NCBI RefSeq assembly: GCF_947039875.1
Contig: NZ_CAMRAN010000006.1
Span: 1 to 64,000, forward strand
Direction: 5' to 3'
Source of the DNA: an uncultured Photobacterium sp.
GTDB lineage: Bacteria > Pseudomonadota > Gammaproteobacteria > Enterobacterales > Vibrionaceae
DNA length: 64,000 nucleotides
In this document: positions 1 to 64,000 of the stretch, one piece after another
Layout: each line of letters opens with the position of its first letter
Numbering within the stretch: position 1 is the first letter of the stretch
The notes under the pieces: model-generated
Seen by the model: the letters and a program-made list of their open reading frames with translations, nothing else
What the model was told of the DNA's origin: nothing
Database searches by the model: none
Made by a program: the position numbers and the translations under genes

Positions 1-563
1 TAAATACCAGTATTGTTGGACCACAAGTGGGTGCTGAAATGGCATCACAAGGTGGTTTAGCATTATTGGTGACAATGCTTTGTATTCTTGGTTACCTAAG
101 TTACCGTTTTGAATGGCGTCTTGCTGCGGGGGCATTACTTGCCCTAATGCACGATGTTATTTTAGCTGTTGGTTTCTTTGCCATGACGCAAATGGAGTTT
201 AACTTAACGGTACTTGCGGCGATCTTGGCAATCTTGGGCTACTCATTGAATGACTCGATTGTTATTGCCGACCGTATTCGTGAACTTTTGATTGCGAAAC
301 CAAAGCAAGATATTGAAGCAACCAATAATGAAGCGATTATTGCGACGTTCTCACGTACGATGGTGACATCAGGTACGACGTTGATGACGATCAGTTCATT
401 ATGGCTATTAGGTGGTTCATCATTGCAAGGTTTCTCTATTGCGATGTTTATTGGTGTATTAACAGGTACATGGTCATCGATTTCAGTAGGTACTCTACTT
501 CCTGAATTCTTAGGCTTAAAACCTGAACACTACTTACCAAAACCTGAGTCACAAGATCCTTAA
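1..563 (+). CDS. secF: Protein translocase subunit SecF, C-terminal part
   Basis: The window opens inside this gene, in frame from base 3, so the N-terminal half is missing. About 187 residues remain. They start with the SIVGPQVGAE stretch typical of SecF and contain four hydrophobic segments plus the conserved GYSLNDSIVIADRIRE loop. SecF is an inner-membrane RND-like partner of SecD that uses the proton-motive force to finish protein export through SecYEG. The gene ends the presumed yajC-secD-secF operon, because a terminator follows within 70 bases. Identification is secure; only the truncated start is unknown. Confidence 0.95.
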   Translation, partial: NTSIVGPQVGAEMASQGGLALLVTMLCILGYLSYRFEWRLAAGALLALMHDVILAVGFFAMTQMEFNLTVLAAILAILGYSLNDSIVIADRIRELLIAKPKQDIEATNNEAIIATFSRTMVTSGTTLMTISSLWLLGGSSLQGFSIAMFIGVLTGTWSSISVGTLLPEFLGLKPEHYLPKPESQDP

Positions 564-593
564 CCGTTAACGACTTATTGTTAATGATAAATA

Positions 594-628
594 AGAAACC
601 GTCTGCAGTTATGCTGGCGGTTTTTTTG
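594..628 (+). terminator. Intrinsic terminator of secF
   Basis: An imperfect ten-base stem (AACCGTCTGC with GCTGGCGGTT) is followed by seven T residues, about 30 bases after the secF stop. Confidence 0.85.
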
Positions 629-720
629 TATTGGCTCAAAATATGTATTTATTTTTCAGTTATAAATGAAATTTATTGTTACACTGGGGAAACTTAAATA
701 AGCATGATAAAGGAGATAAT

Positions 721-1035
721 ATGCAACTAAAAATGATAGTTATGTGTAGCATGGCATTGTTAGTTGTTGGCTGTACGCATACCGATGATGGTAATATACG
801 GTTTGTACCCGATGAATATATAAGCGATGTTCAATATAGTAGCATTTATCACTATGGTTATAATCAGGGCTGTGAATCGGCATTGGCAAAGGCAAAAGTA
901 GCAGGGCATAGCTATAATCAAGATATAACGTTAGAGAATAGATCGACACAGTTTACTGATGGTTGGCAACAAGGATATTCCGCTTGCGAAGCGGGAAAAG
1001 AAGTCATGCTATATAATTTATCGAAAACACAATAA
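721..1035 (+). CDS. Small secreted lipoprotein of unknown function
   Basis: This encodes a 104-residue protein. The start at 721 was chosen over an in-frame upstream start because AAGGAG lies just before it and because it gives a compact lipoprotein signal. A short hydrophobic stretch ends in the lipobox LVVGC, with the acylated Cys at residue 18. The mature part holds two similar short motifs, GYNQGCESA and GWQQGYSAC, so it may be a duplicated mini-domain containing a cysteine pair. It stands alone between two hairpins. I do not recognise the family; localisation to an envelope membrane is inferred from the lipobox alone. Confidence 0.7.
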   Translation: MQLKMIVMCSMALLVVGCTHTDDGNIRFVPDEYISDVQYSSIYHYGYNQGCESALAKAKVAGHSYNQDITLENRSTQFTDGWQQGYSACEAGKEVMLYNLSKTQ

Positions 1036-1101
1036 AGCTTTCGATGTATGTCACTTTTTTATAAATTAGGCTTTGTTTTATAACTAAATGCTGCTTATCA
1101 T

Positions 1102-1132
1102 AGCCAACAGCACGGATATGTGGTTGTTGGCT
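1102..1132 (+). terminator. Hairpin after the small lipoprotein gene
   Basis: AGCCAACA pairs perfectly with TGTTGGCT across a 15-base loop. Only three T residues follow, so termination would be weak. Confidence 0.45.
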
Positions 1133-1176
1133 TTCATTATATTTAGCGATAAGATATTTCAAGCTGCTTGTGATAC

Positions 1177-1203
1177 AAAAAACAGACCCTAAGATCTGTT
1201 TTT
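1177..1203. terminator. Bidirectional terminator
   Basis: AAAACAGA pairs with TCTGTTTT around an eight-base loop, flanked by an A-run on one side and a T-run on the other. It can stop transcription from both the lipoprotein gene and the opposing gene at 1252-1524. Confidence 0.75.
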
Positions 1204-1251
1204 ATTATAAATGTAAACTAGCCAAAGTTTTTCATTTTTCGTTTTAATTAA

Positions 1252-1524
1252 TTATGCAGCGAGAGATGTTATTTTTTGATTATTAAATCCAATATGAGTC
1301 ACAATATTAACTTCGGGTAATAATAAATAGCTGTCTAATTTATTATTGTTTAACTCAATTACAATTTGTAAGTGGTATTCAGTTATTTCTCTAAGGAATG
1401 AATAACAATTTATGTTATTACTACACTTTAATTGTTTATAGCATCCTTCTTTTTCATATACCCAAGCATTATATGTACGCTTATTACGTTCTATTTCTGC
1501 GATAAATTCCGCAATATTTTTCAT
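1252..1524 (-). CDS. Hypothetical protein, 90 residues
   Basis: A small soluble protein whose start is supported by AAAGGA placed eight bases upstream. It is rich in Asn, Ile and Glu, with an N-terminal charged helix (IAEFIAEIERNKRT) followed by alternating hydrophobic residues that suggest beta strands. Three cysteines are present but no known motif. It is followed by a terminator and faces away from tag. I do not recognise the family. The good ribosome binding site and terminator argue that it is a real gene. Confidence 0.55.
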   Translation of the reverse strand: MKNIAEFIAEIERNKRTYNAWVYEKEGCYKQLKCSNNINCYSFLREITEYHLQIVIELNNNKLDSYLLLPEVNIVTHIGFNNQKITSLAA

Positions 1525-1775
1525 ATTTAATCCTTTAATGATCTAATCTATGCTATAGACATCATTAGTATGCAGTAAAGAAACCAAACTAAAACTATAT
1601 ATTGATAGTTAATATAGATAATGTGATGTAGATAAGTGTTTTGAGGTAATAATGATGTTTGCAAATAAGGTCTATTAAAATAATTTAAGATTCAAGGAAT
1701 GTAATCTTAGGTATACTTGTTAATAGTGCTTGAGTATTTTATAAAATTTAAAAGAATATAATTTACGGTGTTGAT

Positions 1776-2357
1776 ATGGTAGAGGCAAAAATACGTTGTG
1801 ATTGGGCTACTCATTCAGATTTAGAAAGCCAATATCATGATAATGAATGGGGAAAAGTGCATAAAGATGATCGCTATTTATTTGAATTTTTAACATTAGA
1901 AGGCGCTCAAGCAGGGCTTAATTGGTATACTATTTTAAAAAAGCGTGCTAGTTATAAACAAGCCTTTGAGGAATATGATATTGATAAGCTTGCCGCTTAT
2001 AGCGATCAAGAAATTGAATCGCGTATAACGACAATTGTAGACACTTATGATGTTGTTCGACACCGTAGTAAATTACGCTCGGTGTTTACGAATGCACGTG
2101 CGGCACAAGTATTACAATATCAGTATGGTAATCTAATGACGCCATTATGGTGGTTTGTTAATAATGAGCCTCAGATCAACCATTGGCCATCAAAAGATCA
2201 GGTACCTACTGTTACTGCTGCATCGTTAGCACTGAGTCAATTTTTAAAGCAACATGGGTTTAAGTTTATTGGCAATATAACCTGTTACGCTTTTATGCAA
2301 GCGGTAGGTATGGTGAATGATCATACAATTGATTGCCATTGTTATCATGGTATTTAA
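1776..2357 (+). CDS. tag: DNA-3-methyladenine glycosylase I
   Basis: Tag removes 3-methyladenine from alkylated DNA, the first step of base excision repair. The 193-residue product matches the family in length and landmarks: the N-terminal RCDWA and YHDNEWG segments supply a zinc-ligand Cys and His, LEGAQAGLNWYTILKKR forms the helix-hairpin-helix core, GFKFIGNITCYAFMQAVGMVNDH is the C-terminal core, and DCHC carries the last zinc-ligand Cys. It is monocistronic, preceded by an AT-rich 250-base spacer. There is no strong Shine-Dalgarno sequence before the ATG (only ACGGTG), so the start rests on the family's length. The identification is secure. Confidence 0.93.
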   Translation: MVEAKIRCDWATHSDLESQYHDNEWGKVHKDDRYLFEFLTLEGAQAGLNWYTILKKRASYKQAFEEYDIDKLAAYSDQEIESRITTIVDTYDVVRHRSKLRSVFTNARAAQVLQYQYGNLMTPLWWFVNNEPQINHWPSKDQVPTVTAASLALSQFLKQHGFKFIGNITCYAFMQAVGMVNDHTIDCHCYHGI

Positions 2358-2456
2358 AATGACATACCAAAGTCGCTATAAATATAAAAAAGATCACATT
2401 TAATGGGCTAAATTCGTTATCATAATCGAATCTATTCATCTTTTTTATGGGGCGTT

Positions 2457-3386
2457 ATGTCTACAACGGCAGTAAAGTTAATTCAGAAAGTTACTTGGGT
2501 TGGGTCTATTGCAAACATTGCTTTAGCATTTATAAAAATTACCATAGGTAAACTTACTGGCAGTCAGGCACTTATTGCCGATGGTGTACACAGTTTTTCT
2601 GATTTGGTAACAGATACAGCAATTCTTATTGGCTCTCGTTATTGGACGGCACCAGCAGATAAAGAACATCCTTATGGTCATGGTCGATTTGAAACGTTAA
2701 CGAATATTTTTATTGGCTTTATTTTAGCCATTGTTGGTATTGGTATTGGTTGGGACTCTCTACATTCAATAAGTACTGAGTCACATTTACAACCAGGAAT
2801 ATTAGCGTTTAGTGCCGCTGTTGTGTCGATTGTTGTCAAAGAAGTGCTGTACCGATGGACGGTAATTCAAGCTAAAAAAATTAACAGCCGTGCTTTATAT
2901 GCAAATGCTTGGCACCACCGTTCAGATGCATTGAGTTCATTGCCTGTTGCGATTGCTGTGATTGCGAATTATTTTTTCCCAACATTTCATTATTTAGATC
3001 AAATTGCAGCATTAATTGTTACGGTAATGATATTAAAGGCCTCATTTGATATTTTATGGCCAGCGATTTTAGAGTTGACTGAAGCAAAAGCAGATTCTGA
3101 TATTGAAAAACAAATTCAAGCATATGCAGCTGAAGATAAAGATATTAAAGAAGTCCATGAAATAAGAAGTCGTCGTACCGGCAGTATTATTTTGTTAGAT
3201 TTTCATTTATTGGTTGATCCTGAAATGAGCGTTGAACGTGCGCATAATATTACTGAAAACTTTAAGACTCATTTGTTAAATGAATTAGATGAAGTTGCCG
3301 ATATTATTATTCATATCGAGCCATACAATTGTCAAGAGAGAATAATCAATCCGTGTTGTGATGATTGTGAGCAGTTAAAGAAGTAA
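2457..3386 (+). CDS. Cation diffusion facilitator (FieF/CzcD family) metal exporter
   Basis: An inner-membrane antiporter that exports divalent metals such as Zn, Fe, Co or Mn in exchange for protons. The 309-residue protein has the family layout: about six membrane segments followed by a ferredoxin-like cytoplasmic domain. Metal-site signatures are visible in the second segment (ADGVHSFSDL) and the fifth (HHRSDALSS), with HPYGHGRFE between them. The C-terminal tail is unusual, carrying five Cys in CQERIINPCCDDC, a likely extra metal-binding patch. GGGGCG precedes the ATG. Metal specificity cannot be told from sequence. Confidence 0.88.
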   Translation: MSTTAVKLIQKVTWVGSIANIALAFIKITIGKLTGSQALIADGVHSFSDLVTDTAILIGSRYWTAPADKEHPYGHGRFETLTNIFIGFILAIVGIGIGWDSLHSISTESHLQPGILAFSAAVVSIVVKEVLYRWTVIQAKKINSRALYANAWHHRSDALSSLPVAIAVIANYFFPTFHYLDQIAALIVTVMILKASFDILWPAILELTEAKADSDIEKQIQAYAAEDKDIKEVHEIRSRRTGSIILLDFHLLVDPEMSVERAHNITENFKTHLLNELDEVADIIIHIEPYNCQERIINPCCDDCEQLKK

Positions 3387-3390
3387 AATC

Positions 3391-3427
3391 AGTAACAAGA
3401 TCGTTATAAGCGGTCTTGTTACTATTT
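3391..3427. terminator. Bidirectional terminator between the CDF gene and lplA
   Basis: AGTAACAAGA pairs perfectly with TCTTGTTACT around a partly paired loop, followed by ATTTT. The two neighbouring genes converge here. Confidence 0.75.
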
Positions 3428-3445
3428 TCAATCATGGGAACTGTG

Positions 3446-4468
3446 TTAATTAATCGTATGCTGCAGCCAATAAGCAATATCCATTAATACGTCATTATAA
3501 TGGGGATATTCTATAGCAAGGTTATCTATGGCCGTATTTATAGCTGTCGCATTATAAGGTAGATTAAGCAATCGCTGTTCTAGTAAGTCTAGTGGCACGA
3601 GATCTAAACTATCAGTAAAGAGTTTCACTTCTGTAATCACACCTTTATTTACATCAAGGTGCAATTCGATACCACCCCAAGTAAAACGTTCATCAATTGT
3701 GTGTGTGAACTGGGGCGTATTACCAAAATTCCAATCCCAACGACTAAATTTCGCGAAGGTTTCAGTAAAGCCTGTTAATTCTGGCACGGCTTGTGGTGAA
3801 ATATGTTCAATTTTAGCCTGTTCATGATAGTAATCACAAAAGGTCTCTATAATAGCGTTACAGACCATTTGATGATCAATATTTGTGACAATTTGGTTGA
3901 GGTTGGTTACTCGTGAACGAACGGAAGTGATCCCTTTTGCTGCTAGTTTCTTTTTATCGGGATTGAGGTAATTTGCTAATCGGGTTAAATCAGCACTGAG
4001 TAATAATGTCCCATGGTGAAAGCCTCTATCCATCGTCTCACGATAGGCTGAACCAGAAAACTTACGTTCACCTTCACTATCTTCAACAACTAAATCATTA
4101 CGGCCTGTCGCTTTGCCGTGTATACCTAGCTTTTTTAGTGCGGTAAGTACAATGTCGGTTGAGATTGTTTTATTGTAATCAGGTTTACCGGCCATAAAAG
4201 TGAAGTTGGTATTACCAAGATCATGAAAAACAGCCCCACCACCACTTTGACGACGAGCTAACGTAATACCATCTTGTTCCATTTTTAGGGTATTACATTC
4301 TTTCCATGGATTTTGAGCTCGGCCAATCACAACTGTATTGTCATTACGCCATAAGAATAAGACTTGTTGATGAGGAGACATTGTACGGAAAATAGCATCT
4401 TCAACAGCAAGGTTGAACCATGGATTGGTTGAGTCTGAAATCAGCACTCTAATTTTTGAAGGCATCAT
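3446..4468 (-). CDS. lplA: Lipoate-protein ligase A
   Basis: LplA attaches scavenged lipoate, through lipoyl-AMP, to the E2 subunits of 2-oxoacid dehydrogenases and to GcvH. The 340-residue length fits the two-domain enterobacterial enzyme. The adenylate and lipoate pocket motif [12 protein letters not shown] is present near residue 73, and the conserved KFSGSAYR and HHGTLLL segments follow. The C-terminal accessory domain is intact. Two adjacent ATG codons could serve as start, with AGGT a few bases upstream. The gene is monocistronic; the strong hairpin around 4573-4612 insulates it from transcription arriving from upstream. Confidence 0.93.
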
Positions 4469-4894
4469 GCATACCTGACTAAATGTGGATGCAATGAATT
4501 TACCTTGTCATATGAGAGAGGTAAAGCAGTCAATCCAGAATAGGGCATTTTGTTGGCGAGGAATATAAAAAAACCAAATCACATTTATAAACTGGAACAA
4601 ATGTGATTTGGTAATATGATTTTAATTATGATTTGTCTTGAGAATCTTGTTGTTTCTTAGATCATATAATGAGAATAGCATCGCATATTTGATATGAAAA
4701 CATCGATAATTGTAAGGTAAGGTTACTATTTATTGAGGCTTAACATTATAAATGTGACAAATGGGTAAGCAGATATGGTGGGTTTTGTGATGATACAAGG
4801 GCCGATAGGAGGCGATGCAGAAAATAGTCGTCAATAAGAGCATGGACAGATTACCATGCTACCTCTAATCAAAATATTATTACGACTAGATTAG
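4469..4894. other. Non-coding spacer upstream of lplA
   Basis: I found no convincing gene here. The spacer holds the lplA promoter region, a strong minus-strand terminator (4566-4612) and a small perfect hairpin (4839-4860, AGCATGG with CCATGCT) without a T-run. Roughly 280 untranslated bases separate the small peptide gene at 4895-5014 from that terminator, so a long 3' UTR or an unrecognised small RNA on the minus strand is possible. Confidence 0.4.
4566..4612 (-). terminator. Strong minus-strand terminator without an obvious adjacent gene
   Basis: A perfect 14-bp stem (ACCAAATCACATTT with AAATGTGATTTGGT, 12-base loop) is followed on the minus strand by seven T residues. It would end transcripts coming from the 39-residue peptide gene or from an unannotated RNA. 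Confidence 0.8.
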
Positions 4895-5014
4895 TTACTG
4901 ATTGTTTGTTGTTTGTTCTGTTGGTGTCGGTTGACTTGTTTGGTTAAAGACATCATAAGTGATGAAGTAGCCAATTAATAAAATGAGAGGAATAAATTTT
5001 ATCCACTTGTTCAT
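4895..5014 (-). CDS. Small single-pass membrane protein, 39 residues
   Basis: This is a short frame starting MNKWIKFIPLILLIGYFITY: a basic tip, one strongly hydrophobic segment of about 15 residues, then a polar tail rich in Thr, Gln and Pro. That is the architecture of a small bacterial membrane peptide, probably tail-out or tail-in according to the positive-inside rule. The upstream ribosome site is weak (GGGT). A longer overlapping frame at 4953-5201 looks like chance. I do not recognise the family. Support comes from the clean hydrophobic profile and the terminator further downstream. Confidence 0.45.
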   Translation of the reverse strand: MNKWIKFIPLILLIGYFITYDVFNQTSQPTPTEQTTNNQ

Positions 5015-5185
5015 AATGATACCCAGCAAAAAAATGTTCGGCTACCATACCAGTCTTCTTCTGTAGGTAAACAACTATTAATGAAAAGTTAGGTTTTATG
5101 TTGTTCAAGAGGTATGGGCTAAATAGATAACATCTCGTTATGAAAGTGGTGTTTTTTTCTTTTATTCTTGCATTTAATGTCAATA

Positions 5186-5209
5186 AAGGAAAAGCCGACA
5201 TAGCGGCTT
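5186..5209 (-). terminator. Terminator of the MaoC-type gene
   Basis: On the minus strand AAGCCG pairs with CGGCTT across a six-base loop, followed by TTCCTTTATT. It lies about 35 bases past the stop of the gene at 5243-5914. Confidence 0.65.
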
Positions 5210-5242
5210 CTTCAGGTAAATATTATGCATTAGTTATAAAAA

Positions 5243-5914
5243 CTAAAAATAAAGACGCATAACGGATTCTGCAACACAAGCAGGGCGACGGCAGCCTTCG
5301 ATTTCCACGGTGATTTCTTGTACTATTTCTAAGCCACGTTTAATTGGTGTTACAGATTGAATTTTTGTTCTAGCACGAATATTCACGCCAGATTTAACTG
5401 GATAAGGGAATCGAACTTGATTTAAGCCATAATTGACAGTCATTCTCGCAGACGGAAATTTTGGGCTGGCAGGATCAACACTGTCTGTTAATACAGAGAG
5501 GAGTGAAAGCGTTAAAAAACCATGAGCGATGGTTGTTTTAAAAGGAGAATCTGTCGCTGCTTTTTGAGGATCAGTATGAATCCATTGATGATCATTTGTG
5601 ACACTTGCAAAATTATTGATACGTAATTGATCAACGTTCAACCATTCGCCAACATGAATCTCTTCACCTAATGATGCAGTGAGTTCATTCATGACTTTGG
5701 TTGCTTCTGGGTGCATCTCAATCTCAATTGGTTCAGATATCGAGGCAAGGTTATGATCTTTTACCCAAGTTGCAAAGTGACTGCTATTGGCTTTATTGAG
5801 AAATTCGATCCAGTAATCACGAATTGATGGTGATAGCCAGTCTTTAAATTCAAACTGGTGATGTGATAACACTTCACGCTTACGTTTGATAAAATCGACT
5901 ACTTTTACTTTCAT
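5243..5914 (-). CDS. MaoC-fold (R)-specific enoyl-CoA hydratase-like protein
   Basis: The C-terminal 130 residues form a hot-dog fold of the MaoC/NodN type. The hydratase-2 catalytic signature is visible as TNDHQWIHTDPQKA, followed by TTIAHGFLTLSLL. Such enzymes hydrate trans-2-enoyl-CoA, supplying (R)-3-hydroxyacyl-CoA for polyhydroxyalkanoate or fatty-acid routes. An N-terminal extension of about 75 residues is longer than in minimal MaoC proteins and looks like a helical oligomerisation or substrate-cap region. It is monocistronic with its own terminator and lies divergent from astB. Substrate is unknown. Confidence 0.82.
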   Translation of the reverse strand: MKVKVVDFIKRKREVLSHHQFEFKDWLSPSIRDYWIEFLNKANSSHFATWVKDHNLASISEPIEIEMHPEATKVMNELTASLGEEIHVGEWLNVDQLRINNFASVTNDHQWIHTDPQKAATDSPFKTTIAHGFLTLSLLSVLTDSVDPASPKFPSARMTVNYGLNQVRFPYPVKSGVNIRARTKIQSVTPIKRGLEIVQEITVEIEGCRRPACVAESVMRLYF

Positions 5915-6240
5915 AGAGCATAACCTTAGTTTGAAATGCCGCGCTTTGGTTTGGGGCTGGGCATTGTAGCTATTATTTACATTAGTACAACTGGTATTTG
6001 TTATAATAAATAATCATAAGACTCATCGGATGAGTTGATTTTAAGGATGTTGATGCTATTACGCAATAATTAAATAGCGTTTTTTTGGATTTTTATAAAA
6101 TACTGAGCACAATTACACCGATAGCGACATTAGGTATGAACATGATAAACCATCGGTCTTAACTGAGGCTGAAATTAAGTAAATAGATACAAGCTATAAT
6201 AATAGTGCATGCTTTATATTTGTCATGGAGGAAGTAAGTA
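5915..6240. other. Divergent spacer between the MaoC-type gene and astB
   Basis: It holds promoters for both genes and no credible frame. A tight palindrome (ACTCATC, one base, GATGAGT) at 6021-6035 could be an operator for an unknown regulator. GGAGG lies eight to twelve bases before the astB ATG. Confidence 0.4.
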
Positions 6241-7575
6241 ATGGCACATGAAGCTAATTTTGATGGGTTAGTTGGACCTACGCATAATTATAGTGGCTTA
6301 TCGACAGGTAATATTGCATCTTTGACTTATAGCCAGCAAGTTTCAAACCCGAAAATGGCTGCTTTGCAAGGTTTGAATAAAATGCAAGCGCTCGCTAATT
6401 TAGGGCTGATACAAGGAGTGATCGCGCCTCAAATGCGACCTGATATAAAGATGTTACGTCGATTCGGTTTTAATGGCAGTGATCGCAGTGTATTACAGCA
6501 AGCATCACAGCATGCACCTAAATTATTAACCAGTTGTTATTCTGCATCAAGCATGTGGGCAGCTAACGCAGCGACAGTATCACCGTCAGCTGATACGAAA
6601 GATCGGCGTATACATTTTACGCCTGCTAATTTAGCGAGTCATTTTCATCGCTCAATTGAGTATCAAACAACAGCACGTATTTTGGCTGCGATGTTTAACG
6701 ATGATAATTATTTTTGTCACCATCAATCATTACCGACATCGGAACAATTAGGTGATGAAGGCGCTGCTAATCACACCCGTTTTTGTTCTCAATATGAAGA
6801 GCAAGGTGTCGAAATGTTTGTTTTTGGGCGTTATGGCTTTGATTTTAATCAGGCATCACCGTCAAATTACCCTGCAAGACAAACTTATGAGGCCAGTGCG
6901 GCTATTGCACGATTACATCAATTAGATCCGCAACAGGTTGTGATGGCTCAGCAGAATCCGTTATTAATTGATCAAGGTGTGTTCCATAATGATGTGATTG
7001 CGGTTGGAAATAAGCAAACCTTATTTTGTCACCAACATGCATTTTTAAATCAAGCGGATGTGTATTTAGAACTTCAACAAAAAATGGACGGCAAGTTAGC
7101 GATTATTGAAGTACCAGACAATCAGGTGAGTATAAATGATGCGATAAGTAGTTACTTGTTTAATTCACAATTAGTGACGTTACCCAGTGGCGATGTTAGT
7201 TTGATTTTGCCGCAGCAATGTCGAGATAATCCTCATGTATGGCAGTATATTCAACAACTATTGCAAGCAAAACGGGGGATTAATCGTATTGATTTCTTTG
7301 ATTTAAACCAGAGTATGCAAAATGGCGGAGGGCCTGCATGTTTACGTTTAAGAGTGGTGTTAACAGAAGCAGAACGTCACGCAATGAATCCTGCAGTGTT
7401 ATTAACCGATACCCTATTTAAACGTTTGCAGCAGTGGATTCATTTACATTATCGAGATCGACTGGTGGAAGATGATTTAGCCGATCCTGCATTATTATTA
7501 GCGTCTCAAACAGCATTGGATGAGCTTACTCATATTTTAAAGCTGGGCTCTGTATATGATTTTCAATGTATATAA
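6241..7575 (+). CDS. astB: N-succinylarginine dihydrolase
   Basis: AstB hydrolyses N2-succinylarginine to N2-succinylornithine, two ammonia and CO2, the second step of the arginine succinyltransferase pathway. The 444-residue length and the N-terminal NFDGLVGPTHNYSGLS block are diagnostic. The guanidine-modifying catalytic triad is visible: Glu in DEGAANH, a His in QGVFHND, and the nucleophilic Cys in the NGGGPACLRLRV segment. It is preceded by a strong GGAGG site. The other ast genes are not adjacent, so astB stands alone here. The C-terminus ends soon after the family's usual end. Confidence 0.95.
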   Translation: MAHEANFDGLVGPTHNYSGLSTGNIASLTYSQQVSNPKMAALQGLNKMQALANLGLIQGVIAPQMRPDIKMLRRFGFNGSDRSVLQQASQHAPKLLTSCYSASSMWAANAATVSPSADTKDRRIHFTPANLASHFHRSIEYQTTARILAAMFNDDNYFCHHQSLPTSEQLGDEGAANHTRFCSQYEEQGVEMFVFGRYGFDFNQASPSNYPARQTYEASAAIARLHQLDPQQVVMAQQNPLLIDQGVFHNDVIAVGNKQTLFCHQHAFLNQADVYLELQQKMDGKLAIIEVPDNQVSINDAISSYLFNSQLVTLPSGDVSLILPQQCRDNPHVWQYIQQLLQAKRGINRIDFFDLNQSMQNGGGPACLRLRVVLTEAERHAMNPAVLLTDTLFKRLQQWIHLHYRDRLVEDDLADPALLLASQTALDELTHILKLGSVYDFQCI

Positions 7576-7660
7576 TTATAGATCTCGGCTATTGTGTATA
7601 GCGGGTATTTATTGATAAGAATTATTATGACAACGCTTGACCTGTTTTAGAGCAAACAGA

Positions 7661-7696
7661 GATAATGTCACTCATAAACTAATGAGTGATATTATC
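7661..7696. repeat. Long inverted repeat upstream of the yaiL-like gene
   Basis: A 15-base arm starting GATAATG pairs with its mirror ending ATTATC across a six-base loop, with one G-T wobble. It sits 33 bases before the ATG at 7729 and has no T-run. It could be an astB 3' end structure, an operator, or a translational control element. Confidence 0.55.
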
Positions 7697-7728
7697 ACTT
7701 ATAGCAACGAATAATTGATGGAGTTTCA

Positions 7729-8250
7729 ATGGCCAAGCTAAGCCTACAAGAGCAAATGCTAAAAGCAGGTCTTATCGATAAGAAAAAGCTAAAAAAAGCC
7801 GGTAAGACAACAAAGAAATCACGCACACAAGCGAAAGAAGCAAAGGCTGCTGTTGAGGAAAACCGTGTCTCTCAATTAGAGAAAGACAAAGCGCTCAACC
7901 GTCAACGAGATGAAGATGCACAACAGAAAGCATTCTTAGCGCAAGTTAAGCAATTAATCGAAATGAACCGTCTAGATCGTAATAACGGTGATATTGGTTA
8001 TAACTTTACCGATGGTACGATGGTGAGGAAAATTTATGTTGATAGTCTAATACAAAAACAACTTGTTAATGGTCGCCTTGCGATTGCGCGTTATCTTGAT
8101 GGTTATGAAGTTATTCCAGCATCTGTTGCGGATAAGATCGCACTACGCGATCAAGAATCCATTGTGCTGAATAATGTAGTTGATGACAGTATTGTTGATG
8201 AAGATGATCCATATGCAGATTTTGTTATTCCAGATGATTTGATGTGGTAA
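7729..8250 (+). CDS. yaiL: DUF2058 (YaiL-like) nucleic-acid-associated protein
   Basis: The 173-residue product has the family's two parts: a basic, Lys-rich N-terminal helix (KKKLKKAGKTTKKSRTQ, then an EAKAAVEENRV coiled stretch) likely to contact nucleic acid, and a conserved C-terminal domain with IGYNFTDGTMVRKIYV and IARYLDGYEVIP. It ends in an acidic tail. YaiL-family proteins have been annotated as nucleoproteins or polynucleotide-associated enzymes, but no reaction is firmly established. GGAG lies before the ATG and a good terminator follows, so it is monocistronic. Confidence 0.88.
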   Translation: MAKLSLQEQMLKAGLIDKKKLKKAGKTTKKSRTQAKEAKAAVEENRVSQLEKDKALNRQRDEDAQQKAFLAQVKQLIEMNRLDRNNGDIGYNFTDGTMVRKIYVDSLIQKQLVNGRLAIARYLDGYEVIPASVADKIALRDQESIVLNNVVDDSIVDEDDPYADFVIPDDLMW

Positions 8251-8263
8251 AAACTGCAATTTG

Positions 8264-8290
8264 AAAAAAGCCTCTGTTGAGGCTTTTTTT
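8264..8290 (+). terminator. Terminator of the yaiL-like gene
   Basis: AAAAAGCCTC pairs with GAGGCTTTTT across a four-base loop and runs into seven T residues. Confidence 0.92.
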
Positions 8291-8576
8291 ATACCCTCAA
8301 TATTTGGCGCGGAGGCGTTGTAGGTATTACTGTTTTAATATCAAGCATTATTAGTACGGATATACTCAAATAAAAGTGTCGTTTGCTTATTAAATGTTAT
8401 CTCAAGACAGTTGTAATTTAAGCTAATAGGGCATATTTTAATGAGAGTATTTATCATTTGCATTGCTTAAACGATGATAAAGATAAATAAATATACGATG
8501 GTAGTGCCTGTAAACACTTTATTGTCAGTCATTATCATTGCATTGTTATGATGATAAACGCACTAGGATAACAATA
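8291..8576. other. Spacer upstream of the phosphohexomutase gene
   Basis: This AT-rich stretch has no convincing frame. It must hold the promoter of the gene starting at 8577. Repeated TTATCAT/ATGATAA elements between 8447 and 8556 loosely recall Fur-box halves but form no good 19-bp match. Confidence 0.3.
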
Positions 8577-10280
8577 ATGAATAATGAAATAACACGTTGG
8601 CTGCAACGTGATCCTGACCCTAAAGCACGTCAAGAATTACAACAATTAGTTGCAGATAATGCGACCGAAGAATTAGCCGATCGCTTCAATGGTCGTTTAG
8701 AATTTGGCACAGCAGGTTTACGAGGCGTTGTTGGTGCAGGTCCAAATCGTATGAATCGATTAGTTATTCAAGAAACAGCGACAGGTCTTGGTCAATATTT
8801 ACTTCGTACTGATAGCAACGCTGCTCATAAAGGGGTAGTGATTGGTTATGATGGGCGTCCTGACTCACGTCAATTTGCTCACGATACGGCAGCAGTATTA
8901 GTTGCACAAGGTATTAAGGTTTACCTTACGACCAAGGTAGCTGCAACACCGATTGTGGCTTTTGGCGTTAAGCATTTACATACAGCTGCGGCTGTTGTTG
9001 TGACTGCTAGTCATAATCCACCGGCTTATAATGGCTTTAAAGTGTATTGGAATAACGGCGCACAAATTATTCCACCTCATGATGCTGGTATTGCTGCTGA
9101 AATAGATAAAGCTACCCAATCTGATTTACATCTCATGGATTTAGCTGAAGCTGAAACAAAAGGGCTATTAGTGTGGCTTGATGATGCGTATTATCAAGAC
9201 TATCGCCAAGCTATAAACGCAACACCACTATTAAATAATCATCATAATCCACAAGCGCTAAGCTTAGCTTATACGGCTATGCATGGTGTTGGCGCTGAGA
9301 TGGCTGAAACATTATTAGCCGATGCTGGTTTTACTTATGTTTATAGTGTTGCAGCCCAGCGAGAGCCCGACGGCGCTTTCCCGACGGTTAAATTTCCAAA
9401 TCCAGAAGAACCTGGCGCTATGGATCTGGTTATCGCAGAAGCCAAACAGCATGGTGCTATCTTAGCATGTGCAAATGATCCTGATGCTGATCGTTTCGCC
9501 GTTGCTGCTCGCCGTACTGATGGTGAATATCAGATGCTAACTGGGGATCAAGTGGGGACTTTATTTGGTTATTATCTACTTAACAATGTGCAACCATCTG
9601 CGCATTTAGTGGGTAATACCATTGTGTCATCAACCTTATTAGGCAAAATAGCCACCGCGCTTGGAGCACAATATTACCAAACATTAACGGGCTTTAAATG
9701 GCTAACCAATGTTGCAATGGAGCGTCAAACTGATACTCATCAATTCTTATTTGCTTACGAAGAAGCCTTAGGTTACACCATTGGCTCGACGGTCTGGGAC
9801 AAAGATGGCTTATCTGCATTAGTGGCATTTGCGCAATTAACGGCAGAATTAACCGTAAAAGGGCAAACGGTTTGGGATCAATTAGACGCTATTTATCGTG
9901 AATACGGTTTATATATTAATGCTCAACGGAGTATTGCTCTTGATCCAACCGCGGCTCCAATTGGTGATTCATTACGCGCGACGCCCCCACAAGCGATTGC
10001 AGGACTAGCAATTGAGAGCACTGAAGATTTTAAAACATCATTACGTACTTTTTCTGATGGTTCTGTAGAAGCGATTGATTTACCAATTAGTGATGTATTG
10101 ATTTACCATTTAGAAAATGGTGCGCGAGTGGTTGTGCGTCCTTCTGGCACTGAGCCTAAATTGAAATGTTACTATGAAGTGGTTGAACCAATGAGCCAAG
10201 AAGAAACATTTGAACATGCTCAATTACGTGCACAAGAAACTATGGAACGATTAATTGTTCAACATCAAGCATCGTTATAA
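8577..10280 (+). CDS. Phosphoglucomutase/phosphomannomutase family enzyme (PGM2-like)
   Basis: An alpha-D-phosphohexomutase that interconverts hexose-1- and hexose-6-phosphates, feeding glycogen and cell-surface sugar synthesis. The start at 8577 is preferred over 8538 because AGGA lies ten bases upstream and the family begins near NEITRWLQRD. The 567 residues show all four domain signatures in order: TASHNPPAYNGFKVYW with the phosphoserine, the metal loop NDPDADRFAV, the sugar loop YEEALGYTIG, and the phosphate loop RPSGTEPKLK. The layout resembles the PGM2/phosphopentomutase branch more than E. coli Pgm, so ribose-1-phosphate is a possible extra substrate. Confidence 0.92.
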   Translation: MNNEITRWLQRDPDPKARQELQQLVADNATEELADRFNGRLEFGTAGLRGVVGAGPNRMNRLVIQETATGLGQYLLRTDSNAAHKGVVIGYDGRPDSRQFAHDTAAVLVAQGIKVYLTTKVAATPIVAFGVKHLHTAAAVVVTASHNPPAYNGFKVYWNNGAQIIPPHDAGIAAEIDKATQSDLHLMDLAEAETKGLLVWLDDAYYQDYRQAINATPLLNNHHNPQALSLAYTAMHGVGAEMAETLLADAGFTYVYSVAAQREPDGAFPTVKFPNPEEPGAMDLVIAEAKQHGAILACANDPDADRFAVAARRTDGEYQMLTGDQVGTLFGYYLLNNVQPSAHLVGNTIVSSTLLGKIATALGAQYYQTLTGFKWLTNVAMERQTDTHQFLFAYEEALGYTIGSTVWDKDGLSALVAFAQLTAELTVKGQTVWDQLDAIYREYGLYINAQRSIALDPTAAPIGDSLRATPPQAIAGLAIESTEDFKTSLRTFSDGSVEAIDLPISDVLIYHLENGARVVVRPSGTEPKLKCYYEVVEPMSQEETFEHAQLRAQETMERLIVQHQASL

Positions 10281-10375
10281 TTCAGCTGCCACAATGTGGT
10301 AAAACTGAACTCTGGTCGATTTTCAGTGTATAATTATAAAAGTTTAAATTTATTTTAGATAACCAAGGGTTTACC

Positions 10376-10552
10376 ATGCACGATCTTAATATATCGTTAC
10401 CTGATGATTATGAAAAAGAGCCAGAATTGCCGATTCCATCAATTGATGATCAGAAGAAAATTGTGGCAGAGCTTAAGCGTTTAGAAGATGCGGGTGAATT
10501 AACCCCTGAAATCTTACACGCATTCATGACTGGTGAGCGTTTACCTGAATAA
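10376..10552 (+). CDS. Conserved-looking small acidic protein, 58 residues
   Basis: A short frame starting MHDLNISLPDDYEKEPELP lies 95 bases after the mutase stop in the same direction, with CAAGGG upstream. It is acidic, with a proline-rich N-terminal arm and a C-terminal helix pair (IVAELKRLEDAGELTPEILHAF), and no Cys or membrane segment. A very strong terminator follows immediately, which supports it as a genuine gene and perhaps the last cistron of the mutase operon. I do not recognise a family. Confidence 0.65.
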   Translation: MHDLNISLPDDYEKEPELPIPSIDDQKKIVAELKRLEDAGELTPEILHAFMTGERLPE

Positions 10553-10574
10553 GATCATGTGATCTTTGTGTAAT

Positions 10575-10628
10575 AAAAAGCCTCTTACTGTTCTTCATTT
10601 ATTATTGAAGCAGATAAGAGGCTTTTTT
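10575..10628 (+). terminator. Compound terminator
   Basis: An outer 13-bp stem (AAAAAGCCTCTTA with TAAGAGGCTTTTT) encloses a second small hairpin built from CTTCA and TGAAG. Six T residues follow. Confidence 0.9.
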
Positions 10629-10693
10629 ATGAAGAGCTAATATGGATTCAAAGCGCGTTGTGATAACCCCAATTATCATTACGCGCTTATAAA

Positions 10694-12028
10694 TTAACTG
10701 TTTGTTACTGAATCGAAACGATAATCAACAATATTAAACTTACGTGAGACGATAGGTAATCGTGCCATTATTGTTGTCATTACTAAAATTAATAAAGTAG
10801 GTAATAACCAGCTAGCATGCGCTTGGTATAGTGGTAATGTTGCATTAAAGAACTGATTAAGATCTGCTGGCATTTTACCAAGAATACTAATGGCATCGAC
10901 AGTACCAAAGACCATTGCGGTGACTAATACTGAAGTATGCGTTAGCGTTGAAACATTCACGGCTGATGCAGTCAATGACGCTAATACTAAGGCAATAGCA
11001 ATCGGACATAATACTAAGATAGCAGGTAAGCTTACTTTTAAAATATCATTAAGGCCGAAATTAGCAATAATACCAGTTAATACCACAATAATGGTAGCTG
11101 TTAAGCCAAATGAAGCTTTGAACGTTTGCTGATAATACTCAGCGCAAGCATTGGTTAAACCAACAGTAGTGGTTAAACATGCCATGATAATAATAGCGGC
11201 TAATATCCATTGACCATAAGCACCAAATTCACCTGCAACATAACGAGTTAAGATCATACTGCCGTTCATACCATGGGTTGCAATTGAGGTTGATGTTGCA
11301 CCAACATACCCCATCGCAATATAGCAACCACCCATAAGAACAAAATAGATCATTGCTACTTTAAACGAGATATTTGCGATACCTTTTTGTGAAACGACGC
11401 CTTTTTCTTTAATCGCTTGAATAATAACCCAACCAAAACCTACTGCGGCAATAGCATCCATGGTCATGTAACCTTGAATTAAACCACTGGTGACAGCGCT
11501 ATGTTGGTAGTCTCCGTAAGGTGCCGCTGGTACGCCAAGTGGCGAAAAGAATGCAGCTAGGCCTAAACCTGCTAAAAGTAAAATCAGTGCAGGAGTCATT
11601 ACTTTACCAATGTAACTGACTAGGTTACCTGGCTTAAATGCTAAAATTAAGGTTAAAGCCGAAAAAACGATAGAGAATGCGACGAGATGATCAGCTTTGA
11701 AAAAAGGTTTTAGTCCCATCTCATAAGCAACGGTAACAGCACGCGGCATGCCAAATGCAGGTCCTATAGCTGTAAATAAGAGGATCCAAAATGTTGTTGC
11801 TAACCATTTTGGTAATGCTTTAGTGAGGTTTTTTGTGCAGCCAATACGGCCAAGGACAATAATAGTAAAAGCGGGTAGACCAACAGCGGTTACTAAGAAG
11901 CCACTCATTGCTGATGTTAATGATGTTCCTGCATCGAGACCCATTGCGGGGGGGAAGATCAAGTTACCAGCGCCTAAAAATAGTGCAAAGGTCATTAGAC
12001 CGATAGCGAGTAAGTCTTGTGTTTTCAA
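10694..12028 (-). CDS. brnQ: Branched-chain amino acid carrier BrnQ, copy 1
   Basis: A Na+- or H+-coupled inner-membrane symporter for Leu, Ile and Val (LIVCS family) with about twelve membrane segments. Diagnostic blocks are IGLMTFALFLGAGNLIFPP, QGYMTMDAIAAVGFGW and CLTTTVGLTNACAEY. I set the start at a TTG (12028): AGGTA lies eight bases before it, the same layout occurs at the paralogue 13940, and the family begins at this point. A possible ATG fifteen bases upstream has no ribosome site. It is followed by no clear T-rich terminator. A leader peptide and stacked hairpins precede it (12129-12342). Confidence 0.93.
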   Translation of the reverse strand: MKTQDLLAIGLMTFALFLGAGNLIFPPAMGLDAGTSLTSAMSGFLVTAVGLPAFTIIVLGRIGCTKNLTKALPKWLATTFWILLFTAIGPAFGMPRAVTVAYEMGLKPFFKADHLVAFSIVFSALTLILAFKPGNLVSYIGKVMTPALILLLAGLGLAAFFSPLGVPAAPYGDYQHSAVTSGLIQGYMTMDAIAAVGFGWVIIQAIKEKGVVSQKGIANISFKVAMIYFVLMGGCYIAMGYVGATSTSIATHGMNGSMILTRYVAGEFGAYGQWILAAIIIMACLTTTVGLTNACAEYYQQTFKASFGLTATIIVVLTGIIANFGLNDILKVSLPAILVLCPIAIALVLASLTASAVNVSTLTHTSVLVTAMVFGTVDAISILGKMPADLNQFFNATLPLYQAHASWLLPTLLILVMTTIMARLPIVSRKFNIVDYRFDSVTNS

Positions 12029-12128
12029 ATGTTGTACCTGCATTTTTGTGAATATCAAACAGCTATTAATCACTTAGTATCGTAACTATTATAGCCTGTA
12101 GCTTCGTTAATAATGGTTCCGCAGGTTT

Positions 12129-12199
12129 GCTGAAAGAAGATATGAAGAGTTGAAACTATCTTCCATCAGCAACGGCTGACGGAAGCTTGCCCGCCAGCC
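12129..12199 (-). promoter_or_regulatory. Putative attenuator hairpins upstream of brnQ copy 1
   Basis: Read on the minus strand, four segments can form three mutually exclusive helices. Segment 1 (12191-12199, GGCTGGCGG) pairs with segment 2 (CCGTCAGCC, 12174-12182). Segment 2 extended (12175-12185, CTTCCGTCAGC) pairs with segment 3 (12160-12170, GCTGATGGAAG). Segment 3 extended (12157-12170) pairs with segment 4 (12129-12142). Segment 1 starts at the leader peptide stop codon. This is the classical 1:2, 2:3, 3:4 arrangement of amino-acid attenuators. No run of T follows segment 4, so the outcome may be Rho-dependent or translational. Confidence 0.65.
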
Positions 12200-12342
12200 T
12201 AGCGAATAATCACTAGGATAAAAGCGGAAATAATTCGAGATATTTTTTTTATCGTTATAGAAGCAACATCAACCCAAGCGTTAGCCGCTATTGTCGATGT
12301 TAAATGTTTTTGTTCTCTATGTTCAAACACTGTTGAATGCAT
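12199..12342 (-). CDS. Leader peptide with Ile/Leu/Val control codons ahead of brnQ copy 1
   Basis: A 47-residue frame begins MHSTVFEHRE and ends ISAFILVIIR just before the hairpin set. Its last 20 residues hold eight Ile, one Leu and one Val codon, with ILVII directly before the final Arg. AGAAG lies about ten bases before the ATG, and TTTACA plus TATTTT with 17 bases between form a possible promoter further upstream. Ribosome stalling on these codons when Ile or Leu/Val is scarce would place the ribosome over segment 1 and change the downstream helix. The sequence pattern is seen directly; the regulatory role is inferred from ilv- and leu-type attenuators. An internal start is possible. Confidence 0.7.
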   Translation of the reverse strand: MHSTVFEHREQKHLTSTIAANAWVDVASITIKKISRIISAFILVIIR

Positions 12343-12570
12343 AATTTAACAACTTCTATTAATGAAACGTGAATTACAGCATAAAAATATAAAGAAAAGT
12401 TAGTGTTGTAAATAACTTTCTTCAATTTTTTTTAATCGTTATAAAAAAAATCTTATTAAAGTGTTTAATGTTAAATATTTAGGTGGTTATCGTGTGTTTA
12501 TTTTTGTTTTGGTAACGATATTGATTGGTTATGTTGTTAGTTATCGTTATTTTTAATTTGAGTGTGAATA

Positions 12571-12597
12571 ATAGGGCTAGCAATTTACTCGCCCTAT
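12571..12597 (-). terminator. Hairpin after brnQ copy 2
   Basis: ATAGGGC pairs with GCCCTAT across 13 bases, 24 bases past the brnQ2 stop. The following minus-strand sequence (TATTATTC) is only moderately T-rich. Confidence 0.55.
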
Positions 12598-12620
12598 CAC
12601 TGATGATTTGTGTTGAGACC

Positions 12621-13940
12621 TTAGTTTACCGCAGCACGATTAGAATTTTTATACTCGCGCGAACATAATTTACTGAGGAAAATAGTAAGGGCAACAGGAG
12701 CGAGCCAAGAAGCATGTGAGCTAAATAAGGGTAACCAGTGTTCGGCAAATGACGCGATTGTTGCAGGCAGTTTACTTAAAATATTTAACGCATCAATACT
12801 GCCAAATAATGTTGCAACAACAACGACGATTGTTTGACTGATAGAGATACGACGTTGTTCAGGTGTTGAATGGTTACGGATGAAGAAAGTTGAAATAATC
12901 AATGAAATTGCAATTGGGCATAAAATTAAGATAGCAGGTAGACTTACTTGAATAATGGTTTCTAAACCGACGTTAGAAATAATGGTTGTTAGTACCATGA
13001 TCACTGTTGCACTAAGTTTGAATTTTATACCGTAGGTGTTTTTATAATATTCACCATTCGCATTGGTTAGTCCAACCGTTGTTGTTAAACACGCCATTAA
13101 GGTGATTGTTGCTAATAATAATTGACCTAATGTTCCAAACTCACCAGCAGCATAGCGGGTAAGAATTTCACCACCATTGGTTGCTTGTGGTGCAATATCA
13201 GAAGACGTTGCACCTAAATATCCCATTGCAAGATAGCAAAGTGACATAAGAAATGCGTAAATCAGAGCGATGCGGAGGGTGTAGTAAGAAATGGCTTTAT
13301 CGCATTTCACGCCGGTATTACGAATCGTTTGAATGATAACCCAGCCAAAAGCAACCGCAGCGATAGCATCTAATGTCATGTAACCCTGAATAAGTCCATT
13401 AACAGTTGGAGCCTGACGGTAAGTTTCAATGGCGGCTGTCGGTGAGCCTAATGGGTTTATTACGGCTGAAATAGCCAGTAGTGCCAGCATTGCAATCAGT
13501 GCAGGGGTCATTACTTTGCCAATATAATCAACAAGCTTACCCGGTTTTAAAGCGATGACTAATGTAAGAGCACAGAAAATGGCAGAGAAGATCATTAATC
13601 CATTGCCAGAATAAAAAGGTTTGATGCCCATTTCATAAGCAACAGTGACAGCGCGCGGTAATACAAAAGCTGGACCAAGTGTTGTTAACACTAAAAACCA
13701 AAACGAGCGATCCATCCATTTGGGTAATGCTGACGTTAATTTATCAGCAGAAGATAAACGGCCAAGAACAACTAACGTTAATGCGGGTAAGCCAACGGCG
13801 GTCAATAAAAATCCAGTAATAGCAATAAGCCAGTTTTCACCCGCTTGTTGTGCCATAAGAGGAGGGAATATTAAGTTACCAGCACCAAGAAATAATGCAA
13901 AGGTCATAAAACCGATGGCTGCAAGTTCTTTTCTTTTCAA
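12621..13940 (-). CDS. brnQ: Branched-chain amino acid carrier BrnQ, copy 2
   Basis: This 439-residue LIVCS-family symporter is clearly paralogous to the protein at 10694-12028: IGFMTFALFLGAGNLIFPP, QGYMTLDAIAAVAFGW and CLTTTVGLTNANGEYY are shared. About twelve membrane segments are visible. Translation begins at a TTG (13940) with AAGG nine bases upstream; no ATG fits. The two carriers are transcribed in the same direction, but a 590-base spacer with its own leader separates them, so they are likely independent units. Differences in substrate range cannot be read from sequence, yet their leaders carry different control codons. Confidence 0.93.
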   Translation of the reverse strand: MKRKELAAIGFMTFALFLGAGNLIFPPLMAQQAGENWLIAITGFLLTAVGLPALTLVVLGRLSSADKLTSALPKWMDRSFWFLVLTTLGPAFVLPRAVTVAYEMGIKPFYSGNGLMIFSAIFCALTLVIALKPGKLVDYIGKVMTPALIAMLALLAISAVINPLGSPTAAIETYRQAPTVNGLIQGYMTLDAIAAVAFGWVIIQTIRNTGVKCDKAISYYTLRIALIYAFLMSLCYLAMGYLGATSSDIAPQATNGGEILTRYAAGEFGTLGQLLLATITLMACLTTTVGLTNANGEYYKNTYGIKFKLSATVIMVLTTIISNVGLETIIQVSLPAILILCPIAISLIISTFFIRNHSTPEQRRISISQTIVVVVATLFGSIDALNILSKLPATIASFAEHWLPLFSSHASWLAPVALTIFLSKLCSREYKNSNRAAVN

Positions 13941-13956
13941 ATGACATACCTTAATT

Positions 13957-14056
13957 CAAATAAAATAATCTGAGTCAGTATGCTGGAAGAGATAATTTAG
14001 AAGTGAAATTCATATCCGCCAGCGTTACTGACGAATAAGTTAACCGTCAGCGTCAG
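13957..14056 (-). promoter_or_regulatory. Putative attenuator hairpins upstream of brnQ copy 2
   Basis: On the minus strand the Val-codon run (14062-14073) can pair in part with segment 2 (14044-14056, two CTGACG units). Segment 2 can instead pair with CGTCAG at the start of segment 3 (14028-14033). Segment 3 (14019-14032) can pair with segment 4 (13974-13986) through GTCAGTA/TACTGAC and GCTGG/CCAGC. That last stem is followed by a T-rich tract (TTATTTTATTT), as expected for an intrinsic attenuator. Segment 2 begins at the leader stop codon. Confidence 0.65.
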
Positions 14057-14139
14057 AAAATGACGACGACGACAGAGTTTAGCGTACAAGCAATCTGTAA
14101 GGTTGCAGCATCCTGATTGTTGTTAATGTTCTGAGACAT
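14053..14139 (-). CDS. Leader peptide with four consecutive Val codons ahead of brnQ copy 2
   Basis: A 28-residue frame starts MSQNINNNQDAA and ends NSVVVVIF. Four identical GTC codons in a row plus one ATT lie immediately before the stop, at the foot of the hairpin set. This is the signature of a valine-sensing attenuation leader. AGAG lies about ten bases before the ATG, and TTTACA with TAAGTT 17 bases further forms a possible promoter. The stop codon overlaps the first segment that can form alternative helices. The arrangement mirrors that of the paralogue, but the control codons differ. Role inferred, not shown. Confidence 0.72.
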   Translation of the reverse strand: MSQNINNNQDAATLQIACTLNSVVVVIF

Positions 14140-14311
14140 AGCTTATACGCTCTAAATAAAATGAGGTTCAAACTTAATCGGTATTGGCACACTTGTAAAG
14201 CGTGATGAGAAAATAAACGGTACTTTTTAGTATTCATTGACTCGATGCCATATAAACAACTGAATAGTTATCACTATGAAATAACATCTGGTCACTTATA
14301 AAGGTGGATCT

Positions 14312-14992
14312 TTATTGTTGGTTTAATAGCAGTGCTTGTAATTCAGCAAGTGAAGATACGGTGTAGGTTGGGTAAATACCTTCTGGTTGTGATTTTTGTT
14401 CACTATTAAGCCAGCAAGTATCCATTCCGGCGTTGATTCCACCTAAAATATCTGATTGCGGGTTATCACCAACCATTAGAATATTTTGACGTTGCGTCAT
14501 GTTCATTTTCTGACAAGCATAATCAAAAATTTGAATATCAGGTTTTGCGACACCTACTTGTTCTGAAATAACTAGCACATCAAAAAAATATTTAAATCCG
14601 GTGCGTTGTAATCGAATTTCTTGTAATGCAGTAAAACCGTTGGTGATAATACCCAATTTCGCATGTGGCTTTAATGCCTCTAGAAGTGATTTGGCTCCGG
14701 CTAATGGTGTACAAATATCGGCCATTGCCATTAAAAAATCATGATTAAGCTGCTCTGTTGATAGAGAAAGGGTTGCTGCCCATGATTTAAAACGAATATT
14801 TTGCAATTCCGTTGCTGATATTTTTCCGTTTTGATAATCAACCCATAATGGTCGATTAATGGCTTCATAGTGTTCAAAATCAGCGTGAGTGAACGTGACA
14901 TTATGGCGAGAAAACATCAGTTGAAGGCCGTGAAATGCATCAAAGTGAAACAAAGTTTCATCAGCATCAAATAAAATCCCTTGGTACTTCAT
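14312..14992 (-). CDS. yjjG: HAD-family pyrimidine 5'-nucleotidase YjjG
   Basis: YjjG dephosphorylates non-canonical and canonical nucleoside monophosphates such as dUMP and dTMP, acting as a house-cleaning enzyme. The 226-residue protein shows all HAD motifs: motif I FDADETL (nucleophile and acid-base Asp), motif II IITNG, motif III with Lys in GVAKPD, and motif [16 protein letters not shown] helical cap sits between motifs I and II, as in the YjjG/C1 group. It ends with [12 protein letters not shown], typical of the family's C-terminus. A long stem-loop lies about 30 bases upstream of the start. Confidence 0.92.
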
Positions 14993-15019
14993 TAAATGTC
15001 ACTCTCTATTTTATTGGCG

Positions 15020-15111
15020 TAAAAAATATAGGCTATTAGTGCTTATTGAGCCGACTCTATTTTACTTGAAAGACGAAACTATAAGCCAGTAAATCGCGAC
15101 TAATAGCCTAT
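15020..15111 (-). ncRNA. Candidate small RNA or attenuated leader ahead of yjjG
   Basis: A perfect 13-bp stem (ATAGGCTATTAGT at one end, ACTAATAGCCTAT at the other) encloses 58 bases that contain a further GCTTAT/ATAAGC pairing. On the minus strand it runs into ATATTTTTT, a typical intrinsic terminator tail. Possible minus-strand promoters (TTACAA or TTGAGT types) lie at about 15150-15215. It could be a small RNA of roughly 100-130 bases or a premature stop in the yjjG leader. No known RNA family recognised. Confidence 0.4.
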
Positions 15112-15253
15112 AAATGGTGATAAATAAGTTTGGTTTATGACTTTTTTATTAGTATGAAATTTTTATTGAACTCAATAGTGTGATATATGTCTATTTGTAA
15201 CAAAATCACATCATCTCTTTGAGAGTGAAGAATTAGCCAATTGAGGAAAGAAA

Positions 15254-15502
15254 ATGGGTATTATATCTTGGATTATTTTAGGTTTAATTGCTGGTGCATT
15301 AGCGAAATGGTTAATGCCTGGTGAAGATGGTGGCGGTTGGGTTGTAACAATGGCATTGGGTATTGGTGGTGCTTTTATCGGGGGCTTTGTGGGGCAGTTT
15401 ATTGGCCTTGGTCATGCAACAGGCGTAAATGTTGGTAGTATTATTACTGCAACATTAGGCGCTTTCATTTTGTTATTTGTTTACAATCGATTTATTCGTT
15501 AA
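15254..15502 (+). CDS. GlsB/YeaQ/YmgE family small membrane protein
   Basis: An 82-residue, very hydrophobic protein with three Gly-rich membrane segments, starting MGIISWIILGLIAGALAKWLMPG and containing the GGWVVTMALGIGGAFIGGFVG block of the family. These transglycosylase-associated proteins are common, often induced by stress or in stationary phase, and have no assigned reaction. GAGGAAAG precedes the ATG. It is monocistronic, with a perfect 15-bp terminator stem shortly after the stop. Confidence 0.9.
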   Translation: MGIISWIILGLIAGALAKWLMPGEDGGGWVVTMALGIGGAFIGGFVGQFIGLGHATGVNVGSIITATLGAFILLFVYNRFIR

Positions 15503-15530
15503 TAATCGTAATATTAGAAGTGTATGTAAT

Positions 15531-15566
15531 AAAACAGCGAATCGATTTATTCGATTCGCTGTTTTT
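15531..15566 (+). terminator. Terminator of the YeaQ-like gene
   Basis: AAAACAGCGAATCGA pairs with TCGATTCGCTGTTTT, a perfect 15-bp stem with a five-base loop, followed by T residues. Confidence 0.93.
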
Positions 15567-15906
15567 GTTTTTATTTGAGGACATCTTTTCCCTAAAAACG
15601 CCTTCCACCGCTTTAGAATGATATTTTTATATAAATATTATCTCTACCACATCTTTATTTTTACATGTATAAAAGTGCTTTTTTTTGAATCTTGTGGCTA
15701 AAAAATGATGTTATCTGACTATCTTGTTGCATTAATGTTAGTTGTTAAGCCTAAATCTGTGATTATTTTTCGCTAAATTAAAAAAGTTACGTCACACTAT
15801 GTTTAGATTTTTAATGACCAAAAGCATTACTAATCGTTATAAAAATCAGTTGTATTTATAAAAGCTGAAATGGCAATTAGCTATTAATCATAACGTGGAG
15901 CACAAA
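15567..15906. other. Promoter region of the chitinase gene
   Basis: This AT-rich spacer holds no gene. It must carry the chitinase promoter and any chitin-responsive sites, but I could not pin one down. GGAG at 15897-15900 is the ribosome site for the ATG at 15907. Confidence 0.35.
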
Positions 15907-18255
15907 ATGGAAAAGGGATTTAATAAAACCAAAGTTGCGAGCATTATTGTGGGTTTTTTATTGGCAAGCACTGCGGCTCAAGTGCAGGCTGCCCCTAGTC
16001 ATAATAAAAACGTGATTGGTTATTTAACGCAATGGGAAGCATGGAAAGGCACTAATGCTGGTTTTTCAGTGAAAGGTGAAGCGACCCATTTAAACGTAGA
16101 TATGGATATCTATTCAATTCTTAACTTCTCATTTTTTGGGGTTGCGGAAGACGGAACGTTACACAGTGGTGATTTACGTAATAAGCAAATTTATAAGCCA
16201 GGTAGTGTCCAAGAGCCGGGGCCATTATTGCATCCTGATGTCTATTCAAGCTGGGATTTCCATATTTTGTGGGGCGAATTGGAATATATCCATCAATTCC
16301 CTGTTGATGAACCATGGGATGCTGAAAATGCTGAAAAAGTAAAAGCTCAAGGTTTTGTTAAAAGTGGTAATGGTTGGCTTCATACACCAACAGGCATTGA
16401 AGGTAATATGCCGATTCCTCTTAAAAAAGAAGGGGGTGCACCGGGTCTGATTGATCTTGCTAACCAAAAGGGCGTTAAGGTCATGGCGTCATTAGGGGGG
16501 TGGAGCATGTCTAAGCACTTCCCTGAAATGGCTGCTGATCCTGTTAAAAAAGCGCGCTTCCTGAAAGACTTAGATAAATTAATGGCACTAGGTTTCCATG
16601 GTATTGATATTGACTGGGAATATCCAGGGTTTGGTGGCATGAATTTCGCGGGTGATCCTACGGATTTCGCTAATTTTGAACAATTAATGGAAGATATTCG
16701 TAAGCGTATTGGTCCTGATAAATTATTGACTGCCGCATTCTCGGCATCAACCGCTAAGCTTGAAGGTTTTAACTGGCCACGTCTGGTTAAATCAATGGAT
16801 TATTTCAATATGATGACCTATGACCTTAACGGCGCATGGTCAAATGTCACGGGTCATAATGCACCATTGTATCCATACCCAGAAGAAGAATATGCAGGAT
16901 TAGATTTAGAAACCCTACGTATTTGGATGGCAGAGCAAGGCATTCCATCAGAAAAAATCAACTTTGGGGCTGCGTTTTATGGTCGTGGGGTTCAGACCAC
17001 AGAAGCTGAAGCCTATTTAGGCGCACCAACGGATAAGCGTATTTATAATATGTCGGTTGATGGGCCATTATTAACGGCAGTTGATGTTGATAACTGGAAA
17101 GAATTTGAAGGTTCACCAAATTATAACTATATCGTTAAAACTTCTGGCTGGGAGCATAAGTGGGATGCGAATGCGGAAGTGCCTTATGCAGTTAAAGGTA
17201 AATACTTCTTAAGTTATGATGATGTTCCTTCGATAAAGAAAAAAGCACAATACATTGTTGATAATGATTTAGGTGGTGTGATTGTGTGGCAAGTACACGG
17301 TGATATTCAATGTGAAGGCACCTTTATCAATCATGGTACTAAGTTAAAAGAGTGTACTAAGCTTAGTTCTCCATTAGCTGAAGCTATCGATGATGTTTTT
17401 AGCGCCAATACCACACCTAATGCAGCACCTGAATTAACCATACCAAATGCACAAGCCGTAATGTCTGGCGAGACTATCAGCTTTAGTGTGTCAGCAACCG
17501 ATACCGATGGTGATCGTCTAAACTTTAGTTCAACCGAAGCGCAAGTGACTGATAACGGCGATGGTACCGCAACCGTGACTTATACGGCACCAAATACTGC
17601 GACTGATATCGTGACATCGGTAGCGGTTAAAGTGACCGATGGTCGTAAGAGTGCAACGAAATCTGTTGTCATTAATGTGAAAGGTTCTGGTGTTGTTGAA
17701 AATACAGCGCCTGAATTAACGGCACCAGCAACGGTTGATGTCAAAAGTGGTCAGAATGTTGTTATTACAGTAACAGCGACAGATGCTGACGGTGATACGC
17801 TTACTTATTCTGCATCAACAGGACAAGTTTCTGTTACTGAAACTGGTGCAAAAATTACTGTCACTGCGCCAACTGTAACAACAGATACGATCGTTAATGT
17901 CGTGATTACTGTCTCTGATGGCAAAGCCTCGACTCAACAAACGGTGGTTGTTAATGTAACTGCGGATGGTGGTGCTGTTGGTGATACGTGGAATGCCGAT
18001 ACTATTTATAACAGTGGCGATACCGTGGTTTATAAAGGTATTACATATACGGCACAATGGTGGACCAAAGGTGAAACCCCTGGAACATCCTCTGTATGGG
18101 TAGATGAGGATACTGGCGAAGTTGGTGGGTGGTCAGCATCTAAAACGTATAATGGTGGTGATGAAGCGCTTTTTGACGGAAATAATTACCAAGCCAAATG
18201 GTGGACAAAAGGTGATACCCCCGGCAATACTAATGGCCCTTGGGAACGTATCTAA
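15907..18255 (+). CDS. Secreted GH18 chitinase with two Ig-like and two chitin-binding domains
   Basis: A 782-residue exported endochitinase. The start at 15907 has GGAG eight bases upstream and gives a clean signal peptide ending near VQA-AP. The GH18 barrel spans about residues 35-495. Its active-site strand reads GFHGIDIDWE with the proton donor Glu238; the first position of the DxxDxDxE signature is His rather than Asp. Two cadherin/Ig-like repeats follow (about 505-690, each with APELT and TDxDGDxL). Two CBM5/12 modules end the protein, each with an A(Q/K)WWTKG(E/D)TPG signature. It degrades chitin outside the cell, giving oligosaccharides for uptake. Confidence 0.95.
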   Translation: MEKGFNKTKVASIIVGFLLASTAAQVQAAPSHNKNVIGYLTQWEAWKGTNAGFSVKGEATHLNVDMDIYSILNFSFFGVAEDGTLHSGDLRNKQIYKPGSVQEPGPLLHPDVYSSWDFHILWGELEYIHQFPVDEPWDAENAEKVKAQGFVKSGNGWLHTPTGIEGNMPIPLKKEGGAPGLIDLANQKGVKVMASLGGWSMSKHFPEMAADPVKKARFLKDLDKLMALGFHGIDIDWEYPGFGGMNFAGDPTDFANFEQLMEDIRKRIGPDKLLTAAFSASTAKLEGFNWPRLVKSMDYFNMMTYDLNGAWSNVTGHNAPLYPYPEEEYAGLDLETLRIWMAEQGIPSEKINFGAAFYGRGVQTTEAEAYLGAPTDKRIYNMSVDGPLLTAVDVDNWKEFEGSPNYNYIVKTSGWEHKWDANAEVPYAVKGKYFLSYDDVPSIKKKAQYIVDNDLGGVIVWQVHGDIQCEGTFINHGTKLKECTKLSSPLAEAIDDVFSANTTPNAAPELTIPNAQAVMSGETISFSVSATDTDGDRLNFSSTEAQVTDNGDGTATVTYTAPNTATDIVTSVAVKVTDGRKSATKSVVINVKGSGVVENTAPELTAPATVDVKSGQNVVITVTATDADGDTLTYSASTGQVSVTETGAKITVTAPTVTTDTIVNVVITVSDGKASTQQTVVVNVTADGGAVGDTWNADTIYNSGDTVVYKGITYTAQWWTKGETPGTSSVWVDEDTGEVGGWSASKTYNGGDEALFDGNNYQAKWWTKGDTPGNTNGPWERI

Positions 18256-18285
18256 CCTTATTCGTTACTGTAAATAAGAGATAAT

Positions 18286-18334
18286 AAAAAACCCCGAATA
18301 GTTATTTATCATTATAATAACTAACGGGGTTTTC
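18286..18334. terminator. Bidirectional terminator between chitinase and dcuC
   Basis: AAAACCCCG and CGGGGTTTT form the base, TAGTTATT and AATAACTA the upper stem. Both flanks are A- or T-rich, fitting the convergent genes. Confidence 0.93.
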
Positions 18335-18352
18335 TTTATTTTATTGCTTGTA

Positions 18353-19708
18353 TTACAAGCCTATAATTAGTGACATTGCCGTTGAAACAATTAATGCACC
18401 AACCATTGGAATTGCGGTGCGTTTAACGAGTTCAAATGGTGATACATCAGCGACGCCAGCCACTGCGACAATTGCACCAGTGATTGGCGACATTGAACGT
18501 GCGATACCTGAGGCTAATTGCATCGGCATTAACATAACAACCGCGTTAATCCCGACTTTATTGGCAATATCTGGCACCATGGCTGCAAATGAGAAGAATG
18601 GTGCATTACCTGAACCCATTAAGATAGCGGCAAAGGTAATAATAATAACCATCAGAATAATCATTATTGCAGGAGATAATGAAGCATTAATCGCGAAATT
18701 AATTACAGTATCTAGCAATCCAATCACTTTCATACCATGTGCAAACACTTGACCTGCAATAACCAGTGTTACAACACGTGCAAATTGTTTACCCATGCTG
18801 TCGAAATAAACCAAAATATCTTTAAAGATAGGTTTTGCACCGTGACGAACACTTTCACACACCATTGCGACCGCAATTGAAATAAACATTGCAGTTACCA
18901 CATCTATTTTTACTGATGCAATCGCCATTGGGCTAAAGATCATAATTAATGCTAACGGAATAATTGGCAGTAATGCATACCATGCTGGTGGTGCAACGTG
19001 ATCATCTTGTGCTTGAAGTTCTACTTCATCAGTAGCTATTGCGCGACGATCAAACCATTGTTGAACAAAGAAATGCAGCGTTGCAATAGTTATCATTGTG
19101 GCAATGGCAACAGGTAGCTGGTAAGTAATAAAATATTCTGTTACCGGAATATCAGCAGTACGCGCCGCTAAATTTACGTTACCTGAGGCTGGACCTAAAT
19201 CTAAACAAGCGGCGGTTGCAATAACGGCAACGGCAGACATTTTGCTCACGCCAAGGCGCACTAAAATAGGGTATAGAGTAACCATTAACAATAAGCCAAG
19301 GCCTGATGCGCTTGGAATAAAGATATTAAGGATCTGACCCATGATATAACCTAGAGCCATAACAAGATAAGGTGCTTTGAAGTAGCCTAATGGCTTAATG
19401 GCGATATTGACCAAGGCACGTGAAGCGCCAATATGATCCATATATTTAGCAAAACCGCCCACTGCCATGATAATAAGACCTAGTGTTCCCACTGTTTTGG
19501 CTGTGGTATTTTTTAGGAATGTAAAAATATCAAGCCATTGATTGCCGCTTGAAATGTTTTCAGGTAGTGGTGTGCCAGTACTAAAAAGAATAGCCGCAGC
19601 CATCATTATAATACCGCCAAGCAGTAATGTTGTTTGTGGGTTGTACTTCTTGTAAATCAGTAAGCCTACAAGGAATATAACAATAAGGCTAAATAGTGTC
19701 ACCATCAT
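18353..19708 (-). CDS. dcuC: DcuC-family anaerobic C4-dicarboxylate transporter
   Basis: An inner-membrane carrier with about a dozen hydrophobic segments, fitting DcuC, which exports succinate and exchanges it for fumarate during anaerobic growth. Family landmarks include FIPSASGLGLLLMVTLYPIL, CLDLGPASGNVNLAA and GSGNAPFFSFAAMVPDIA. The 451 residues match family length. Two ATGs in tandem sit after GGAG; the second has the better spacing. A LacI-family operator lies about 55 bases upstream, which is unexpected for a purely FNR-type promoter. Substrate preference within C4-dicarboxylates is not certain. Confidence 0.88.
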   Translation of the reverse strand: MMVTLFSLIVIFLVGLLIYKKYNPQTTLLLGGIIMMAAAILFSTGTPLPENISSGNQWLDIFTFLKNTTAKTVGTLGLIIMAVGGFAKYMDHIGASRALVNIAIKPLGYFKAPYLVMALGYIMGQILNIFIPSASGLGLLLMVTLYPILVRLGVSKMSAVAVIATAACLDLGPASGNVNLAARTADIPVTEYFITYQLPVAIATMITIATLHFFVQQWFDRRAIATDEVELQAQDDHVAPPAWYALLPIIPLALIMIFSPMAIASVKIDVVTAMFISIAVAMVCESVRHGAKPIFKDILVYFDSMGKQFARVVTLVIAGQVFAHGMKVIGLLDTVINFAINASLSPAIMIILMVIIITFAAILMGSGNAPFFSFAAMVPDIANKVGINAVVMLMPMQLASGIARSMSPITGAIVAVAGVADVSPFELVKRTAIPMVGALIVSTAMSLIIGL

Positions 19709-20070
19709 CTATCTCCATATTGGAAAGCGTCCATTTAATATGGTGAAAGATAATAGAAGATTGAAAACGTTTTCACGATGAGAATTAATTCAAATTAGAG
19801 GCAAATTAGTGTAACTATGATTGCGGTCAAATAAATAACATTATCAATACCAAGTGCATAAAATGAACAAAACAAATATTCATATTAAGATTAACAATAA
19901 TTAAACATTAAATGGCTAATGACTAAATTTAGTCCCAACTTCTATTATTCTTAAAAGGAATTACAAATGAAGAATTGGCGTTGTAAAGTATAATGATGCG
20001 GTATATTTGTGGTTGTATGCTATTTTATTTTTCACATTTAACATTCTATTTACTGTGCTTTATTGTGTCG
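19709..20070. other. Spacer between dcuC and the NifW-like gene
   Basis: It contains the dcuC promoter with a LacI-type palindrome (19762-19775). The rest is AT-rich and shows no frame I can support. Confidence 0.4.
19762..19775. promoter_or_regulatory. LacI/GalR-family operator upstream of dcuC
   Basis: TGAAAACGTTTTCA is a perfect 14-bp palindrome with the central CG step typical of LacI-family operators. It lies 54 bases before the dcuC start. Which regulator binds it is unknown. Confidence 0.6.
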
Positions 20071-20346
20071 TTACCGTCTTTGGCAACTAGTACACCCTCG
20101 ACAAGCTTGTCTTGTTGTTTTATCTAATAGTGATCGTTGTACTCGACAATAAGCATTTTTTAATGCTCTACGTGCAGCAAACCAGTCTTCGGGTTTTTCT
20201 AATATTAAATAGCCGTTAAATCGCTTAAGTAATTGGGCACGGTTAGCATGAATAAATTGGCTATCATAACCGATATCAAAGTAATCAAGTGCTTGTTCTA
20301 TTGTAGAAAAGCTTTTGATGGTTGTTAGAATATTGGGTTTATTCAT
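20071..20346 (-). CDS. NifW-family protein
   Basis: A 91-residue protein whose core, ALDYFDIGYDSQFIHANRAQLLKRFNGYL, matches the shape of NifW, the nitrogenase-stabilising/protective protein, in spacing of the FF/YF, N-R and LKRF positions. The C-terminus is basic and ends RGCTSCQRR with a CxxC pair, plus an earlier Cys four residues upstream. No nif genes lie in the window, so a role in nitrogen fixation is unlikely; homologues in non-fixing marine bacteria presumably do something else. It is monocistronic. The assignment comes from remembered family sequences and is moderate. Confidence 0.6.
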   Translation of the reverse strand: MNKPNILTTIKSFSTIEQALDYFDIGYDSQFIHANRAQLLKRFNGYLILEKPEDWFAARRALKNAYCRVQRSLLDKTTRQACRGCTSCQRR

Positions 20347-20507
20347 GTGATGATGGGTTCTATTTAGGAGGGATAAACATAAGATAGCAATATTTTTTTA
20401 TGCTTGATGTGGTATTTATTTTATGCGTATTACAGTAAAGAGTCATAAATAATGATCAAGCAAGTCATGGCGGATACTACCGCCATGGACTTTATTCAAA
20501 TTGTAGA

Positions 20508-21287
20508 TTATGCCGCTTGTGGTTGAAGATAACCTAACCATGCTGTTTGGTAAAGTTGATGCGACTGTTGACGTAGTTGATTAATTTGCGCCGTTTCAAA
20601 CTCAGATAATGAGCGCTGTTGTTGCTGTGCTAAACGCTCTATATGTTGAATTTTTTCATATAAGTCGTGTTCTGGGCCATTTTTAATAGTCGAAATTTGA
20701 TCTAAGTGCAGCTGAATCTCAGTGATAATTTGACTATGGGGTAAGCGGACTAACACGTTTAAGTCACGGTAGCCTGATGGAGTTGGGTTTTTAAAACGGT
20801 TCTTTACGCTGACAATTGTCGCTTCTTTTGCTAGTAGTTCATAAGCTTGTACTAGTGCTGGAATGTTTCGAGCAACAATAGAACCACGTGCAATATCAGT
20901 GATTTTATCTGTTTCACCTTGCAATTCAGTTGCAATTTTTTGTTGTGAACGTTGTGCTGATTTAATATTTGGAATAACAATATCGGTGGTTGATGCCAAG
21001 CTAACATTTTGTAATAGTGTTTGTAATTCTGCTTGTGCGTCAGTTGATGCTAAATAAAGATCATCAAAATTATTAAAAGGTTGGCGCAGATTATCATCTC
21101 GCCATGATTGAATACTGTATAAGCCACTCAAGTCACGTTGAAAAGCTTTACGGCTAGCTTGCGTCTGACGTGTTTGTGATTGATCATGTGTGTTAAAAGC
21201 GGGAGCGATCGCTGGTGCTGCTACAACGGTGCGGCTGAGCATACAAAAAAGAACAAAACTTGTACGTAAAACAGATTTTATGTTCAT
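20508..21287 (-). CDS. relV: Small alarmone synthetase RelV
   Basis: A 259-residue protein with a RelA/SpoT synthetase fold, making (p)ppGpp from ATP and GTP or GDP. The start at 21287 has AGGAG seven bases upstream. Residues reported as essential in Vibrio cholerae RelV (K107, D129, R132, L150, E188, from memory) appear at K109, D131, R134, L152 and E190, a constant shift of two. Key motifs are ITDIARGSIV, RFKNPTPSGYRDLNV and ITEIQLHL. The N-terminus (about 24 residues, ending TVVAAPA) looks like a secretory signal peptide, which is odd for a cytoplasmic enzyme. A 20-bp palindrome lies just upstream. Confidence 0.85.
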   Translation of the reverse strand: MNIKSVLRTSFVLFCMLSRTVVAAPAIAPAFNTHDQSQTRQTQASRKAFQRDLSGLYSIQSWRDDNLRQPFNNFDDLYLASTDAQAELQTLLQNVSLASTTDIVIPNIKSAQRSQQKIATELQGETDKITDIARGSIVARNIPALVQAYELLAKEATIVSVKNRFKNPTPSGYRDLNVLVRLPHSQIITEIQLHLDQISTIKNGPEHDLYEKIQHIERLAQQQQRSLSEFETAQINQLRQQSHQLYQTAWLGYLQPQAA

Positions 21288-21301
21288 TAAACAACTCCTA
21301 A

Positions 21302-21321
21302 AATATTGCAGGTGCAATATT
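21302..21321. promoter_or_regulatory. Palindrome in the relV 5' region
   Basis: AATATTGCA, two bases, then TGCAATATT form a perfect inverted repeat 15 bases before the relV start codon, touching the AGGAG ribosome site region. The short centre favours a dimeric DNA-binding regulator over an RNA hairpin. Confidence 0.5.
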
Positions 21322-21692
21322 GAAACATACTAAACGGGTAGAACTAAAAGGTGGTATGTCGGTTGTAATGTGTCATCTGTTTACATAGTAGTAACTTTAC
21401 CTTGAATGAAAGTTGAATACTGTGCTGATATTCATACTTTTGAATTATTTATTACACTTTATTTACATTATTCATATGTATAGCGCGTTATCAGGGGGCA
21501 CTCGCTTGCTTTTATATATCATGTAATTTTTTCATAAATGATGTTATTAAATAGAGGTAAAATACGACATAGTAACAAGATAACTAGCAATATTTAGTGT
21601 AAGGCATTAATTGAGTAAGTCGATTTAACGTAGTTATCATGTGGTTTGTGTTTAATAAGTGTTGTACTTAATGGCGTATTTTTTAAGGAAAA
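21322..21692. other. Divergent spacer between relV and the zinc-ribbon protein gene
   Basis: AT-rich sequence with promoters for both directions and no credible small gene. Confidence 0.35.
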
Positions 21693-22025
21693 ATGATGCA
21701 GGAAAATTTATTAATTGGTTTCGTTGTTATTTGGCTAGGTTTAACAGTAGGAAGTGTGATGTTATTCCAGCGCGGTAATAATGTAGCGAAAAAGCGCCGT
21801 TTATGGCCAATTTATACCGTGTTTAGTAATGTTGTGATTGGTGGTTTTATTATTTTTATGCAACCACCTGTAGCGTGGATGATTTCGATATTGATCCTAT
21901 TAGTTCCTGTAACCTTACTTACTATCCGTTCAACAAAGTTTTGTGGCAGTTGTGGTCAGGCGAGCCGTTCTCCCTTTTTTATGAAACCGCCACAAACGTG
22001 TAGTCATTGTAAAAAGCCACTATAA
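21693..22025 (+). CDS. Membrane protein with a C-terminal zinc ribbon
   Basis: The 110-residue product has three hydrophobic segments (residues about 5-25, 40-57 and 60-77) and then a soluble tail with CGSCGQ and CSHCKKPL, a four-Cys zinc ribbon. AAGGAAAA precedes two adjacent ATG codons. The tail probably faces the cytoplasm. It is monocistronic and shares a terminator with the convergent hopJ-like gene. I do not recognise a named family; small membrane zinc-ribbon proteins are common and mostly uncharacterised. Confidence 0.65.
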   Translation: MMQENLLIGFVVIWLGLTVGSVMLFQRGNNVAKKRRLWPIYTVFSNVVIGGFIIFMQPPVAWMISILILLVPVTLLTIRSTKFCGSCGQASRSPFFMKPPQTCSHCKKPL

Positions 22026-22043
22026 TTTATATGACAACATGAT

Positions 22044-22078
22044 AAAAACCACTGAAAAATATCAAGCAGTGGTTTTTT
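22044..22078. terminator. Bidirectional terminator
   Basis: AAAACCACTG pairs with CAGTGGTTTT across a 12-base loop, with T residues following on both strands. Confidence 0.9.
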
Positions 22079-22436
22079 GTACTTCTTTTTTAATTGTCAG
22101 TGGAAATACCTCAAAATGAATACCGTCAAGGCCTGAGACCATAAACTGACGAATATTTTGGTGATCATTATTTTGTGGGTATTTAAGGACGTCATCACGA
22201 TAAAATTTGCCAAAACAGGCTAACGTTTCAGATTTAGACAGGCAATGTAAATGTGCAAATGCAAATATTTTACATGAACCTTCATTCGTCCCTACAAGAT
22301 TAATCATTGCATTATTTGTAGTACCATTAATAAATTGAGTTGGCTGATAATGATAATTATCATTAATGGTTGCTATAATTTCTTGAAAATTAATGTTATT
22401 TGGCGTGTTTTTGATTTTTTCAATGAGCGTATCCAT
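22062..22436 (-). CDS. HopJ-type family protein
   Basis: A 124-residue soluble protein of the HopJ type III effector family, named after a Pseudomonas syringae effector but widespread in bacteria without a matching secretion role. The family hallmark GSCKIFAFAHLHCLSKSETLACFGKFYRDDVL is present (about residues 53-85), followed by DHQNIRQFM and GLDGIHFE. No signal peptide or type III signal is evident. Its 3' end overlaps the shared terminator. The DUF2750 gene behind it has its own terminator, so the two are probably separate units. Function unknown. Confidence 0.88.
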   Translation of the reverse strand: MDTLIEKIKNTPNNINFQEIIATINDNYHYQPTQFINGTTNNAMINLVGTNEGSCKIFAFAHLHCLSKSETLACFGKFYRDDVLKYPQNNDHQNIRQFMVSGLDGIHFEVFPLTIKKEVQKTTA

Positions 22437-22468
22437 AATGTTCCATCGATGGGTAAATGTATAAAAAG

Positions 22469-22491
22469 AAGGCTAGCGTCATGCCAGCCTT
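22469..22491 (-). terminator. Terminator of the first DUF2750 gene
   Basis: AAGGCTGGC and GCTAGCCTT form a nine-base stem with one mismatch and a five-base loop on the minus strand, followed by CTTTTT-like sequence. Confidence 0.78.
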
Positions 22492-22508
22492 GATAGAAAA
22501 GGTTGCAG

Positions 22509-22901
22509 TTAGCGACGTTTGTTCGCTAATGTTTTTAATTCGTAATCCAGTTCGTCTGGGTAAATAACAAGGCCTTCTTGTTCTGGGATAGGGAAGACAA
22601 CAAGTGCAAGTTCATCATCTTCTAAGCCATGAGTCCAACGGCTATGCCATTTATTTAATGAAATGGCTTCTGCTTTACATGTTTCCCATTCACCTGTTGC
22701 CCATGCTTCTGCAAATTCTTTATTTGGCCAAACAGGAACGCAATCTTCATCATCGGTATTGAGCATAACGCATCCATGCTCATCGATAAGAATCCAGATT
22801 TCACGGTTAGTAACGACTTCTTTTAGTAAGTGTTTGTAACGTTTTTCTGCATCAAAACTTTGAATTGTTTCGATCATTGCTGCATCTAGTGGGGTAGACA
22901 T
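22509..22901 (-). CDS. DUF2750 protein, copy 1
   Basis: A 130-residue acidic soluble protein. It has the family pattern: EIWILIDEHGCVMLNTDDEDCVPVWPNKEFAEAWATGEW followed by an acidic strand-rich end (DDELALVVFPIPEQEGLVIYPDEL). The second member lies at 34069-34422, so the genome carries at least two. DUF2750 proteins have no known function. Length and motif match make the assignment good. No ribosome site stands out beyond AGGACGACA upstream of the ATG. Confidence 0.85.
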   Translation of the reverse strand: MSTPLDAAMIETIQSFDAEKRYKHLLKEVVTNREIWILIDEHGCVMLNTDDEDCVPVWPNKEFAEAWATGEWETCKAEAISLNKWHSRWTHGLEDDELALVVFPIPEQEGLVIYPDELDYELKTLANKRR

Positions 22902-23312
22902 ATTGTCGTCCTATTTTTTCACATTATTATTTTAAGTAAGGATAAAACAAAAGAGGAGTAACGTCTTGTGTTATCCATGCTTTTTCTGTATTTGTAGAGT
23001 GTTAGCTTATTTGGTTAATGCCTAAATTGTTATATTTTCATGAGTGTTTAAATGTACAAATAAAACAATAAAGTACATTATATTCTGTTTTTGTTTTTTA
23101 TTAAGATAAAAAAATCATATGAATAATTTTTCCATATATTTTCATTAATTGAATGAAATATAACAACTATATTAGTGTTTATATTATTAATAATTCAAAC
23201 TTGGTATATTTTTATTGTCATTCTTAAGGTTGATACAATGCAAAATACACTGATCTTACCTATATTTTTTAATATAAATTGAACATGGCTATTTTCTAAA
23301 AAGGTGACTCTA
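22902..23312. other. AT-rich promoter region of vpsR
   Basis: This 400-base stretch is extremely AT-rich and contains no supported gene. It separates the divergent DUF2750 gene and vpsR and could bind nucleoid proteins such as H-NS, by analogy with other vps promoters. The ribosome site AAGGTG lies six bases before the ATG at 23313. Confidence 0.35.
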
Positions 23313-24659
23313 ATGGTAGCTATAAATGATAAAAAAAAGAGTAATGGACGTCTTGTTGCCATGGGGTGTACTTATGAACCTTGGATTGCACTATTAGAAC
23401 AAGCCGGATGGAAAACACATTGTTGCTATGATTTGCGAACCGCTGATGTAATATTAAAAGAATATAGTCCGTGTGTATGTATAGTTGATTTAAGTAATAA
23501 TGACTTTAGTTTAAATAGTATTTCTCAACGAGCGAATAAAACTAAGCATGTAAAGTGGATCGCTATTATAAAAAAAGAGCAATTAAAAATTGATGCTATT
23601 TGCCAATTTATAAATAACTTCTGTGTCGACTTCTTCTCTACACCGATCCCGTCAAGCCAGTTATTAGATACGGCTGGGCATCAGCTGGGAATGCTGGAAA
23701 TTGAATCAACATCTTGGGTTGATGTAAATCATCAATGTGAAGTTGGGTTATATGGTGAATCCAAATCGATTAAGCATTTGAGAGATATGGTAAAACGTGT
23801 ATCGATGACGGATGTTAATATTTTACTCAGTGGTGAGCAAGGGGTTGGCAAAGCACTGATAGCGAAAACAATCCATAATTTAAGTAAACGACGTAATGAT
23901 GACTTTACGATTATTAATTGCTCTTCATTATCAGATAGTGACCAACGCACACATTTTTTAGATCCTCAGCAAGACATGAATTTTAGCGGTACTATCAAAA
24001 GCGGCACCGTTTTATTCAATGGTGTAGAAGAGCTTTCTAAACCATTACAATTGAAGTTACGTAATTATTTACAACAACCAGAAAATGAAAAATTAAATGA
24101 TCAAAGATATTTTGATGTACGTATTATTACATCATCAAGTGTTGACTTAGAACAAGCAGTAAAAAATGGGACATTCAATAAAGAACTTTATTATCGATTG
24201 AATGTTTTTCATGTGGCAGTACCCACATTGAGAGAACGCGGTGCAGATATTATTTTATTAGCTGAATATTATTTAAAAAAATTTTCTACAGAATACAGCA
24301 CGCGGGCAATGCATTATAGTGAAGATGCAAAACAATTATTACTAAGGTATAACTGGCCTGGTAATGTCCGCGAGTTAATTAATCAAGTAAAACGGGTTTC
24401 ATTATTAAATGACAGTAATGAAGTTAACCTTGAACATTTTGATTTACCTAAGAAAATAAACTCTAAACTAAGTTTACGAACCATAAAAGATGAAGCTGAA
24501 AAAGATGTATTAGTAACGATGCTCGAAACTCATAAAGGACAGGTTGCATCTGCTGCAAAAGATTTGGGTGTATCACGGGCGACGATGTATCGTCTTCTTA
24601 ATAAGCATAATATTATTCCTGATGTACGTTACTACAATGACGGTTATGCTGCTGAGTAA
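23313..24659 (+). CDS. vpsR: VpsR-type cyclic-di-GMP-responsive regulator
   Basis: A 448-residue regulator related to Vibrio cholerae VpsR, the master activator of exopolysaccharide and biofilm genes. The N-terminal receiver-like domain keeps the phosphorylation-type Asp59 (IVDLSNNDF), and the GCTYEPWIALLEQAGW, ICQFINNFCVDFFSTPIP and HQLGMLE blocks match VpsR. The AAA+ core has a variant Walker A (GEQGVGKALIA) and no GAFTGA loop (it reads NFSGTIKSG), so it should act with sigma-70 RNA polymerase. The Fis-type helix-turn-helix GQVASAAKDLGVSRATMYRLLNKH ends the protein. I chose 23313 because AAGGTG precedes it. Cyclic-di-GMP binding is known for the family, inferred here. Confidence 0.88.
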   Translation: MVAINDKKKSNGRLVAMGCTYEPWIALLEQAGWKTHCCYDLRTADVILKEYSPCVCIVDLSNNDFSLNSISQRANKTKHVKWIAIIKKEQLKIDAICQFINNFCVDFFSTPIPSSQLLDTAGHQLGMLEIESTSWVDVNHQCEVGLYGESKSIKHLRDMVKRVSMTDVNILLSGEQGVGKALIAKTIHNLSKRRNDDFTIINCSSLSDSDQRTHFLDPQQDMNFSGTIKSGTVLFNGVEELSKPLQLKLRNYLQQPENEKLNDQRYFDVRIITSSSVDLEQAVKNGTFNKELYYRLNVFHVAVPTLRERGADIILLAEYYLKKFSTEYSTRAMHYSEDAKQLLLRYNWPGNVRELINQVKRVSLLNDSNEVNLEHFDLPKKINSKLSLRTIKDEAEKDVLVTMLETHKGQVASAAKDLGVSRATMYRLLNKHNIIPDVRYYNDGYAAE

Positions 24660-25610
24660 TTAAATACTTATTATTGGATCAATCGATAGTGTAAACAATA
24701 ATGGGCAGTGATCGCTGAGTGTAAATTGTAAGAGCTGTTGTTTATTATATTGAATTTGATGTTGGCTGAGAGCACTGATATTTGTTGTTGCAACAAGGTG
24801 ATCAATCAGTTTGCGATAGGTACGATAGCGCGGTTTTTGGGTTGCTAATTTGACCGTACAATGAGCGTTAATTGATGCAGATAATAGAGTCGCCTTTGTC
24901 GAATTGTCTGTAATTCTATTGATGAATTGTCGGTTGTCGACGATCTGATGATTAATATCGCCAACAATAATGAAGGGTTGTGATACTTGTTGTTGAGTAT
25001 TAACCCATTGCTTAATTAAAGTCAGTTGTTGTGCAAGAGTTTTACACGCTTTGCTTTTTTGTTTGGAGAGTTGTTCCTCTGTAAAACAACCAGACTTGAG
25101 ATGAAGGTTGAGTAGTAGAATAGATTGTTGATTAATTACTATTTCAATAATACTGCCATAACGTAATTTGTTTTTAAATGGCATTGCAATTCCAGTCGCT
25201 ATTGCTGGTGAACTTAGTTGTGATAAATCTGTAACATCATTAACAACAATCTGCCGTTTAATAGCAAATCCCGTATATTGATTATTCTTTTTAAAGTTGT
25301 CTTGTGGATTGTGAATGCGATCTGATAGATAAATTTTATATTGTGTTTTATCAATGACTCGATATAAAGCCTCAGCACTATCAACTTCTTGGAAAGCAAG
25401 AATATCAGGTGAATAAGTCGTAAATAATTGCCGTAACGCATTATAATCGGCGGCTGAGCGTTTGACTGGCGATGTTTGCTTTAATGATAGCCATTGCATA
25501 TTCCAACTCATTAAAGTAAATGGTTGTGTGTAGCTATTATTTGTACTGATAGAAAATAAGATGAGTAATAGAATTACAATAGAGTAATAAGGCATAGTCA
25601 TTATTGTCAT
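24660..25610 (-). CDS. Exported endonuclease/exonuclease/phosphatase-family protein
   Basis: A 316-residue protein with an N-terminal signal peptide or anchor (hydrophobic residues about 8-24) and an EEP catalytic domain. Metal and catalytic motifs are visible in order: SWNMQWL, FQEVDS, LLNLHLKSGC, IIVGDINHQ, KLIDHLVA and LSDHCPLLF. The family includes DNases, sphingomyelinases and phosphodiesterases; nuclease of extracellular DNA is plausible. Its stop codon directly abuts the vpsR stop with no base between, and I saw no terminator there. Several Met codons near the start leave the exact N-terminus open. Confidence 0.8.
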   Translation of the reverse strand: MTIMTMPYYSIVILLLILFSISTNNSYTQPFTLMSWNMQWLSLKQTSPVKRSAADYNALRQLFTTYSPDILAFQEVDSAEALYRVIDKTQYKIYLSDRIHNPQDNFKKNNQYTGFAIKRQIVVNDVTDLSQLSSPAIATGIAMPFKNKLRYGSIIEIVINQQSILLLNLHLKSGCFTEEQLSKQKSKACKTLAQQLTLIKQWVNTQQQVSQPFIIVGDINHQIVDNRQFINRITDNSTKATLLSASINAHCTVKLATQKPRYRTYRKLIDHLVATTNISALSQHQIQYNKQQLLQFTLSDHCPLLFTLSIDPIISI

Positions 25611-25727
25611 TATGATGATTTAACAATAACAGTGCCCTAGATCTTGTCATAAATGTATTGTTGATTATTTACTAGCGTAAAAATGCCATTACCGTTATGT
25701 TTCTATGTAATTATGTCGTCACATTTT

Positions 25728-26840
25728 TCATTGCTGTGTGCTGCAATATTGGTTTCGGCCTGATTCTTTAGCATTATAAAGATGACTGTCTGCTTCATTG
25801 ATTAATTGATTAGGACGTTGGTTTATTTGCCACGTAGCAATTCCTTGGCTTATCGTAACATAATCATTAATATCAGAGCACGGATGAACAATGGCTAATG
25901 TTGCTAAACTTTGCTGAATACGTTTTGCGACACGGCACGCACCATTTATATCAGTATTGGGTAGTAGGACAACAAACTCTTCACCACCATAACGCGATAC
26001 GGTGTCATTATGCCTTAATAAGCTATTTTTAATCGCTGTTGCGACTGATTTTAAACAGATATCACCGTTAATATGTCCTTGTGTATCATTGAAAAGCTTA
26101 AAATAATCAATATCAATTAAAATAATTGACAGTGGAGTACGGTGATGTTTCGCATGCGTTATTTGCTTATCAATCGTAAAATCAAAAAAACGACGATTGT
26201 TAATTTGGGTTAATTGATCAGTAAAGGATAAGTGCGTTAATTCATTAAGTAAGCGTTTATTGTCATGTTCTTGTTTAATTCGAGTGGTAAACCATTTAAA
26301 AAGTAATTGTCGGCCTGATTCAATAATAATGATGGTAATTGTAAGTTTAGTAAAAGCAAAAAGTAGGTCAAACCGAGGGTCTTCAATACTATACCAAGTT
26401 GTAAATACAAGGATTGGCAGTGTGGCAAGGTAAACAGCCATGCGGTAGGTATAAAAGCTGAGTAGCACAACCAGAAATAATAGATTGCCGACGATTTCAA
26501 CAATAACATAGGCGTGACCTAAGTTATTTAGGTTGACAATTGCTCCCCCCCAAGTCGTTCCGAACAGCAACGCATAAATAGATGAAATTATTTTATAATG
26601 TTGAAGCGTTGTATTTTGTACAAAAAATACTAACCCCAAAACAAAAAGTAGGCCCTGAATCCCAAAGTTCACTGTTGTTAATAGTAAATTACTATTTTCT
26701 TTATTAAAAAAATCCACCCAAATAACCATAGTAATTAACATTAATGTTATTAGAGAAATTTTAGATGCCCAGATAAAACCAAGACGAAGATTTTTATATA
26801 TTGTGTCGTCAATGCGCGTATCTAGTGATGAAAAATACAT
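25728..26840 (-). CDS. Membrane-bound diguanylate cyclase
   Basis: The N-terminal 200 residues hold about six hydrophobic segments without a recognised sensory signature. The C-terminal 165 residues are a GGDEF domain with an intact active site, RYGGEEFVVLLP. The product-inhibition I-site RHND lies five residues ahead of GGEEF, so feedback by cyclic-di-GMP is expected. Other landmarks are LTQINNRRFFD and ILIDIDYFKLFNDTQGHINGD. It should make cyclic-di-GMP from GTP at the inner membrane. It lies close to vpsR and is divergent from nrdD. Confidence 0.93.
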   Translation of the reverse strand: MYFSSLDTRIDDTIYKNLRLGFIWASKISLITLMLITMVIWVDFFNKENSNLLLTTVNFGIQGLLFVLGLVFFVQNTTLQHYKIISSIYALLFGTTWGGAIVNLNNLGHAYVIVEIVGNLLFLVVLLSFYTYRMAVYLATLPILVFTTWYSIEDPRFDLLFAFTKLTITIIIIESGRQLLFKWFTTRIKQEHDNKRLLNELTHLSFTDQLTQINNRRFFDFTIDKQITHAKHHRTPLSIILIDIDYFKLFNDTQGHINGDICLKSVATAIKNSLLRHNDTVSRYGGEEFVVLLPNTDINGACRVAKRIQQSLATLAIVHPCSDINDYVTISQGIATWQINQRPNQLINEADSHLYNAKESGRNQYCSTQQ

Positions 26841-27030
26841 TCAGTGAGATCCATAGTTATTGTGCATGAGATAATCTCAAGAATTGCTCGAAAGGCAAGT
26901 ATTTTTTTTGAATTTTTTGTCGAATGTGGTGATAAATTTATTGACAATGAACATTCTAAATCAGCTTACATTAAAAATTTTGTGATGGGTCATAATCATC
27001 GTTCAGAAGACAAACTGCTCGTTATAAAAA

Positions 27031-27044
27031 TTGATCTCGATCAA
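27031..27044. promoter_or_regulatory. FNR box upstream of nrdD
   Basis: TTGATCTCGATCAA is a perfect match to the FNR consensus TTGAT-N4-ATCAA. Its centre lies about 123 bases before the nrdD start, leaving room for a class II promoter beginning near 27079. It predicts anaerobic activation. Confidence 0.85.
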
Positions 27045-27072
27045 GGTTTCTTTGCGTTAGATCGCGCCTAAT

Positions 27073-27088
27073 ACACCACATATTGTTG
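27073..27088. promoter_or_regulatory. NrdR box 1
   Basis: ACACCACATATTGTTG matches the NrdR consensus (ACACWATATATWGTGT type) at most positions and sits 31 bp from a better second copy, the spacing typical of paired NrdR boxes. It overlaps the predicted transcription start. Confidence 0.7.
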
Positions 27089-27103
27089 CCGCTTATAAAT
27101 AGA

Positions 27104-27119
27104 ACACTATATTTTGTGT
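27104..27119. promoter_or_regulatory. NrdR box 2
   Basis: ACACTATATTTTGTGT is a near-perfect NrdR box 42 bases before the nrdD GTG start. Together with box 1 it predicts repression of nrdDG when deoxynucleotides are plentiful. Confidence 0.82.
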
Positions 27120-27160
27120 TTAAGTGACACTGTAATTTTCTGTGATTTTAGGAGCCTTGT

Positions 27161-29296
27161 GTGAATCCTGTAGTAATAAAGCGTGATGGTTGCCGTGTAT
27201 CTTTCGATGTTTTGCGCATTAAAGAAGCCGTTATTGGGGCTGCAAATTCCATCTGCGATTCAGAGTGTCATACAATGGATGAAGCCTATGCTACATCAGT
27301 CGCTGACGCAGTGTTAGAGCAGTTCTCTGGTGCTAATAATGTTGACATTCACGCCATTCAAGAAGCAGTTGAAACGCAACTTATGGCAGGTCCACACAAG
27401 GTTGTTGCTCGTGCTTATATCGAATATCGCCATGATCGAGATATTTCTCGAGAGAAGAAAAGTCGTTTAAATAATGAAATTCGTGGCTTAATCGAACAAA
27501 GTAATGCTTCTTTGTTAAATGAAAATGCGAACAAAGACAGTAAGGTGATTCCAACTCAGCGTGATTTACTTGCGGGTATTGTTGCGAAACATTATGCAAC
27601 CCAACATTTATTACCTCGTGACATTGTTAAAGCACATGAAAGTGGCGAAATTCACTATCATGATTTAGATTATTCACCATTTTTCCCTATGTTCAACTGT
27701 ATGCTAATTGATCTTAATGGCATGTTGAATAATGGCTTTAAGATGGGCAATGCTGAAATTGACACTCCTAAGTCAATTTCAACAGCAACAGCAGTCACCG
27801 CACAAATTATTGCTCAAGTGGCGAGCCATATTTATGGCGGCACAACAATTAACCGTATTGATGAAGTGTTAGCACCTTATGTAACGGTAAGTTACAGCAA
27901 GCATTTAGATGTTGCGACAGAATGGGGTATTTCAGATCCTATTGCTTTTGCACAAGCACGCATTGAAAAAGAATGTTATGACGCATTCCAATCACTAGAA
28001 TATGAAGTAAACACATTACACACTGCGAATGGCCAAACTCCTTTTGTAACTTTCGGTTTTGGTTTAGGCACATCGTGGGAATCACGTTTAATTCAACAAT
28101 CTATTCTTAAAAACCGTATTGCGGGTTTAGGTAAAAATCATAAAACAGCCGTATTCCCTAAACTTGTTTTTGCAATTAAAGATGGTCTTAACCATAAGCC
28201 TGATGATGCTAACTACGATATTAAGCAATTAGCATTAGAGTGTGCATCTAAGCGTATGTACCCCGATATTCTAAACTATGACAAATTAGTTGAAGTGACT
28301 GGTTCGTTTAAGACCCCAATGGGTTGTCGTAGCTTTCTAGGTCCTTATGAAGAAAAGGGTGAACTTATTCATGAAGGTCGAAATAACCTTGGTGTCGTAA
28401 GTATCAACTTGCCACGAATTGCATTAGAAGCACAAGGCGATGAAGCGCGTTTCTTTGAGATCTTAGATGAGCGTTTAACATTATCTCGTCGTGCATTAGA
28501 TACGCGTATTACACGTTTAAATGGCGTAAAAGCGCGTGTTGCTCCTATCCTTTATATGGAAGGTGCATGTGGTGTGCGTTTAAAAGAAGATGATGATGTA
28601 TCTGAAATCTTCAAAAATGGTCGTGCGTCGATTTCATTAGGCTACATTGGCATTCATGAAACTGTGAATGCATTGTACGGCAATAAAACTCACGTTTATG
28701 ACAGTGAAATGCTACGTGAGAAAGCGGTTGCTATTGTTCAGCGTTTACGTGATGCAACAGATTCTTGGAAAGAAGAGTCTGGTTATGGCTTTAGTCTTTA
28801 CAGCACACCAAGTGAAAATTTATGTAGCCGCTTCTGTGCGATTGATGCCAAAGAATTTGGTATTGTTGATGGCGTAACAGATCGCGGTTTTTATACCAAC
28901 AGCTTCCACTTGGATGTTGAGAAAAAAGTGAATCCGTATGACAAGATTGACTTTGAAATGGCATACCCAGATATCGCAAATGGTGGTTTTATTTGTTATG
29001 GCGAATACCCAAATATTCAGCATAACCTTGAAGCACTAGAAAATGTATGGGATTACAGTTATACCCGCGTACCATATTACGGCACTAATACACCGATTGA
29101 TGAGTGTTATGACTGTGGCTTCACGGGTGAGTTTGACTGTACGAGCAAAGGCTTTACATGTCCTAAATGTGGTAACCATGAGCCATCACGCGTATCAGTA
29201 ACTCGCCGTGTATGTGGTTATTTAGGTAGCCCTGATGCACGACCATTTAACTTTGGTAAACAAGAAGAAGTTAAGCGTCGCGTTAAGCATATGTAA
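27161..29296 (+). CDS. nrdD: Anaerobic ribonucleoside-triphosphate reductase
   Basis: NrdD is a glycyl-radical enzyme that reduces NTPs to dNTPs without oxygen. Translation starts at GTG with AGGAG eight bases upstream. The 711 residues carry an N-terminal ATP-cone (VIKRDGCRVSFD onward), the barrel core, a C-terminal zinc site made of CYDCG and CPKCG, and the glycyl radical motif RRVCGYLGSPDARPF close to the end. NrdG encoded just downstream generates the radical. FNR and NrdR sites upstream fit anaerobic, dNTP-controlled expression. Confidence 0.97.
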   Translation: MNPVVIKRDGCRVSFDVLRIKEAVIGAANSICDSECHTMDEAYATSVADAVLEQFSGANNVDIHAIQEAVETQLMAGPHKVVARAYIEYRHDRDISREKKSRLNNEIRGLIEQSNASLLNENANKDSKVIPTQRDLLAGIVAKHYATQHLLPRDIVKAHESGEIHYHDLDYSPFFPMFNCMLIDLNGMLNNGFKMGNAEIDTPKSISTATAVTAQIIAQVASHIYGGTTINRIDEVLAPYVTVSYSKHLDVATEWGISDPIAFAQARIEKECYDAFQSLEYEVNTLHTANGQTPFVTFGFGLGTSWESRLIQQSILKNRIAGLGKNHKTAVFPKLVFAIKDGLNHKPDDANYDIKQLALECASKRMYPDILNYDKLVEVTGSFKTPMGCRSFLGPYEEKGELIHEGRNNLGVVSINLPRIALEAQGDEARFFEILDERLTLSRRALDTRITRLNGVKARVAPILYMEGACGVRLKEDDDVSEIFKNGRASISLGYIGIHETVNALYGNKTHVYDSEMLREKAVAIVQRLRDATDSWKEESGYGFSLYSTPSENLCSRFCAIDAKEFGIVDGVTDRGFYTNSFHLDVEKKVNPYDKIDFEMAYPDIANGGFICYGEYPNIQHNLEALENVWDYSYTRVPYYGTNTPIDECYDCGFTGEFDCTSKGFTCPKCGNHEPSRVSVTRRVCGYLGSPDARPFNFGKQEEVKRRVKHM

Positions 29297-29324
29297 CAGC
29301 GATAAGTAGACTGAAGTTAAACAT

Positions 29325-29348
29325 AAAAAGTGCTTTAGGGCACTTTTT
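29325..29348 (+). terminator. Terminator between nrdD and nrdG
   Basis: AAAAAGTGC pairs with GCACTTTTT across six bases and ends in T residues. It may partly reduce nrdG expression relative to nrdD. Confidence 0.85.
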
Positions 29349-29405
29349 ATGTTTTAGGTATTGATAGCATGTTATGACACGTGTTGAGATTAGCCGAGAT
29401 ATAAA

Positions 29406-29873
29406 ATGAACTACCATAATTATTACCCTGTCGATATCGTTAATGGCCCAGGTACGCGAGTGACTTTATTTGTTTCTGGCTGCGTTCATCAATGTAAAGG
29501 TTGTTATAACCAAAGCACATGGCGTGTTGATGCTGGACATCCATTTACGCAGGCAATGGAAGATCAAGTGATTAATGATCTTAACGATACACGCATTAAA
29601 CGTCGTGGGTTATCGTTATCTGGTGGTGATCCGTTACATCCGCACAATGTAGCTGCAATACTGAAATTGGTACAACGTGTACATCGTGAATGCAGTGATA
29701 AAGATATTTGGCTATGGACAGGGTATTTGCTATCAGAATTGACACCAGAACAGCTGCAAATTACAACTTTAATCGATGTCATGGTTGATGGTAAATATGA
29801 ACAAGAACAACGAAATCCTTCCTTGGTATGGAAAGGCAGTGAAAATCAGGTTATTCATTATTTTAATAAATGA
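29406..29873 (+). CDS. nrdG: Anaerobic ribonucleotide reductase activating protein
   Basis: NrdG is a radical-SAM activase that uses a 4Fe-4S cluster and S-adenosylmethionine to place the glycyl radical on NrdD. The 155-residue protein has the cluster motif CVHQCKGCYN at residues about 26-35, preceded by DIVNGPGTRVTLFVSG, and the SAM-binding GGDPLHP segment. It lies 110 bases after nrdD in the usual nrdDG order, but a terminator hairpin intervenes. Length and motifs match the family well. Confidence 0.96.
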   Translation: MNYHNYYPVDIVNGPGTRVTLFVSGCVHQCKGCYNQSTWRVDAGHPFTQAMEDQVINDLNDTRIKRRGLSLSGGDPLHPHNVAAILKLVQRVHRECSDKDIWLWTGYLLSELTPEQLQITTLIDVMVDGKYEQEQRNPSLVWKGSENQVIHYFNK

Positions 29874-30182
29874 TCATTAAACTGCGCTGATAATAATTAA
29901 TAAATGCCATTTAAAGTTAACGATGTGTTTATTTTTTGTTGTTTAAATGGTTTGATTTGTTTCTAGTCTGAACTTATCCACTGTTTCTGTGTATAACTAT
30001 GGGAAAACATATTGAATAGTTGTGGTATTTTGATTGACGCTAAATGAAGCTAAAAATCAGCCTCGAATATTTTTTATTTTTAATGGTTTAACTTTGATTT
30101 TCGGATGAAAATTATTGGTTCTTGATACAAAAAGCATTATATTTGACTGATTGAATATGATGCTTTTAAAGCAGAAAATATA
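29874..30182. other. Spacer upstream of the EIIC-EAL gene, with DnaA-like boxes
   Basis: No gene is visible. A weak long-loop hairpin (CCATTTAAA with TTTAAATGG, 29907-29950) may end nrdG. Two DnaA-like nonamers lie close together: TTATCCACT on the plus strand (29974-29982) and TTATACACA on the minus strand (29988-29996). Confidence 0.4.
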
Positions 30183-32237
30183 ATGCCAATATTTACAAGA
30201 ATGTCGCAGCTATCTGTCAATAAATATCTTGTCGCAGTTTCAAATGTTTTTCTAATGGCGTTACCATTGGTATTGATATCGACTTTTTGTGAGTTGATGG
30301 CACTATTCTGTGATTATTTTGATTTTAGTGATTTTGGACAAACGGTTCATTATGTCGGTCAAACGACAGGGATTATGATTCCTATTTTAGTTAACTTTTA
30401 TTTAGCGACTTATTTGTCAGCAGTAAAACGTATACCAAAAAGTATAGTGATTGCTACCTCATTAACTGTTTTTTTTATTGTTTCTTATCAATGGGATTTA
30501 ATATCACCATTAATACCTCTGCCTAATAGTTTTCCAATGTCGTTACTAACAGCGTATATTTCTTGTGAGGTTATTGCTAAATTAAGAAAAATAAGATTAT
30601 TTAAAGGTAAAACAGATCAGTCTTTTATTGATATATCGATGAGTATGCTAGCGGGATCAATTGTCACGATCTCGGTAGCATTATCGATAAGTTCTTTCTT
30701 TAGAAAAATATGTGAACAATTATCATCATTAATTCCCTGGTCGTTTATTCCACGGCTGGATCCTACCTCTTTTATTGATGGCCTTATTTATGAAATACTG
30801 CGAGGCTTATTTTGGGCACTAGGTGTTAATGGACATCATATTCTGCATTCCTATAAAACAGAGTTGTATAACATTACCTTAGTAAATATTACTGAATGGC
30901 ATAATTTTGGTGTAAATTTAAATATATTAAGTACTAATTTTTATGACTTTTTTACAGGTATTGGTGGTAGCGGTAATATGCTTAGCTTAGTTCTCTGTAT
31001 GTTATTTTTTGCAAAAAGTAAAGGCTATAAATTACTAGCAAAAGCAGCCTTAATACTTTGTTTGTTTAATGTTAACGAACCTATTCTCTATGGTATTCCA
31101 GTTATTTTTAACCCGATTATGGTTATTCCATTCTTATTAGTGCCAACAATCAGCTTTATTATTGCTTATGGTGCAATTTATATGGATATTGTACCGCCAT
31201 TAAGTGAAGTTCATAGTTGGTTAATGCCACCTTTTATTAGTGGCTATATGGCGACGGGAGGTGCAATTTCAGGTGCAGTATTACAGTTAGTATTAGTGCT
31301 CATAGGCCTTGTGATTTATTTACCATTCTTTAAATTAATGGATAAACGTAGCTTAGGTATCGGTGTCTCTGATATATTTTCAAACCGATTATTTACCAGT
31401 GATGAAATAGAATCTAAAACACGCTTAACTAGTTTTATTCCATCGGTACACGATAATCTTCGTGCCCAGAGAAAAATTGAAAAACTACAGAATGACGGTG
31501 AATTTATTCTTTATTATCAGCCTCAGGTCGATATTAAAAATAATAGTATCGTTGGCTGTGAAGCTTTAATTCGATTTAGGAATCATCAAGGTAAAATATT
31601 ACCACCAACATTTATTTCTGATTTCAATCAATTAGGTTTAATGCCAGAATTAGATTTATGGGTATTAGATAATGCAATAAAAGCCGCTGAAAAATTTATT
31701 ATTATTAATCCTAAGTTTAAATTATCGATTAACATTTCTCCTGATACAGTATTGTTGAAAAATTTTGTTAATATTGTAAGAGAACGGATCGGTAATAGTT
31801 CACTATCTTTTCATCATATTGAATTAGAGTTTACGGAAGAACTCTTGATTTTGGATGAAGAAAAAGTAACCCAAATAATATCAGAACTGCAATATCTCGG
31901 CATTTCAGTTGCGTTAGATGATTTTGGTACAGGATATTCTTCGTTAGCCTATTTATCTCGTTTCGAATTTAATAAAGTTAAGATAGATCGTTCGTTAGTA
32001 TTGAATATTGATAGTCAGCGAGGCCGAGAATTATTTAAAATCGCAGTACAACTGGGAAAAATTACACAAGCAGATATTGTTGTGGAAGGAGTAGAAAAAA
32101 AAGTAGAGCTAGAATTTATTGCTTCACTCGGTGTGCGTTATATTCAAGGTTTTTATTTTTATCAGCCTATGGCAGAAAATGAATTATTTCAGCATGGTCT
32201 ATTAAAGCCACAACAGTGTGAGGTTGCTGATAATTAA
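30183..32237 (+). CDS. PTS EIIC-like membrane domain fused to an EAL phosphodiesterase
   Basis: The first 410 residues resemble the membrane-spanning IIC domain of lactose/cellobiose-type phosphotransferase permeases: VNGHHI, FTGIGGSGNML and the substrate-loop motif NVNEPILYGIPVIFNP are present. No IIA, IIB or phosphorylation domain accompanies it. The C-terminal 250 residues are an EAL domain with the full active site: CEALIRF, INISP, ELEFTEE, ALDDFGTGYSS, KIDRSLV and VVEGVE. It should hydrolyse cyclic-di-GMP, possibly gated by a sugar bound in the membrane part. It stands alone, with a weak ribosome site. Confidence 0.85.
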   Translation: MPIFTRMSQLSVNKYLVAVSNVFLMALPLVLISTFCELMALFCDYFDFSDFGQTVHYVGQTTGIMIPILVNFYLATYLSAVKRIPKSIVIATSLTVFFIVSYQWDLISPLIPLPNSFPMSLLTAYISCEVIAKLRKIRLFKGKTDQSFIDISMSMLAGSIVTISVALSISSFFRKICEQLSSLIPWSFIPRLDPTSFIDGLIYEILRGLFWALGVNGHHILHSYKTELYNITLVNITEWHNFGVNLNILSTNFYDFFTGIGGSGNMLSLVLCMLFFAKSKGYKLLAKAALILCLFNVNEPILYGIPVIFNPIMVIPFLLVPTISFIIAYGAIYMDIVPPLSEVHSWLMPPFISGYMATGGAISGAVLQLVLVLIGLVIYLPFFKLMDKRSLGIGVSDIFSNRLFTSDEIESKTRLTSFIPSVHDNLRAQRKIEKLQNDGEFILYYQPQVDIKNNSIVGCEALIRFRNHQGKILPPTFISDFNQLGLMPELDLWVLDNAIKAAEKFIIINPKFKLSINISPDTVLLKNFVNIVRERIGNSSLSFHHIELEFTEELLILDEEKVTQIISELQYLGISVALDDFGTGYSSLAYLSRFEFNKVKIDRSLVLNIDSQRGRELFKIAVQLGKITQADIVVEGVEKKVELEFIASLGVRYIQGFYFYQPMAENELFQHGLLKPQQCEVADN

Positions 32238-32337
32238 GGCGCTATAAAGTAAATCATTCTCTTAAAGACGGTTATACTTCCATATTGAGCACTTATACGG
32301 TAAATTCGCTCTCCTTTTGTGCTCTATTGGGGACGTT

Positions 32338-32601
32338 ATGTCACGTACTATTGTTTATACTTACAAAGAAGAAGAAAAGCGCTTAATTTTTTCTTTTGAT
32401 ATACACCGTAATATTCATGAAGCAGTAGCTGCTGCTGAAGGTATTGATTTAACGACATTTCTAAAAATGGAGCAACAAGTTGAAGCGGTATCTACGTGTA
32501 GTAAAGCGGGTCGTGAATACCGAGATAGTTATTTCCGCAAGTTAGGCTTTGGTAAGATAGCGCTTGCGAAGAAAGAAAACCGCGGTGTCGGTGAAAAATA
32601 A
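32338..32601 (+). CDS. Hypothetical protein, 87 residues
   Basis: A small basic soluble protein starting MSRTIVYTYKEEEKRLIFSFD, with the start chosen because GGGGACG precedes this ATG rather than the one 21 bases upstream. Two parts are visible: a beta-rich N-terminal half and a helical, Lys/Arg-rich C-terminal half (YRDSYFRKLGFGKIALAKKENRG). A strong terminator follows ten bases after the stop, supporting it as a real gene. I do not recognise the family. Confidence 0.6.
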   Translation: MSRTIVYTYKEEEKRLIFSFDIHRNIHEAVAAAEGIDLTTFLKMEQQVEAVSTCSKAGREYRDSYFRKLGFGKIALAKKENRGVGEK

Positions 32602-32610
32602 ACTATTTAT

Positions 32611-32638
32611 AAAAAGCTGACTTAACGTCAGCTTTTTA
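32611..32638 (+). terminator. Terminator of the 87-residue protein gene
   Basis: AAAAGCTGAC pairs with GTCAGCTTTT across a five-base loop and continues in T residues. Confidence 0.9.
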
Positions 32639-32659
32639 TTGCTCGTTATTTATGCTTAG

Positions 32660-32782
32660 TCATGCTTGCATCACATCAATATCATATTTGTTAGCTAGCC
32701 GTAGTAAATACATTATTACATCAGCGATTTCTTCACTGGCATGTTTATTTCCTAAATAGTGGCCGAAAAGCAATACAATAGC
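32660..32782 (-). pseudogene. Relic of a MazG-like nucleotide pyrophosphohydrolase
   Basis: Forty codons without a start end in ASEEIADVIMYLLRLANKYDID, which matches the C-terminal half of small MazG-like nucleotide pyrophosphohydrolases, including the EExxD metal-binding motif. The N-terminal half with the first ExxE motif is missing, and an in-frame stop cuts the upstream side next to the rarD terminator. The remnant lies on the minus strand behind rarD. It is best read as a degraded gene whose 5' part has been deleted. Confidence 0.65.
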
Positions 32783-32810
32783 CTAACGATAATAAATACG
32801 ACGTTAGGCT
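32780..32810 (-). terminator. Terminator of rarD
   Basis: AGCCTAACG pairs perfectly with CGTTAGGCT across 13 bases, just past the rarD stop. The downstream tract (ATTGTATTGCTTTT) is only moderately T-rich. Confidence 0.6.
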
Positions 32811-32819
32811 ATCAATTCA

Positions 32820-33725
32820 TTAATGGCTGGTTAGAATGACTTTTTTACGACGAAACATAGTGGGTAGTGCTTCGACTGTACAAAAGATTAACCCTAACCA
32901 AATTAAACCAAAACTGATGGCTTTCGTTTGATCAAATACTTCACCAAATAAGAATACTGCTAATAAAAATTGTAAGCTTGGCTCAATGTATTGCATTAAA
33001 CCAACCATCGTTAGACTGGTGCGATTGAGTGCTAAAGCAAAAAATATTAATGGTGCAACGGTCACTGGTGCAGCACCTGCATACAGTAAAAAGGTAGTAG
33101 TACCTGATGTTAGTGCAACACTGTCACCACTGAAATATAGCCATATCATATAAATAAGAGCAAAAGGAGTCAGTATTGCAGCTTCAATTGTTACCGACGT
33201 TAGTGCATCATATTTAATGTATTTTTTTGTTAAACCATAGACAGCAAAAAAACTCCCCATGATTAATGATAGCCAAGGTAACTGCCCGTATTGCCATACT
33301 TGGTAACCAATGCCTAAAATCGCTAATATGACAGCAATGATTTGCGCTTTAGTTAACCTTTCCTTTAAGAAAAACATCGCTAATGCAATCGCGAATAATG
33401 GGTTAATAAAATAACCTAAACTAGCAGCTAGCACTTCGCCATGCGTGATAGCCCATGTAAACGCATACCAAGAAACACTCATTATTACGCCAGCAAAACC
33501 ACACATAGCTAATGATTTTTTATCCGCAAGAATTTCTTTAATTGCTGGAATAGGCTGTCGAAGTAATATCATGACAATTGACATCACAGGTACTGAGAAA
33601 ATAAGCCTTAATGCCAGTAATTCATTCGTATTTGCTTTAGGCAGATATTGGTAATAGAGCGGTAATACTCCCCAAAGGATGAATGAAAATGCCGCTAGCA
33701 TATTACCTGCACGACGTGATTGCAT
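32820..33725 (-). CDS. rarD: EamA-family transporter RarD
   Basis: A ten-segment inner-membrane protein of the drug/metabolite transporter superfamily. The N-terminal GNMLAAFSFILWGVLPLYYQYLP and the LLYAGAAPVTVAPLIFFALAL and GLMQYIEPSLQFLLAVFLFGE blocks are typical of RarD, named from a chloramphenicol-sensitivity locus. Length (301 residues) matches. The natural substrate is not established. The gene is monocistronic. Its upstream 340-base spacer is shared with the divergent second DUF2750 gene. Confidence 0.92.
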   Translation of the reverse strand: MQSRRAGNMLAAFSFILWGVLPLYYQYLPKANTNELLALRLIFSVPVMSIVMILLRQPIPAIKEILADKKSLAMCGFAGVIMSVSWYAFTWAITHGEVLAASLGYFINPLFAIALAMFFLKERLTKAQIIAVILAILGIGYQVWQYGQLPWLSLIMGSFFAVYGLTKKYIKYDALTSVTIEAAILTPFALIYMIWLYFSGDSVALTSGTTTFLLYAGAAPVTVAPLIFFALALNRTSLTMVGLMQYIEPSLQFLLAVFLFGEVFDQTKAISFGLIWLGLIFCTVEALPTMFRRKKVILTSH

Positions 33726-34068
33726 GTTTACACCTAAGATTAAAAAGTCGTTGTTATCTCAAGATTATTGCAATATTGAGAAGCTATTGTGATGAATGAG
33801 CAAAAATGGCGCTCAGACCCAAGAAACCATTCTTATGTTGAGTGATCATATTTCCCGATATTTTGTCACTGAATTTGTATAAGTCAATATACGCTATAAA
33901 GAAAAGACATTTATCGATAGTGTTGATTTGTTGGTGATAATACTTAAAGAACAATGACTAAATAATAATGCTGATAAGGTGTTTTTTTGATAAAATATCA
34001 GAGTAGGATAAAGGTTGATATATTTAACTGATAAAGCCATATTATAGCATTTTAATTGAGAGAAAATA
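33726..34068. other. Divergent spacer between rarD and DUF2750 copy 2
   Basis: AT-rich sequence holding promoters for both genes. GAGAGAAAAT precedes the ATG at 34069. No frame is supported. Confidence 0.35.
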
Positions 34069-34422
34069 ATGACTAAATTAACTGCAGATATCCAAGCAAA
34101 TAAAGCTTTGTTCGTAACAGAAACACAAGCAACGCGTGTTGTTTGGAGCCTTCGTAACGAAGAGGGTGATTGGTTATCTGTTGCATCTTCTGAATTTGAA
34201 GACTCTGAAGTGATGCCGTTTTGGTCAAATGAAGCTGATGCGAAAGTGCAATGTGCTGATGAATGGGCTGAATTTCAACCAAGTGAATTACCATTAGATA
34301 TTTTTCTTGAAGATTGGATGATCACGTTAGTAGAAGACGGCGTGTTAGTTGGTTTGAACTGGAATGAATCACTTGAAGGTATTGAGTTAGAGCCTTCAGA
34401 AGTAGCTAAACTTTACCTATAA
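34069..34422 (+). CDS. DUF2750 protein, copy 2
   Basis: A 117-residue acidic soluble protein. It shares the family pattern with the gene at 22509-22901: VVWSLRNEEGDWLSVASSEFEDSEVMPFWSNEADAKVQCADEW, a domain with W and acidic clusters, then DWMITLVEDGVLVGLNW. Function is unknown. GAGAG precedes the ATG and a good hairpin follows, so it is a single-gene unit. The two copies differ widely in sequence and are probably ancient paralogues. Confidence 0.82.
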   Translation: MTKLTADIQANKALFVTETQATRVVWSLRNEEGDWLSVASSEFEDSEVMPFWSNEADAKVQCADEWAEFQPSELPLDIFLEDWMITLVEDGVLVGLNWNESLEGIELEPSEVAKLYL

Positions 34423-34435
34423 GTTTATAAATATG

Positions 34436-34480
34436 ACCCTGTGAATAATAATGAAGTCGTTTTTTATATTCATAGGGTTT
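34436..34480 (+). terminator. Terminator of DUF2750 copy 2
   Basis: ACCCTGTGAATA pairs with TATTCATAGGGT (one G-T wobble) across a 19-base loop, followed by TTTTAT. Confidence 0.75.
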
Positions 34481-34955
34481 TATGTTATGAATACTAAAGC
34501 TAACTACATAACTATTTGAATTCCCCCTCATTTTATGAGGTGAAATATAAAGGTCTCGCTTTTGGTATTAAAAATTCACAGTAGTGAACGAGGATAGTTA
34601 TCTCTTCTATTGTATTATTTTTAGCTTGCATTAAGGTGTGAGCCTTTTTTTGCGTTTGATTTGGCTGTATTTTATTTTTATATTGTATTAATTAATTTAT
34701 GATCGCGTTTTATTTGTTCATCTTACTCTATATTAATATTATATATTCTTTTGATTATCCGTACTTATATGAGTTATGTCATTGAATAATATAATCATTA
34801 ATGTATTGTCATATAGATTATATCGCAATATAGAACAATTGAATTAAGGTTACATTGATTAGTTATACTTTACGTTAGCCTGACGAATGTAACTATAATA
34901 TTTAGTAGATTGTATCGAATATATTTATTTCCACTGAAGGATCACAGGATAAATC
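34481..34955. other. AT-rich spacer upstream of the NlpC/P60 gene
   Basis: About 475 bases with no supported gene. A short hairpin (CCTCAT, TTT, ATGAGG at 34525-34540 region) is the only structure I noticed. It presumably carries the promoter of the lipoprotein gene. Confidence 0.3.
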
Positions 34956-35630
34956 GTGAAGAATGGATTAATGACAAAAAGAACGATATTAATTTTATTA
35001 ACCTTATTATTATCAGCTATTGGATGTTCATCAACACCAACACCAACACCATCAGCTACAGTACAGATAACAAAAAAAGCTTCAGTGCCGAGCCATACAA
35101 AAAAAGCTTCAGTGCCGAGCCATACAAAAAAAGCTTCAGTGTCGAGTCACACAAAAAAAGCTTCAGTGTCGCGTCACATAAAAAAAGCTTCAGTATCGAG
35201 CCACAAAAAAAAGGCTTCAGTATCAACTCGTAAGCATAAAGTTGCGAAAAGCTCATCAATAAATAATGGTATGTTTAATCGCGTCTATCGTAATTGGAAG
35301 GGTACGCCATATCGTTATGGTGGCTCATCTAAAAAAGGGATAGATTGTTCGGCTTTTGTACAGGTTGGTTATTCTAGCGTTTATAAAAAAGCATTACCTC
35401 GAACAACACTACAGTTAGTGAAAAAAGGCAAAAAAGTTAACCGTAATAACGCAAAAGAAGGTGATTTGGTTTTTTTTCGGACTGGACGTAATTCTCGTCA
35501 TGTGGGAATTTATCTAGGTAATTTGAAATTTATGCATGCATCACAATCTAAAGGCGTTATTATTTCACGATTGGATAATCCATATTGGCGGCGCCACTTT
35601 TGGCAAATACGTCGTTTAGATAAATCTTAA
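34956..35630 (+). CDS. NlpC/P60-family peptidoglycan hydrolase lipoprotein with a repeat linker
   Basis: A 224-residue lipoprotein. GTG at 34956 has AGGA six bases upstream; ATG at 34971 is the alternative. The lipobox LSAIGC gives the acylated Cys. A linker of about 60 residues is built from nine-residue repeats, KKASV(P/S)SHT and variants, five full units and part of a sixth. The C-terminal NlpC/P60 domain keeps the catalytic triad: Cys in KGIDCSAFV, His in SRHVGIYLG and His in FMHASQSKG. It should cleave peptide stems in peptidoglycan, like MepS/NlpC. Confidence 0.9.
   Translation: MKNGLMTKRTILILLTLLLSAIGCSSTPTPTPSATVQITKKASVPSHTKKASVPSHTKKASVSSHTKKASVSRHIKKASVSSHKKKASVSTRKHKVAKSSSINNGMFNRVYRNWKGTPYRYGGSSKKGIDCSAFVQVGYSSVYKKALPRTTLQLVKKGKKVNRNNAKEGDLVFFRTGRNSRHVGIYLGNLKFMHASQSKGVIISRLDNPYWRRHFWQIRRLDKS
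35070..35226 (+). repeat. 27-bp tandem repeat inside the NlpC/P60 gene
   Basis: About 5.8 direct copies of a 27-bp unit containing AAAAAAGCTTCAGTG. The period preserves the reading frame, and copies 1 and 2 are identical, so recent slippage is likely. Unit number could vary between strains. Confidence 0.9.
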
Positions 35631-35634
35631 AAAG

Positions 35635-35694
35635 TAACCCAGCTACTCATGATTCTTTTTCAATTAAAAGAGCAACTACGTAGCTGGGTTTTAT
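35635..35694. terminator. Bidirectional terminator after the NlpC/P60 gene
   Basis: AACCCAGCTAC pairs perfectly with GTAGCTGGGTT around a 33-base loop. T-rich sequence follows on the plus strand and TTACTTTTT on the minus strand. Confidence 0.8.
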
Positions 35695-35751
35695 TATTTC
35701 ATATCAGCCCATTTTAAAGGGAAAAATGATCCTATCGTTGTGCTTTAAAGC

Positions 35752-35925
35752 TTACCATTTATAACCATTAAAACAGTCGCTACTTGATAGCTTCCACTGT
35801 TGTGTTAATGCTCTGCTGCTATTATTCACAATGAGGACATTATATCTTTTCGTACTCAAGTCAGAATGTAAACCAAGATCATCACCCGATTGCATGGTAA
35901 TGGTATTCTTTTGATAACTGTTCAT
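35752..35925 (-). CDS. Small protein behind the ScsB-like gene, 57 residues
   Basis: A short frame with a good ribosome site (AGGATAACA before the ATG), starting MNSYQKNTITMQSGDDLGLH. It lies 33 bases after the ScsB-like stop in the same direction and is followed by a terminator, so it could be the last cistron of that operon. The sequence alternates Ser/Asn/Thr with hydrophobic residues, with WKLSSSDCFNGYKW near the end, and has no signal peptide. I do not recognise it. Confidence 0.6.
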   Translation of the reverse strand: MNSYQKNTITMQSGDDLGLHSDLSTKRYNVLIVNNSSRALTQQWKLSSSDCFNGYKW

Positions 35926-35958
35926 TGTTATCCTGTGTAATCGAGTACTTATGGATAT

Positions 35959-38061
35959 TTATTTACTTGCTTCTTTTAATGCGTTAATAACTGTTTCACT
36001 TGATAAAATAACCGGTAACTCAATACCTTTTGGTGCTTTAGGGCCGTAGACGATATTAAAAGGCACCCCAAAACGACCATGAGATTGGAGGAACCCAGTT
36101 ACGTAATCTGATGGTTTAGTCCAATCACCACGCATTAAGACAATATTTTTATTATCCAATGCTGAATATACAGGCTCTTGTAAAATTACCCCGATTTTGT
36201 TGGCCTTACAAGTGATACACCATTGTGCAGTCACATCGACAAAAACCGTTTTACCTTGTGCAACTTCGGTAGCGATTTTTGCGGTATCTAATGGTAGCCA
36301 GTGGTGATCGTCTGGTAGCGGTGTTGACCATTTATTGGCGGTTAAGCTACCTGTAAATAAACTCACACCTGTACCAAGTAATACTACAGCTAAGGTAATA
36401 ATAACGGCTTTACGTCCTTTCTTACGGCCTACTAGCCATAAAATAGTGACGAAGATAATGGCACCTAATCCCAGAACGACTGAGGCATTCAAGAAGCTGG
36501 TCATTAAGCTTAATAACCATACTGACGTGGTTAGCATCATTAAGCCAAATAACGTTTTAACGCGATCCATCCATACGCCTGGTTTAGGCATTAATGTTGC
36601 TAGTTGTGGAAAAAGGGCGATTAATAACCACGGTGCTGCCATACCAATTGCCAATGCGGTAAAGATAGCAAAGAGGGTGATTAAATCGGCACCTAAGGCA
36701 AATGCAACAGCGGTGCCTAAGAAAGGGGCACTACATGGTGTTGCTAGTAATGTAGCGAACATACCTTGGATGAAATGCCCTAAATGGGAATTATCACCTT
36801 TAGTTGCTAGCCATGTATTGGTATTACTTGAAAGACGAATTTCGAACAAGCCCAGCATATTTGCGCCAAATAACACTGTGATTGCGATCATTGCACCAAT
36901 AAACCATGGGCTTTGGAATTGAATTCCCCACCCCAGAGCTTGGCCTGATAGTTTCATTGCGGTTAAAAATATGGCTAATAACCAAAATGAAACAATGATG
37001 CCAGCAGCAGAGGCTAAAAACTGGGTTCGAATCTGACGACGTGCAAGTCCTTGAGCTGAAATAACACTGCTTAATTTCATTCCTAACACTGGTAATACAC
37101 ACGGCATAATATTAAGAATCAGACCACCAAGTAAGGCTAGTCCGATTACTTTTAGAAGATTGTTACCAGTAGACGGAATATTAATGGAAATATCTGTTGT
37201 TGTTGCTGTCATTTCAACTGCAATATCATGATCACCAATTGTGACATGAAGTGGTTGCCCTACGAGCTTAGGCGTACCAAACCAGCTAGTGACTGGCAAT
37301 GTTGCGTAAAGCGTATCTCCTTTGATGGTTGTCGTTGGCTTTAGGAATGACGTATCTTTGACTGCTTGTGCATCACCATCAAGAATGACATCTGGTTGTT
37401 GCCAACCAAGACTATTTGTTGCCACAACGGTTACTTTTTTTTCTGCTTTATTATAAGACAGCGTTTTTAAAGTGACTGTTGGTGATGATTTCGGAACCTG
37501 ACTTTCCCCTTTGTTATACAGAAACATAGCTTCTGTTGATGGTTGTAATTTACTTGGGATAAAATCAAATGAGAGTTCGTAATCGGTTAACACACAAATA
37601 CTTGTGCATGATGACATGGTTAGTTTGCCAGAAAGAAATACTGGTTTTGTCATGTCTTTTACATGGATTGAGAGAGGGAATACGACATCGTGTTTATAGC
37701 CAAGGGTTTCAACACCTAAAAACTCATAACGCTTAGGTAAAGGCCACTGCCAGTCGACATGACTAATATTCGATGAGGTTTCCCAATTGATACTAGGTGC
37801 AACGCCACCTTCACCTGGTGAGCGCCAATATGTTTTCCAATCAGTATCAAGTTTAACTTCAAGCAAACCTTGAACAGTATGTTTGGCGGGATCTTGCTGT
37901 CCTGTTAGCATCAGTCTAACTTCAACAGGGGGGTGCTGTGGATTAGTTACCCAGCCAGTACTGTATTGTGGTGCTGCTGCTGCTGTTGACGAAAAGGTAA
38001 TGCCAAACAAGGTTGTGAGTAAGGCAAAGGCTAAATAGATATGTTGGTATAACTTTTTCAA
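35959..38061 (-). CDS. ScsB/DsbD-family membrane thiol-disulfide reductase
   Basis: A 700-residue three-part electron conduit. I place the start at TTG 38061, which has GGAG seven bases upstream and is followed by a signal peptide ending near STAAAA. A periplasmic N-terminal domain with SSCTSICVLTDY follows, then eight membrane segments with Cys in NIMPCVLPVLGMKLSS and LATPCSAPF, then a C-terminal thioredoxin domain with WCITCK. It passes electrons from cytoplasmic thioredoxin to periplasmic acceptors. The N-terminal region and Trp-rich start match ScsB (copper tolerance) better than DsbD. Confidence 0.88.
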   Translation of the reverse strand: MKKLYQHIYLAFALLTTLFGITFSSTAAAAPQYSTGWVTNPQHPPVEVRLMLTGQQDPAKHTVQGLLEVKLDTDWKTYWRSPGEGGVAPSINWETSSNISHVDWQWPLPKRYEFLGVETLGYKHDVVFPLSIHVKDMTKPVFLSGKLTMSSCTSICVLTDYELSFDFIPSKLQPSTEAMFLYNKGESQVPKSSPTVTLKTLSYNKAEKKVTVVATNSLGWQQPDVILDGDAQAVKDTSFLKPTTTIKGDTLYATLPVTSWFGTPKLVGQPLHVTIGDHDIAVEMTATTTDISINIPSTGNNLLKVIGLALLGGLILNIMPCVLPVLGMKLSSVISAQGLARRQIRTQFLASAAGIIVSFWLLAIFLTAMKLSGQALGWGIQFQSPWFIGAMIAITVLFGANMLGLFEIRLSSNTNTWLATKGDNSHLGHFIQGMFATLLATPCSAPFLGTAVAFALGADLITLFAIFTALAIGMAAPWLLIALFPQLATLMPKPGVWMDRVKTLFGLMMLTTSVWLLSLMTSFLNASVVLGLGAIIFVTILWLVGRKKGRKAVIITLAVVLLGTGVSLFTGSLTANKWSTPLPDDHHWLPLDTAKIATEVAQGKTVFVDVTAQWCITCKANKIGVILQEPVYSALDNKNIVLMRGDWTKPSDYVTGFLQSHGRFGVPFNIVYGPKAPKGIELPVILSSETVINALKEASK

Positions 38062-38379
38062 TCTAGAGCTCCAAATAAACAACGTACAATGATGACGAAA
38101 TTTGCAGTATTTAACGTTGTTCTGTCTGTGATTTTTTTGTGTTGGACTAAGTGTTATCTGCGTAAAAGTGATGAGCCTTTGGTAACGTTATACATAAGAC
38201 CGACAAGAAGCAGACTTTATTTCATTAAAAATAAATACGGCCCCATTGTCGGTAATTTATGCCATCAGAACAAGTCAGGAGAGGGGGAAAGTCGACGGTT
38301 CGTATTATTTTTAAGTTATAACATATAACGCTGTTATACTTTTCTGAACAGTAGCTTGATACGGGTACTAAATGTGACT

Positions 38380-38892
38380 TTATTGTGGTTTTTTCCCCAA
38401 GTAGTATGACTGCATTAATTGGCATCGAAGTACTTCTTGTGTGGTATTAAGCGGTGCAGAGGAGATAGTTTCTGTATTTTGTAACAGAAGCTGAGCTTGA
38501 GTTTCGGCTTGCTCATTGCTGTAACTGTAATCAATGCTAGATGCTCCTTGTACCATTAGCCATAAATGCGTTAGTGCCAGAAGATAGTCTTGCTCTTGAT
38601 GAGTAAAATATGCGGCATAATCAGTACCAACAGTAGCATTAAAAACCGCTTTCATTTTTGTTGCAGCTGTCTGTTGATAGATCCATTGTTGCTGAGCTTG
38701 TTGCTGGTGTAGGGTCATAAACCCAAGCAATAAATTGATTGTTGTGCTGTCAGGACGTTGTTGGCAAACATGATCAAAATGTGCTGATGATGTGCTAATA
38801 AATTGATCCAATTGTTTTTTTATTGCCGAATCCACAGGCAAATCAGCCATGCCAAGTAATAATAATTGCTGTTCTAATGTTGACATGTCCAT
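38380..38892 (-). CDS. Hypothetical protein, 170 residues
   Basis: A soluble, helical, Gln-rich protein with no signal peptide. It starts MDMSTLEQQLLLLGMADLPV; MSTLEQQ two codons later is an equal candidate. Long amphipathic stretches with repeated QQQ (HQQQAQQQWIYQQ) suggest a helical bundle. It lies upstream of the ScsB-like gene in the same direction, 320 bases away, so a shared operon is uncertain. I do not recognise a family. Confidence 0.6.
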   Translation of the reverse strand: MDMSTLEQQLLLLGMADLPVDSAIKKQLDQFISTSSAHFDHVCQQRPDSTTINLLLGFMTLHQQQAQQQWIYQQTAATKMKAVFNATVGTDYAAYFTHQEQDYLLALTHLWLMVQGASSIDYSYSNEQAETQAQLLLQNTETISSAPLNTTQEVLRCQLMQSYYLGKKPQ

Positions 38893-39396
38893 AAGTTCTT
38901 ATTGAGGGATGTGAAAGAGTAGCATGGTCAGATATTGCAAATGAAGGATTAAATCAGATTGACTATCAGTTAGCTTTTATTGGAAATAAAATAATCAAAT
39001 TTGACTTTTTGTATGTTGGTTTTTTGTTGTTATTGTATGAGATATACCGAAAGTAGAGTAATAGGATGTATTAGTGGTATCTAATCAAGAATAAAATAGG
39101 GATTAACTAAATCTATTACGTTGAAACTTATTGCTTAATGACATGAATAAAAAGTCTAATATATGGTAGTATAAAGACGATAGTACTAAAAAAGTAATCA
39201 TCTTACGGTGATTTTACCACTGCTATTGGCACTGATTCAGGTCAATTCGTGCTTGGCTAGTTAATGATTTCCTTGTTTATTGATAACAGACTAAATAACG
39301 TACTGCAACTGTTTATAATTAGATCTTATTGATACTAGTTATATTTATTGCATTTTGAGTACCTAATTTAGCTGGTTAGGAAGTTGGGTTATTGTA
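38893..39396. other. Divergent spacer upstream of the rimK operon
   Basis: About 500 AT-rich bases with no frame I can support and no strong hairpin. It should hold promoters for the gene at 38380-38892 and for the RimB-like/rimK pair. Confidence 0.35.
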
Positions 39397-39861
39397 ATGA
39401 TTAATAAAGAAACAATTGTGAATAAAAATAATAAATTTATTGTTGGTTGGCGTGAAATCGCCGCTTTACCTGATCTTGGGGTTGATGATATTCATGTAAA
39501 AATTGATACAGGGGCTCGTAGCTCTTGTCTTCATACCTTCAAAATTGAAGAGTTTACTCAAAATGATGAATTGTGGGTGAAATTTTGGCTACACCCTATT
39601 CACAATAACACAGATATTGAACAGGTTTGTATGGCAAAAGTTGCTGACAAACGTGTTGTCAGAAATTCCGGTGGCGATGAACAATTACGTTACTTTATTG
39701 TTTCAACTATTGATTTTAATGGTCAACAATGGCCAATCGAAATATCGTTAACAAGCCGTGACAATATGGCATTTCGCATGTTACTTGGACGAACGTCTAT
39801 GCATGGTCGTATTATTGTTGATCCAGAAGCCTCTTACCTTATTCAAAGCAAGGAAAAGTAA
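39397..39861 (+). CDS. RimB-like retropepsin-fold protease paired with RimK
   Basis: A 154-residue protein of the family annotated as ATP-dependent zinc protease, now viewed as retropepsin-like. The active-site Asp lies in [13 protein letters not shown], and the conserved [18 protein letters not shown] block closes the fold. In Pseudomonas the comparable RimB works with RimK in ribosomal protein S6 modification. Here it is five bases ahead of rimK, clearly one operon. It may trim or regulate glutamate tails on S6; that is inference. An alternative is an unrelated peptidase. Confidence 0.82.
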
Positions 39862-39866
39862 TAGTA

Positions 39867-40769
39867 ATGAAAATCGGTATCTTATCTCGTAATCAGTCAT
39901 TGTATTCAACGTCTCGTCTTATTGAAGCGGCAGAGCTGCGTGGCCATGAAATTAAGGTGATTGATGCACTTCGTTGCTATATGAACATTAATTCTCAAAA
40001 GCCCTCTATTCACTTTAAAGGTGAAGATTTAGTGGATTTTGATGCCGTTATTCCCCGTATCGGTGCATCAGTGACGTTTTACGGTACAGCAGTATTACGC
40101 CAATTTGAAATGATGGGTGTTTATACAGTTAACGAATCTGTTGCAATTAGCCGTTCTCGTGATAAATTGCGTTCAATGCAGTTGTTATCACGTAAATGTA
40201 TTGGTATGCCTGTGACAGGTTTTGCAAGTAAGCCTGATGATGTTAAAGACTTACTTGATATGGTAGGCGGTGCGCCAGTAGTAATTAAACTGCTTGAAGG
40301 TACACAAGGCATTGGTGTTGTACTGGCTGAAACACGCAAAGCGGCTGAAAGTGTTATTGAAGCATTCATGGGCTTAAAAGCAAATATCATGGTGCAAGAA
40401 TACATTAAAGAAGCTGGTGGTGCTGATATCCGTTGTTTCGTCATCGGTGATAAAGTGATCGCTGCAATGAAACGCCAAGGTGCTGAAGGTGAATTCCGTT
40501 CTAACTTGCACCGTGGCGGCAGTGCTGCATTAGTTAAAATTACTCCTGAAGAGCGTAAGACGGCGGTTGCTGCTGCAAAAATTATGGGATTAAGTGTTGC
40601 TGGTGTTGACTTACTACGTTCAGAGCGTGGCCCACTAGTGATGGAAGTTAACTCATCACCTGGCCTTGAAGGTATCGAGAAAGCAACAGGTAAAGATATT
40701 GCCGGTATGATTATCGAATATATTGAAAAGTACGCATCTAAAAAAACAGCACTACGTAGCAAAGGCTAA
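39867..40769 (+). CDS. rimK: Ribosomal protein S6--L-glutamate ligase
   Basis: RimK is an ATP-grasp enzyme that adds glutamate residues to the C-terminus of ribosomal protein S6 and can also make poly-glutamate. The 300-residue length and the motifs [55 protein letters not shown] and [18 protein letters not shown] are diagnostic for nucleotide, metal and substrate sites. It is translated just after the RimB-like gene and ends at a strong terminator. Confidence 0.96.
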
Positions 40770-40794
40770 GTAAGTACTGTTTTGTATATTTCAG

Positions 40795-40829
40795 GCCCTT
40801 CATGATGATATTCATGAAGGGCTTTTTTT
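40795..40829. terminator. Terminator of rimK
   Basis: GCCCTTCATGA pairs with TCATGAAGGGC across six bases, followed by seven T residues. It overlaps the end of the convergent gene and probably serves both. Confidence 0.93.
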
Positions 40830-42357
40830 ATAAGTGCTTTTCTATTGGTAACGCGCCAGCCAGCCACGCTCCCATCTTCAGCATTGAACTGCTATCAGGC
40901 TCAGAATCAAATTGTTTACCAGTAATATCATCCGTCCAGATAATGTCGTTATTGTTATCTAATGATAAACGATAAGCACTTTTTTTCAGGAGATGATCTA
41001 AATCGGCATAAAAAATATCAGAAAATGGTTGAGAGTCGACAATGACACCCATCTCTGTGTTTAGATACGCTGATCGAGGATCAAAATTGAATGAGCCAAC
41101 AAAGACTTTTTTACGATCAATAATAAATGTTTTAGCATGCAAGCTTGAACGAGAATTACCTAGCCATGAGTGCTTTCTCTTGATTTTAGGGTCTGTTTTT
41201 ATTTCATATAACTTAATCCCATGCTCAAGCATTTCTTTACGGTATTTGGAATACCAGCCATGTACGGCAAACACATCATTTGATGCTAATGAATTGGTTA
41301 CGATGGTAATATTTAAGCCGCGTTTAGCCGCATTTACAAGCGCTTTTACACCCGCTTCTGTTGGTACAAAATACGGTGAAATAAGTAAGAAATCTGTTTT
41401 TGCTTGGCCAATCATTGTGGATAAATGATATAGCAATAAATCATCTTGGCTGTTTTTTACTTTATAAGGTGTGTCGTAAACAAGTTCTGCATCGGCCCAA
41501 TAAAACGGCAATGTTTGATTGGATAATTTTTTTGCCATTGGGTGCTGCTTTAATGAGCGCGCATAATCAGAGGTTAAATACTGCTTTTGTGCTTGTTTCC
41601 ATTGTTGTAATTGGTCCGCGGTTGGCAAATGTGCTTCAGCCACTAACATTTCGATCGGTGTGGCGGGTTTACTGTTCCAATACTCATCAAATTGACGTGA
41701 AACGCGAGGAATAATCTTCCCTATCATTAATAAATCAAAGTCATCAAATTCAACGTTATTATTAGCAGAAAAATATTCATCACCAATATTACGTCCACCA
41801 GTAATGGCAAAGACACCATCGGCAATGATTGATTTATTATGCATGCGTCGATTTAAACGGTCAAAATCAGTTAAAAAACTTAATGGTTTAAAACTGCGAT
41901 TACCAAAAGCATTAAAGAACCGAACTTCGATATTAGGGTGCGCAGATAAATTTGCTAATACTTGGTCATCACGATTTTGCATATCATCTAGCAATAGGCG
42001 TACACGTACACCGCGTTCTGCGGCTTGATATAAATACCATGTTAGTAAGTTACTAGTTGCGTCATCTCTGTAGATATAATATTGCACATCAATTGTTTTT
42101 TGTGCGCCTTCAATTATAGCTAGGCGTGCAAGAAATGCCGCTTGGCCATCTCCGAGTGGATAAAAACCTGTTTTATCCGGATGTGCTTGTGTGTAAGGTA
42201 ATGTTTTTTTTAATAAAGTAGTGTTGTAGTTGTCAACATTACTGTATGTCGCTGTTTTTATTGTGGATAATGGCTGAGCACAACCGATTAGGGTTAAGGT
42301 GCTGATGGCAATAACTGAATGAGTATAAAATTGCTTAAAACGATGAAAAGTGATCAT
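40828..42357 (-). CDS. Phospholipase D-family lipoprotein (cardiolipin synthase C-like)
   Basis: The product has two HKD catalytic motifs: MHNKSIIADGVFAITGGRN and LHAKTFIIDRKKVFVGSFN. This architecture and the order of flanking blocks match YmdC/ClsC, which makes cardiolipin from phosphatidylglycerol and phosphatidylethanolamine at the membrane. I place the start at ATG 42357, 28 codons inside the longest frame, because it gives a basic tip, one hydrophobic segment and a lipobox LIGCA. That predicts a lipid-anchored periplasmic or outer-membrane-facing enzyme. No clear ribosome site helps. Nuclease or other PLD activity is the alternative. Confidence 0.85.
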   Translation of the reverse strand: MITFHRFKQFYTHSVIAISTLTLIGCAQPLSTIKTATYSNVDNYNTTLLKKTLPYTQAHPDKTGFYPLGDGQAAFLARLAIIEGAQKTIDVQYYIYRDDATSNLLTWYLYQAAERGVRVRLLLDDMQNRDDQVLANLSAHPNIEVRFFNAFGNRSFKPLSFLTDFDRLNRRMHNKSIIADGVFAITGGRNIGDEYFSANNNVEFDDFDLLMIGKIIPRVSRQFDEYWNSKPATPIEMLVAEAHLPTADQLQQWKQAQKQYLTSDYARSLKQHPMAKKLSNQTLPFYWADAELVYDTPYKVKNSQDDLLLYHLSTMIGQAKTDFLLISPYFVPTEAGVKALVNAAKRGLNITIVTNSLASNDVFAVHGWYSKYRKEMLEHGIKLYEIKTDPKIKRKHSWLGNSRSSLHAKTFIIDRKKVFVGSFNFDPRSAYLNTEMGVIVDSQPFSDIFYADLDHLLKKSAYRLSLDNNNDIIWTDDITGKQFDSEPDSSSMLKMGAWLAGALPIEKHL

Positions 42358-42511
42358 TAGAAAACATGTTTCTGAAAAAAGTGGAGCGATTTTACCTGTA
42401 ATTGTGATGAAGTGCTTTAGATTAATTGTAATTTGTAACATTTTCCAAATTAAAAATAGTAATTCTTAGTTATACGCGAATTATATGTCAGTGTTGACAC
42501 TTTTAGGGTAT

Positions 42512-42550
42512 AAAAAAGTCCAAAACACCGATGGTTGTTTTGGACTTTTA
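42512..42550. terminator. Terminator after the coiled-coil membrane protein gene
   Basis: AAAAGTCCAAAACA pairs perfectly with TGTTTTGGACTTTT across eight bases, with T-runs on both strands. Confidence 0.92.
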
Positions 42551-42575
42551 TTTTCATCAATATGATTAGAAATAT

Positions 42576-43655
42576 TTAGTTAGCGAGTGGTGGTATACCA
42601 TGCCATTGGTAGTGATTGTTTGGCTTTTTACTTACAATCCCTTGATCAAGCAGTTGATGAAAAATAGCATCAACCTCATCAGTGGTTAGTTTGAGTAACT
42701 TACTAACAGCACGCTTACTACAGTTAACTTGATTTTTTGTGAGTGCTTCGACAGCTTGTTCATAGGCTGTTTTAGGCGTTTCAGGCTCGATGGCTTCAAC
42801 AATAATCTCATCCTCATCCTCATTATTGATATCGGTAATGGATGTTGTTCCCACTGCCGATGGATCAAAATGGGTTAATAATGGTGCTTGATCTTGGGTG
42901 TTATAGCCATTAACTGATAATAATTGTTGACGCTTGAACTGGTAACGGAAACGATTTTCTTCACCAATTAAACCCACGAAAAAGGCAGCAAAGAAATCAA
43001 GTAATACCGACAAGAAAATAACTAATCCTAGTTGAGCCGCTTGATTGCTGACATTGAATGTTGTGGCTAGGCTATCAATCAATCCAAGCACTGAACCTTG
43101 GCTAACAATCGGTGTTTTATCTCGTTCAATGGCTATTTGTTGTTGTTGTTTGCGTAATGCTTCATTTTCTTTTTGAATACGGGTAACACCAGAAGCGATA
43201 CGTTCCATTTGGATATATTTTTCAGCGGCAACATTGTTAAGATCAATTTGTTTTTCAATGGCTTGAATTTGCATGTTAAATGCATTGATCTTACTTTGTT
43301 GCACATTGGCTTCACTGTGTGCTTTATTGGTGGCACTGTTTATTCCTCCCACCGAGCCACCGATAGAAATCGCGGCTAATACAGCATAAAAGGTAAACGC
43401 AGTGAAGGTGCCACTGTAGTTGCGTCGTGCTTTACGTTCTCCAACTTCGTACCATGCAAAAAATTTCCCCAACTCAAAAATGACAGCCAAGCCGCCAAAA
43501 AGAAACTTCATTAAGGGGTCGTCATCAATAGATAAAAACAACAACAGTGAAAACACGATTGAAGCAAGAATAGCGGCACCTGTGAAGCTATAAACACTCC
43601 ACATTGCGAAAATCCCTTTAGGGAAACGTACTGGTATATTTTGGTTGAAATACAT
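42576..43655 (-). CDS. Membrane protein with a coiled coil and a C-terminal winged-helix-like region
   Basis: A 359-residue protein of unknown family. Three hydrophobic segments lie in residues about 20-110, then a Gln/Lys/Glu-rich coiled coil (about 115-180, ending near ENEALRKQQQQIAIERDK), then another hydrophobic segment (about 207-230, LGLVIFLSVLLDFFAAFFVGLIG). The tail of about 125 residues is acidic (INNEDEDEIIVEAIEPE) and finishes with a region resembling a winged helix: VNCSKRAVSKLLKLTTDEVDAIFHQLLDQGIVSKK. It may link membrane state to DNA or be part of a conjugation-type system; both are guesses. It is monocistronic. Confidence 0.7.
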   Translation of the reverse strand: MYFNQNIPVRFPKGIFAMWSVYSFTGAAILASIVFSLLLFLSIDDDPLMKFLFGGLAVIFELGKFFAWYEVGERKARRNYSGTFTAFTFYAVLAAISIGGSVGGINSATNKAHSEANVQQSKINAFNMQIQAIEKQIDLNNVAAEKYIQMERIASGVTRIQKENEALRKQQQQIAIERDKTPIVSQGSVLGLIDSLATTFNVSNQAAQLGLVIFLSVLLDFFAAFFVGLIGEENRFRYQFKRQQLLSVNGYNTQDQAPLLTHFDPSAVGTTSITDINNEDEDEIIVEAIEPETPKTAYEQAVEALTKNQVNCSKRAVSKLLKLTTDEVDAIFHQLLDQGIVSKKPNNHYQWHGIPPLAN

Positions 43656-44045
43656 AAAAATATCTAAGTAAGGAGCATTTGTTCAGCTGGTCGCATTATA
43701 GCGGCAACACATAAAAGACCTCTAGGATACAGTAAAATGCTTGTTAACCCCTTATAAAATATGGCAGTTAAAAATTTGGTGGTGGTATTTTGCACGTTAT
43801 TTTGATTATTGTTTAGATAACAGTCTAAATATGTGAATTTCAATATTATTATTAATAATTTCTAACATATAAGTAATTATGGTGGTTAATTTAATTGCGT
43901 GTAATTAAGCTGATATATGGCGACATGTTTGATTTGAGCTTCAATTTGAATGTTTTTATGTGATGGTGTTATCTTGGTATAAATGAGAAAGTTTTGTTTT
44001 TTATGCCTACACTTAACGAATGCTTATTTTTATAAGGTGTAGATA
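43656..44045. other. Divergent promoter region with an operator-like repeat
   Basis: No gene is visible. TTTAGA, six bases, TCTAAA form a perfect interrupted palindrome at 43812-43829, a likely binding site for an unknown regulator. A hairpin covering the ribosome site of the next gene lies at 44007-44042. Confidence 0.4.
44007..44042 (+). promoter_or_regulatory. Hairpin covering the ribosome binding site of the gene at 44046
   Basis: CTACACTT pairs with AGGTGTAG (one G-T wobble) across a 20-base loop. The second arm contains the only good Shine-Dalgarno element before the ATG. Melting or binding of a factor would be needed for translation. Confidence 0.45.
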
Positions 44046-44294
44046 ATGTTTTTTGTCAGTCAACATCAACTCCTCAACCAACAACAAAATATTAATAATA
44101 TCGCTTTTTTTGAGCAAGAATTACCCAGTAAAATGTTACTGCATTCAACATTTATTTATGTGGAAGAAGGGTATTTTCAATGTGTGTGGGAAGCCGAAAA
44201 TACAGATATGTTATTACAATATATTCATACAACAGTCGGTGATGGATGCCAAATTGATTACTACAGTGTCGACCCTATTACGGCAATTTCGTAA
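44046..44294 (+). CDS. Hypothetical protein, 82 residues
   Basis: A small soluble protein starting MFFVSQHQLLNQQQNINN. Its second half, HSTFIYVEEGYFQCVWEAENTDMLLQYI, followed by DYYSVDPITAIS, resembles ferredoxin-like alpha/beta stress-response mini-domains (DUF4242 or ABM type), but the match is weak. AAGGTG lies seven bases before the ATG and is locked in a predicted hairpin. It is monocistronic. An overlapping longer frame in another register has no ribosome site and is discarded. Confidence 0.6.
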   Translation: MFFVSQHQLLNQQQNINNIAFFEQELPSKMLLHSTFIYVEEGYFQCVWEAENTDMLLQYIHTTVGDGCQIDYYSVDPITAIS

Positions 44295-44379
44295 TTTCTT
44301 GGCGGTATTGTTACTGTATTGTTTTATTGGTGTTTGAGTGATGATTGTTTTTTGTTTTTATTAATATTATCAGTGTCTT

Positions 44380-44401
44380 TTGTGTGATTAGGGTCACTTT
44401 T
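44380..44401. promoter_or_regulatory. CRP site upstream of ansB
   Basis: TGTGA-N6-TCACT centred at 44390.5 matches the CRP consensus well. It lies about 112 bases before the ansB start, fitting known CRP control of ansB in E. coli. Confidence 0.75.
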
Positions 44402-44501
44402 ATTATGCATAAATAGTGACACTTAGCGCAAAAAAATATTCTATTAATAATATTATTCATACCACAAATAAATATTAACAATCTAACTTATGGTGTGAGT
44501 G

Positions 44502-45563
44502 ATGAATAAAAATTCTGTTTGTATTGCTATGCTTGCTGCTGGTTTATGTGTGAGTTCGTTATCTGCTGCTGCCGATTTACCTAATATCAAAATTTTAGCA
44601 ACGGGTGGAACCATTGCCGGAGCAGGACAATCAGCAACTGAATCTGCTTATACGTCGGGTCAAGTTGGTATTGAATCATTAATTAAAGCTGTACCGTCAA
44701 TGACAAAAATAGCGGATGTCAGTGGCGAGCAGGTCGTAAATATTGGCTCGCAAGATATGAATGATCAAGTGTGGCTTACTTTATCTAAACGTATTAATGC
44801 ATTATTAGCGCAAGATGATGTTGATGGTGTTGTTGTTACTCATGGTACTGATACTATGGAAGAAACTGCTTATTTTCTTGATCTTACAATTAAAAGTGAT
44901 AAGCCCGTTGTGCTCGTTGGTGCTATGCGACCTTCAACTGCAGTGAGTGCCGATGGTCCTGCTAATTTATATAATGCTGTTGTAACAGCTGTTGATAAAG
45001 ACTCAAAAGGACGCGGCGTATTAGTCGCAATGAATGATACCGTGTTAGATGCGCGTGATGTAACAAAAACCAATACTACAGCGGTTGACACTTTCCGTTC
45101 ACCTAACTTTGGTTCATTAGGTTATATTCATAATAGTGATGTTATTTATCAACGTGCGCCAGAGCGTCATCATACAACAGCAACACATTTTGATGTATCG
45201 AAGCTAACCACCTTACCAAAAGTAGGCATTGTTTATAATTACTCCAATGCGTCAGCATTACCTGTAACTGCGTTAGTGAATGCTAAATTTGATGGTATTG
45301 TCAGTGCTGGTGTGGGTAACGGTAATATGTATAAAGCTATTTTTGATGAATTAGCGAAAGCAAGTAAAGAGGGGACAATGGTTGTGCGTAGTTCACGAGT
45401 ACCTACAGGTTCTACGACACTAGCCGCTGAAATTGATGATGCGAAATATGGTTTTGTTGCAGCTGGAACACTCAATCCACAAAAAGCACGTATTTTATTA
45501 ATGTTATCGCTAACACAAACAAAAAATTATAAAGATGTTCAAAAGATGTTTCAGTATTACTAA
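44502..45563 (+). CDS. ansB: Periplasmic type II L-asparaginase
   Basis: AnsB hydrolyses asparagine to aspartate and ammonia in the periplasm, feeding anaerobic fumarate respiration. The 353-residue precursor has a signal peptide cut near SAAA-DLP. Both catalytic signatures are intact: LATGGTIAGAG with the nucleophilic Thr and VVTHGTDTMEETAYFL with the second Thr, Asp and downstream Lys (VLVGAMRP). I use the ATG at 44502, one codon after an in-frame GTG. A CRP site lies upstream and a strong terminator follows. Confidence 0.96.
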   Translation: MNKNSVCIAMLAAGLCVSSLSAAADLPNIKILATGGTIAGAGQSATESAYTSGQVGIESLIKAVPSMTKIADVSGEQVVNIGSQDMNDQVWLTLSKRINALLAQDDVDGVVVTHGTDTMEETAYFLDLTIKSDKPVVLVGAMRPSTAVSADGPANLYNAVVTAVDKDSKGRGVLVAMNDTVLDARDVTKTNTTAVDTFRSPNFGSLGYIHNSDVIYQRAPERHHTTATHFDVSKLTTLPKVGIVYNYSNASALPVTALVNAKFDGIVSAGVGNGNMYKAIFDELAKASKEGTMVVRSSRVPTGSTTLAAEIDDAKYGFVAAGTLNPQKARILLMLSLTQTKNYKDVQKMFQYY

Positions 45564-45582
45564 ACACCATATTTAAAGAATA

Positions 45583-45620
45583 ACACAACAAGACATAATA
45601 TTAAGTCTTGTTGTGTTTTA
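45583..45620. terminator. Bidirectional terminator between ansB and the DsbA-like gene
   Basis: ACACAACAAGAC pairs perfectly with GTCTTGTTGTGT. T-rich sequence follows on the plus strand, and the genes converge. Confidence 0.9.
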
Positions 45621-45631
45621 TATTTTAGCTA

Positions 45632-46411
45632 TTATTTAGTGCTTGCTTGTAGATCACTGATTGCTTTTTCTAGAGCATCAGGATTGTAACCATTAATAAT
45701 AGTAATATTATCGGTAGTGATATTAGTTGTTGGCATAACAATTAATGCCGGTGTACCTTGGAAGCCTAACTTACTAAATAACTCAAAGTTATTCATAAAG
45801 GTATTATTTGCATCAAACTTAGACACATCAACCCCAACGCTTGTGGCGATAGTATTGATATCTTGTTTGGTTAATTTACCTTCATCTTTACCTGTTGCAA
45901 ATACGGCATTATGGTATTTAGCGTACGTTGCTCCACCTTTTTGTTGGTAGATCCAATTACCCATATCTGCAGCATATTTTGATGCTTCCCAACGTGATGC
46001 AAAGATAGGTGTTTCTTTAAAGATGAATTTTACATCTGGATTTTTTTCTTCTAATTGCTTGACGGTATCAGCAATCTTAGAACAGTACATGCATTGATAA
46101 TCAAAGAACTCAATGACATTTACTTTTGCGTCTTTTGGACCGATGAATGGGGTTGCTTTGTCATTTATAAGTTGATTAGCATTTGCAATCACGACTTTTT
46201 TAGCTTCAACTTGTTGAGCTTGCATCTGCTGTTGCTGCAATGTTTGAGATGCTTTTACTAATACATCGGGATGATTAATAATATATTGACTTGCAATTTG
46301 CTCAATTTGTGCTTTTTGTTGAACAGTAAAGTTGTCACTGTTATTTGCAGTTGTTTCATTACAACCGGTAAGTAATGCACCTAGCATAATAGGTAGAAGT
46401 AATTTTTTCAT
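45632..46411 (-). CDS. DsbA-family thiol-disulfide lipoprotein (Com1/ScsC-like)
   Basis: A 259-residue exported thiol oxidoreductase. The start at 46411 gives a short signal with lipobox LLTGC, so it is probably lipid anchored. An N-terminal helical, Gln-rich segment (about 25-80) may drive oligomerisation, as in ScsC and BcfH. The thioredoxin-fold domain follows, with active site FFDYQCMYCSKIA and the cis-Pro loop GTPALIV. Substrates are unknown; isomerase-type activity is likely from the extended N-terminus. The gene is divergent from aphA across a region with a 36-bp perfect palindrome. Confidence 0.87.
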   Translation of the reverse strand: MKKLLLPIMLGALLTGCNETTANNSDNFTVQQKAQIEQIASQYIINHPDVLVKASQTLQQQQMQAQQVEAKKVVIANANQLINDKATPFIGPKDAKVNVIEFFDYQCMYCSKIADTVKQLEEKNPDVKFIFKETPIFASRWEASKYAADMGNWIYQQKGGATYAKYHNAVFATGKDEGKLTKQDINTIATSVGVDVSKFDANNTFMNNFELFSKLGFQGTPALIVMPTTNITTDNITIINGYNPDALEKAISDLQASTK

Positions 46412-46592
46412 CGTATTATCAATCACTATAAATATTTATTGGTTAGAATATTAGTAAGAGTAATAATAGAATAAATTAGTTCAATCTTTTTCAGATAAAT
46501 GTTAATTTTTAATAATTTAAAGTCGTGATTGTTATTAAATTTAGTTAAATTTCATCAATGTTGTTATATGCTTTTTTTTGCGTTTACTTTTT

Positions 46593-46628
46593 ATGGAACT
46601 TATATTTCATATGAAATATAAGTTCCAT
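46593..46628. repeat. 36-bp perfect palindrome between the DsbA-like gene and aphA
   Basis: Eighteen bases starting ATGGAACTTATATTTCAT are followed directly by their exact reverse complement. There is no spacer, so it favours cruciform DNA or binding of a dimeric protein rather than an RNA hairpin terminator; no T-run follows on either strand. Confidence 0.9.
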
Positions 46629-46649
46629 AATGTGATAGCTATCACTTTA
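46628..46649. promoter_or_regulatory. CRP site upstream of aphA
   Basis: TGTGATAGCTATCACT (core 46631-46646) is a near-ideal, fully symmetric CRP site, centred about 69 bases before the aphA start and directly next to the 36-bp palindrome. Confidence 0.8.
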
Positions 46650-46706
46650 TATATAAGTATGAATCGTTAGATTATCTATTCAATTTCTTTGATTATTGAT
46701 TCTAAA

Positions 46707-47426
46707 ATGAAAAAGACATTTACTGCGATTACTATTTCTTCTTTACTTGCTTTGAGTCTTGTTTCTAGTTCTGTAATGGCTGAGCCAAAAGTACCTGCAA
46801 CTGAAACAGGATATAGCACTATTCAATTAACACAAATGGGCCAACCTAAAAGTGTTAAGTGGGTAACAGTGGATCAAATTGCTCAGCAATTAAAAGGCAA
46901 GCCACCAATGGCGGTAGGTTTTGATGTTGATGATACTGTATTATTTAGCTCTCCAGGTTTTTATCGTGGCAAACAAGTCTTTTCTCCAAACAGTTTTAGC
47001 TATTTAAAAGATCAAAAATTCTGGGATAAAATGAATTGTGAGTGGGAAAAGTTCAGTATGCCAAAACAAATTGGTCAAGAGCTAATTGATATGCACCAAA
47101 AGCGTGGTGATTCTATTTACTTTATTACTGGTCGCGATCCATCAAAATGTGAAATTACTACACAATATTTAAAAGATGTGTTTGGTATTAAGCATATGAA
47201 TAAAGTTATTTTTGCAGGCTCTAGTAAAACAACCAATACTAAAACACCTTATATAAAAGCTGAAAATATTAAAGTATATTACGGTGACTCTGATGGTGAT
47301 ATCACAGCCGCTCGTGATGCTGGTGCTGTGGGTATTCGTGTTATGCGCCCAGCTAACTCAACTAACCGTCCTATTGCTAAAAATGGTATCTATGGTGAAG
47401 AGGTTGTTGTTAACTCACAATACTAG
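46707..47426 (+). CDS. aphA: Class B acid phosphatase
   Basis: AphA is a periplasmic, Mg-dependent, non-specific acid phosphatase of the DDDD/HAD superfamily, able to release phosphate from nucleotides so that nucleosides can be imported. The ATG at 46707 gives a 239-residue precursor with a signal peptide cut near VMA-EP; an upstream in-frame TTG is less likely. Signatures are the nucleophile motif GFDVDDTVLFSSPGFYRG, ITGRDPSKCE and YYGDSDGDITAARDAG. A CRP site lies just upstream, which fits induction under carbon limitation. Confidence 0.95.
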   Translation: MKKTFTAITISSLLALSLVSSSVMAEPKVPATETGYSTIQLTQMGQPKSVKWVTVDQIAQQLKGKPPMAVGFDVDDTVLFSSPGFYRGKQVFSPNSFSYLKDQKFWDKMNCEWEKFSMPKQIGQELIDMHQKRGDSIYFITGRDPSKCEITTQYLKDVFGIKHMNKVIFAGSSKTTNTKTPYIKAENIKVYYGDSDGDITAARDAGAVGIRVMRPANSTNRPIAKNGIYGEEVVVNSQY

Positions 47427-47470
47427 TTGTTATTTATAAGTACAATATTGGGGTTTTATTTACATAATAA

Positions 47471-47505
47471 ATGCCTGATCTATTATCAATAGATCAGGCA
47501 TTTTT
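47471..47505. terminator. Terminator of aphA
   Basis: ATGCCTGATCTATT pairs perfectly with AATAGATCAGGCAT across three bases, followed by TTTTTAT. Confidence 0.92.
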
Positions 47506-47616
47506 ATATCCAGTCATTGGCTTAGGGCGTTGAGAGTTTGGGGTGATACTTATAAGCGTAGTGAGTGTGGTAGTATTGGTCGACATAAAACCAGCGTTAT
47601 AAAGAGGTAAATATCG

Positions 47617-48030
47617 ATGCTAGTGATTTCTAATGCTGTGAGTTTAGGGGATTGGGAGATTGAATTAACGGCGATACGTGCTCAAGGGGCGGGTGGACAA
47701 AACGTTAATAAAGTATCAAGTGCTATTCATTTACGGTTTGATATCAAGCGCTCATCTTTGCCTGAATTTTATAAAGAACGATTACTAAAATTATCAGACA
47801 ATCGGATAACTAAAGATGGTGTCATTGTCTTAAAAAGTCAACAACATCGTACTCAAGAAATGAACCGAGAAGAAGCCTTATTGCGTTTAAAACAGTTAAT
47901 TCAAAGTGTAATGACGGTTCAAAAAGCGCGCCGAGCAACAAAGCCAACTAAAGGCTCTCAAGTTCGAAGAATGGATAAGAAAAATCAACGGGGTCAGACT
48001 AAGCAATTGCGCGGCAAAGTACAAATGTAA
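47617..48030 (+). CDS. arfB: Alternative ribosome-rescue factor B
   Basis: ArfB (YaeJ) is a peptidyl-tRNA hydrolase that rescues ribosomes stalled on truncated mRNA. The 137-residue length and the catalytic GGQ motif (RAQGAGGQNVNKVSSAIHLRFD) are as expected, and the C-terminal tail is rich in Lys and Arg (RRMDKKNQRGQTKQLRGKVQM), which inserts into the empty mRNA channel. GAGG lies eight bases before the ATG. It could be co-transcribed with nothing obvious; the next gene begins 180 bases later. Confidence 0.95.
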   Translation: MLVISNAVSLGDWEIELTAIRAQGAGGQNVNKVSSAIHLRFDIKRSSLPEFYKERLLKLSDNRITKDGVIVLKSQQHRTQEMNREEALLRLKQLIQSVMTVQKARRATKPTKGSQVRRMDKKNQRGQTKQLRGKVQM

Positions 48031-48213
48031 ATAAGAAAGAATCGGTAAGGTTGTTGCTGTTCGTTTAATGAAATATTTAATGTGATATTGACTGCATTAT
48101 CATACGACTTTTTAGGCGTCATTGTCGCTATCTATTAAAATCGAATTCTATTCAAGGTCAGTAAGAGAAGAGCTTATTGATCAACACATGCGCTACTGAT
48201 TTGGTGAACAAGG

Positions 48214-48657
48214 ATGTTTGAAAAAAAGACGTTGCAACTATTACAATTATTTTATCGTGAAACTGAGCGCGTACGCTTACTTGATATTGATCAATTACCT
48301 GTATTGGGGGTTGAACAACAACCTGTGATGAACCTATGGTTAGAGACTAAGCGTAATTTTCAACGCGATGAAATTTATCAACAATATTGGATTAAGACTT
48401 GTAGTGCTGGCTATATCACTGAATTACGGTTACATGCTGATGGTACTTTAGATGAATATACGCTGTTTAATCGTCTACATACTCAAGGACGGTGGCAATT
48501 AGTTGATGGTGTTATCGAGATCGACATCATTAAAGGTGATAACTGCTATCGCTGTGCTGTATACGCCAATCGCTATATTAATATTCATTCCGCTATCGAA
48601 TATAAAAATGATCAACTTCATTCCTATTTAAAATTGGCGCAAACTCGTCCGATTTAG
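48214..48657 (+). CDS. Hypothetical protein, 147 residues
   Basis: A soluble protein without signal peptide. It starts MFEKKTLQLLQLFYRETERV and contains a strand-rich core (CSAGYITELRLHADGTLDEYTLFNRLHTQGRWQLVDGVIEIDI) that looks like a small beta barrel or lipocalin-like scaffold, plus a final sheet with YRCAVYANRYINIHSAIEY. AAGG abuts the ATG. It precedes the aspartoacylase gene by about 100 bases in the same direction, so co-transcription is possible. I do not recognise the family. Confidence 0.65.
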   Translation: MFEKKTLQLLQLFYRETERVRLLDIDQLPVLGVEQQPVMNLWLETKRNFQRDEIYQQYWIKTCSAGYITELRLHADGTLDEYTLFNRLHTQGRWQLVDGVIEIDIIKGDNCYRCAVYANRYINIHSAIEYKNDQLHSYLKLAQTRPI

Positions 48658-48753
48658 CGATATATAATCACTTTTTTGTCTAATAAATAGACTTCCCAAA
48701 GTGATTAAAGTCAGTACACTGAGACTTATCAGTGAATATATTAGGACACAAGG

Positions 48754-49641
48754 ATGAGTATAATAAAAAAGGTGGCGATTGTTGGTGGTACGCATGGCAA
48801 TGAATTTAGTGGTATTTACTTATTACGTAAATGGCAGCAATCAACAGCATTAATCCGTGATAGTTTTAGTGTTGAAACCGTATTTGCGAACCCTAAAGCG
48901 CACGATGATAATAAACGTTATATTGACCATGATTTAAATCGTCAATTTAATTTGGTCGACTTAGCCAATAATGATCTAGCAAGCTATGAACAGAGTCGCG
49001 CCAAAGCGATCAATCAACAGATTGGTCCTAAAGGTGATGCTCGCATTGATTTTATTATCGATTTACACAATACCACCAGTAATATGGGGCCTTCTTTAAT
49101 TCTACTGCAATCTGATAGCTTTAATCGTCAGATGGGGGCATACGTTAAAATGCAGATGCCTGATGCGGTGGTGGTATTTGAAGATCATACTCCCGTTGAA
49201 CAAAACCATTTCCTTAGTTCTATTGCACCACAGGGCGTTATTGTTGAAGTTGGGCCGCAGCCGCAATCTGTGATCCGTCAGGATATTCTTGATTGGATGG
49301 ATGAGATGGCAACCCATATTCTTGATTTCGTGCATTTACATAATACTGGTGAACTCTTATCGTTAATTCCAAGCTATGAAGCCTTCCGTTACCATGAAAC
49401 GGTATCATTGCCTGTAGATGAGCAAGGACAGCGTATCGGCATGGTACATCGCTTAGTGCAAGATAATGATTTTAAACCGCTAAGTAATGGTGATCCAATC
49501 TTTACTTTGTTTGATGGCACTGAAGTGAATTGGCAAGGTGATTACGAGGCTTATCCTCATTTTATCAATGAAGCCGCTTATTATGATAATAATCTAGCGA
49601 TGTCTTTGGCGAAGAAAATTGTGATGGAAACCCATGGTTAA
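48754..49641 (+). CDS. Aspartoacylase-family zinc carboxypeptidase-like enzyme
   Basis: A 295-residue M14-superfamily hydrolase. The zinc ligands are visible as VGGTHGNEFSG (His and Glu) and DLHNTTSNMG (third His), and the NPKAHDDNKRYIDHDLNRQF block matches the aspartoacylase/ACY2 substrate site, with EVGPQPQ near the catalytic Glu. It should split N-acetylaspartate or a related N-acyl amino acid. It is distinct from AstE, which is longer. AGGACACAAGG lies directly before the ATG. Confidence 0.9.
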   Translation: MSIIKKVAIVGGTHGNEFSGIYLLRKWQQSTALIRDSFSVETVFANPKAHDDNKRYIDHDLNRQFNLVDLANNDLASYEQSRAKAINQQIGPKGDARIDFIIDLHNTTSNMGPSLILLQSDSFNRQMGAYVKMQMPDAVVVFEDHTPVEQNHFLSSIAPQGVIVEVGPQPQSVIRQDILDWMDEMATHILDFVHLHNTGELLSLIPSYEAFRYHETVSLPVDEQGQRIGMVHRLVQDNDFKPLSNGDPIFTLFDGTEVNWQGDYEAYPHFINEAAYYDNNLAMSLAKKIVMETHG

Positions 49642-49674
49642 TTTGTTTGGGTGATAGCTAATTAGTACGTACGA

Positions 49675-49700
49675 TTACGCCTCAGGATACTGAGGCGTAA
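49675..49700. terminator. Hairpin between aspartoacylase and the iron ABC operon
   Basis: TTACGCCTCA pairs perfectly with TGAGGCGTAA across six bases. Neither side has a strong T-run, yet its place between convergent genes suggests a terminator. Confidence 0.6.
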
Positions 49701-49709
49701 TAAAATGGC

Positions 49710-50471
49710 TCACTGTGATCTATTTGATGATTTAACAACGACAATCGGCCGCTCATCGATAATGGCAACGTGTGAATCGACATCAAATACCGACCAAATT
49801 AAAGATGGTGTAATCGTCGTTATTGGATCGCCATAAGCAAACAATTTTCCTTGGTGCAACGCGGCCACTTTGGTTGAATATTGAATGGCCAAATTAAGGT
49901 CATGAATAACCATTAATACACAGGCTTGGCTTTCTTGACTGTATTTTCTCACAAAATCAAGAAGCTTCATTTGGTTATGCATATCAAGAGCAGAAGTTGG
50001 CTCATCAAGTATCAGTACTTTAGGTTGGTTAATAACAGCCTGTGCAAGCCCTACCATTTGGCTTTCACCGCCAGATAATTCAGTACAAACCTTATTGGCT
50101 AAATGTAAAATTCCCATTTGCTTTAATAGTTGTAAGCTTTTTTCGGCACTATCCACTTTAGCAAATAAAGAGTGTGATCCCATATTTAAGGTAGTGATCA
50201 GTAATTCAACTACCGTAATGGTGGCTGAAATACGATGATCTTGAGGTAAGTAGCCAATATTCTCTAATGTTAACGGCTTTCCATGCAGTAATATTTGATG
50301 TGAATGTTGACGTAGATTTTGGGTAATATGTCGCAGTAAGGTTGATTTACCAGCACCATTTTTACCGATAATCGCCACCATTTCGCCTAAGGCAATGGCG
50401 GGTAGGGATAAGTTATCTAAGATTACGTTATCGTCAAATGCGACTGAAATATCATTAATTGCAAGTGCCAT
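49710..50471 (-). CDS. ABC transporter ATPase, iron-siderophore type
   Basis: A 253-residue ATP-binding subunit of the FecE/BtuD group. Walker A is GKNGAGKSTLL, the signature is LSGGESQMVGLAQA, and Walker B is VLILDEPTSALD, with H-loop VIHDLNLA. It powers uptake by the permease encoded just upstream, whose stop codon overlaps this start. The whole operon lies behind a Fur box, so the cargo is probably ferric siderophore or haem. Substrate cannot be fixed from sequence. Confidence 0.93.
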   Translation of the reverse strand: MALAINDISVAFDDNVILDNLSLPAIALGEMVAIIGKNGAGKSTLLRHITQNLRQHSHQILLHGKPLTLENIGYLPQDHRISATITVVELLITTLNMGSHSLFAKVDSAEKSLQLLKQMGILHLANKVCTELSGGESQMVGLAQAVINQPKVLILDEPTSALDMHNQMKLLDFVRKYSQESQACVLMVIHDLNLAIQYSTKVAALHQGKLFAYGDPITTITPSLIWSVFDVDSHVAIIDERPIVVVKSSNRSQ

Positions 50472-51517
50472 TAAAAACGTCCCCCTTTTTTAATGATCAG
50501 ATAAATAAAGAAAGGAATACCGATGATCGACATCACGACGGTTAATGGCAAAATAATACCGGGCATAATGCTTTTACTGGCAATAGAAGCAAGCTCAAGC
50601 AATACGGCGCCAACAAGGAAGGAGGCGGGTAGGAAGTAACGTTGATCTTCACCTAATACCATACGGGCAATATGAGGAGCAACCAGCCCAACAAAACCAA
50701 CAGCTCCCACAAATGAAACCGCTAGCGATGTGATGACAGAGACTAATAATAGCGTTTTGATACGTAAGCGTTTAACGTTTACTCCCATTGCTTGAGCACG
50801 TTCATGACCAATTTTAAGGGTGGATAATTGCCAAGCATCTTTCATCATGATGACCAATACAATCGGTAATACGATCGCAAGTACGGTAATTTTGGCCCAA
50901 CTGCCGCGATCAAGTGATCCCATTTGCCAAAACACTAATGTTTGTAATTGGGTTTCACTGGCAACGTATTGCATCATGGTCAGTAAACTGTCGTAGGCAA
51001 ACATTAATGCAATACCAAATAGCATTACGCCTTCAATTGAAATTCGTTTTACTGATGAAATAGCGGCAATTAAAAAGGTGGTTAATAAGCACATAATAAA
51101 TGCCATTAACGCTATTTGATATTGTGGTGGAATGAAGGGAATCGCAATAGCGTTCGTGATCACTAATGATGCCCCAAACCCCGCTGCGGCTGAAACGCCA
51201 AAAGTATAGGGATCGGCAAGGGGGTTGTTCAATGTGGTTTGCATTTGTGCGCCAGCTAAGGCTAAAGCACCACCGATTAATGGTGCCATTAACGCCATGG
51301 GCATTCGAATATCCCAGACAATAATTTTACTGGCAATATCACTGGTTTGAGGATGGATCAATGCATGGATCACTTGAGCAAAACTTAGTCCTTGTGAGCC
51401 AATGAAAATATCAGCAATAACACAAATAATACTGAGTACAAAAAAAACAGCTAAGGCCACTTTTTTGTTACGGTTACGAATGTTATGTGCGTTTAACTCA
51501 AGTAGGATTGAGGTCAT
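50471..51517 (-). CDS. ABC transporter permease, FecCD family
   Basis: A 348-residue inner-membrane permease with about ten hydrophobic segments. The family hallmarks are GGALALAGAQMQTTLNNPLADPYTFGVSAAAGFGASL near the N-terminus and the ATPase-contact loop GFVGLVAPHIARMVLGEDQRYFLPAS. It forms a homodimer channel that receives cargo from the binding protein and passes it in when the ATPase cycles. It overlaps the neighbouring genes by one to four bases on both sides, showing translational coupling. Confidence 0.94.
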   Translation of the reverse strand: MTSILLELNAHNIRNRNKKVALAVFFVLSIICVIADIFIGSQGLSFAQVIHALIHPQTSDIASKIIVWDIRMPMALMAPLIGGALALAGAQMQTTLNNPLADPYTFGVSAAAGFGASLVITNAIAIPFIPPQYQIALMAFIMCLLTTFLIAAISSVKRISIEGVMLFGIALMFAYDSLLTMMQYVASETQLQTLVFWQMGSLDRGSWAKITVLAIVLPIVLVIMMKDAWQLSTLKIGHERAQAMGVNVKRLRIKTLLLVSVITSLAVSFVGAVGFVGLVAPHIARMVLGEDQRYFLPASFLVGAVLLELASIASKSIMPGIILPLTVVMSIIGIPFFIYLIIKKGGRF

Positions 51518-52668
51518 TACTGCATAGCCTTAAAGTTATTCTGACCAAAATCACCACTAATTGTGCGATGACCAAATTGCTTATTCATTTCTTCAAAGGT
51601 TTTCTCTGGATGTAGATTTTTAAATACGTTGGGATGAATCCATTTAGCAAAGTATTCCATGGCAACTAAGTTATACGGTGAATTATAAAACGGCATATAA
51701 ATTGAATAGATATCTTTGGTTTGATAAGCACTGACAGCTTGTAGCCAATCACGATCCATTAATGCTGATGTGGTTGTTTTGATTGCGGCAGGATTAGGAT
51801 TATAACCTAATGGTATACCATGTGTTGGTTGACCTTTATCATTAACCCAACCTGTGGTTTGCATAATATAAACCTCAGGTTGAGCTGTGATCACTGTTTC
51901 TGGTGACATTTGCCCTGTTACCGCGCCTTTCAGTGGTTTATCTGCAATATTAATCGCTTTTAAGAACGGAATATAAGCCCCCATATTACCGCCTGCAAAT
52001 GTGCGACAACAGGAATCGCTGTAACCGGCCGCTCGCTCAATAAAGACCCGCTTGGGCTTCAAGTTAGGGTATTGGGCAAGGGTTTGTTTAAGATCGGCAA
52101 TATGATCAAGGTAATAGTCAGCAAATGCTTGTCCTTGAGCTTCTCGACCGACGGCTTTCGCTACCGTTTCAACCGATTTTACAGTGTTCTCAATTGGATT
52201 TTCACGAAAATCAACCGCGATAACTTTAATGCCCGCTGCGTTTAATTTTTTTAATAAACCGTTGTCTTGCGCTAATTTAATATTAGATAAATCAACGATA
52301 AATAAATCAGGTTTTGGTTTTAAATTAATGAACCGCTCAGCATCAAATTCCCCTGATTTTATAAGCCCAATTTTAGGTACATGCTTGAGTGCAGGATATT
52401 GTTTGATGTAGTTAGCATACATACTGGGGGCGGAAAACTGCATATCATCGCGTGCAGCAACAAGGTGTTTGGCTGCATCTTGTTGATAAATAATTTCAAG
52501 TAAAGGAAAAATACGGCTAGTTGAGAGGGCAATATTTTGTGGTTGATGGTCAAAGGTAATAGTACGCCCAGCCACATCAGTAACGGTAACCGGATAAGTG
52601 GCTGCAAAAGAGTTTAATGACCAAAAAGTAGCAGCACAAAGTGTAAGAAATTTTAGTTTAGTTCTCAT
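51517..52668 (-). CDS. ABC transporter substrate-binding protein, iron type
   Basis: A 383-residue periplasmic binding protein of the helical-hinge (cluster A) class used for siderophores, haem and B12. The ATG at 52668 gives a signal peptide cut near SFA-ATYP. The first lobe begins VTDVAGRTITFDHQPQNIALS. A CCRTF motif and MGAYIPFL lie in the second lobe. It is the first gene of a three-gene operon with permease and ATPase and sits directly behind a Fur box. Cargo is unknown. Confidence 0.9.
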   Translation of the reverse strand: MRTKLKFLTLCAATFWSLNSFAATYPVTVTDVAGRTITFDHQPQNIALSTSRIFPLLEIIYQQDAAKHLVAARDDMQFSAPSMYANYIKQYPALKHVPKIGLIKSGEFDAERFINLKPKPDLFIVDLSNIKLAQDNGLLKKLNAAGIKVIAVDFRENPIENTVKSVETVAKAVGREAQGQAFADYYLDHIADLKQTLAQYPNLKPKRVFIERAAGYSDSCCRTFAGGNMGAYIPFLKAINIADKPLKGAVTGQMSPETVITAQPEVYIMQTTGWVNDKGQPTHGIPLGYNPNPAAIKTTTSALMDRDWLQAVSAYQTKDIYSIYMPFYNSPYNLVAMEYFAKWIHPNVFKNLHPEKTFEEMNKQFGHRTISGDFGQNNFKAMQ

Positions 52669-52700
52669 AATGAGACCCACAGCGAATGATTTTTATGAAT

Positions 52701-52719
52701 AATAATGAGAATGGTTATT
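52701..52719. promoter_or_regulatory. Fur box upstream of the iron ABC operon
   Basis: AATAATGAGAATGGTTATT matches about 14 of 19 positions of the Fur consensus. It lies 33 bases before the substrate-binding protein start and predicts repression by iron. Confidence 0.75.
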
Positions 52720-52965
52720 GTTTTGAACTGGGATAGATGCAAACTTATACTACAAAATTGAATGAGTTTGATTGTTATTTGTATTTATATGTGTAAATTG
52801 CTTGAAATTGTTAGAAAAGATTTGAGATTTAGGTCGCAATATGAAAAAGTCGGAGTACTTGGTTTTATCAATCAAAAAACATAACAATATTGATTATAAT
52901 AAAGTTATTAACCATTACATGCCTTAATGCTCAGCAGTAATGAGAGATAACAAAGAGGAACGGCT

Positions 52966-53667
52966 ATGTCATTAGTTATACCAATGGTTATCTTTATGCA
53001 GCAACATTTAGTGGCTGAAGGCAGTACACTTGTTGCAAAAAAAATGCAGTATGATCTTAATAGTCGGCAACTCTTTTATGGTGTTAGCCTAGAAAAGCGT
53101 CATAAAATATTTCAATTAGCGATTGCGCATACCAGTATTGATAATCTTGAAAACTATCACCGCTTATTATTGTGGTTATGGTCGGGGGTCTATCGAGAAG
53201 AGCGCTATTTAGCATTAGATGCTGGTGAGTACTATCCTGAATATCAAACGCTCGCTTCTTTTGATGTGTATCTTGAAATGTTAGAAACCGCTGATAATGT
53301 TGATATATTAGATCGCCTTGTGACTAACCTAATAGGTAAGGTGATACTGCAAGACAAAGATTTAGAACGTTACCTTATTCAATGGCGTGAGTCTGACAGT
53401 GTTTGGCTAAAAAGGGCGTCAGTATTAGCGCATTTACATCATAAACAACAAACAAATATTACGCTTCTCAGTGAGACAATTTTATTCTTGGCGGCAGATA
53501 AGTCACAGTTAGTACAACAAGCGATGGGACAAGTATTGAATGCTTATCGTGACGTTGATACGGTTTTTGTTGATAACTTCATAACAAATAATATGACCCG
53601 TTTAACGCCACTTTGCCAACGTGAAGCAAGAAAACTCACAATGATGGTAAATAATACAGTTGAGTAA
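52966..53667 (+). CDS. AlkD-like HEAT-repeat protein
   Basis: A 233-residue all-helical protein. Segments LWLWSGVYREERYLALD and the conserved WRESDSVWLKRASVLAHL recall the DNA alkylation repair AlkC/AlkD superfamily, whose HEAT-like repeats wrap damaged DNA and excise N3- or N7-alkylpurines. The key aromatic and Arg positions appear (W and KR in the second motif), but the overall match is loose and the AlkD catalytic Asp cannot be placed with confidence. GAGGAACGG precedes the ATG. Divergent from the iron operon. Confidence 0.6.
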   Translation: MSLVIPMVIFMQQHLVAEGSTLVAKKMQYDLNSRQLFYGVSLEKRHKIFQLAIAHTSIDNLENYHRLLLWLWSGVYREERYLALDAGEYYPEYQTLASFDVYLEMLETADNVDILDRLVTNLIGKVILQDKDLERYLIQWRESDSVWLKRASVLAHLHHKQQTNITLLSETILFLAADKSQLVQQAMGQVLNAYRDVDTVFVDNFITNNMTRLTPLCQREARKLTMMVNNTVE

Positions 53668-53796
53668 AATTACTGGTGTTTAGAAGTTTGTTGCTATCTA
53701 TATGGTGTGATTTTTGCTACAACACCTAACGAAATTAACGTCTATTCAATTATGGGTAGGCGTTATTGTTTTTTTATGTTTAGTGTGGGTTTCTCA

Positions 53797-54456
53797 ATGC
53801 AATTATATCAACAAGATGCCGTCGAGTGGCTGTCTTCATTAGCCGATAATAGTATCGATCTTTTGATCACTGATCCTCCGTATGAGTCGTTAGAAAAGCA
53901 TCGTAAAATTGGTACAACCACACGACTAAAAAACAGTAAATCGTCAAGTAACCAGTGGTTTGATATCTTCCCTAATCAACGATTTCAAATGCTATTAGAA
54001 CACGCCTATCGTGTTTTAAAGCCTAATAGCCATTTCTATCTTTTTTGTGACCAAGAAACCATGTTTTATATCAAGCCCATTGCAGAGCAAGTTGGGTTTA
54101 AGTTTTGGAAACCAATCGTGTGGGATAAAGTCGCAATAGGAATGGGATATCATTATCGAGCTCGTTATGAATTTATTCTTTTCTTTGAAAAAGGTAAGCG
54201 TAAATTGGCTAATCTGTCTATTCCTGACGTACTTGAATGTAAGCGCGTTTATCGTGGTTATCCGACAGAAAAACCAGTGCCATTGATTAAAATATTGATT
54301 GAACAAAGTTCAGTTATTGGTGATATTGTCGCAGATCCTTTTTTTGGTTCTGGTTCAACCTTAGTCGCCGCGCAACAATTACAACGTCAAGCTTGGGGTA
54401 ATGATATTTCAGATGCTGCGCACCAACATTTGTGCAGTCGAGTACAGCCAACATGA
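53797..54456 (+). CDS. Orphan N6-adenine/N4-cytosine DNA methyltransferase, beta class
   Basis: A 219-residue S-adenosylmethionine-dependent methyltransferase. The catalytic motif IV DPPY lies in LLITDPPYESLEK near the N-terminus, and the SAM-binding motif I (VADPFFGSGSTLVAA) comes after, the order that defines the beta class, like CcrM and YhdJ. It reads SIDLLITDPPY and GNDISDAA at the ends. The start at 53797 matches family length; longer forms have no ribosome site. No restriction enzyme gene is nearby, so it is a solitary methyltransferase. Target sequence is unknown. Confidence 0.88.
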   Translation: MQLYQQDAVEWLSSLADNSIDLLITDPPYESLEKHRKIGTTTRLKNSKSSSNQWFDIFPNQRFQMLLEHAYRVLKPNSHFYLFCDQETMFYIKPIAEQVGFKFWKPIVWDKVAIGMGYHYRARYEFILFFEKGKRKLANLSIPDVLECKRVYRGYPTEKPVPLIKILIEQSSVIGDIVADPFFGSGSTLVAAQQLQRQAWGNDISDAAHQHLCSRVQPT

Positions 54457-54510
54457 TAGTGGCTGATTGATTTAGGCTATTGATTTTGGTTGTTGGTAAG
54501 GGCGCAGTTA

Positions 54511-55443
54511 ATGAAGAACTTTGATATAAACTTGTTACGTATATTAAACGTATTGTTGGAAGAACAAAGTGTTACAGCTACCGCAGCACGACTCCACCTT
54601 AGTCAATCAGCAGTAAGTAAACAGCTTGCTAAATTACGTCAAACGTTTGCAGATCCTTTATTTGAACGAACACCTTATGGCTTACGGCCAACACCGAAAG
54701 CGCTCTCGTTGTCTGATTCTGTTTATGACATTTTACAACAAATTAATCAGCTAACACGTGCAGAGCTATTTGATCCAGCACTTAGTCAGCGTCAATTTCA
54801 TATTGATTTAGTCGAAACGGCATACTCATTAGCATACCCTCGATTTATGCCGCAGATGTTACAGCAAGCCCCTGATATTAGTCTAACCAGTCAAACATGG
54901 AATGATGATAGTTTGCAGCGCTTACTTCGTTGTGAAATTGATTTTGGAATTGGTATTTTTGAGTGGGATGAACGTTCATCCAGTCATTATCGTAATGTAC
55001 CCTCATCATTAAATTATATTGAGCTAGCACGTGATTATCCGGTGTGTTTAATGCGCAAAGGACATCCGGCGTTGAGTGAGCCTTGGAATTTAGATGCCTT
55101 CTTAAAATACCGTCATCTACAAGTTAGCATTGGCGGGTTAAAGCGGTGGCTACTTGATGAAATTTTAGCACTTGAGAATAAGCAACTCGATAATGCGGTA
55201 AATATGACGGATTTTTATGCAGCAGTAAAACTCTGCGAACAAAGTGATTTATTTATGTGTTATCCCTCTGGACCCGCACTTGCGATGATTAAAAATACCG
55301 AATTGATCATTCGTCCTATTCCTATAGAATTAGAGCCAGGTGGCTATCTGTTATTATGGAATAAACATTTTGATTTAGATCCTAGTCATCAATGGTTACG
55401 GCAACTTATAACCAGCGGAGTTAACGCCAACTTGAATAAATAA
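54511..55443 (+). CDS. LysR-family transcriptional regulator
   Basis: A 310-residue activator or repressor with an N-terminal winged helix-turn-helix (NLLRILNVLLEEQSVTATAARLHLSQSAVSKQLAKLRQTFADPLFERTPYGLRPTPKA) and a C-terminal effector-binding periplasmic-binding-like domain. The ATG at 54511 fits the family better than the upstream TTG. The terminal part (ELIIRPIPIELEPGGYLLLWNKHFDLDPSHQWLR) is typical of the NodD-LeuO subgroup, whose members often act in virulence or biofilm. Its target could be the neighbouring methyltransferase; none is shown. Confidence 0.9.
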   Translation: MKNFDINLLRILNVLLEEQSVTATAARLHLSQSAVSKQLAKLRQTFADPLFERTPYGLRPTPKALSLSDSVYDILQQINQLTRAELFDPALSQRQFHIDLVETAYSLAYPRFMPQMLQQAPDISLTSQTWNDDSLQRLLRCEIDFGIGIFEWDERSSSHYRNVPSSLNYIELARDYPVCLMRKGHPALSEPWNLDAFLKYRHLQVSIGGLKRWLLDEILALENKQLDNAVNMTDFYAAVKLCEQSDLFMCYPSGPALAMIKNTELIIRPIPIELEPGGYLLLWNKHFDLDPSHQWLRQLITSGVNANLNK

Positions 55444-55569
55444 AAGGTTCACAAATGAAATTTTATTGCTCATGTTTTATAATAGAAGAGGCTAGTATAT
55501 TAACCTTAATGGCGTGTCATATTTAAATATAGTGTAGAGATTATATTTAAATAACAAAGGTTGGTTATT

Positions 55570-55814
55570 ATGTTACCTGAAGATAAAAAACTATTAGATA
55601 AAATACTAACGCTTGAAGGTAAAGATCTTACGCGGTTAACTGTGGTAGAAAAAAGATTTTTGATGTATTTAAAGCGCGCGATCATGAATTTGGCGTGAGT
55701 ATTGATGTTGCCATTGAAGCACCCATTGGCGATTTAGGTCAAGGTACATCTGAATATGATATCAATGAGCAAGAAAAGCATTACCCTTATGAAATTATTA
55801 TTAAACAAGATTGA
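55570..55814 (+). pseudogene. Small gene split by a -1 frameshift at an A-run
   Basis: From ATG 55570 (AAGG upstream) one frame reads MLPEDKKLLDKILTLEGKDL and ends after 42 residues at 55698. A second, overlapping frame continues without a start as IFDVFKARDHEFGVSIDVA to a stop at 55814. Joining them by a -1 shift at the AAAAAAG tract near 55650 gives one acidic soluble protein of about 80 residues. This may be a frameshift mutation, a homopolymer sequencing error, or programmed slippage. I do not recognise the family. Confidence 0.6.
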
Positions 55815-56089
55815 ATATACATTCTGTCGTTATAGGTAACGGCAGAATAGTCATTTAAATTTTATTAATAATTAATTAATAGTATAAAGATTAGATAAAA
55901 AATATAAGGAAATAATTGATTTTTAATTAGTTAAATTGCATTTTTAGCTTATTAATTATGACATAAAAACACTATTGTTCATTTTGGATTCATCTTTAAC
56001 GCTTAATATAATAGATATCGAATCTGCTTATTTATAGCCACAGTTTTTAATTTGATTTTAAGTTATGTAAATATGCATGAGAGGTTGAT

Positions 56090-56776
56090 ATGAAACGTTT
56101 AGCGATGGCAATCACAGGTATTGTAGCCATTACTTGTCTAAGTACTGCTGCATGGGCTGACACCAGCATTCAAACGATTAAAGTATATGAAAACCCAAGT
56201 ATTACTTCTCCGGTGGTTGAAACCATAAAGTCTGAGATACCATTAATTACCATTTATCAAAATAATGGTTGGGAAAAAGTAGGTGATACAACTAATGGTA
56301 ATACAGGGTGGATTCAAAGTGTTGATCGTCAAATGATAGCAAAAGCGAATACTAAGGTTTTGCCTGATCAAACCACTAATACAATCAAAACCAAAGATGG
56401 TGAGAAGAGTGTGACTAGAGGGGTATTACAAACACCACAAGGTCCATTCCATTATGAAATTGTGCAATTTCAAGGTAATAACAACCATAACCAAAAAGTA
56501 GATAAGCATTTTCTTGAGGCGATGCAGAAGCAACAGCTTGAAATGAACCAAGCATTTGCAAATTCTTGGAATACTATGGGTAGCCCAAGTGATTTTAATA
56601 CCATGCAAGCGAATATGGCAAAGTTAATGCATCAGCAACAACAGCAAATGTTAGCTATGCAGCAGCAATTTCAGCAAGCAGGAATTACCGCGCCCACACA
56701 ACCAAAATTAAATGCGCATGTGGTAACTCCAGAAAAAGCAGTAGGATCAACAGCTACGGCGATTGCGACGAAATAA
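56090..56776 (+). CDS. Secreted protein with an SH3-like domain
   Basis: A 228-residue exported protein with signal peptide (AAWA-DT) and an N-terminal bacterial SH3-like domain (KVYENPSITSPVVETIKSEIPLITIYQNNGWEKVGDTTNGNTGWIQ) of the sort that binds peptidoglycan stems. A linker follows, then a long Gln-rich helix (KLMHQQQQQMLAMQQQFQQ) that could oligomerise. No catalytic domain is visible. The ATG has GAGAGG close upstream. It is monocistronic with a good bidirectional terminator. Its role at the cell wall is inferred only from the SH3 domain. Confidence 0.78.
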   Translation: MKRLAMAITGIVAITCLSTAAWADTSIQTIKVYENPSITSPVVETIKSEIPLITIYQNNGWEKVGDTTNGNTGWIQSVDRQMIAKANTKVLPDQTTNTIKTKDGEKSVTRGVLQTPQGPFHYEIVQFQGNNNHNQKVDKHFLEAMQKQQLEMNQAFANSWNTMGSPSDFNTMQANMAKLMHQQQQQMLAMQQQFQQAGITAPTQPKLNAHVVTPEKAVGSTATAIATK

Positions 56777-56811
56777 ATTATCCAGTAACCATATTGTAAA
56801 TAAAACTATGT

Positions 56812-56844
56812 AAAACCCTCTATCAATATTAATAGAGGGTTTTC
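56812..56844. terminator. Bidirectional terminator
   Basis: AAAACCCTCTAT pairs perfectly with ATAGAGGGTTTT across eight bases. It lies between convergent genes. Confidence 0.93.
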
Positions 56845-56846
56845 TA

Positions 56847-58709
56847 CTATTTATACGTCATAAGTTGTTGCATAACTTGCTGTAATTTTAAGGCTGTTGC
56901 TTCTTTGGGTGATATTGGAGTAGTTGCTACTATTTCTAACGGTAATCTAAAATATTTTATTGCAGTTATAAGGCTACATTTTTTATGATAACTGAAATTT
57001 GAATCCCATAAACCATTTATTGCCATTGGTACTACAGGAACTTGTGTACGAGTAATGATTATTTCAATACCTCGTTTAAAGTTATTTAATTTTCCAGTAC
57101 GAGAAATTTTACCTTCTGGAAATATACAGACAAGATGGCCATCAAGTAGTGTTTTTTCTATTTGATTAAATGTATTACGATAAGTTTTTAGTGATATTTT
57201 TTGTGTGTATATTGGGATTGTTTTTCCCCACTTGAATAAGTATTTTACAAGTGGGAAATTAGCTATTTTCTCATCGATTAAAAAACGTATTGGTCGGCGT
57301 GTTGCTGCACTAATTAGGAGTACATCAATAAAACTTACATGATTACAAATCAATACAGCAGGACCAGTTTTAGGAATATTGTCTAATCCAACTGGTCTTA
57401 TTCGATATAGCATTCGAATAAATATTCGTATTATAAACCATAATACAAACTCTTTGACTTGAATGAAAATATAAAGAGTAATGACTATATTTATAATAGA
57501 GACAATTAATAATAATATTGAAATAGAGGTGTTAAAGATTGTCAACATTATAGTAGAAAATATGGCACTTAGAACTATTGATAAAGTATTAAAGACATAA
57601 TTTCCTGCAATAATTTGAGCACGATAACTAACATTGCTGCGTTGTTGAATTAACGCATTTAGTGGTATAACAAAAAGACTGCTCGACATACTTAATAGCA
57701 TTAAATCTAGTAGCATGTGTTTATTGCTACTTATAAATTCCATCATTGTTATTTGATTATGAGTGACAATATGTTGGCTGGAAAAATAAAAATCAATCCC
57801 AAATAGACTCATACCCAATGCCGCAAGAGGAATGATCCCTACTTCTATATGATTGTCGGATAAAGTTTCACTTGCTAATGCCCCAAGAGCAATGCCGATT
57901 GAAAATAATGTCAGCAATAAAGTTACGTATTGAGGGTTATTATTAATAAATAATCTGGAAAAATTAGGTAGTTGTGTAATATATATTGACCCGACAAACC
58001 AGAACCAACTAATGGCTAAGATCGATAAATATATAGTACGGTTTTGTTTTGTGATACGCACTGTATGTATGATTTGTGTTAAAGGGTTCCAATTAATAGT
58101 TAAATGGGGGTTATTAGCTGTAGCTTTTGGGATTAATAAACTGCTAATAAAGCCCGAAATAGCAACTACAATCACAAGTATGGCGGCAATAATAGAACAA
58201 TATTTATGGTTAAAGATATAGCCGGCTATTAATGTCCCTCCTAAGATTGCAAGAAATGTTCCCATTTCGACTAATGCATTGCCGGCGAGTAAGGATTTTG
58301 ACGATAAATGCTGTGGTATAATAGAAAATTTTGCGGGGCCAAAAAAAGCTGATTGCGTCCCCATAAGAAATAATACTATTAACAGTGCGGGAATTGATTG
58401 CCGATAAATTGCGATGGCTCCTGCGATCATAATGCCAATCTCAATTAGTTTTAAGTATTTAATTAATTTTGATTTTTCATATTTATCAGCTAATTGACCA
58501 CCAATTGGTGAGAATAATAAATAGGGTAAAATAAATAAGGCTGCGGTAAGGTTAATTAATACAATACATTGTGTTTGGCTATAAACAGTAGAAAATACGA
58601 TAATTAATAGTATAAAGTTCTTATATAAATTATCGTTAAATGCACTTAATGCTTGAGTGATAAAAAAGGGGAGAAAATATTGTTGTTTCAATAAAGCAAA
58701 TTGACTCAT
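56847..58709 (-). CDS. LplT-like transporter fused to a PlsC-type acyltransferase
   Basis: A 620-residue two-domain protein. Start 58709 has AGGATAACC directly upstream. Residues 1-400 form an MFS domain similar to lysophospholipid flippase LplT (FNDNLYKNFILL, GGQLADKYEKSKLIK). The C-terminal 200 residues are a 1-acylglycerol-3-phosphate acyltransferase domain with HX4D (NHVSFID) and FPEGKISRTG. The acyl-ACP synthetase domain that often follows in the three-domain Aas-type fusions is absent; the end comes right after the acyltransferase. Together the parts should bring in and reacylate lysophospholipids. It is a single-gene unit. Confidence 0.87.
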   Translation of the reverse strand: MSQFALLKQQYFLPFFITQALSAFNDNLYKNFILLIIVFSTVYSQTQCIVLINLTAALFILPYLLFSPIGGQLADKYEKSKLIKYLKLIEIGIMIAGAIAIYRQSIPALLIVLFLMGTQSAFFGPAKFSIIPQHLSSKSLLAGNALVEMGTFLAILGGTLIAGYIFNHKYCSIIAAILVIVVAISGFISSLLIPKATANNPHLTINWNPLTQIIHTVRITKQNRTIYLSILAISWFWFVGSIYITQLPNFSRLFINNNPQYVTLLLTLFSIGIALGALASETLSDNHIEVGIIPLAALGMSLFGIDFYFSSQHIVTHNQITMMEFISSNKHMLLDLMLLSMSSSLFVIPLNALIQQRSNVSYRAQIIAGNYVFNTLSIVLSAIFSTIMLTIFNTSISILLLIVSIINIVITLYIFIQVKEFVLWFIIRIFIRMLYRIRPVGLDNIPKTGPAVLICNHVSFIDVLLISAATRRPIRFLIDEKIANFPLVKYLFKWGKTIPIYTQKISLKTYRNTFNQIEKTLLDGHLVCIFPEGKISRTGKLNNFKRGIEIIITRTQVPVVPMAINGLWDSNFSYHKKCSLITAIKYFRLPLEIVATTPISPKEATALKLQQVMQQLMTYK

Positions 58710-59008
58710 GGTTATCCTGGTGTTTTTTGTTGTTATCAATTTGTAGCCAAGTGATTTCGTTCTAGTGTAACACTCAATAAAACATCGTGCAATTTGGTCT
58801 TTGTAGGTTATTAATAATGTAGAGGATTAAACAATGATGGTTATGTGGAGCTAATACTCAGCGTTATCTTCGAAAAGAGGGAAAAAAGGTGAAGATGGTT
58901 AAGTGATAACCTAAACGATAGTCTATTTTTATATAAAGCTGATTAATAACAGCGTAGGATGAAACAAATATAAAAATAGGGTGCGCGTATGTGCACGTAT
59001 AGAAAATT

Positions 59009-60349
59009 ATGCAATTAACAGCAAAAGCCTCACAAAATCGTGCTTTACTTATTTCAATCCAAACACCGCAGTTTAAGGGTGATGAAGCCAAAGCATCACT
59101 GGCTGAATTAGCTCGTCTTGTTACCACCCTTGGTTTTAAAGTCGTTGGAACGCAGTCACAAAAACTCAGTTCAACTCAACGTATGAATGTATTGGGTTCT
59201 GGCAAGATGGCCGAAATAGCACATCTTACAGGTAACCAAGGTTTTGTGGATGATTTTGACGATGATGACATTGTCGATGAGATGCTTTTTAGTGAACTAC
59301 CGTCTGAAGATTTACCTTTTGGTAGTGCTGATGTGGTGGTATTTGATTGTGATTTAAGTCCATCACAATTGCGCAATGTTGAAAATCAACTAGGTGTCGA
59401 GGTATTTGATCGTACCGGTATTATTATTGAAATCTTTAGTCGTCATGCGCGTACTCGTACTGCACGACTACAAGTTGAAATTGCACGCCTTAACTATTTA
59501 GCGCCGCGTTTACGTGAGTCAACTAGTGGTAATAAAGAACGTCAAATGGGTAAGGGGGCAGGTGAAACCACACTTGAACTTGATCGTCGTAAAATTCGTG
59601 ACCAACTAGCAGAGTTAAGACGTGAACTTGCTAGTGTGCAAGATGAACTTAAAGGTCGTCGTGCTCAACGTTCAGAATTGTTCTGTGTCGCGTTAGTGGG
59701 TTATACCAATGCTGGTAAGTCATCAATGATGCGTGCACTAACGGGCAGTGAGGTGTTGGTTGAAAACAAATTGTTTGCGACTCTTGATACTACGGTGCGA
59801 GCATTACAACCTATAACTCAACCACGTATTTTAGTGTCTGATACGGTTGGGTTTATTAAAAAACTTCCGCATGATTTAGTCGCGTCATTCCATTCAACAT
59901 TGGCAGAAGCACATGATGCTTCTTTATTGTTATATGTGGTTGATGCATCAGATCCTTCTTTCCGTTCGCAGCTTGATGTTGTACATGAAGTGCTACACGA
60001 AGTGGGTGTGGATGATATTCCTAAGCAATTGGTGTTAAATAAATCTGACCAATTGAGTATAGAACAACAACAAGCATTAATGGCTGAGTTCCCTGATGCA
60101 GTGATGACATCAACCCGTAATCCGGCGGATATTACTAAACTACATCAATATATCGTTAATATTGCACAAGATGAGATGATTGAAGATGAGATCATCGTGC
60201 CATACACTGCCAACGGAATTATTGGTGAAATTCGCTCAAGCATGAGTGTGACCAAAGAAGAGTATGAGTATGAGCATATTACTTTTACTGTTCGCTCAAA
60301 CCCAATCAACTTAGCGCGTCTTAAAAAGCAAATGCAGAATAAAGACTGA
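59009..60349 (+). CDS. HflX-family GTPase, stand-alone paralogue
   Basis: HflX proteins are ribosome-splitting GTPases active during stress. The 446-residue protein has the N-terminal HflX domain (GTQSQKLSSTQRMNVLGSGKMAEI and the glycine-rich GKGAGETTLELDRR linker) and a TRAFAC GTPase domain with G1 GYTNAGKSS, G3 DTVGFIKKLP and G4 LNKSD. An acidic insertion (DDFDDDDIVDEM, about residues 79-90) is unusual. It lies outside the hfq-hflX-hflKC neighbourhood and so is probably a second copy. No ribosome site is visible before the ATG. Confidence 0.87.
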   Translation: MQLTAKASQNRALLISIQTPQFKGDEAKASLAELARLVTTLGFKVVGTQSQKLSSTQRMNVLGSGKMAEIAHLTGNQGFVDDFDDDDIVDEMLFSELPSEDLPFGSADVVVFDCDLSPSQLRNVENQLGVEVFDRTGIIIEIFSRHARTRTARLQVEIARLNYLAPRLRESTSGNKERQMGKGAGETTLELDRRKIRDQLAELRRELASVQDELKGRRAQRSELFCVALVGYTNAGKSSMMRALTGSEVLVENKLFATLDTTVRALQPITQPRILVSDTVGFIKKLPHDLVASFHSTLAEAHDASLLLYVVDASDPSFRSQLDVVHEVLHEVGVDDIPKQLVLNKSDQLSIEQQQALMAEFPDAVMTSTRNPADITKLHQYIVNIAQDEMIEDEIIVPYTANGIIGEIRSSMSVTKEEYEYEHITFTVRSNPINLARLKKQMQNKD

Positions 60350-60381
60350 ACAATATTCTGATTTCATATTTTAGACCACCA

Positions 60382-60416
60382 TAAAATACGCAGCAAATAA
60401 TAGGCTGCGTATTTTA
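60382..60416. terminator. Bidirectional terminator after the HflX-like gene
   Basis: AAAATACGCAGC pairs perfectly with GCTGCGTATTTT across nine bases. It separates convergent genes. Confidence 0.92.
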
Positions 60417-60433
60417 AATGAGTGATAATTCGC

Positions 60434-60886
60434 TCATTTTTTTTCTTTGTGTTCGCCTTTAAAACCTAAAATAGATAACTGCTTTTTTGCCGCAGCAGAT
60501 GGTGTATAGCTACTATCGTCATCATTTTCTTCTATTACTGGATGCGTCGTAAGTGGCAGTAATCTAAATATCGCAAATCCACCTTCTTTGCGTACAAATG
60601 AAATTTGACGGTGTAATAGGGTATCAGTTTCTTTTGTTGCCGCTAATGTTTTGTCATTGACCAGTGCCAGCGGGGCAATCATCGCTTGGCAATGGTAAAG
60701 TTTATAGCTGTAATCATTAAAGAAGCGGCAAGGTTGATCTAAGGTAAATGTTTCACCTTCAAGTAAATGACGACTATTCTCCACTGCGTTATTAATGTCA
60801 GTGATGTTAGCGGCAAATACACAAGAAGTGGTAAAGCTGATGCCCGTAATCACTAATAAGCTGGTAGTAATTATTTTTTTCAGCAT
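60434..60886 (-). CDS. Hypothetical exported protein, 150 residues
   Basis: A secreted protein with an N-terminal signal peptide (residues about 5-25, ending CVFA-AN). Two Cys lie in the mature part (LDQPCRFF and YHCQAMIA), a possible disulfide. The mature protein is strand-rich, with ISFVRKEGGFAIFRLLPL, then an acidic loop (EENDDDSS) and a basic tail. It lies just behind the dnaJ terminator, and its own stop sits beside the HflX terminator. I do not recognise the family. Confidence 0.65.
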   Translation of the reverse strand: MLKKIITTSLLVITGISFTTSCVFAANITDINNAVENSRHLLEGETFTLDQPCRFFNDYSYKLYHCQAMIAPLALVNDKTLAATKETDTLLHRQISFVRKEGGFAIFRLLPLTTHPVIEENDDDSSYTPSAAAKKQLSILGFKGEHKEKK

Positions 60887-60918
60887 AGAGTCTTCCTACT
60901 TTTAATCTAAATTGAATG

Positions 60919-60965
60919 CAAAAAAGCCAATAGCAAGGAATAAGAATATTCGCTGATATTGGCTT
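60919..60965 (-). terminator. Terminator of dnaJ
   Basis: On the minus strand AAGCCAATA pairs with TATTGGCTT around a partly structured loop, followed by a T-run. It lies about 30 bases after the dnaJ stop. Confidence 0.83.
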
Positions 60966-60995
60966 CATTATAAACTGGTTCTAGTTTAGTGCAGG

Positions 60996-61880
60996 TTAAG
61001 CTGCTGCAAACTCATTCAGTAATTCTTTTTGACGCTCACTAAGGTTGAGTGGTGTTTCAATGATAAGTTGAACGATTAAATCACCTGTGTTGCCTTTACG
61101 ATCGGTAACACCTTTACCTTTTAGACGGAATTTACGGCCAGTTTGCGTACCTTCAGGTATTTTCAAACTGATTGCGCCACCTAATGTATTGACTTCCACT
61201 TTACCGCCTAAGGCTGCGGTAACAAAATCAGTGGTTGCTTTACAAAGTAGGTTATTTCCCTCACGAGTGTAGCGTGGGTGAGGGCGAATATTCATCTGAA
61301 TATAAACATCCCCTTGAGGGCCACCGTTAATACCAGGGTGACCTTTGCCACTTAATCGAATACGGCCGCCTTCCTCGATACCCGCTGGTATTTTGATGTT
61401 CAGCTTTTTATTGGTTTGAACGCTACCTTCAAATACAGGAAGATCGATAACACGTGATGCGCCACTGATAGCATCTTCAAGATCGATTTCCATGGTGTAT
61501 TGAAGATCTTCACCTTTTTGAGGACGAGTTGAATGACGACCACCGAAGCCGCCTCGACCACCACGTGCATTGGAGAACATATCACCGAAAGCACCGCCAA
61601 ACATGTCTTCAAAGTCGCTGTAACCACCTTGTTGACCGCCACCCATCCCTGGATTTTCAAACGCATTATGACCAAATTGATCGTAAGCAGTACGTTTTTC
61701 TTTATCCATTAGAATCTCATAAGCGGCTTTTACTTCTTTGAATTTATCAGCAGCTGTTGGATCATCAGGGTTTTTATCTGGGTGGAACTTCATTGCTAGC
61801 TTTTTATAAGCTTTCTTAATTTCTTTTTCAGATGCAGTTTTGGCGACACCAAGAACTTCATAAAAATCGCGTTTTGACAT
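60996..61880 (-). CDS. dnaJ: DnaJ-family co-chaperone lacking the zinc-finger domain
   Basis: A 294-residue Hsp40. ATG 61880 has AGGTG upstream. The J domain carries HPD at residues 33-35 (KFHPDKN), then a Gly/Phe-rich linker and a C-terminal substrate domain (LNIKIPAGIEEGGRIRLSGKGHPG, GDVYIQMNIRPHPRYTREGNNLLC, EVNTLGGAISLKIPEGTQTGRKFRLKGKGV). The four CxxCxGxG zinc motifs of canonical DnaJ are missing: IDLPVFEGSVQTNKKLNIKI joins the two parts directly. This makes it a type II J-protein, although it sits just behind a dnaK gene as DnaJ normally does. Confidence 0.88.
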   Translation of the reverse strand: MSKRDFYEVLGVAKTASEKEIKKAYKKLAMKFHPDKNPDDPTAADKFKEVKAAYEILMDKEKRTAYDQFGHNAFENPGMGGGQQGGYSDFEDMFGGAFGDMFSNARGGRGGFGGRHSTRPQKGEDLQYTMEIDLEDAISGASRVIDLPVFEGSVQTNKKLNIKIPAGIEEGGRIRLSGKGHPGINGGPQGDVYIQMNIRPHPRYTREGNNLLCKATTDFVTAALGGKVEVNTLGGAISLKIPEGTQTGRKFRLKGKGVTDRKGNTGDLIVQLIIETPLNLSERQKELLNEFAAA

Positions 61881-62040
61881 TGGTAACACCTCTTATCCCT
61901 ATCGGGACAACTATCTGGAACATTCTAAATCATGTAGTTAACACATATGATAACGAAAAACAGCATCATACTTAAACAGTTAATGATCTAAAAAGGCACA
62001 GATAGTTAGCCTAATAGGATTCTCTTTATTGTAATCGTCG

Positions 62041-62071
62041 AAAAGGGCGAGAGATAAAGATCTCTACGCCC
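62041..62071 (-). terminator. Terminator behind dnaK
   Basis: On the minus strand GGGCG-T-AGAGAT pairs with ATCTCT-CGCCC (one bulged T) and runs into TTTTCG. It suggests partial separation of dnaK and dnaJ transcription. Confidence 0.75.
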
Positions 62072-62146
62072 ATAGTTTTTGTGAAGTTTTTGCTATGTGC
62101 TGTCGATTATTGATTTAGCAACTTATCGATGTCGCAACATTAACAT

Positions 62147-64000
62147 TTACTTCATTTCTTCAAACTCAGCATCTACAACGTCATCATCTTTCGCATTTTG
62201 TTGGTTAGCGTCAGATTGTCCTTGAGGATTTGCTTGGGTTTGAGCCTGAGCATGTTCCATTATTTTTTGTGCTGCTGTCATTAACGCTTGAGTTTGTGTA
62301 TCTATCGCTGCTTTATCATCGCTAGATTTCACGGCCTCAAGTGCTGTGATAGCGGCTTCAATGTTGGTTTTTTCTGCTTCAGGGAAGCTATCTCCCGCTT
62401 CAGTCATCTGCTTACGTGTGCTGTGAATCAATTGATCCGCTTGGTTACGTGCAGTCACTAACTCTTCAAACTGTTTGTCTGCGTCTTTGTTTGCTTCTGC
62501 TTCTTGTACCATCTTTTCAATTTCAGCGTCGGTTAAACCACCAGATGCTTGAATCGTGATCTTTTGTGCTTTACCTGTTGCTTTGTCTGTGGCTGATACG
62601 TTTAAAATGCCATCCGCATCTAAATCAAATGTTACATCAATTTGTGGCATGCCGCGTGGTGCAGCTTGAATACCTTCAAGGTTAAACTGACCTAATGATT
62701 TATTATGTACCACTTGTTTACGCTCGCCTTGAAGAACATGGATCGTTACTGCATTTTGATTATCTTCAGCAGTCGAGAACACTTGATTCGCTTTTGTCGG
62801 AATTGTGGTGTTCTTATCGATCAAGGTTGTCATCACACCACCCATGGTTTCAATACCAAAGGATAGTGGTGTTACATCAAGCAATAGCACATCTTTAACA
62901 TCACCTGCTAACACACCAGCCTGAATGGCTGCGCCCATAGCAACAGCTTCATCTGGGTTAACGTCTTTACGCGGCTCTTTACCAAAGAAGTCAGTAACAA
63001 CTTTTTGTACCAATGGCATCCGCGTTTGACCACCCACTAAAATCACATCAGTAATGTCATTTATATTTAAGTTTGCATCTTTTAATGCTGATTTTACAGG
63101 GTCTAGTGTACCTTGTACTAGGTCTTCAACCAGTGATTCCAATTTTGCACGTGTGATCTTAACATTCAAGTGTTTAGGACCTGTTGCATCGGCTGTGACA
63201 TAAGGTAAATTAACATCTGTTTGTTGTGCTGATGATAATTCAATCTTCGCTTTTTCCGCCGCTTCTTTTACACGTTGCATCGCTAATGGATCATTTTTAA
63301 GATCGATACCTTGGTCTTTCTTAAATTCACTTACTAGGTAGTTAATTAGGCGGGTATCAAAGTCTTCACCACCAAGATGAGTATCACCATTGGTTGCTAA
63401 TACTTCAAACGTTTGCTCGCCATCAACGTTATCAATTTCAATAATAGAAATATCAAACGTACCACCACCTAAGTCGTAAACAGCAATAACACTGTCACCG
63501 GCTTTTTTATCAAGACCATACGCTAATGCTGCCGCTGTTGGTTCATTGATAATACGCTTAACATCCAGACCTGCAATACGGCCTGCATCTTTTGTTGCTT
63601 GACGTTGAGCATCGTTAAAGTAAGCCGGAACGGTAATGACAGCCCCTGTTACTTTTTCACCTAAGTATTCTTCTGCTGTCTTTTTCATTTTTTTCAAAAT
63701 TTCAGCAGAAACTTGTGGTGCCGCCATCTTTTGGCCTTTCGCTTCAACCCATGCGTCGCCATTATCTGCTTTTACAATTTTGTAAGGCATAATATCAAGA
63801 TCACGTTGAATTTCATCATCTTCAAAACGACGACCGATTAAACGTTTAATCGCAAATAACGTATTCTCAGGGTTAGTTACTGCCTGACGTTTTGCGGGTT
63901 GGCCGACTAAGGTTTCTCCATCAGTGTAGGCAATGATTGATGCGGTGGTACGTTCGCCTTCTGCATTTTCAATAACACGTGCAGTATCGCCATCTAAAAC
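62147..64000 (-). CDS. dnaK: Molecular chaperone DnaK, N-terminus outside the window
   Basis: The frame is open to the window edge; compared with E. coli DnaK only about 19 residues are missing. About 617 residues are present. The ATPase domain has [37 protein letters not shown] and [10 protein letters not shown]; the linker reads [15 protein letters not shown], and the substrate domain and a C-terminus ending [13 protein letters not shown] follow. It binds unfolded peptides in ATP-dependent cycles with DnaJ and GrpE. Several usually constant positions differ (SFGIE instead of [15 protein letters not shown]), so it may be a second dnaK copy. Confidence 0.95.

Follow-up and report, generated by a model that had tools for sequence, protein, structure and literature searches.

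Putative ribosome-operated leader switches with different control amino acids upstream of paralogous brnQ genes in Photobacterium

Control-codon attenuation is a textbook device of biosynthetic operons, and the leu, ilv, thr and his operons of gammaproteobacteria carry ribosome-mediated transcription attenuators. The locus described here raises the question whether a related device precedes genes for amino acid uptake. The window, i.e. the whole stretch of 64,000 nucleotides that was analysed, contains two brnQ genes on the reverse strand, as are all features given below. Both products belong to the BrnQ family (TIGR00796; 352.5 and 345.5 bits versus a curated cut-off of 243.4). brnQ1 extends over 10694..12028 and brnQ2 over 12621..13940, and the start codon inferred from the alignment appears to be TTG in both genes (at 12028 and 13940). 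In the ORF list brnQ1 has an alternative extent, 10694-12073, with an upstream GTG start. The Shine-Dalgarno sequence GCAGGU of brnQ1 is located at 12036..12041 and the ribosome-binding region AAGGUAUGUC of brnQ2 at 13943..13952.

An earlier note on this DNA had proposed that each gene is preceded by an attenuation leader with control codons of its own. The coordinates of both short ORFs were confirmed. Leader ORF 1 (12199..12342; 47 codons, ATG start) lies before brnQ1 and ends in the Ile-rich run ..IISAFILVIIR*, with the control codons ATT ATT TCC GCT TTT ATC CTA GTG ATT ATT CGC TAG (12199..12234). Because Ile occurs five times in this run, and Leu and Val once each, it is better taken as an Ile run than as the Ile/Leu/Val sensor originally suggested. 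Leader ORF 2 (14053..14139; 28 codons, ATG start) lies before brnQ2 and ends in the Val run ..NSVVVVIF*. The Shine-Dalgarno sequences of both leaders are weak.

As the earlier note had stated, the leader stops meet the start of a set of mutually exclusive hairpins, for which the possible pairings are s1:s2, s2:s3, s3:s4, s4:s5 and s3:s6. Before brnQ1, strand s1 (UUCCGC, 12224-12229) is part of the leader 1 control codons, and s2 (GCUGGCGG, 12191..12198), a possible partner of s1 or s3, directly adjoins the leader stop. Strand s3 (UUCCGUCAGCC, 12174..12184), in which CCGUCAGC is unchanged in 36/36 aligned rows, may pair with s2, s4 or s6, and s4 (GCUGAUGGAAGAU, 12158..12170) with s3 or s5. The C/U-rich, G-poor segment s5 (12129..12141) is a possible partner of s4, and s6 (ACCUGCGGAAC, 12116..12126) contains ACCUGC, which is complementary to the Shine-Dalgarno sequence GCAGGU. 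The s3:s6 pairing is interrupted in brnQ1 of the window: by eye, CUG and CGGAA of s6 match s3 with one bulged base, and a straight match fails. Before brnQ2, s1 consists of the four GTC codons (14062..14073) and may pair with s2 (GACGCUGACGG, 14044..14054), whose start is overlapped by the UGA stop of leader 2 and whose other possible partner is s3. Strand s3 (CGUCAGUA, 14026..14033) again may pair with s2, s4 or s6, s4 (CGCUGGCGGAUA, 14013..14024) with s3 or s5, s5 (UUAUCUCUUCCAGC, 13982..13995) with s4, and s6 (AUACUGAC, 13974..13981) with s3. The latter strand and its neighbours are complementary to GGUAUGUC at the brnQ2 ribosome-binding site. In both regions the predicted folding exceeds that of dinucleotide shuffles (brnQ1, z = -5.46, 0/200 shuffles as good; brnQ2, z = -4.19, 1/200).

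The leaders are conserved in relatives, as the earlier note had anticipated. A matching leader was found in 174/174 brnQ upstream regions (83 brnQ1, 59 brnQ2, 32 brnQ3; 128 distinct) from Photobacterium, Aliivibrio, Enterovibrio and Shewanella. Here brnQ3 denotes a third brnQ located elsewhere in the same genome, which has the leucine leader LLLLSLNL; a fourth brnQ shows no leader of this kind. Regions with too little upstream DNA (e.g. L035, whose contig starts at the gene) were excluded before the count, and many genomes with tandem genes contributed no brnQ2-type row. Some species are present in both of the collections used, so that there is overlap among the 174 regions; at 93% identity 36 brnQ1, 24 brnQ2 and 21 brnQ3 regions were left. 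In this dereplicated set the leader pattern matched 36/36, 24/24 and 21/21 regions, versus 23/720, 8/480 and 1/420 shuffled ones. A stricter pattern missed 4 out of 119 regions (L076, L077, L098, L099). These are brnQ3 leaders whose run begins with three Leu rather than four, and the looser pattern takes them in. The control residues are kept while their codons vary, again in line with the earlier expectation: the synonymous share of pairwise codon differences was 0.30, 0.18 and 0.49 in the control block of brnQ1, brnQ2 and brnQ3 versus 0.07, 0.07 and 0.06 in the block just upstream. A leader Shine-Dalgarno sequence with at least 4 matching bases occurred in 16/36 brnQ1, 0/24 brnQ2 and 20/21 brnQ3 regions.

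Covariation in the stems, also expected in the earlier note, was found to a weak degree, since the core stem s3:s4 lacks two-sided compensatory changes within each of the brnQ1, brnQ2 and brnQ3 classes; its changes are one-sided and wobble-compatible. For s3:s6, brnQ2 and brnQ3 have one two-sided compensatory cell each and brnQ1 has none, and the straight match fails in 9-10 of the 36 brnQ1 rows, including the group of the window. Tests of own against permuted partners were borderline in brnQ1 (s4:s5, p=0.058; s3:s6, p=0.047) and not significant in brnQ3 (s3:s4, p=0.11; s4:s5, p=0.14). The brnQ3 alignment (A3) comprised 19 of the 21 representatives; L093 and L094 were omitted because of long spacers.

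Pairing probabilities were computed with a ribosome placed at successive leader codons, using 22 brnQ2 rows (automatic strand finding failed in two) and 20 brnQ3 rows (one skipped). In brnQ1 the predicted mean probability of s2:s3 was 0.86-0.90 with the ribosome at codons -11 to -4 and 0 at codon -3 and later. In brnQ2 it was at most 0.14 (0.24 on a differently scaled index). Thus, the predicted switch is clear for brnQ1, weak for brnQ2, and weak or partial for brnQ3. Barriers to refolding between s3:s4 and s3:s6, calculated at 20 C as crude upper bounds, averaged 21 in brnQ1, with a mean energy difference of 0.7 kcal/mol and s3:s6 lower in 18/36 rows, and 24 in brnQ2, with s3:s4 favoured by 3.9 on average and s3:s6 lower in 6/24. 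With such energies and barriers the order of folding would matter, and equilibrium calculations cannot settle the direction of the switch.

A possible output is indicated by the segment downstream of the hairpins, which in our sequence comparisons co-varies with the brnQ ribosome-binding site, most clearly for brnQ1. When the region after s4 was paired with its own or permuted ribosome-binding sites, the permutations here and above ignoring phylogeny, we obtained z=-5.6 (p=0.0003) for brnQ1, z=-3.7 (p=0.0007) for brnQ2 and z=-1.5 (p=0.07) for brnQ3; among control pairings, 0/12 had a one-sided p<0.05 (nearest p=0.088). Upon further dereplication p was 0.0008 (n=19), 0.008 (n=13) and, at the strictest level, 0.086 (n=7) for brnQ1, 0.005-0.017 (n=12, 9, 7) for brnQ2, and 0.018-0.15 (n=11, 9, 7; 0.15 at the strictest level, n=7) for brnQ3, with 0/18 controls under 0.05 (nearest 0.054). 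Strand s6 alone gave z=-6.8 in brnQ1. In brnQ2 and brnQ3 neither s5 nor s6 alone co-varied significantly with the ribosome-binding site, and s5 was rejected as the masking strand, as it was unsupported alone in every class. The openness of the ribosome-binding site, computed at 37 C for all 36 brnQ1, 24 brnQ2 and 21 brnQ3 rows, went from 0.46 to 0.48, from 0.43 to 0.44 and from 0.50 to 0.49, respectively, between a ribosome paused at codon -6 and one at the stop codon. A simple equilibrium masking switch was rejected, because openness hardly moves with ribosome position.

By sequence comparison, the brnQ regions thus combine putative leader ORFs, amino-acid-specific runs, mutually exclusive pairings and downstream co-variation with the ribosome-binding site, and have no conserved intrinsic terminator. 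Leader translation, pausing, sensing of tRNA charging and a translational output are what we infer. We consider it rather probable that each regulated brnQ leader is a ribosome-operated RNA switch acting mainly on brnQ translation, perhaps reinforced by Rho. A ribosome would translate the leader peptide and, if the cognate charged tRNA (Ile for brnQ1, Val for brnQ2, Leu for brnQ3) is scarce, pause on the control-codon run. The paused ribosome would uncover s2, so that s2:s3 forms and s4 is left for s5. A ribosome reaching the stop codon would cover s2, leaving s3 to pair with s4 or with s6 farther downstream. The partner of s3 would set which of s5 and s6 remains available for masking the brnQ ribosome-binding site, hence the mainly translational output, and Rho might reinforce the effect when the brnQ message is untranslated. 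On physiological grounds, a shortage of the amino acid should bring more carrier; the strand order of brnQ1, taken literally, favours less. The computed openness, which showed no appreciable shift, speaks for neither direction.

Alternatively, the output might be Rho-dependent attenuation, in which s3:s4 exposes the C-rich, G-poor s5 segment to Rho, and s2:s3 together with s4:s5 hides it. This reading yields the physiologically expected direction. The segment from s4 to s6 has more C than G in 81/81 regions and at least twice as much in 77/81, whereas in control upstream segments, drawn from the window and from five further loci in this genome, the figures were 25/45 and 10/45. However, a pyrimidine-rich s5 is needed anyway for pairing with the purine-rich s4, the segment is short for a Rho site (mean 35-38 nt), and co-variation with the ribosome-binding site would be left unexplained. 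We regard Rho as the main effector as unlikely.

Attenuation in the sense of the ilv, leu and thr operons, as put forward in the earlier note, fares worse. Here s3:s4 (or s4:s5) would be an intrinsic terminator and s2:s3 the antiterminator. The strand order 1:2, 2:3, 3:4 is the one of the ilv, leu and thr leaders, and a strong GC hairpin occupies the terminator position. Yet no terminator U-tract follows the hairpins in the window, and between 12000 and 14500 there were 0 terminator-like sites (shuffles, mean 1.8). leuA of the same genome does have a terminator: its leader (..LLLAILLIVT*) is accompanied by a GC hairpin with a T run. A loose scan for a hairpin plus T in the 81 leaders gave 29 raw matches (brnQ1 11/36, brnQ2 17/24, brnQ3 1/21), and in many brnQ2 rows the hairpin was s1:s2 followed by U-rich RNA. 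Since the matches use different hairpins in different species and their tails are often weak, there is no single conserved terminator, and despite the 29/81 matches the intrinsic terminator was rejected as not conserved. With the clear leuA control at hand, classical transcription attenuation appears improbable for brnQ.

The conserved hydrophobic C-termini of the leaders might also point to small peptides with a function of their own, the RNA folds being incidental. This is very improbable, as the remainder of the peptide shows little conservation (the upstream synonymous share of 0.06-0.07), the run always borders on the same set of competing strands, and RNA models for that region have their strong sites before brnQ. 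That the leaders are ORFs arisen by chance within a structured untranslated region, for which the weak Shine-Dalgarno sequences of leaders 1 and 2 might speak, is contradicted by leader conservation and the shuffle tests and is hardly credible.

The favoured translational switch shares with the leu, ilv, thr and his attenuators a short leader ORF in which regulatory codons form a run, a stop beside strand 2, and, by prediction, exclusive 1:2, 2:3 and 3:4 pairings. It differs from them in that the target is a transporter instead of a biosynthetic operon, a conserved intrinsic terminator is missing, additional strands s5 and s6 bring complementarity up to the ribosome-binding site, and three paralogues have three control amino acids. 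Translational attenuators are known from the ermC leader and from translational leader elements of actinobacterial leu genes. There, too, the position of the ribosome in a leader ORF alters a pairing that can hide the next gene's ribosome-binding site. In contrast to the drug-dependent arrest peptide of ermC, the brnQ runs consist of amino-acid control codons, the strand plan is different, and the genes encode transporters. T-box leaders are known from Gram-positive brnQ genes, which they likewise place under control of the tRNA charging state, as proposed here, whereas sensing in our case would be by the translating ribosome. No T-box or other Rfam family scored above its gathering score in the window, and between 11900 and 14350 the only match at E<=1 was a short, implausible iron-response-element (E=0.22). 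The brnQ leaders did not match the Rfam amino-acid leader families either; this search has little power, because the leuA leader of the same genome (L160) remained unmatched as well.

In the accessible parts of two studies (PMC3223726, PMC5343134) brnQ of Shewanella is controlled by TyrR, so brnQ is regulated in a relative, although by a DNA-binding protein; these parts mention attenuators for biosynthetic operons only. We found no account of a gammaproteobacterial brnQ preceded by a leader peptide in the available portions of the open-access full-text literature, including PMC2965389, PMC3766115, PMC3223726, PMC1273637 and PMC5343134; an earlier mention is possible in the comparative study of attenuators by Vitreschak et al. 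2004 (FEMS Microbiol Lett).

If the proposed switch is real, the control-codon device would govern uptake, each branched-chain amino acid being handled on its own and apparently with no conserved transcription terminator involved. From the control codons, which specify the amino acid that each carrier would respond to, a predicted role of the carrier (brnQ1 Ile, brnQ2 Val, brnQ3 Leu) could then be read off. The annotation of the BrnQ family here says 'branched-chain' only. A wider reading is possible but tentative: duplicated carriers, each with its own ribosome sensor for Ile, Val or Leu acting on translation, in which s3 picks among the same-sense copies s2, s4 and s6, s6 masks the ribosome-binding site, control codons can be re-specified from Ile to Val, and the logic may be inverted, so that the carrier is translated only if the leader is completed. 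As to re-specification, a BrnQ protein tree was built after thinning 92 full proteins to 53, each labelled by the commonest of I, L and V in its last 12 leader residues. Leader type tracks transporter clade in this tree: 19 Leu rows lie on one side of a branch (support 100/99), 15 Val rows group with one row without upstream DNA on its contig (98/98), and 16 Ile rows group with one Val row (95/86). Judged from these sequences, one Ile-type leader has likely switched to Val codons in one lineage, which would be a natural test of sensor re-specification.

The minus strand of the window carries two tandem brnQ genes, both scoring above the TIGR00796 cut-off. BrnQ2 shares 93-94% identity with its counterparts in P. 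piscicola, P. carnosum and P. iliopiscarium, which places the window genome near these Photobacterium species. The leader ORF before brnQ1 comprises 47 codons and ends in IISAFILVIIR, that before brnQ2 comprises 28 codons and ends in NSVVVVIF. Strands with several mutually exclusive pairings are located 3' of each leader stop, and the predicted folds of the two regions are far more stable than those of shuffled sequences (z = -5.46 for brnQ1 and -4.19 for brnQ2). The earlier note's claim of short leader ORFs with different control codons and exclusive hairpins before the two genes was borne out, and the arrangement is broader than claimed. TTG is the apparent start codon of both genes (12028 and 13940), relatives having TTG, GTG or ATG there. 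An inverted repeat, ATAGGGC..GCCCTAT (12571-12597), lies immediately 3' of the brnQ2 end and is possibly a weak terminator.

Two more brnQ genes are present in the window genome. The third (brnQ3; contig C3, outside the window) is preceded by a leader with a leucine run (CTC CTC CTG CTC TCT TTG AAT CTT; locus L003, 1274-1390), a strong Shine-Dalgarno sequence and the peptide MKHST...MATSLLLLSLNLIQG; the run is kept in relatives, mostly as LLLLSL. No leader of this kind was found upstream of the fourth brnQ (L004), nor upstream of five genes from single-brnQ genomes (L153-L157), which match the fourth type in their N-termini (FAFFLGAG) and are preceded merely by unrelated Ile/Leu/Val-rich ORFs. 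The leader was present in all 174 upstream regions of brnQ1, brnQ2 and brnQ3 (83 + 59 + 32; 128 distinct), the counted brnQ1- and brnQ2-type regions being those of fetched genes with enough upstream DNA. Shuffled regions contained the leader pattern in 23 of 720 (brnQ1), 8 of 480 (brnQ2) and 1 of 420 (brnQ3) cases.

In the dereplicated set of 36 brnQ1, 24 brnQ2 and 21 brnQ3 regions, the synonymous share of codon differences was 0.30, 0.18 and 0.49, respectively, in the control block, against 0.07, 0.07 and 0.06 in the codons that immediately precede it. Position -9 of the brnQ3 leader is Leu in 21 of 21 cases, encoded by five different codons. The sequences indicate that the control amino acids are conserved, not the RNA alone. 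Leader type (Leu, Val or Ile) tracks three clades of a 53-carrier tree, with one exception. Seven brnQ1-type leaders (L103, L106, L109, L112, L113, L115 and L119) are mostly Val or mixed, not Ile, and read ..VV(S/A)VVVLVIVI or similar (IISVVVLVIVI in L119); six of the seven genomes retain a neighbouring brnQ1-type copy with an Ile leader (L114, L126-L130). Since the one included pair of this exceptional type, L039, sits within the Ile clade on long branches flagged by the program, a switch from Ile to Val leaders in one brnQ1-type lineage is likely rather than proven.

Six RNA strands recur. Strand s1 is the control-codon run, s2 follows or overlaps the stop, and s3 is nearly invariant (CCGUCAGC, CGUCAG or CUGUCAGCUU). 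Strands s2, s4 and s6 of brnQ1 and brnQ2 share one sense, which gives s3 three possible partners; the partner of s5 is s4. The RNAalifold consensus of all three classes comprises s1:s2 plus s3:s4, the latter intact in 100%, 99.5% and 96.8% of alignment cells. No two-sided changes of s3:s4 occurred in the three class alignments, only one-sided, wobble-compatible ones, a pattern to be expected where several partners constrain s3. Classical covariation is therefore thin, with one two-sided cell each in s3:s6 of brnQ2 and brnQ3 and none in s3:s6 of brnQ1. The straight s3:s6 match fails in 9-10 of 36 brnQ1 rows including the window's group, where only a bulged match exists. When own partners were compared with permuted ones, s3:s4 stood out in brnQ1 (z = -4.4) and brnQ2 (-5.4) and was not significant in brnQ3 (-1.3). 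The test also supported s3:s6 in brnQ2 (-5.0) and brnQ3 (-3.5), with -1.6 in brnQ1 (p=0.047), and s4:s5 in brnQ2 (-2.9), with -1.6 in brnQ1 (p=0.058) and -1.1 in brnQ3 (not significant).

The putative leader switch shows signs of acting on brnQ translation. Compared with other sequences' sites, the region after s4 preferred its own ribosome-binding site with z = -5.6 in brnQ1, -3.7 in brnQ2 and -1.5 in brnQ3, and all 12 control pairings had a one-sided p of 0.05 or more. Dereplication left p=0.0008 (19 rows), 0.008 (13 rows) and 0.086 (7 rows) for brnQ1, 0.005-0.017 for brnQ2 and 0.018-0.15 for brnQ3. The site partner in brnQ1 is s6, with CCUGC facing GCAGG in the window group, GGUCC facing GGAC in many others and GGUCCC facing AGGG in L106 and L113; taken singly, s5 and s6 of brnQ2 and brnQ3 gave no significant result against the site in the own-partner test.

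When a ribosome was modelled in leader 1 at codons -11 to -4, the mean s2:s3 probability was 0.86-0.90, and from -3 on it was zero; most of the run thus lies where a pause would matter. This shift is weaker in brnQ2 and brnQ3, and the computed switch is clear for brnQ1 only. The s6:site index for ribosomes paused and at the stop was 0.95 and 0.48 in brnQ1, 0.98 and 0.87 in brnQ2, and 0.26 and 0.17 in brnQ3. From the strand order of brnQ1, a pause would leave s6 available for masking the ribosome-binding site and so lower expression in starvation, yet the total openness of the site barely altered between ribosome states, and folding barriers were high. With C exceeding G in the s5 segment of all 81 sequences, Rho may contribute in the opposite sense, the physiologically expected one.

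As claimed earlier, the brnQ leaders appear to work like ribosome-mediated attenuation, but they lack a conserved intrinsic terminator, one defining feature of its classical form, and the signs point to translation instead. A scan of the brnQ leader stretch of the window found no terminator-like site. A loose scan of the 81 leaders gave scattered matches in 29, using different hairpins; 17 were in brnQ2, where s1:s2 followed by U-rich RNA was the most frequent form. The positive control from the same genome, an ordinary leuA attenuator (L160, contig C28, about 200 bases 5' of leuA), has the leader MKTCFYLLLAILLIVT, ending in ..LLLAILLIVT, and its GC hairpin is accompanied by a T run; Rfam at gathering score gave no match to this attenuator. 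The literature searched, mostly open-access full text, contained no description of such a leader on gammaproteobacterial brnQ, and novelty is claimed only within that scope.

Models of the three leaders were used, under strict filtering, to search 295 genomes of the order. Strong sites, compared in position with brnQ loci, lay solely before brnQ, namely all 12 brnQ1-model sites at E <= 1.3e-10 and the three sites each of the brnQ2 and brnQ3 models at E < 1e-18. The window genome has one site per model. The brnQ2 model weakly matched nine brnQ1 leaders (E 2e-7 to 9e-3), and a common origin of both leaders would therefore fit. Six weak brnQ1-model matches were antisense to brnQ1 leaders. Among 23 model-match loci checked for BrnQ, 13 lacked it; all 13 were weak, with E of 3.5e-4 or higher, and appear to be due to chance. 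In genus group g12, 17 of the 20 genomes listed had no brnQ1-type site. Ile-type brnQ1 leaders of the same plan also occur outside the Vibrionaceae, in other families of the order (L182, L183, L185, L168, L169 and L181).
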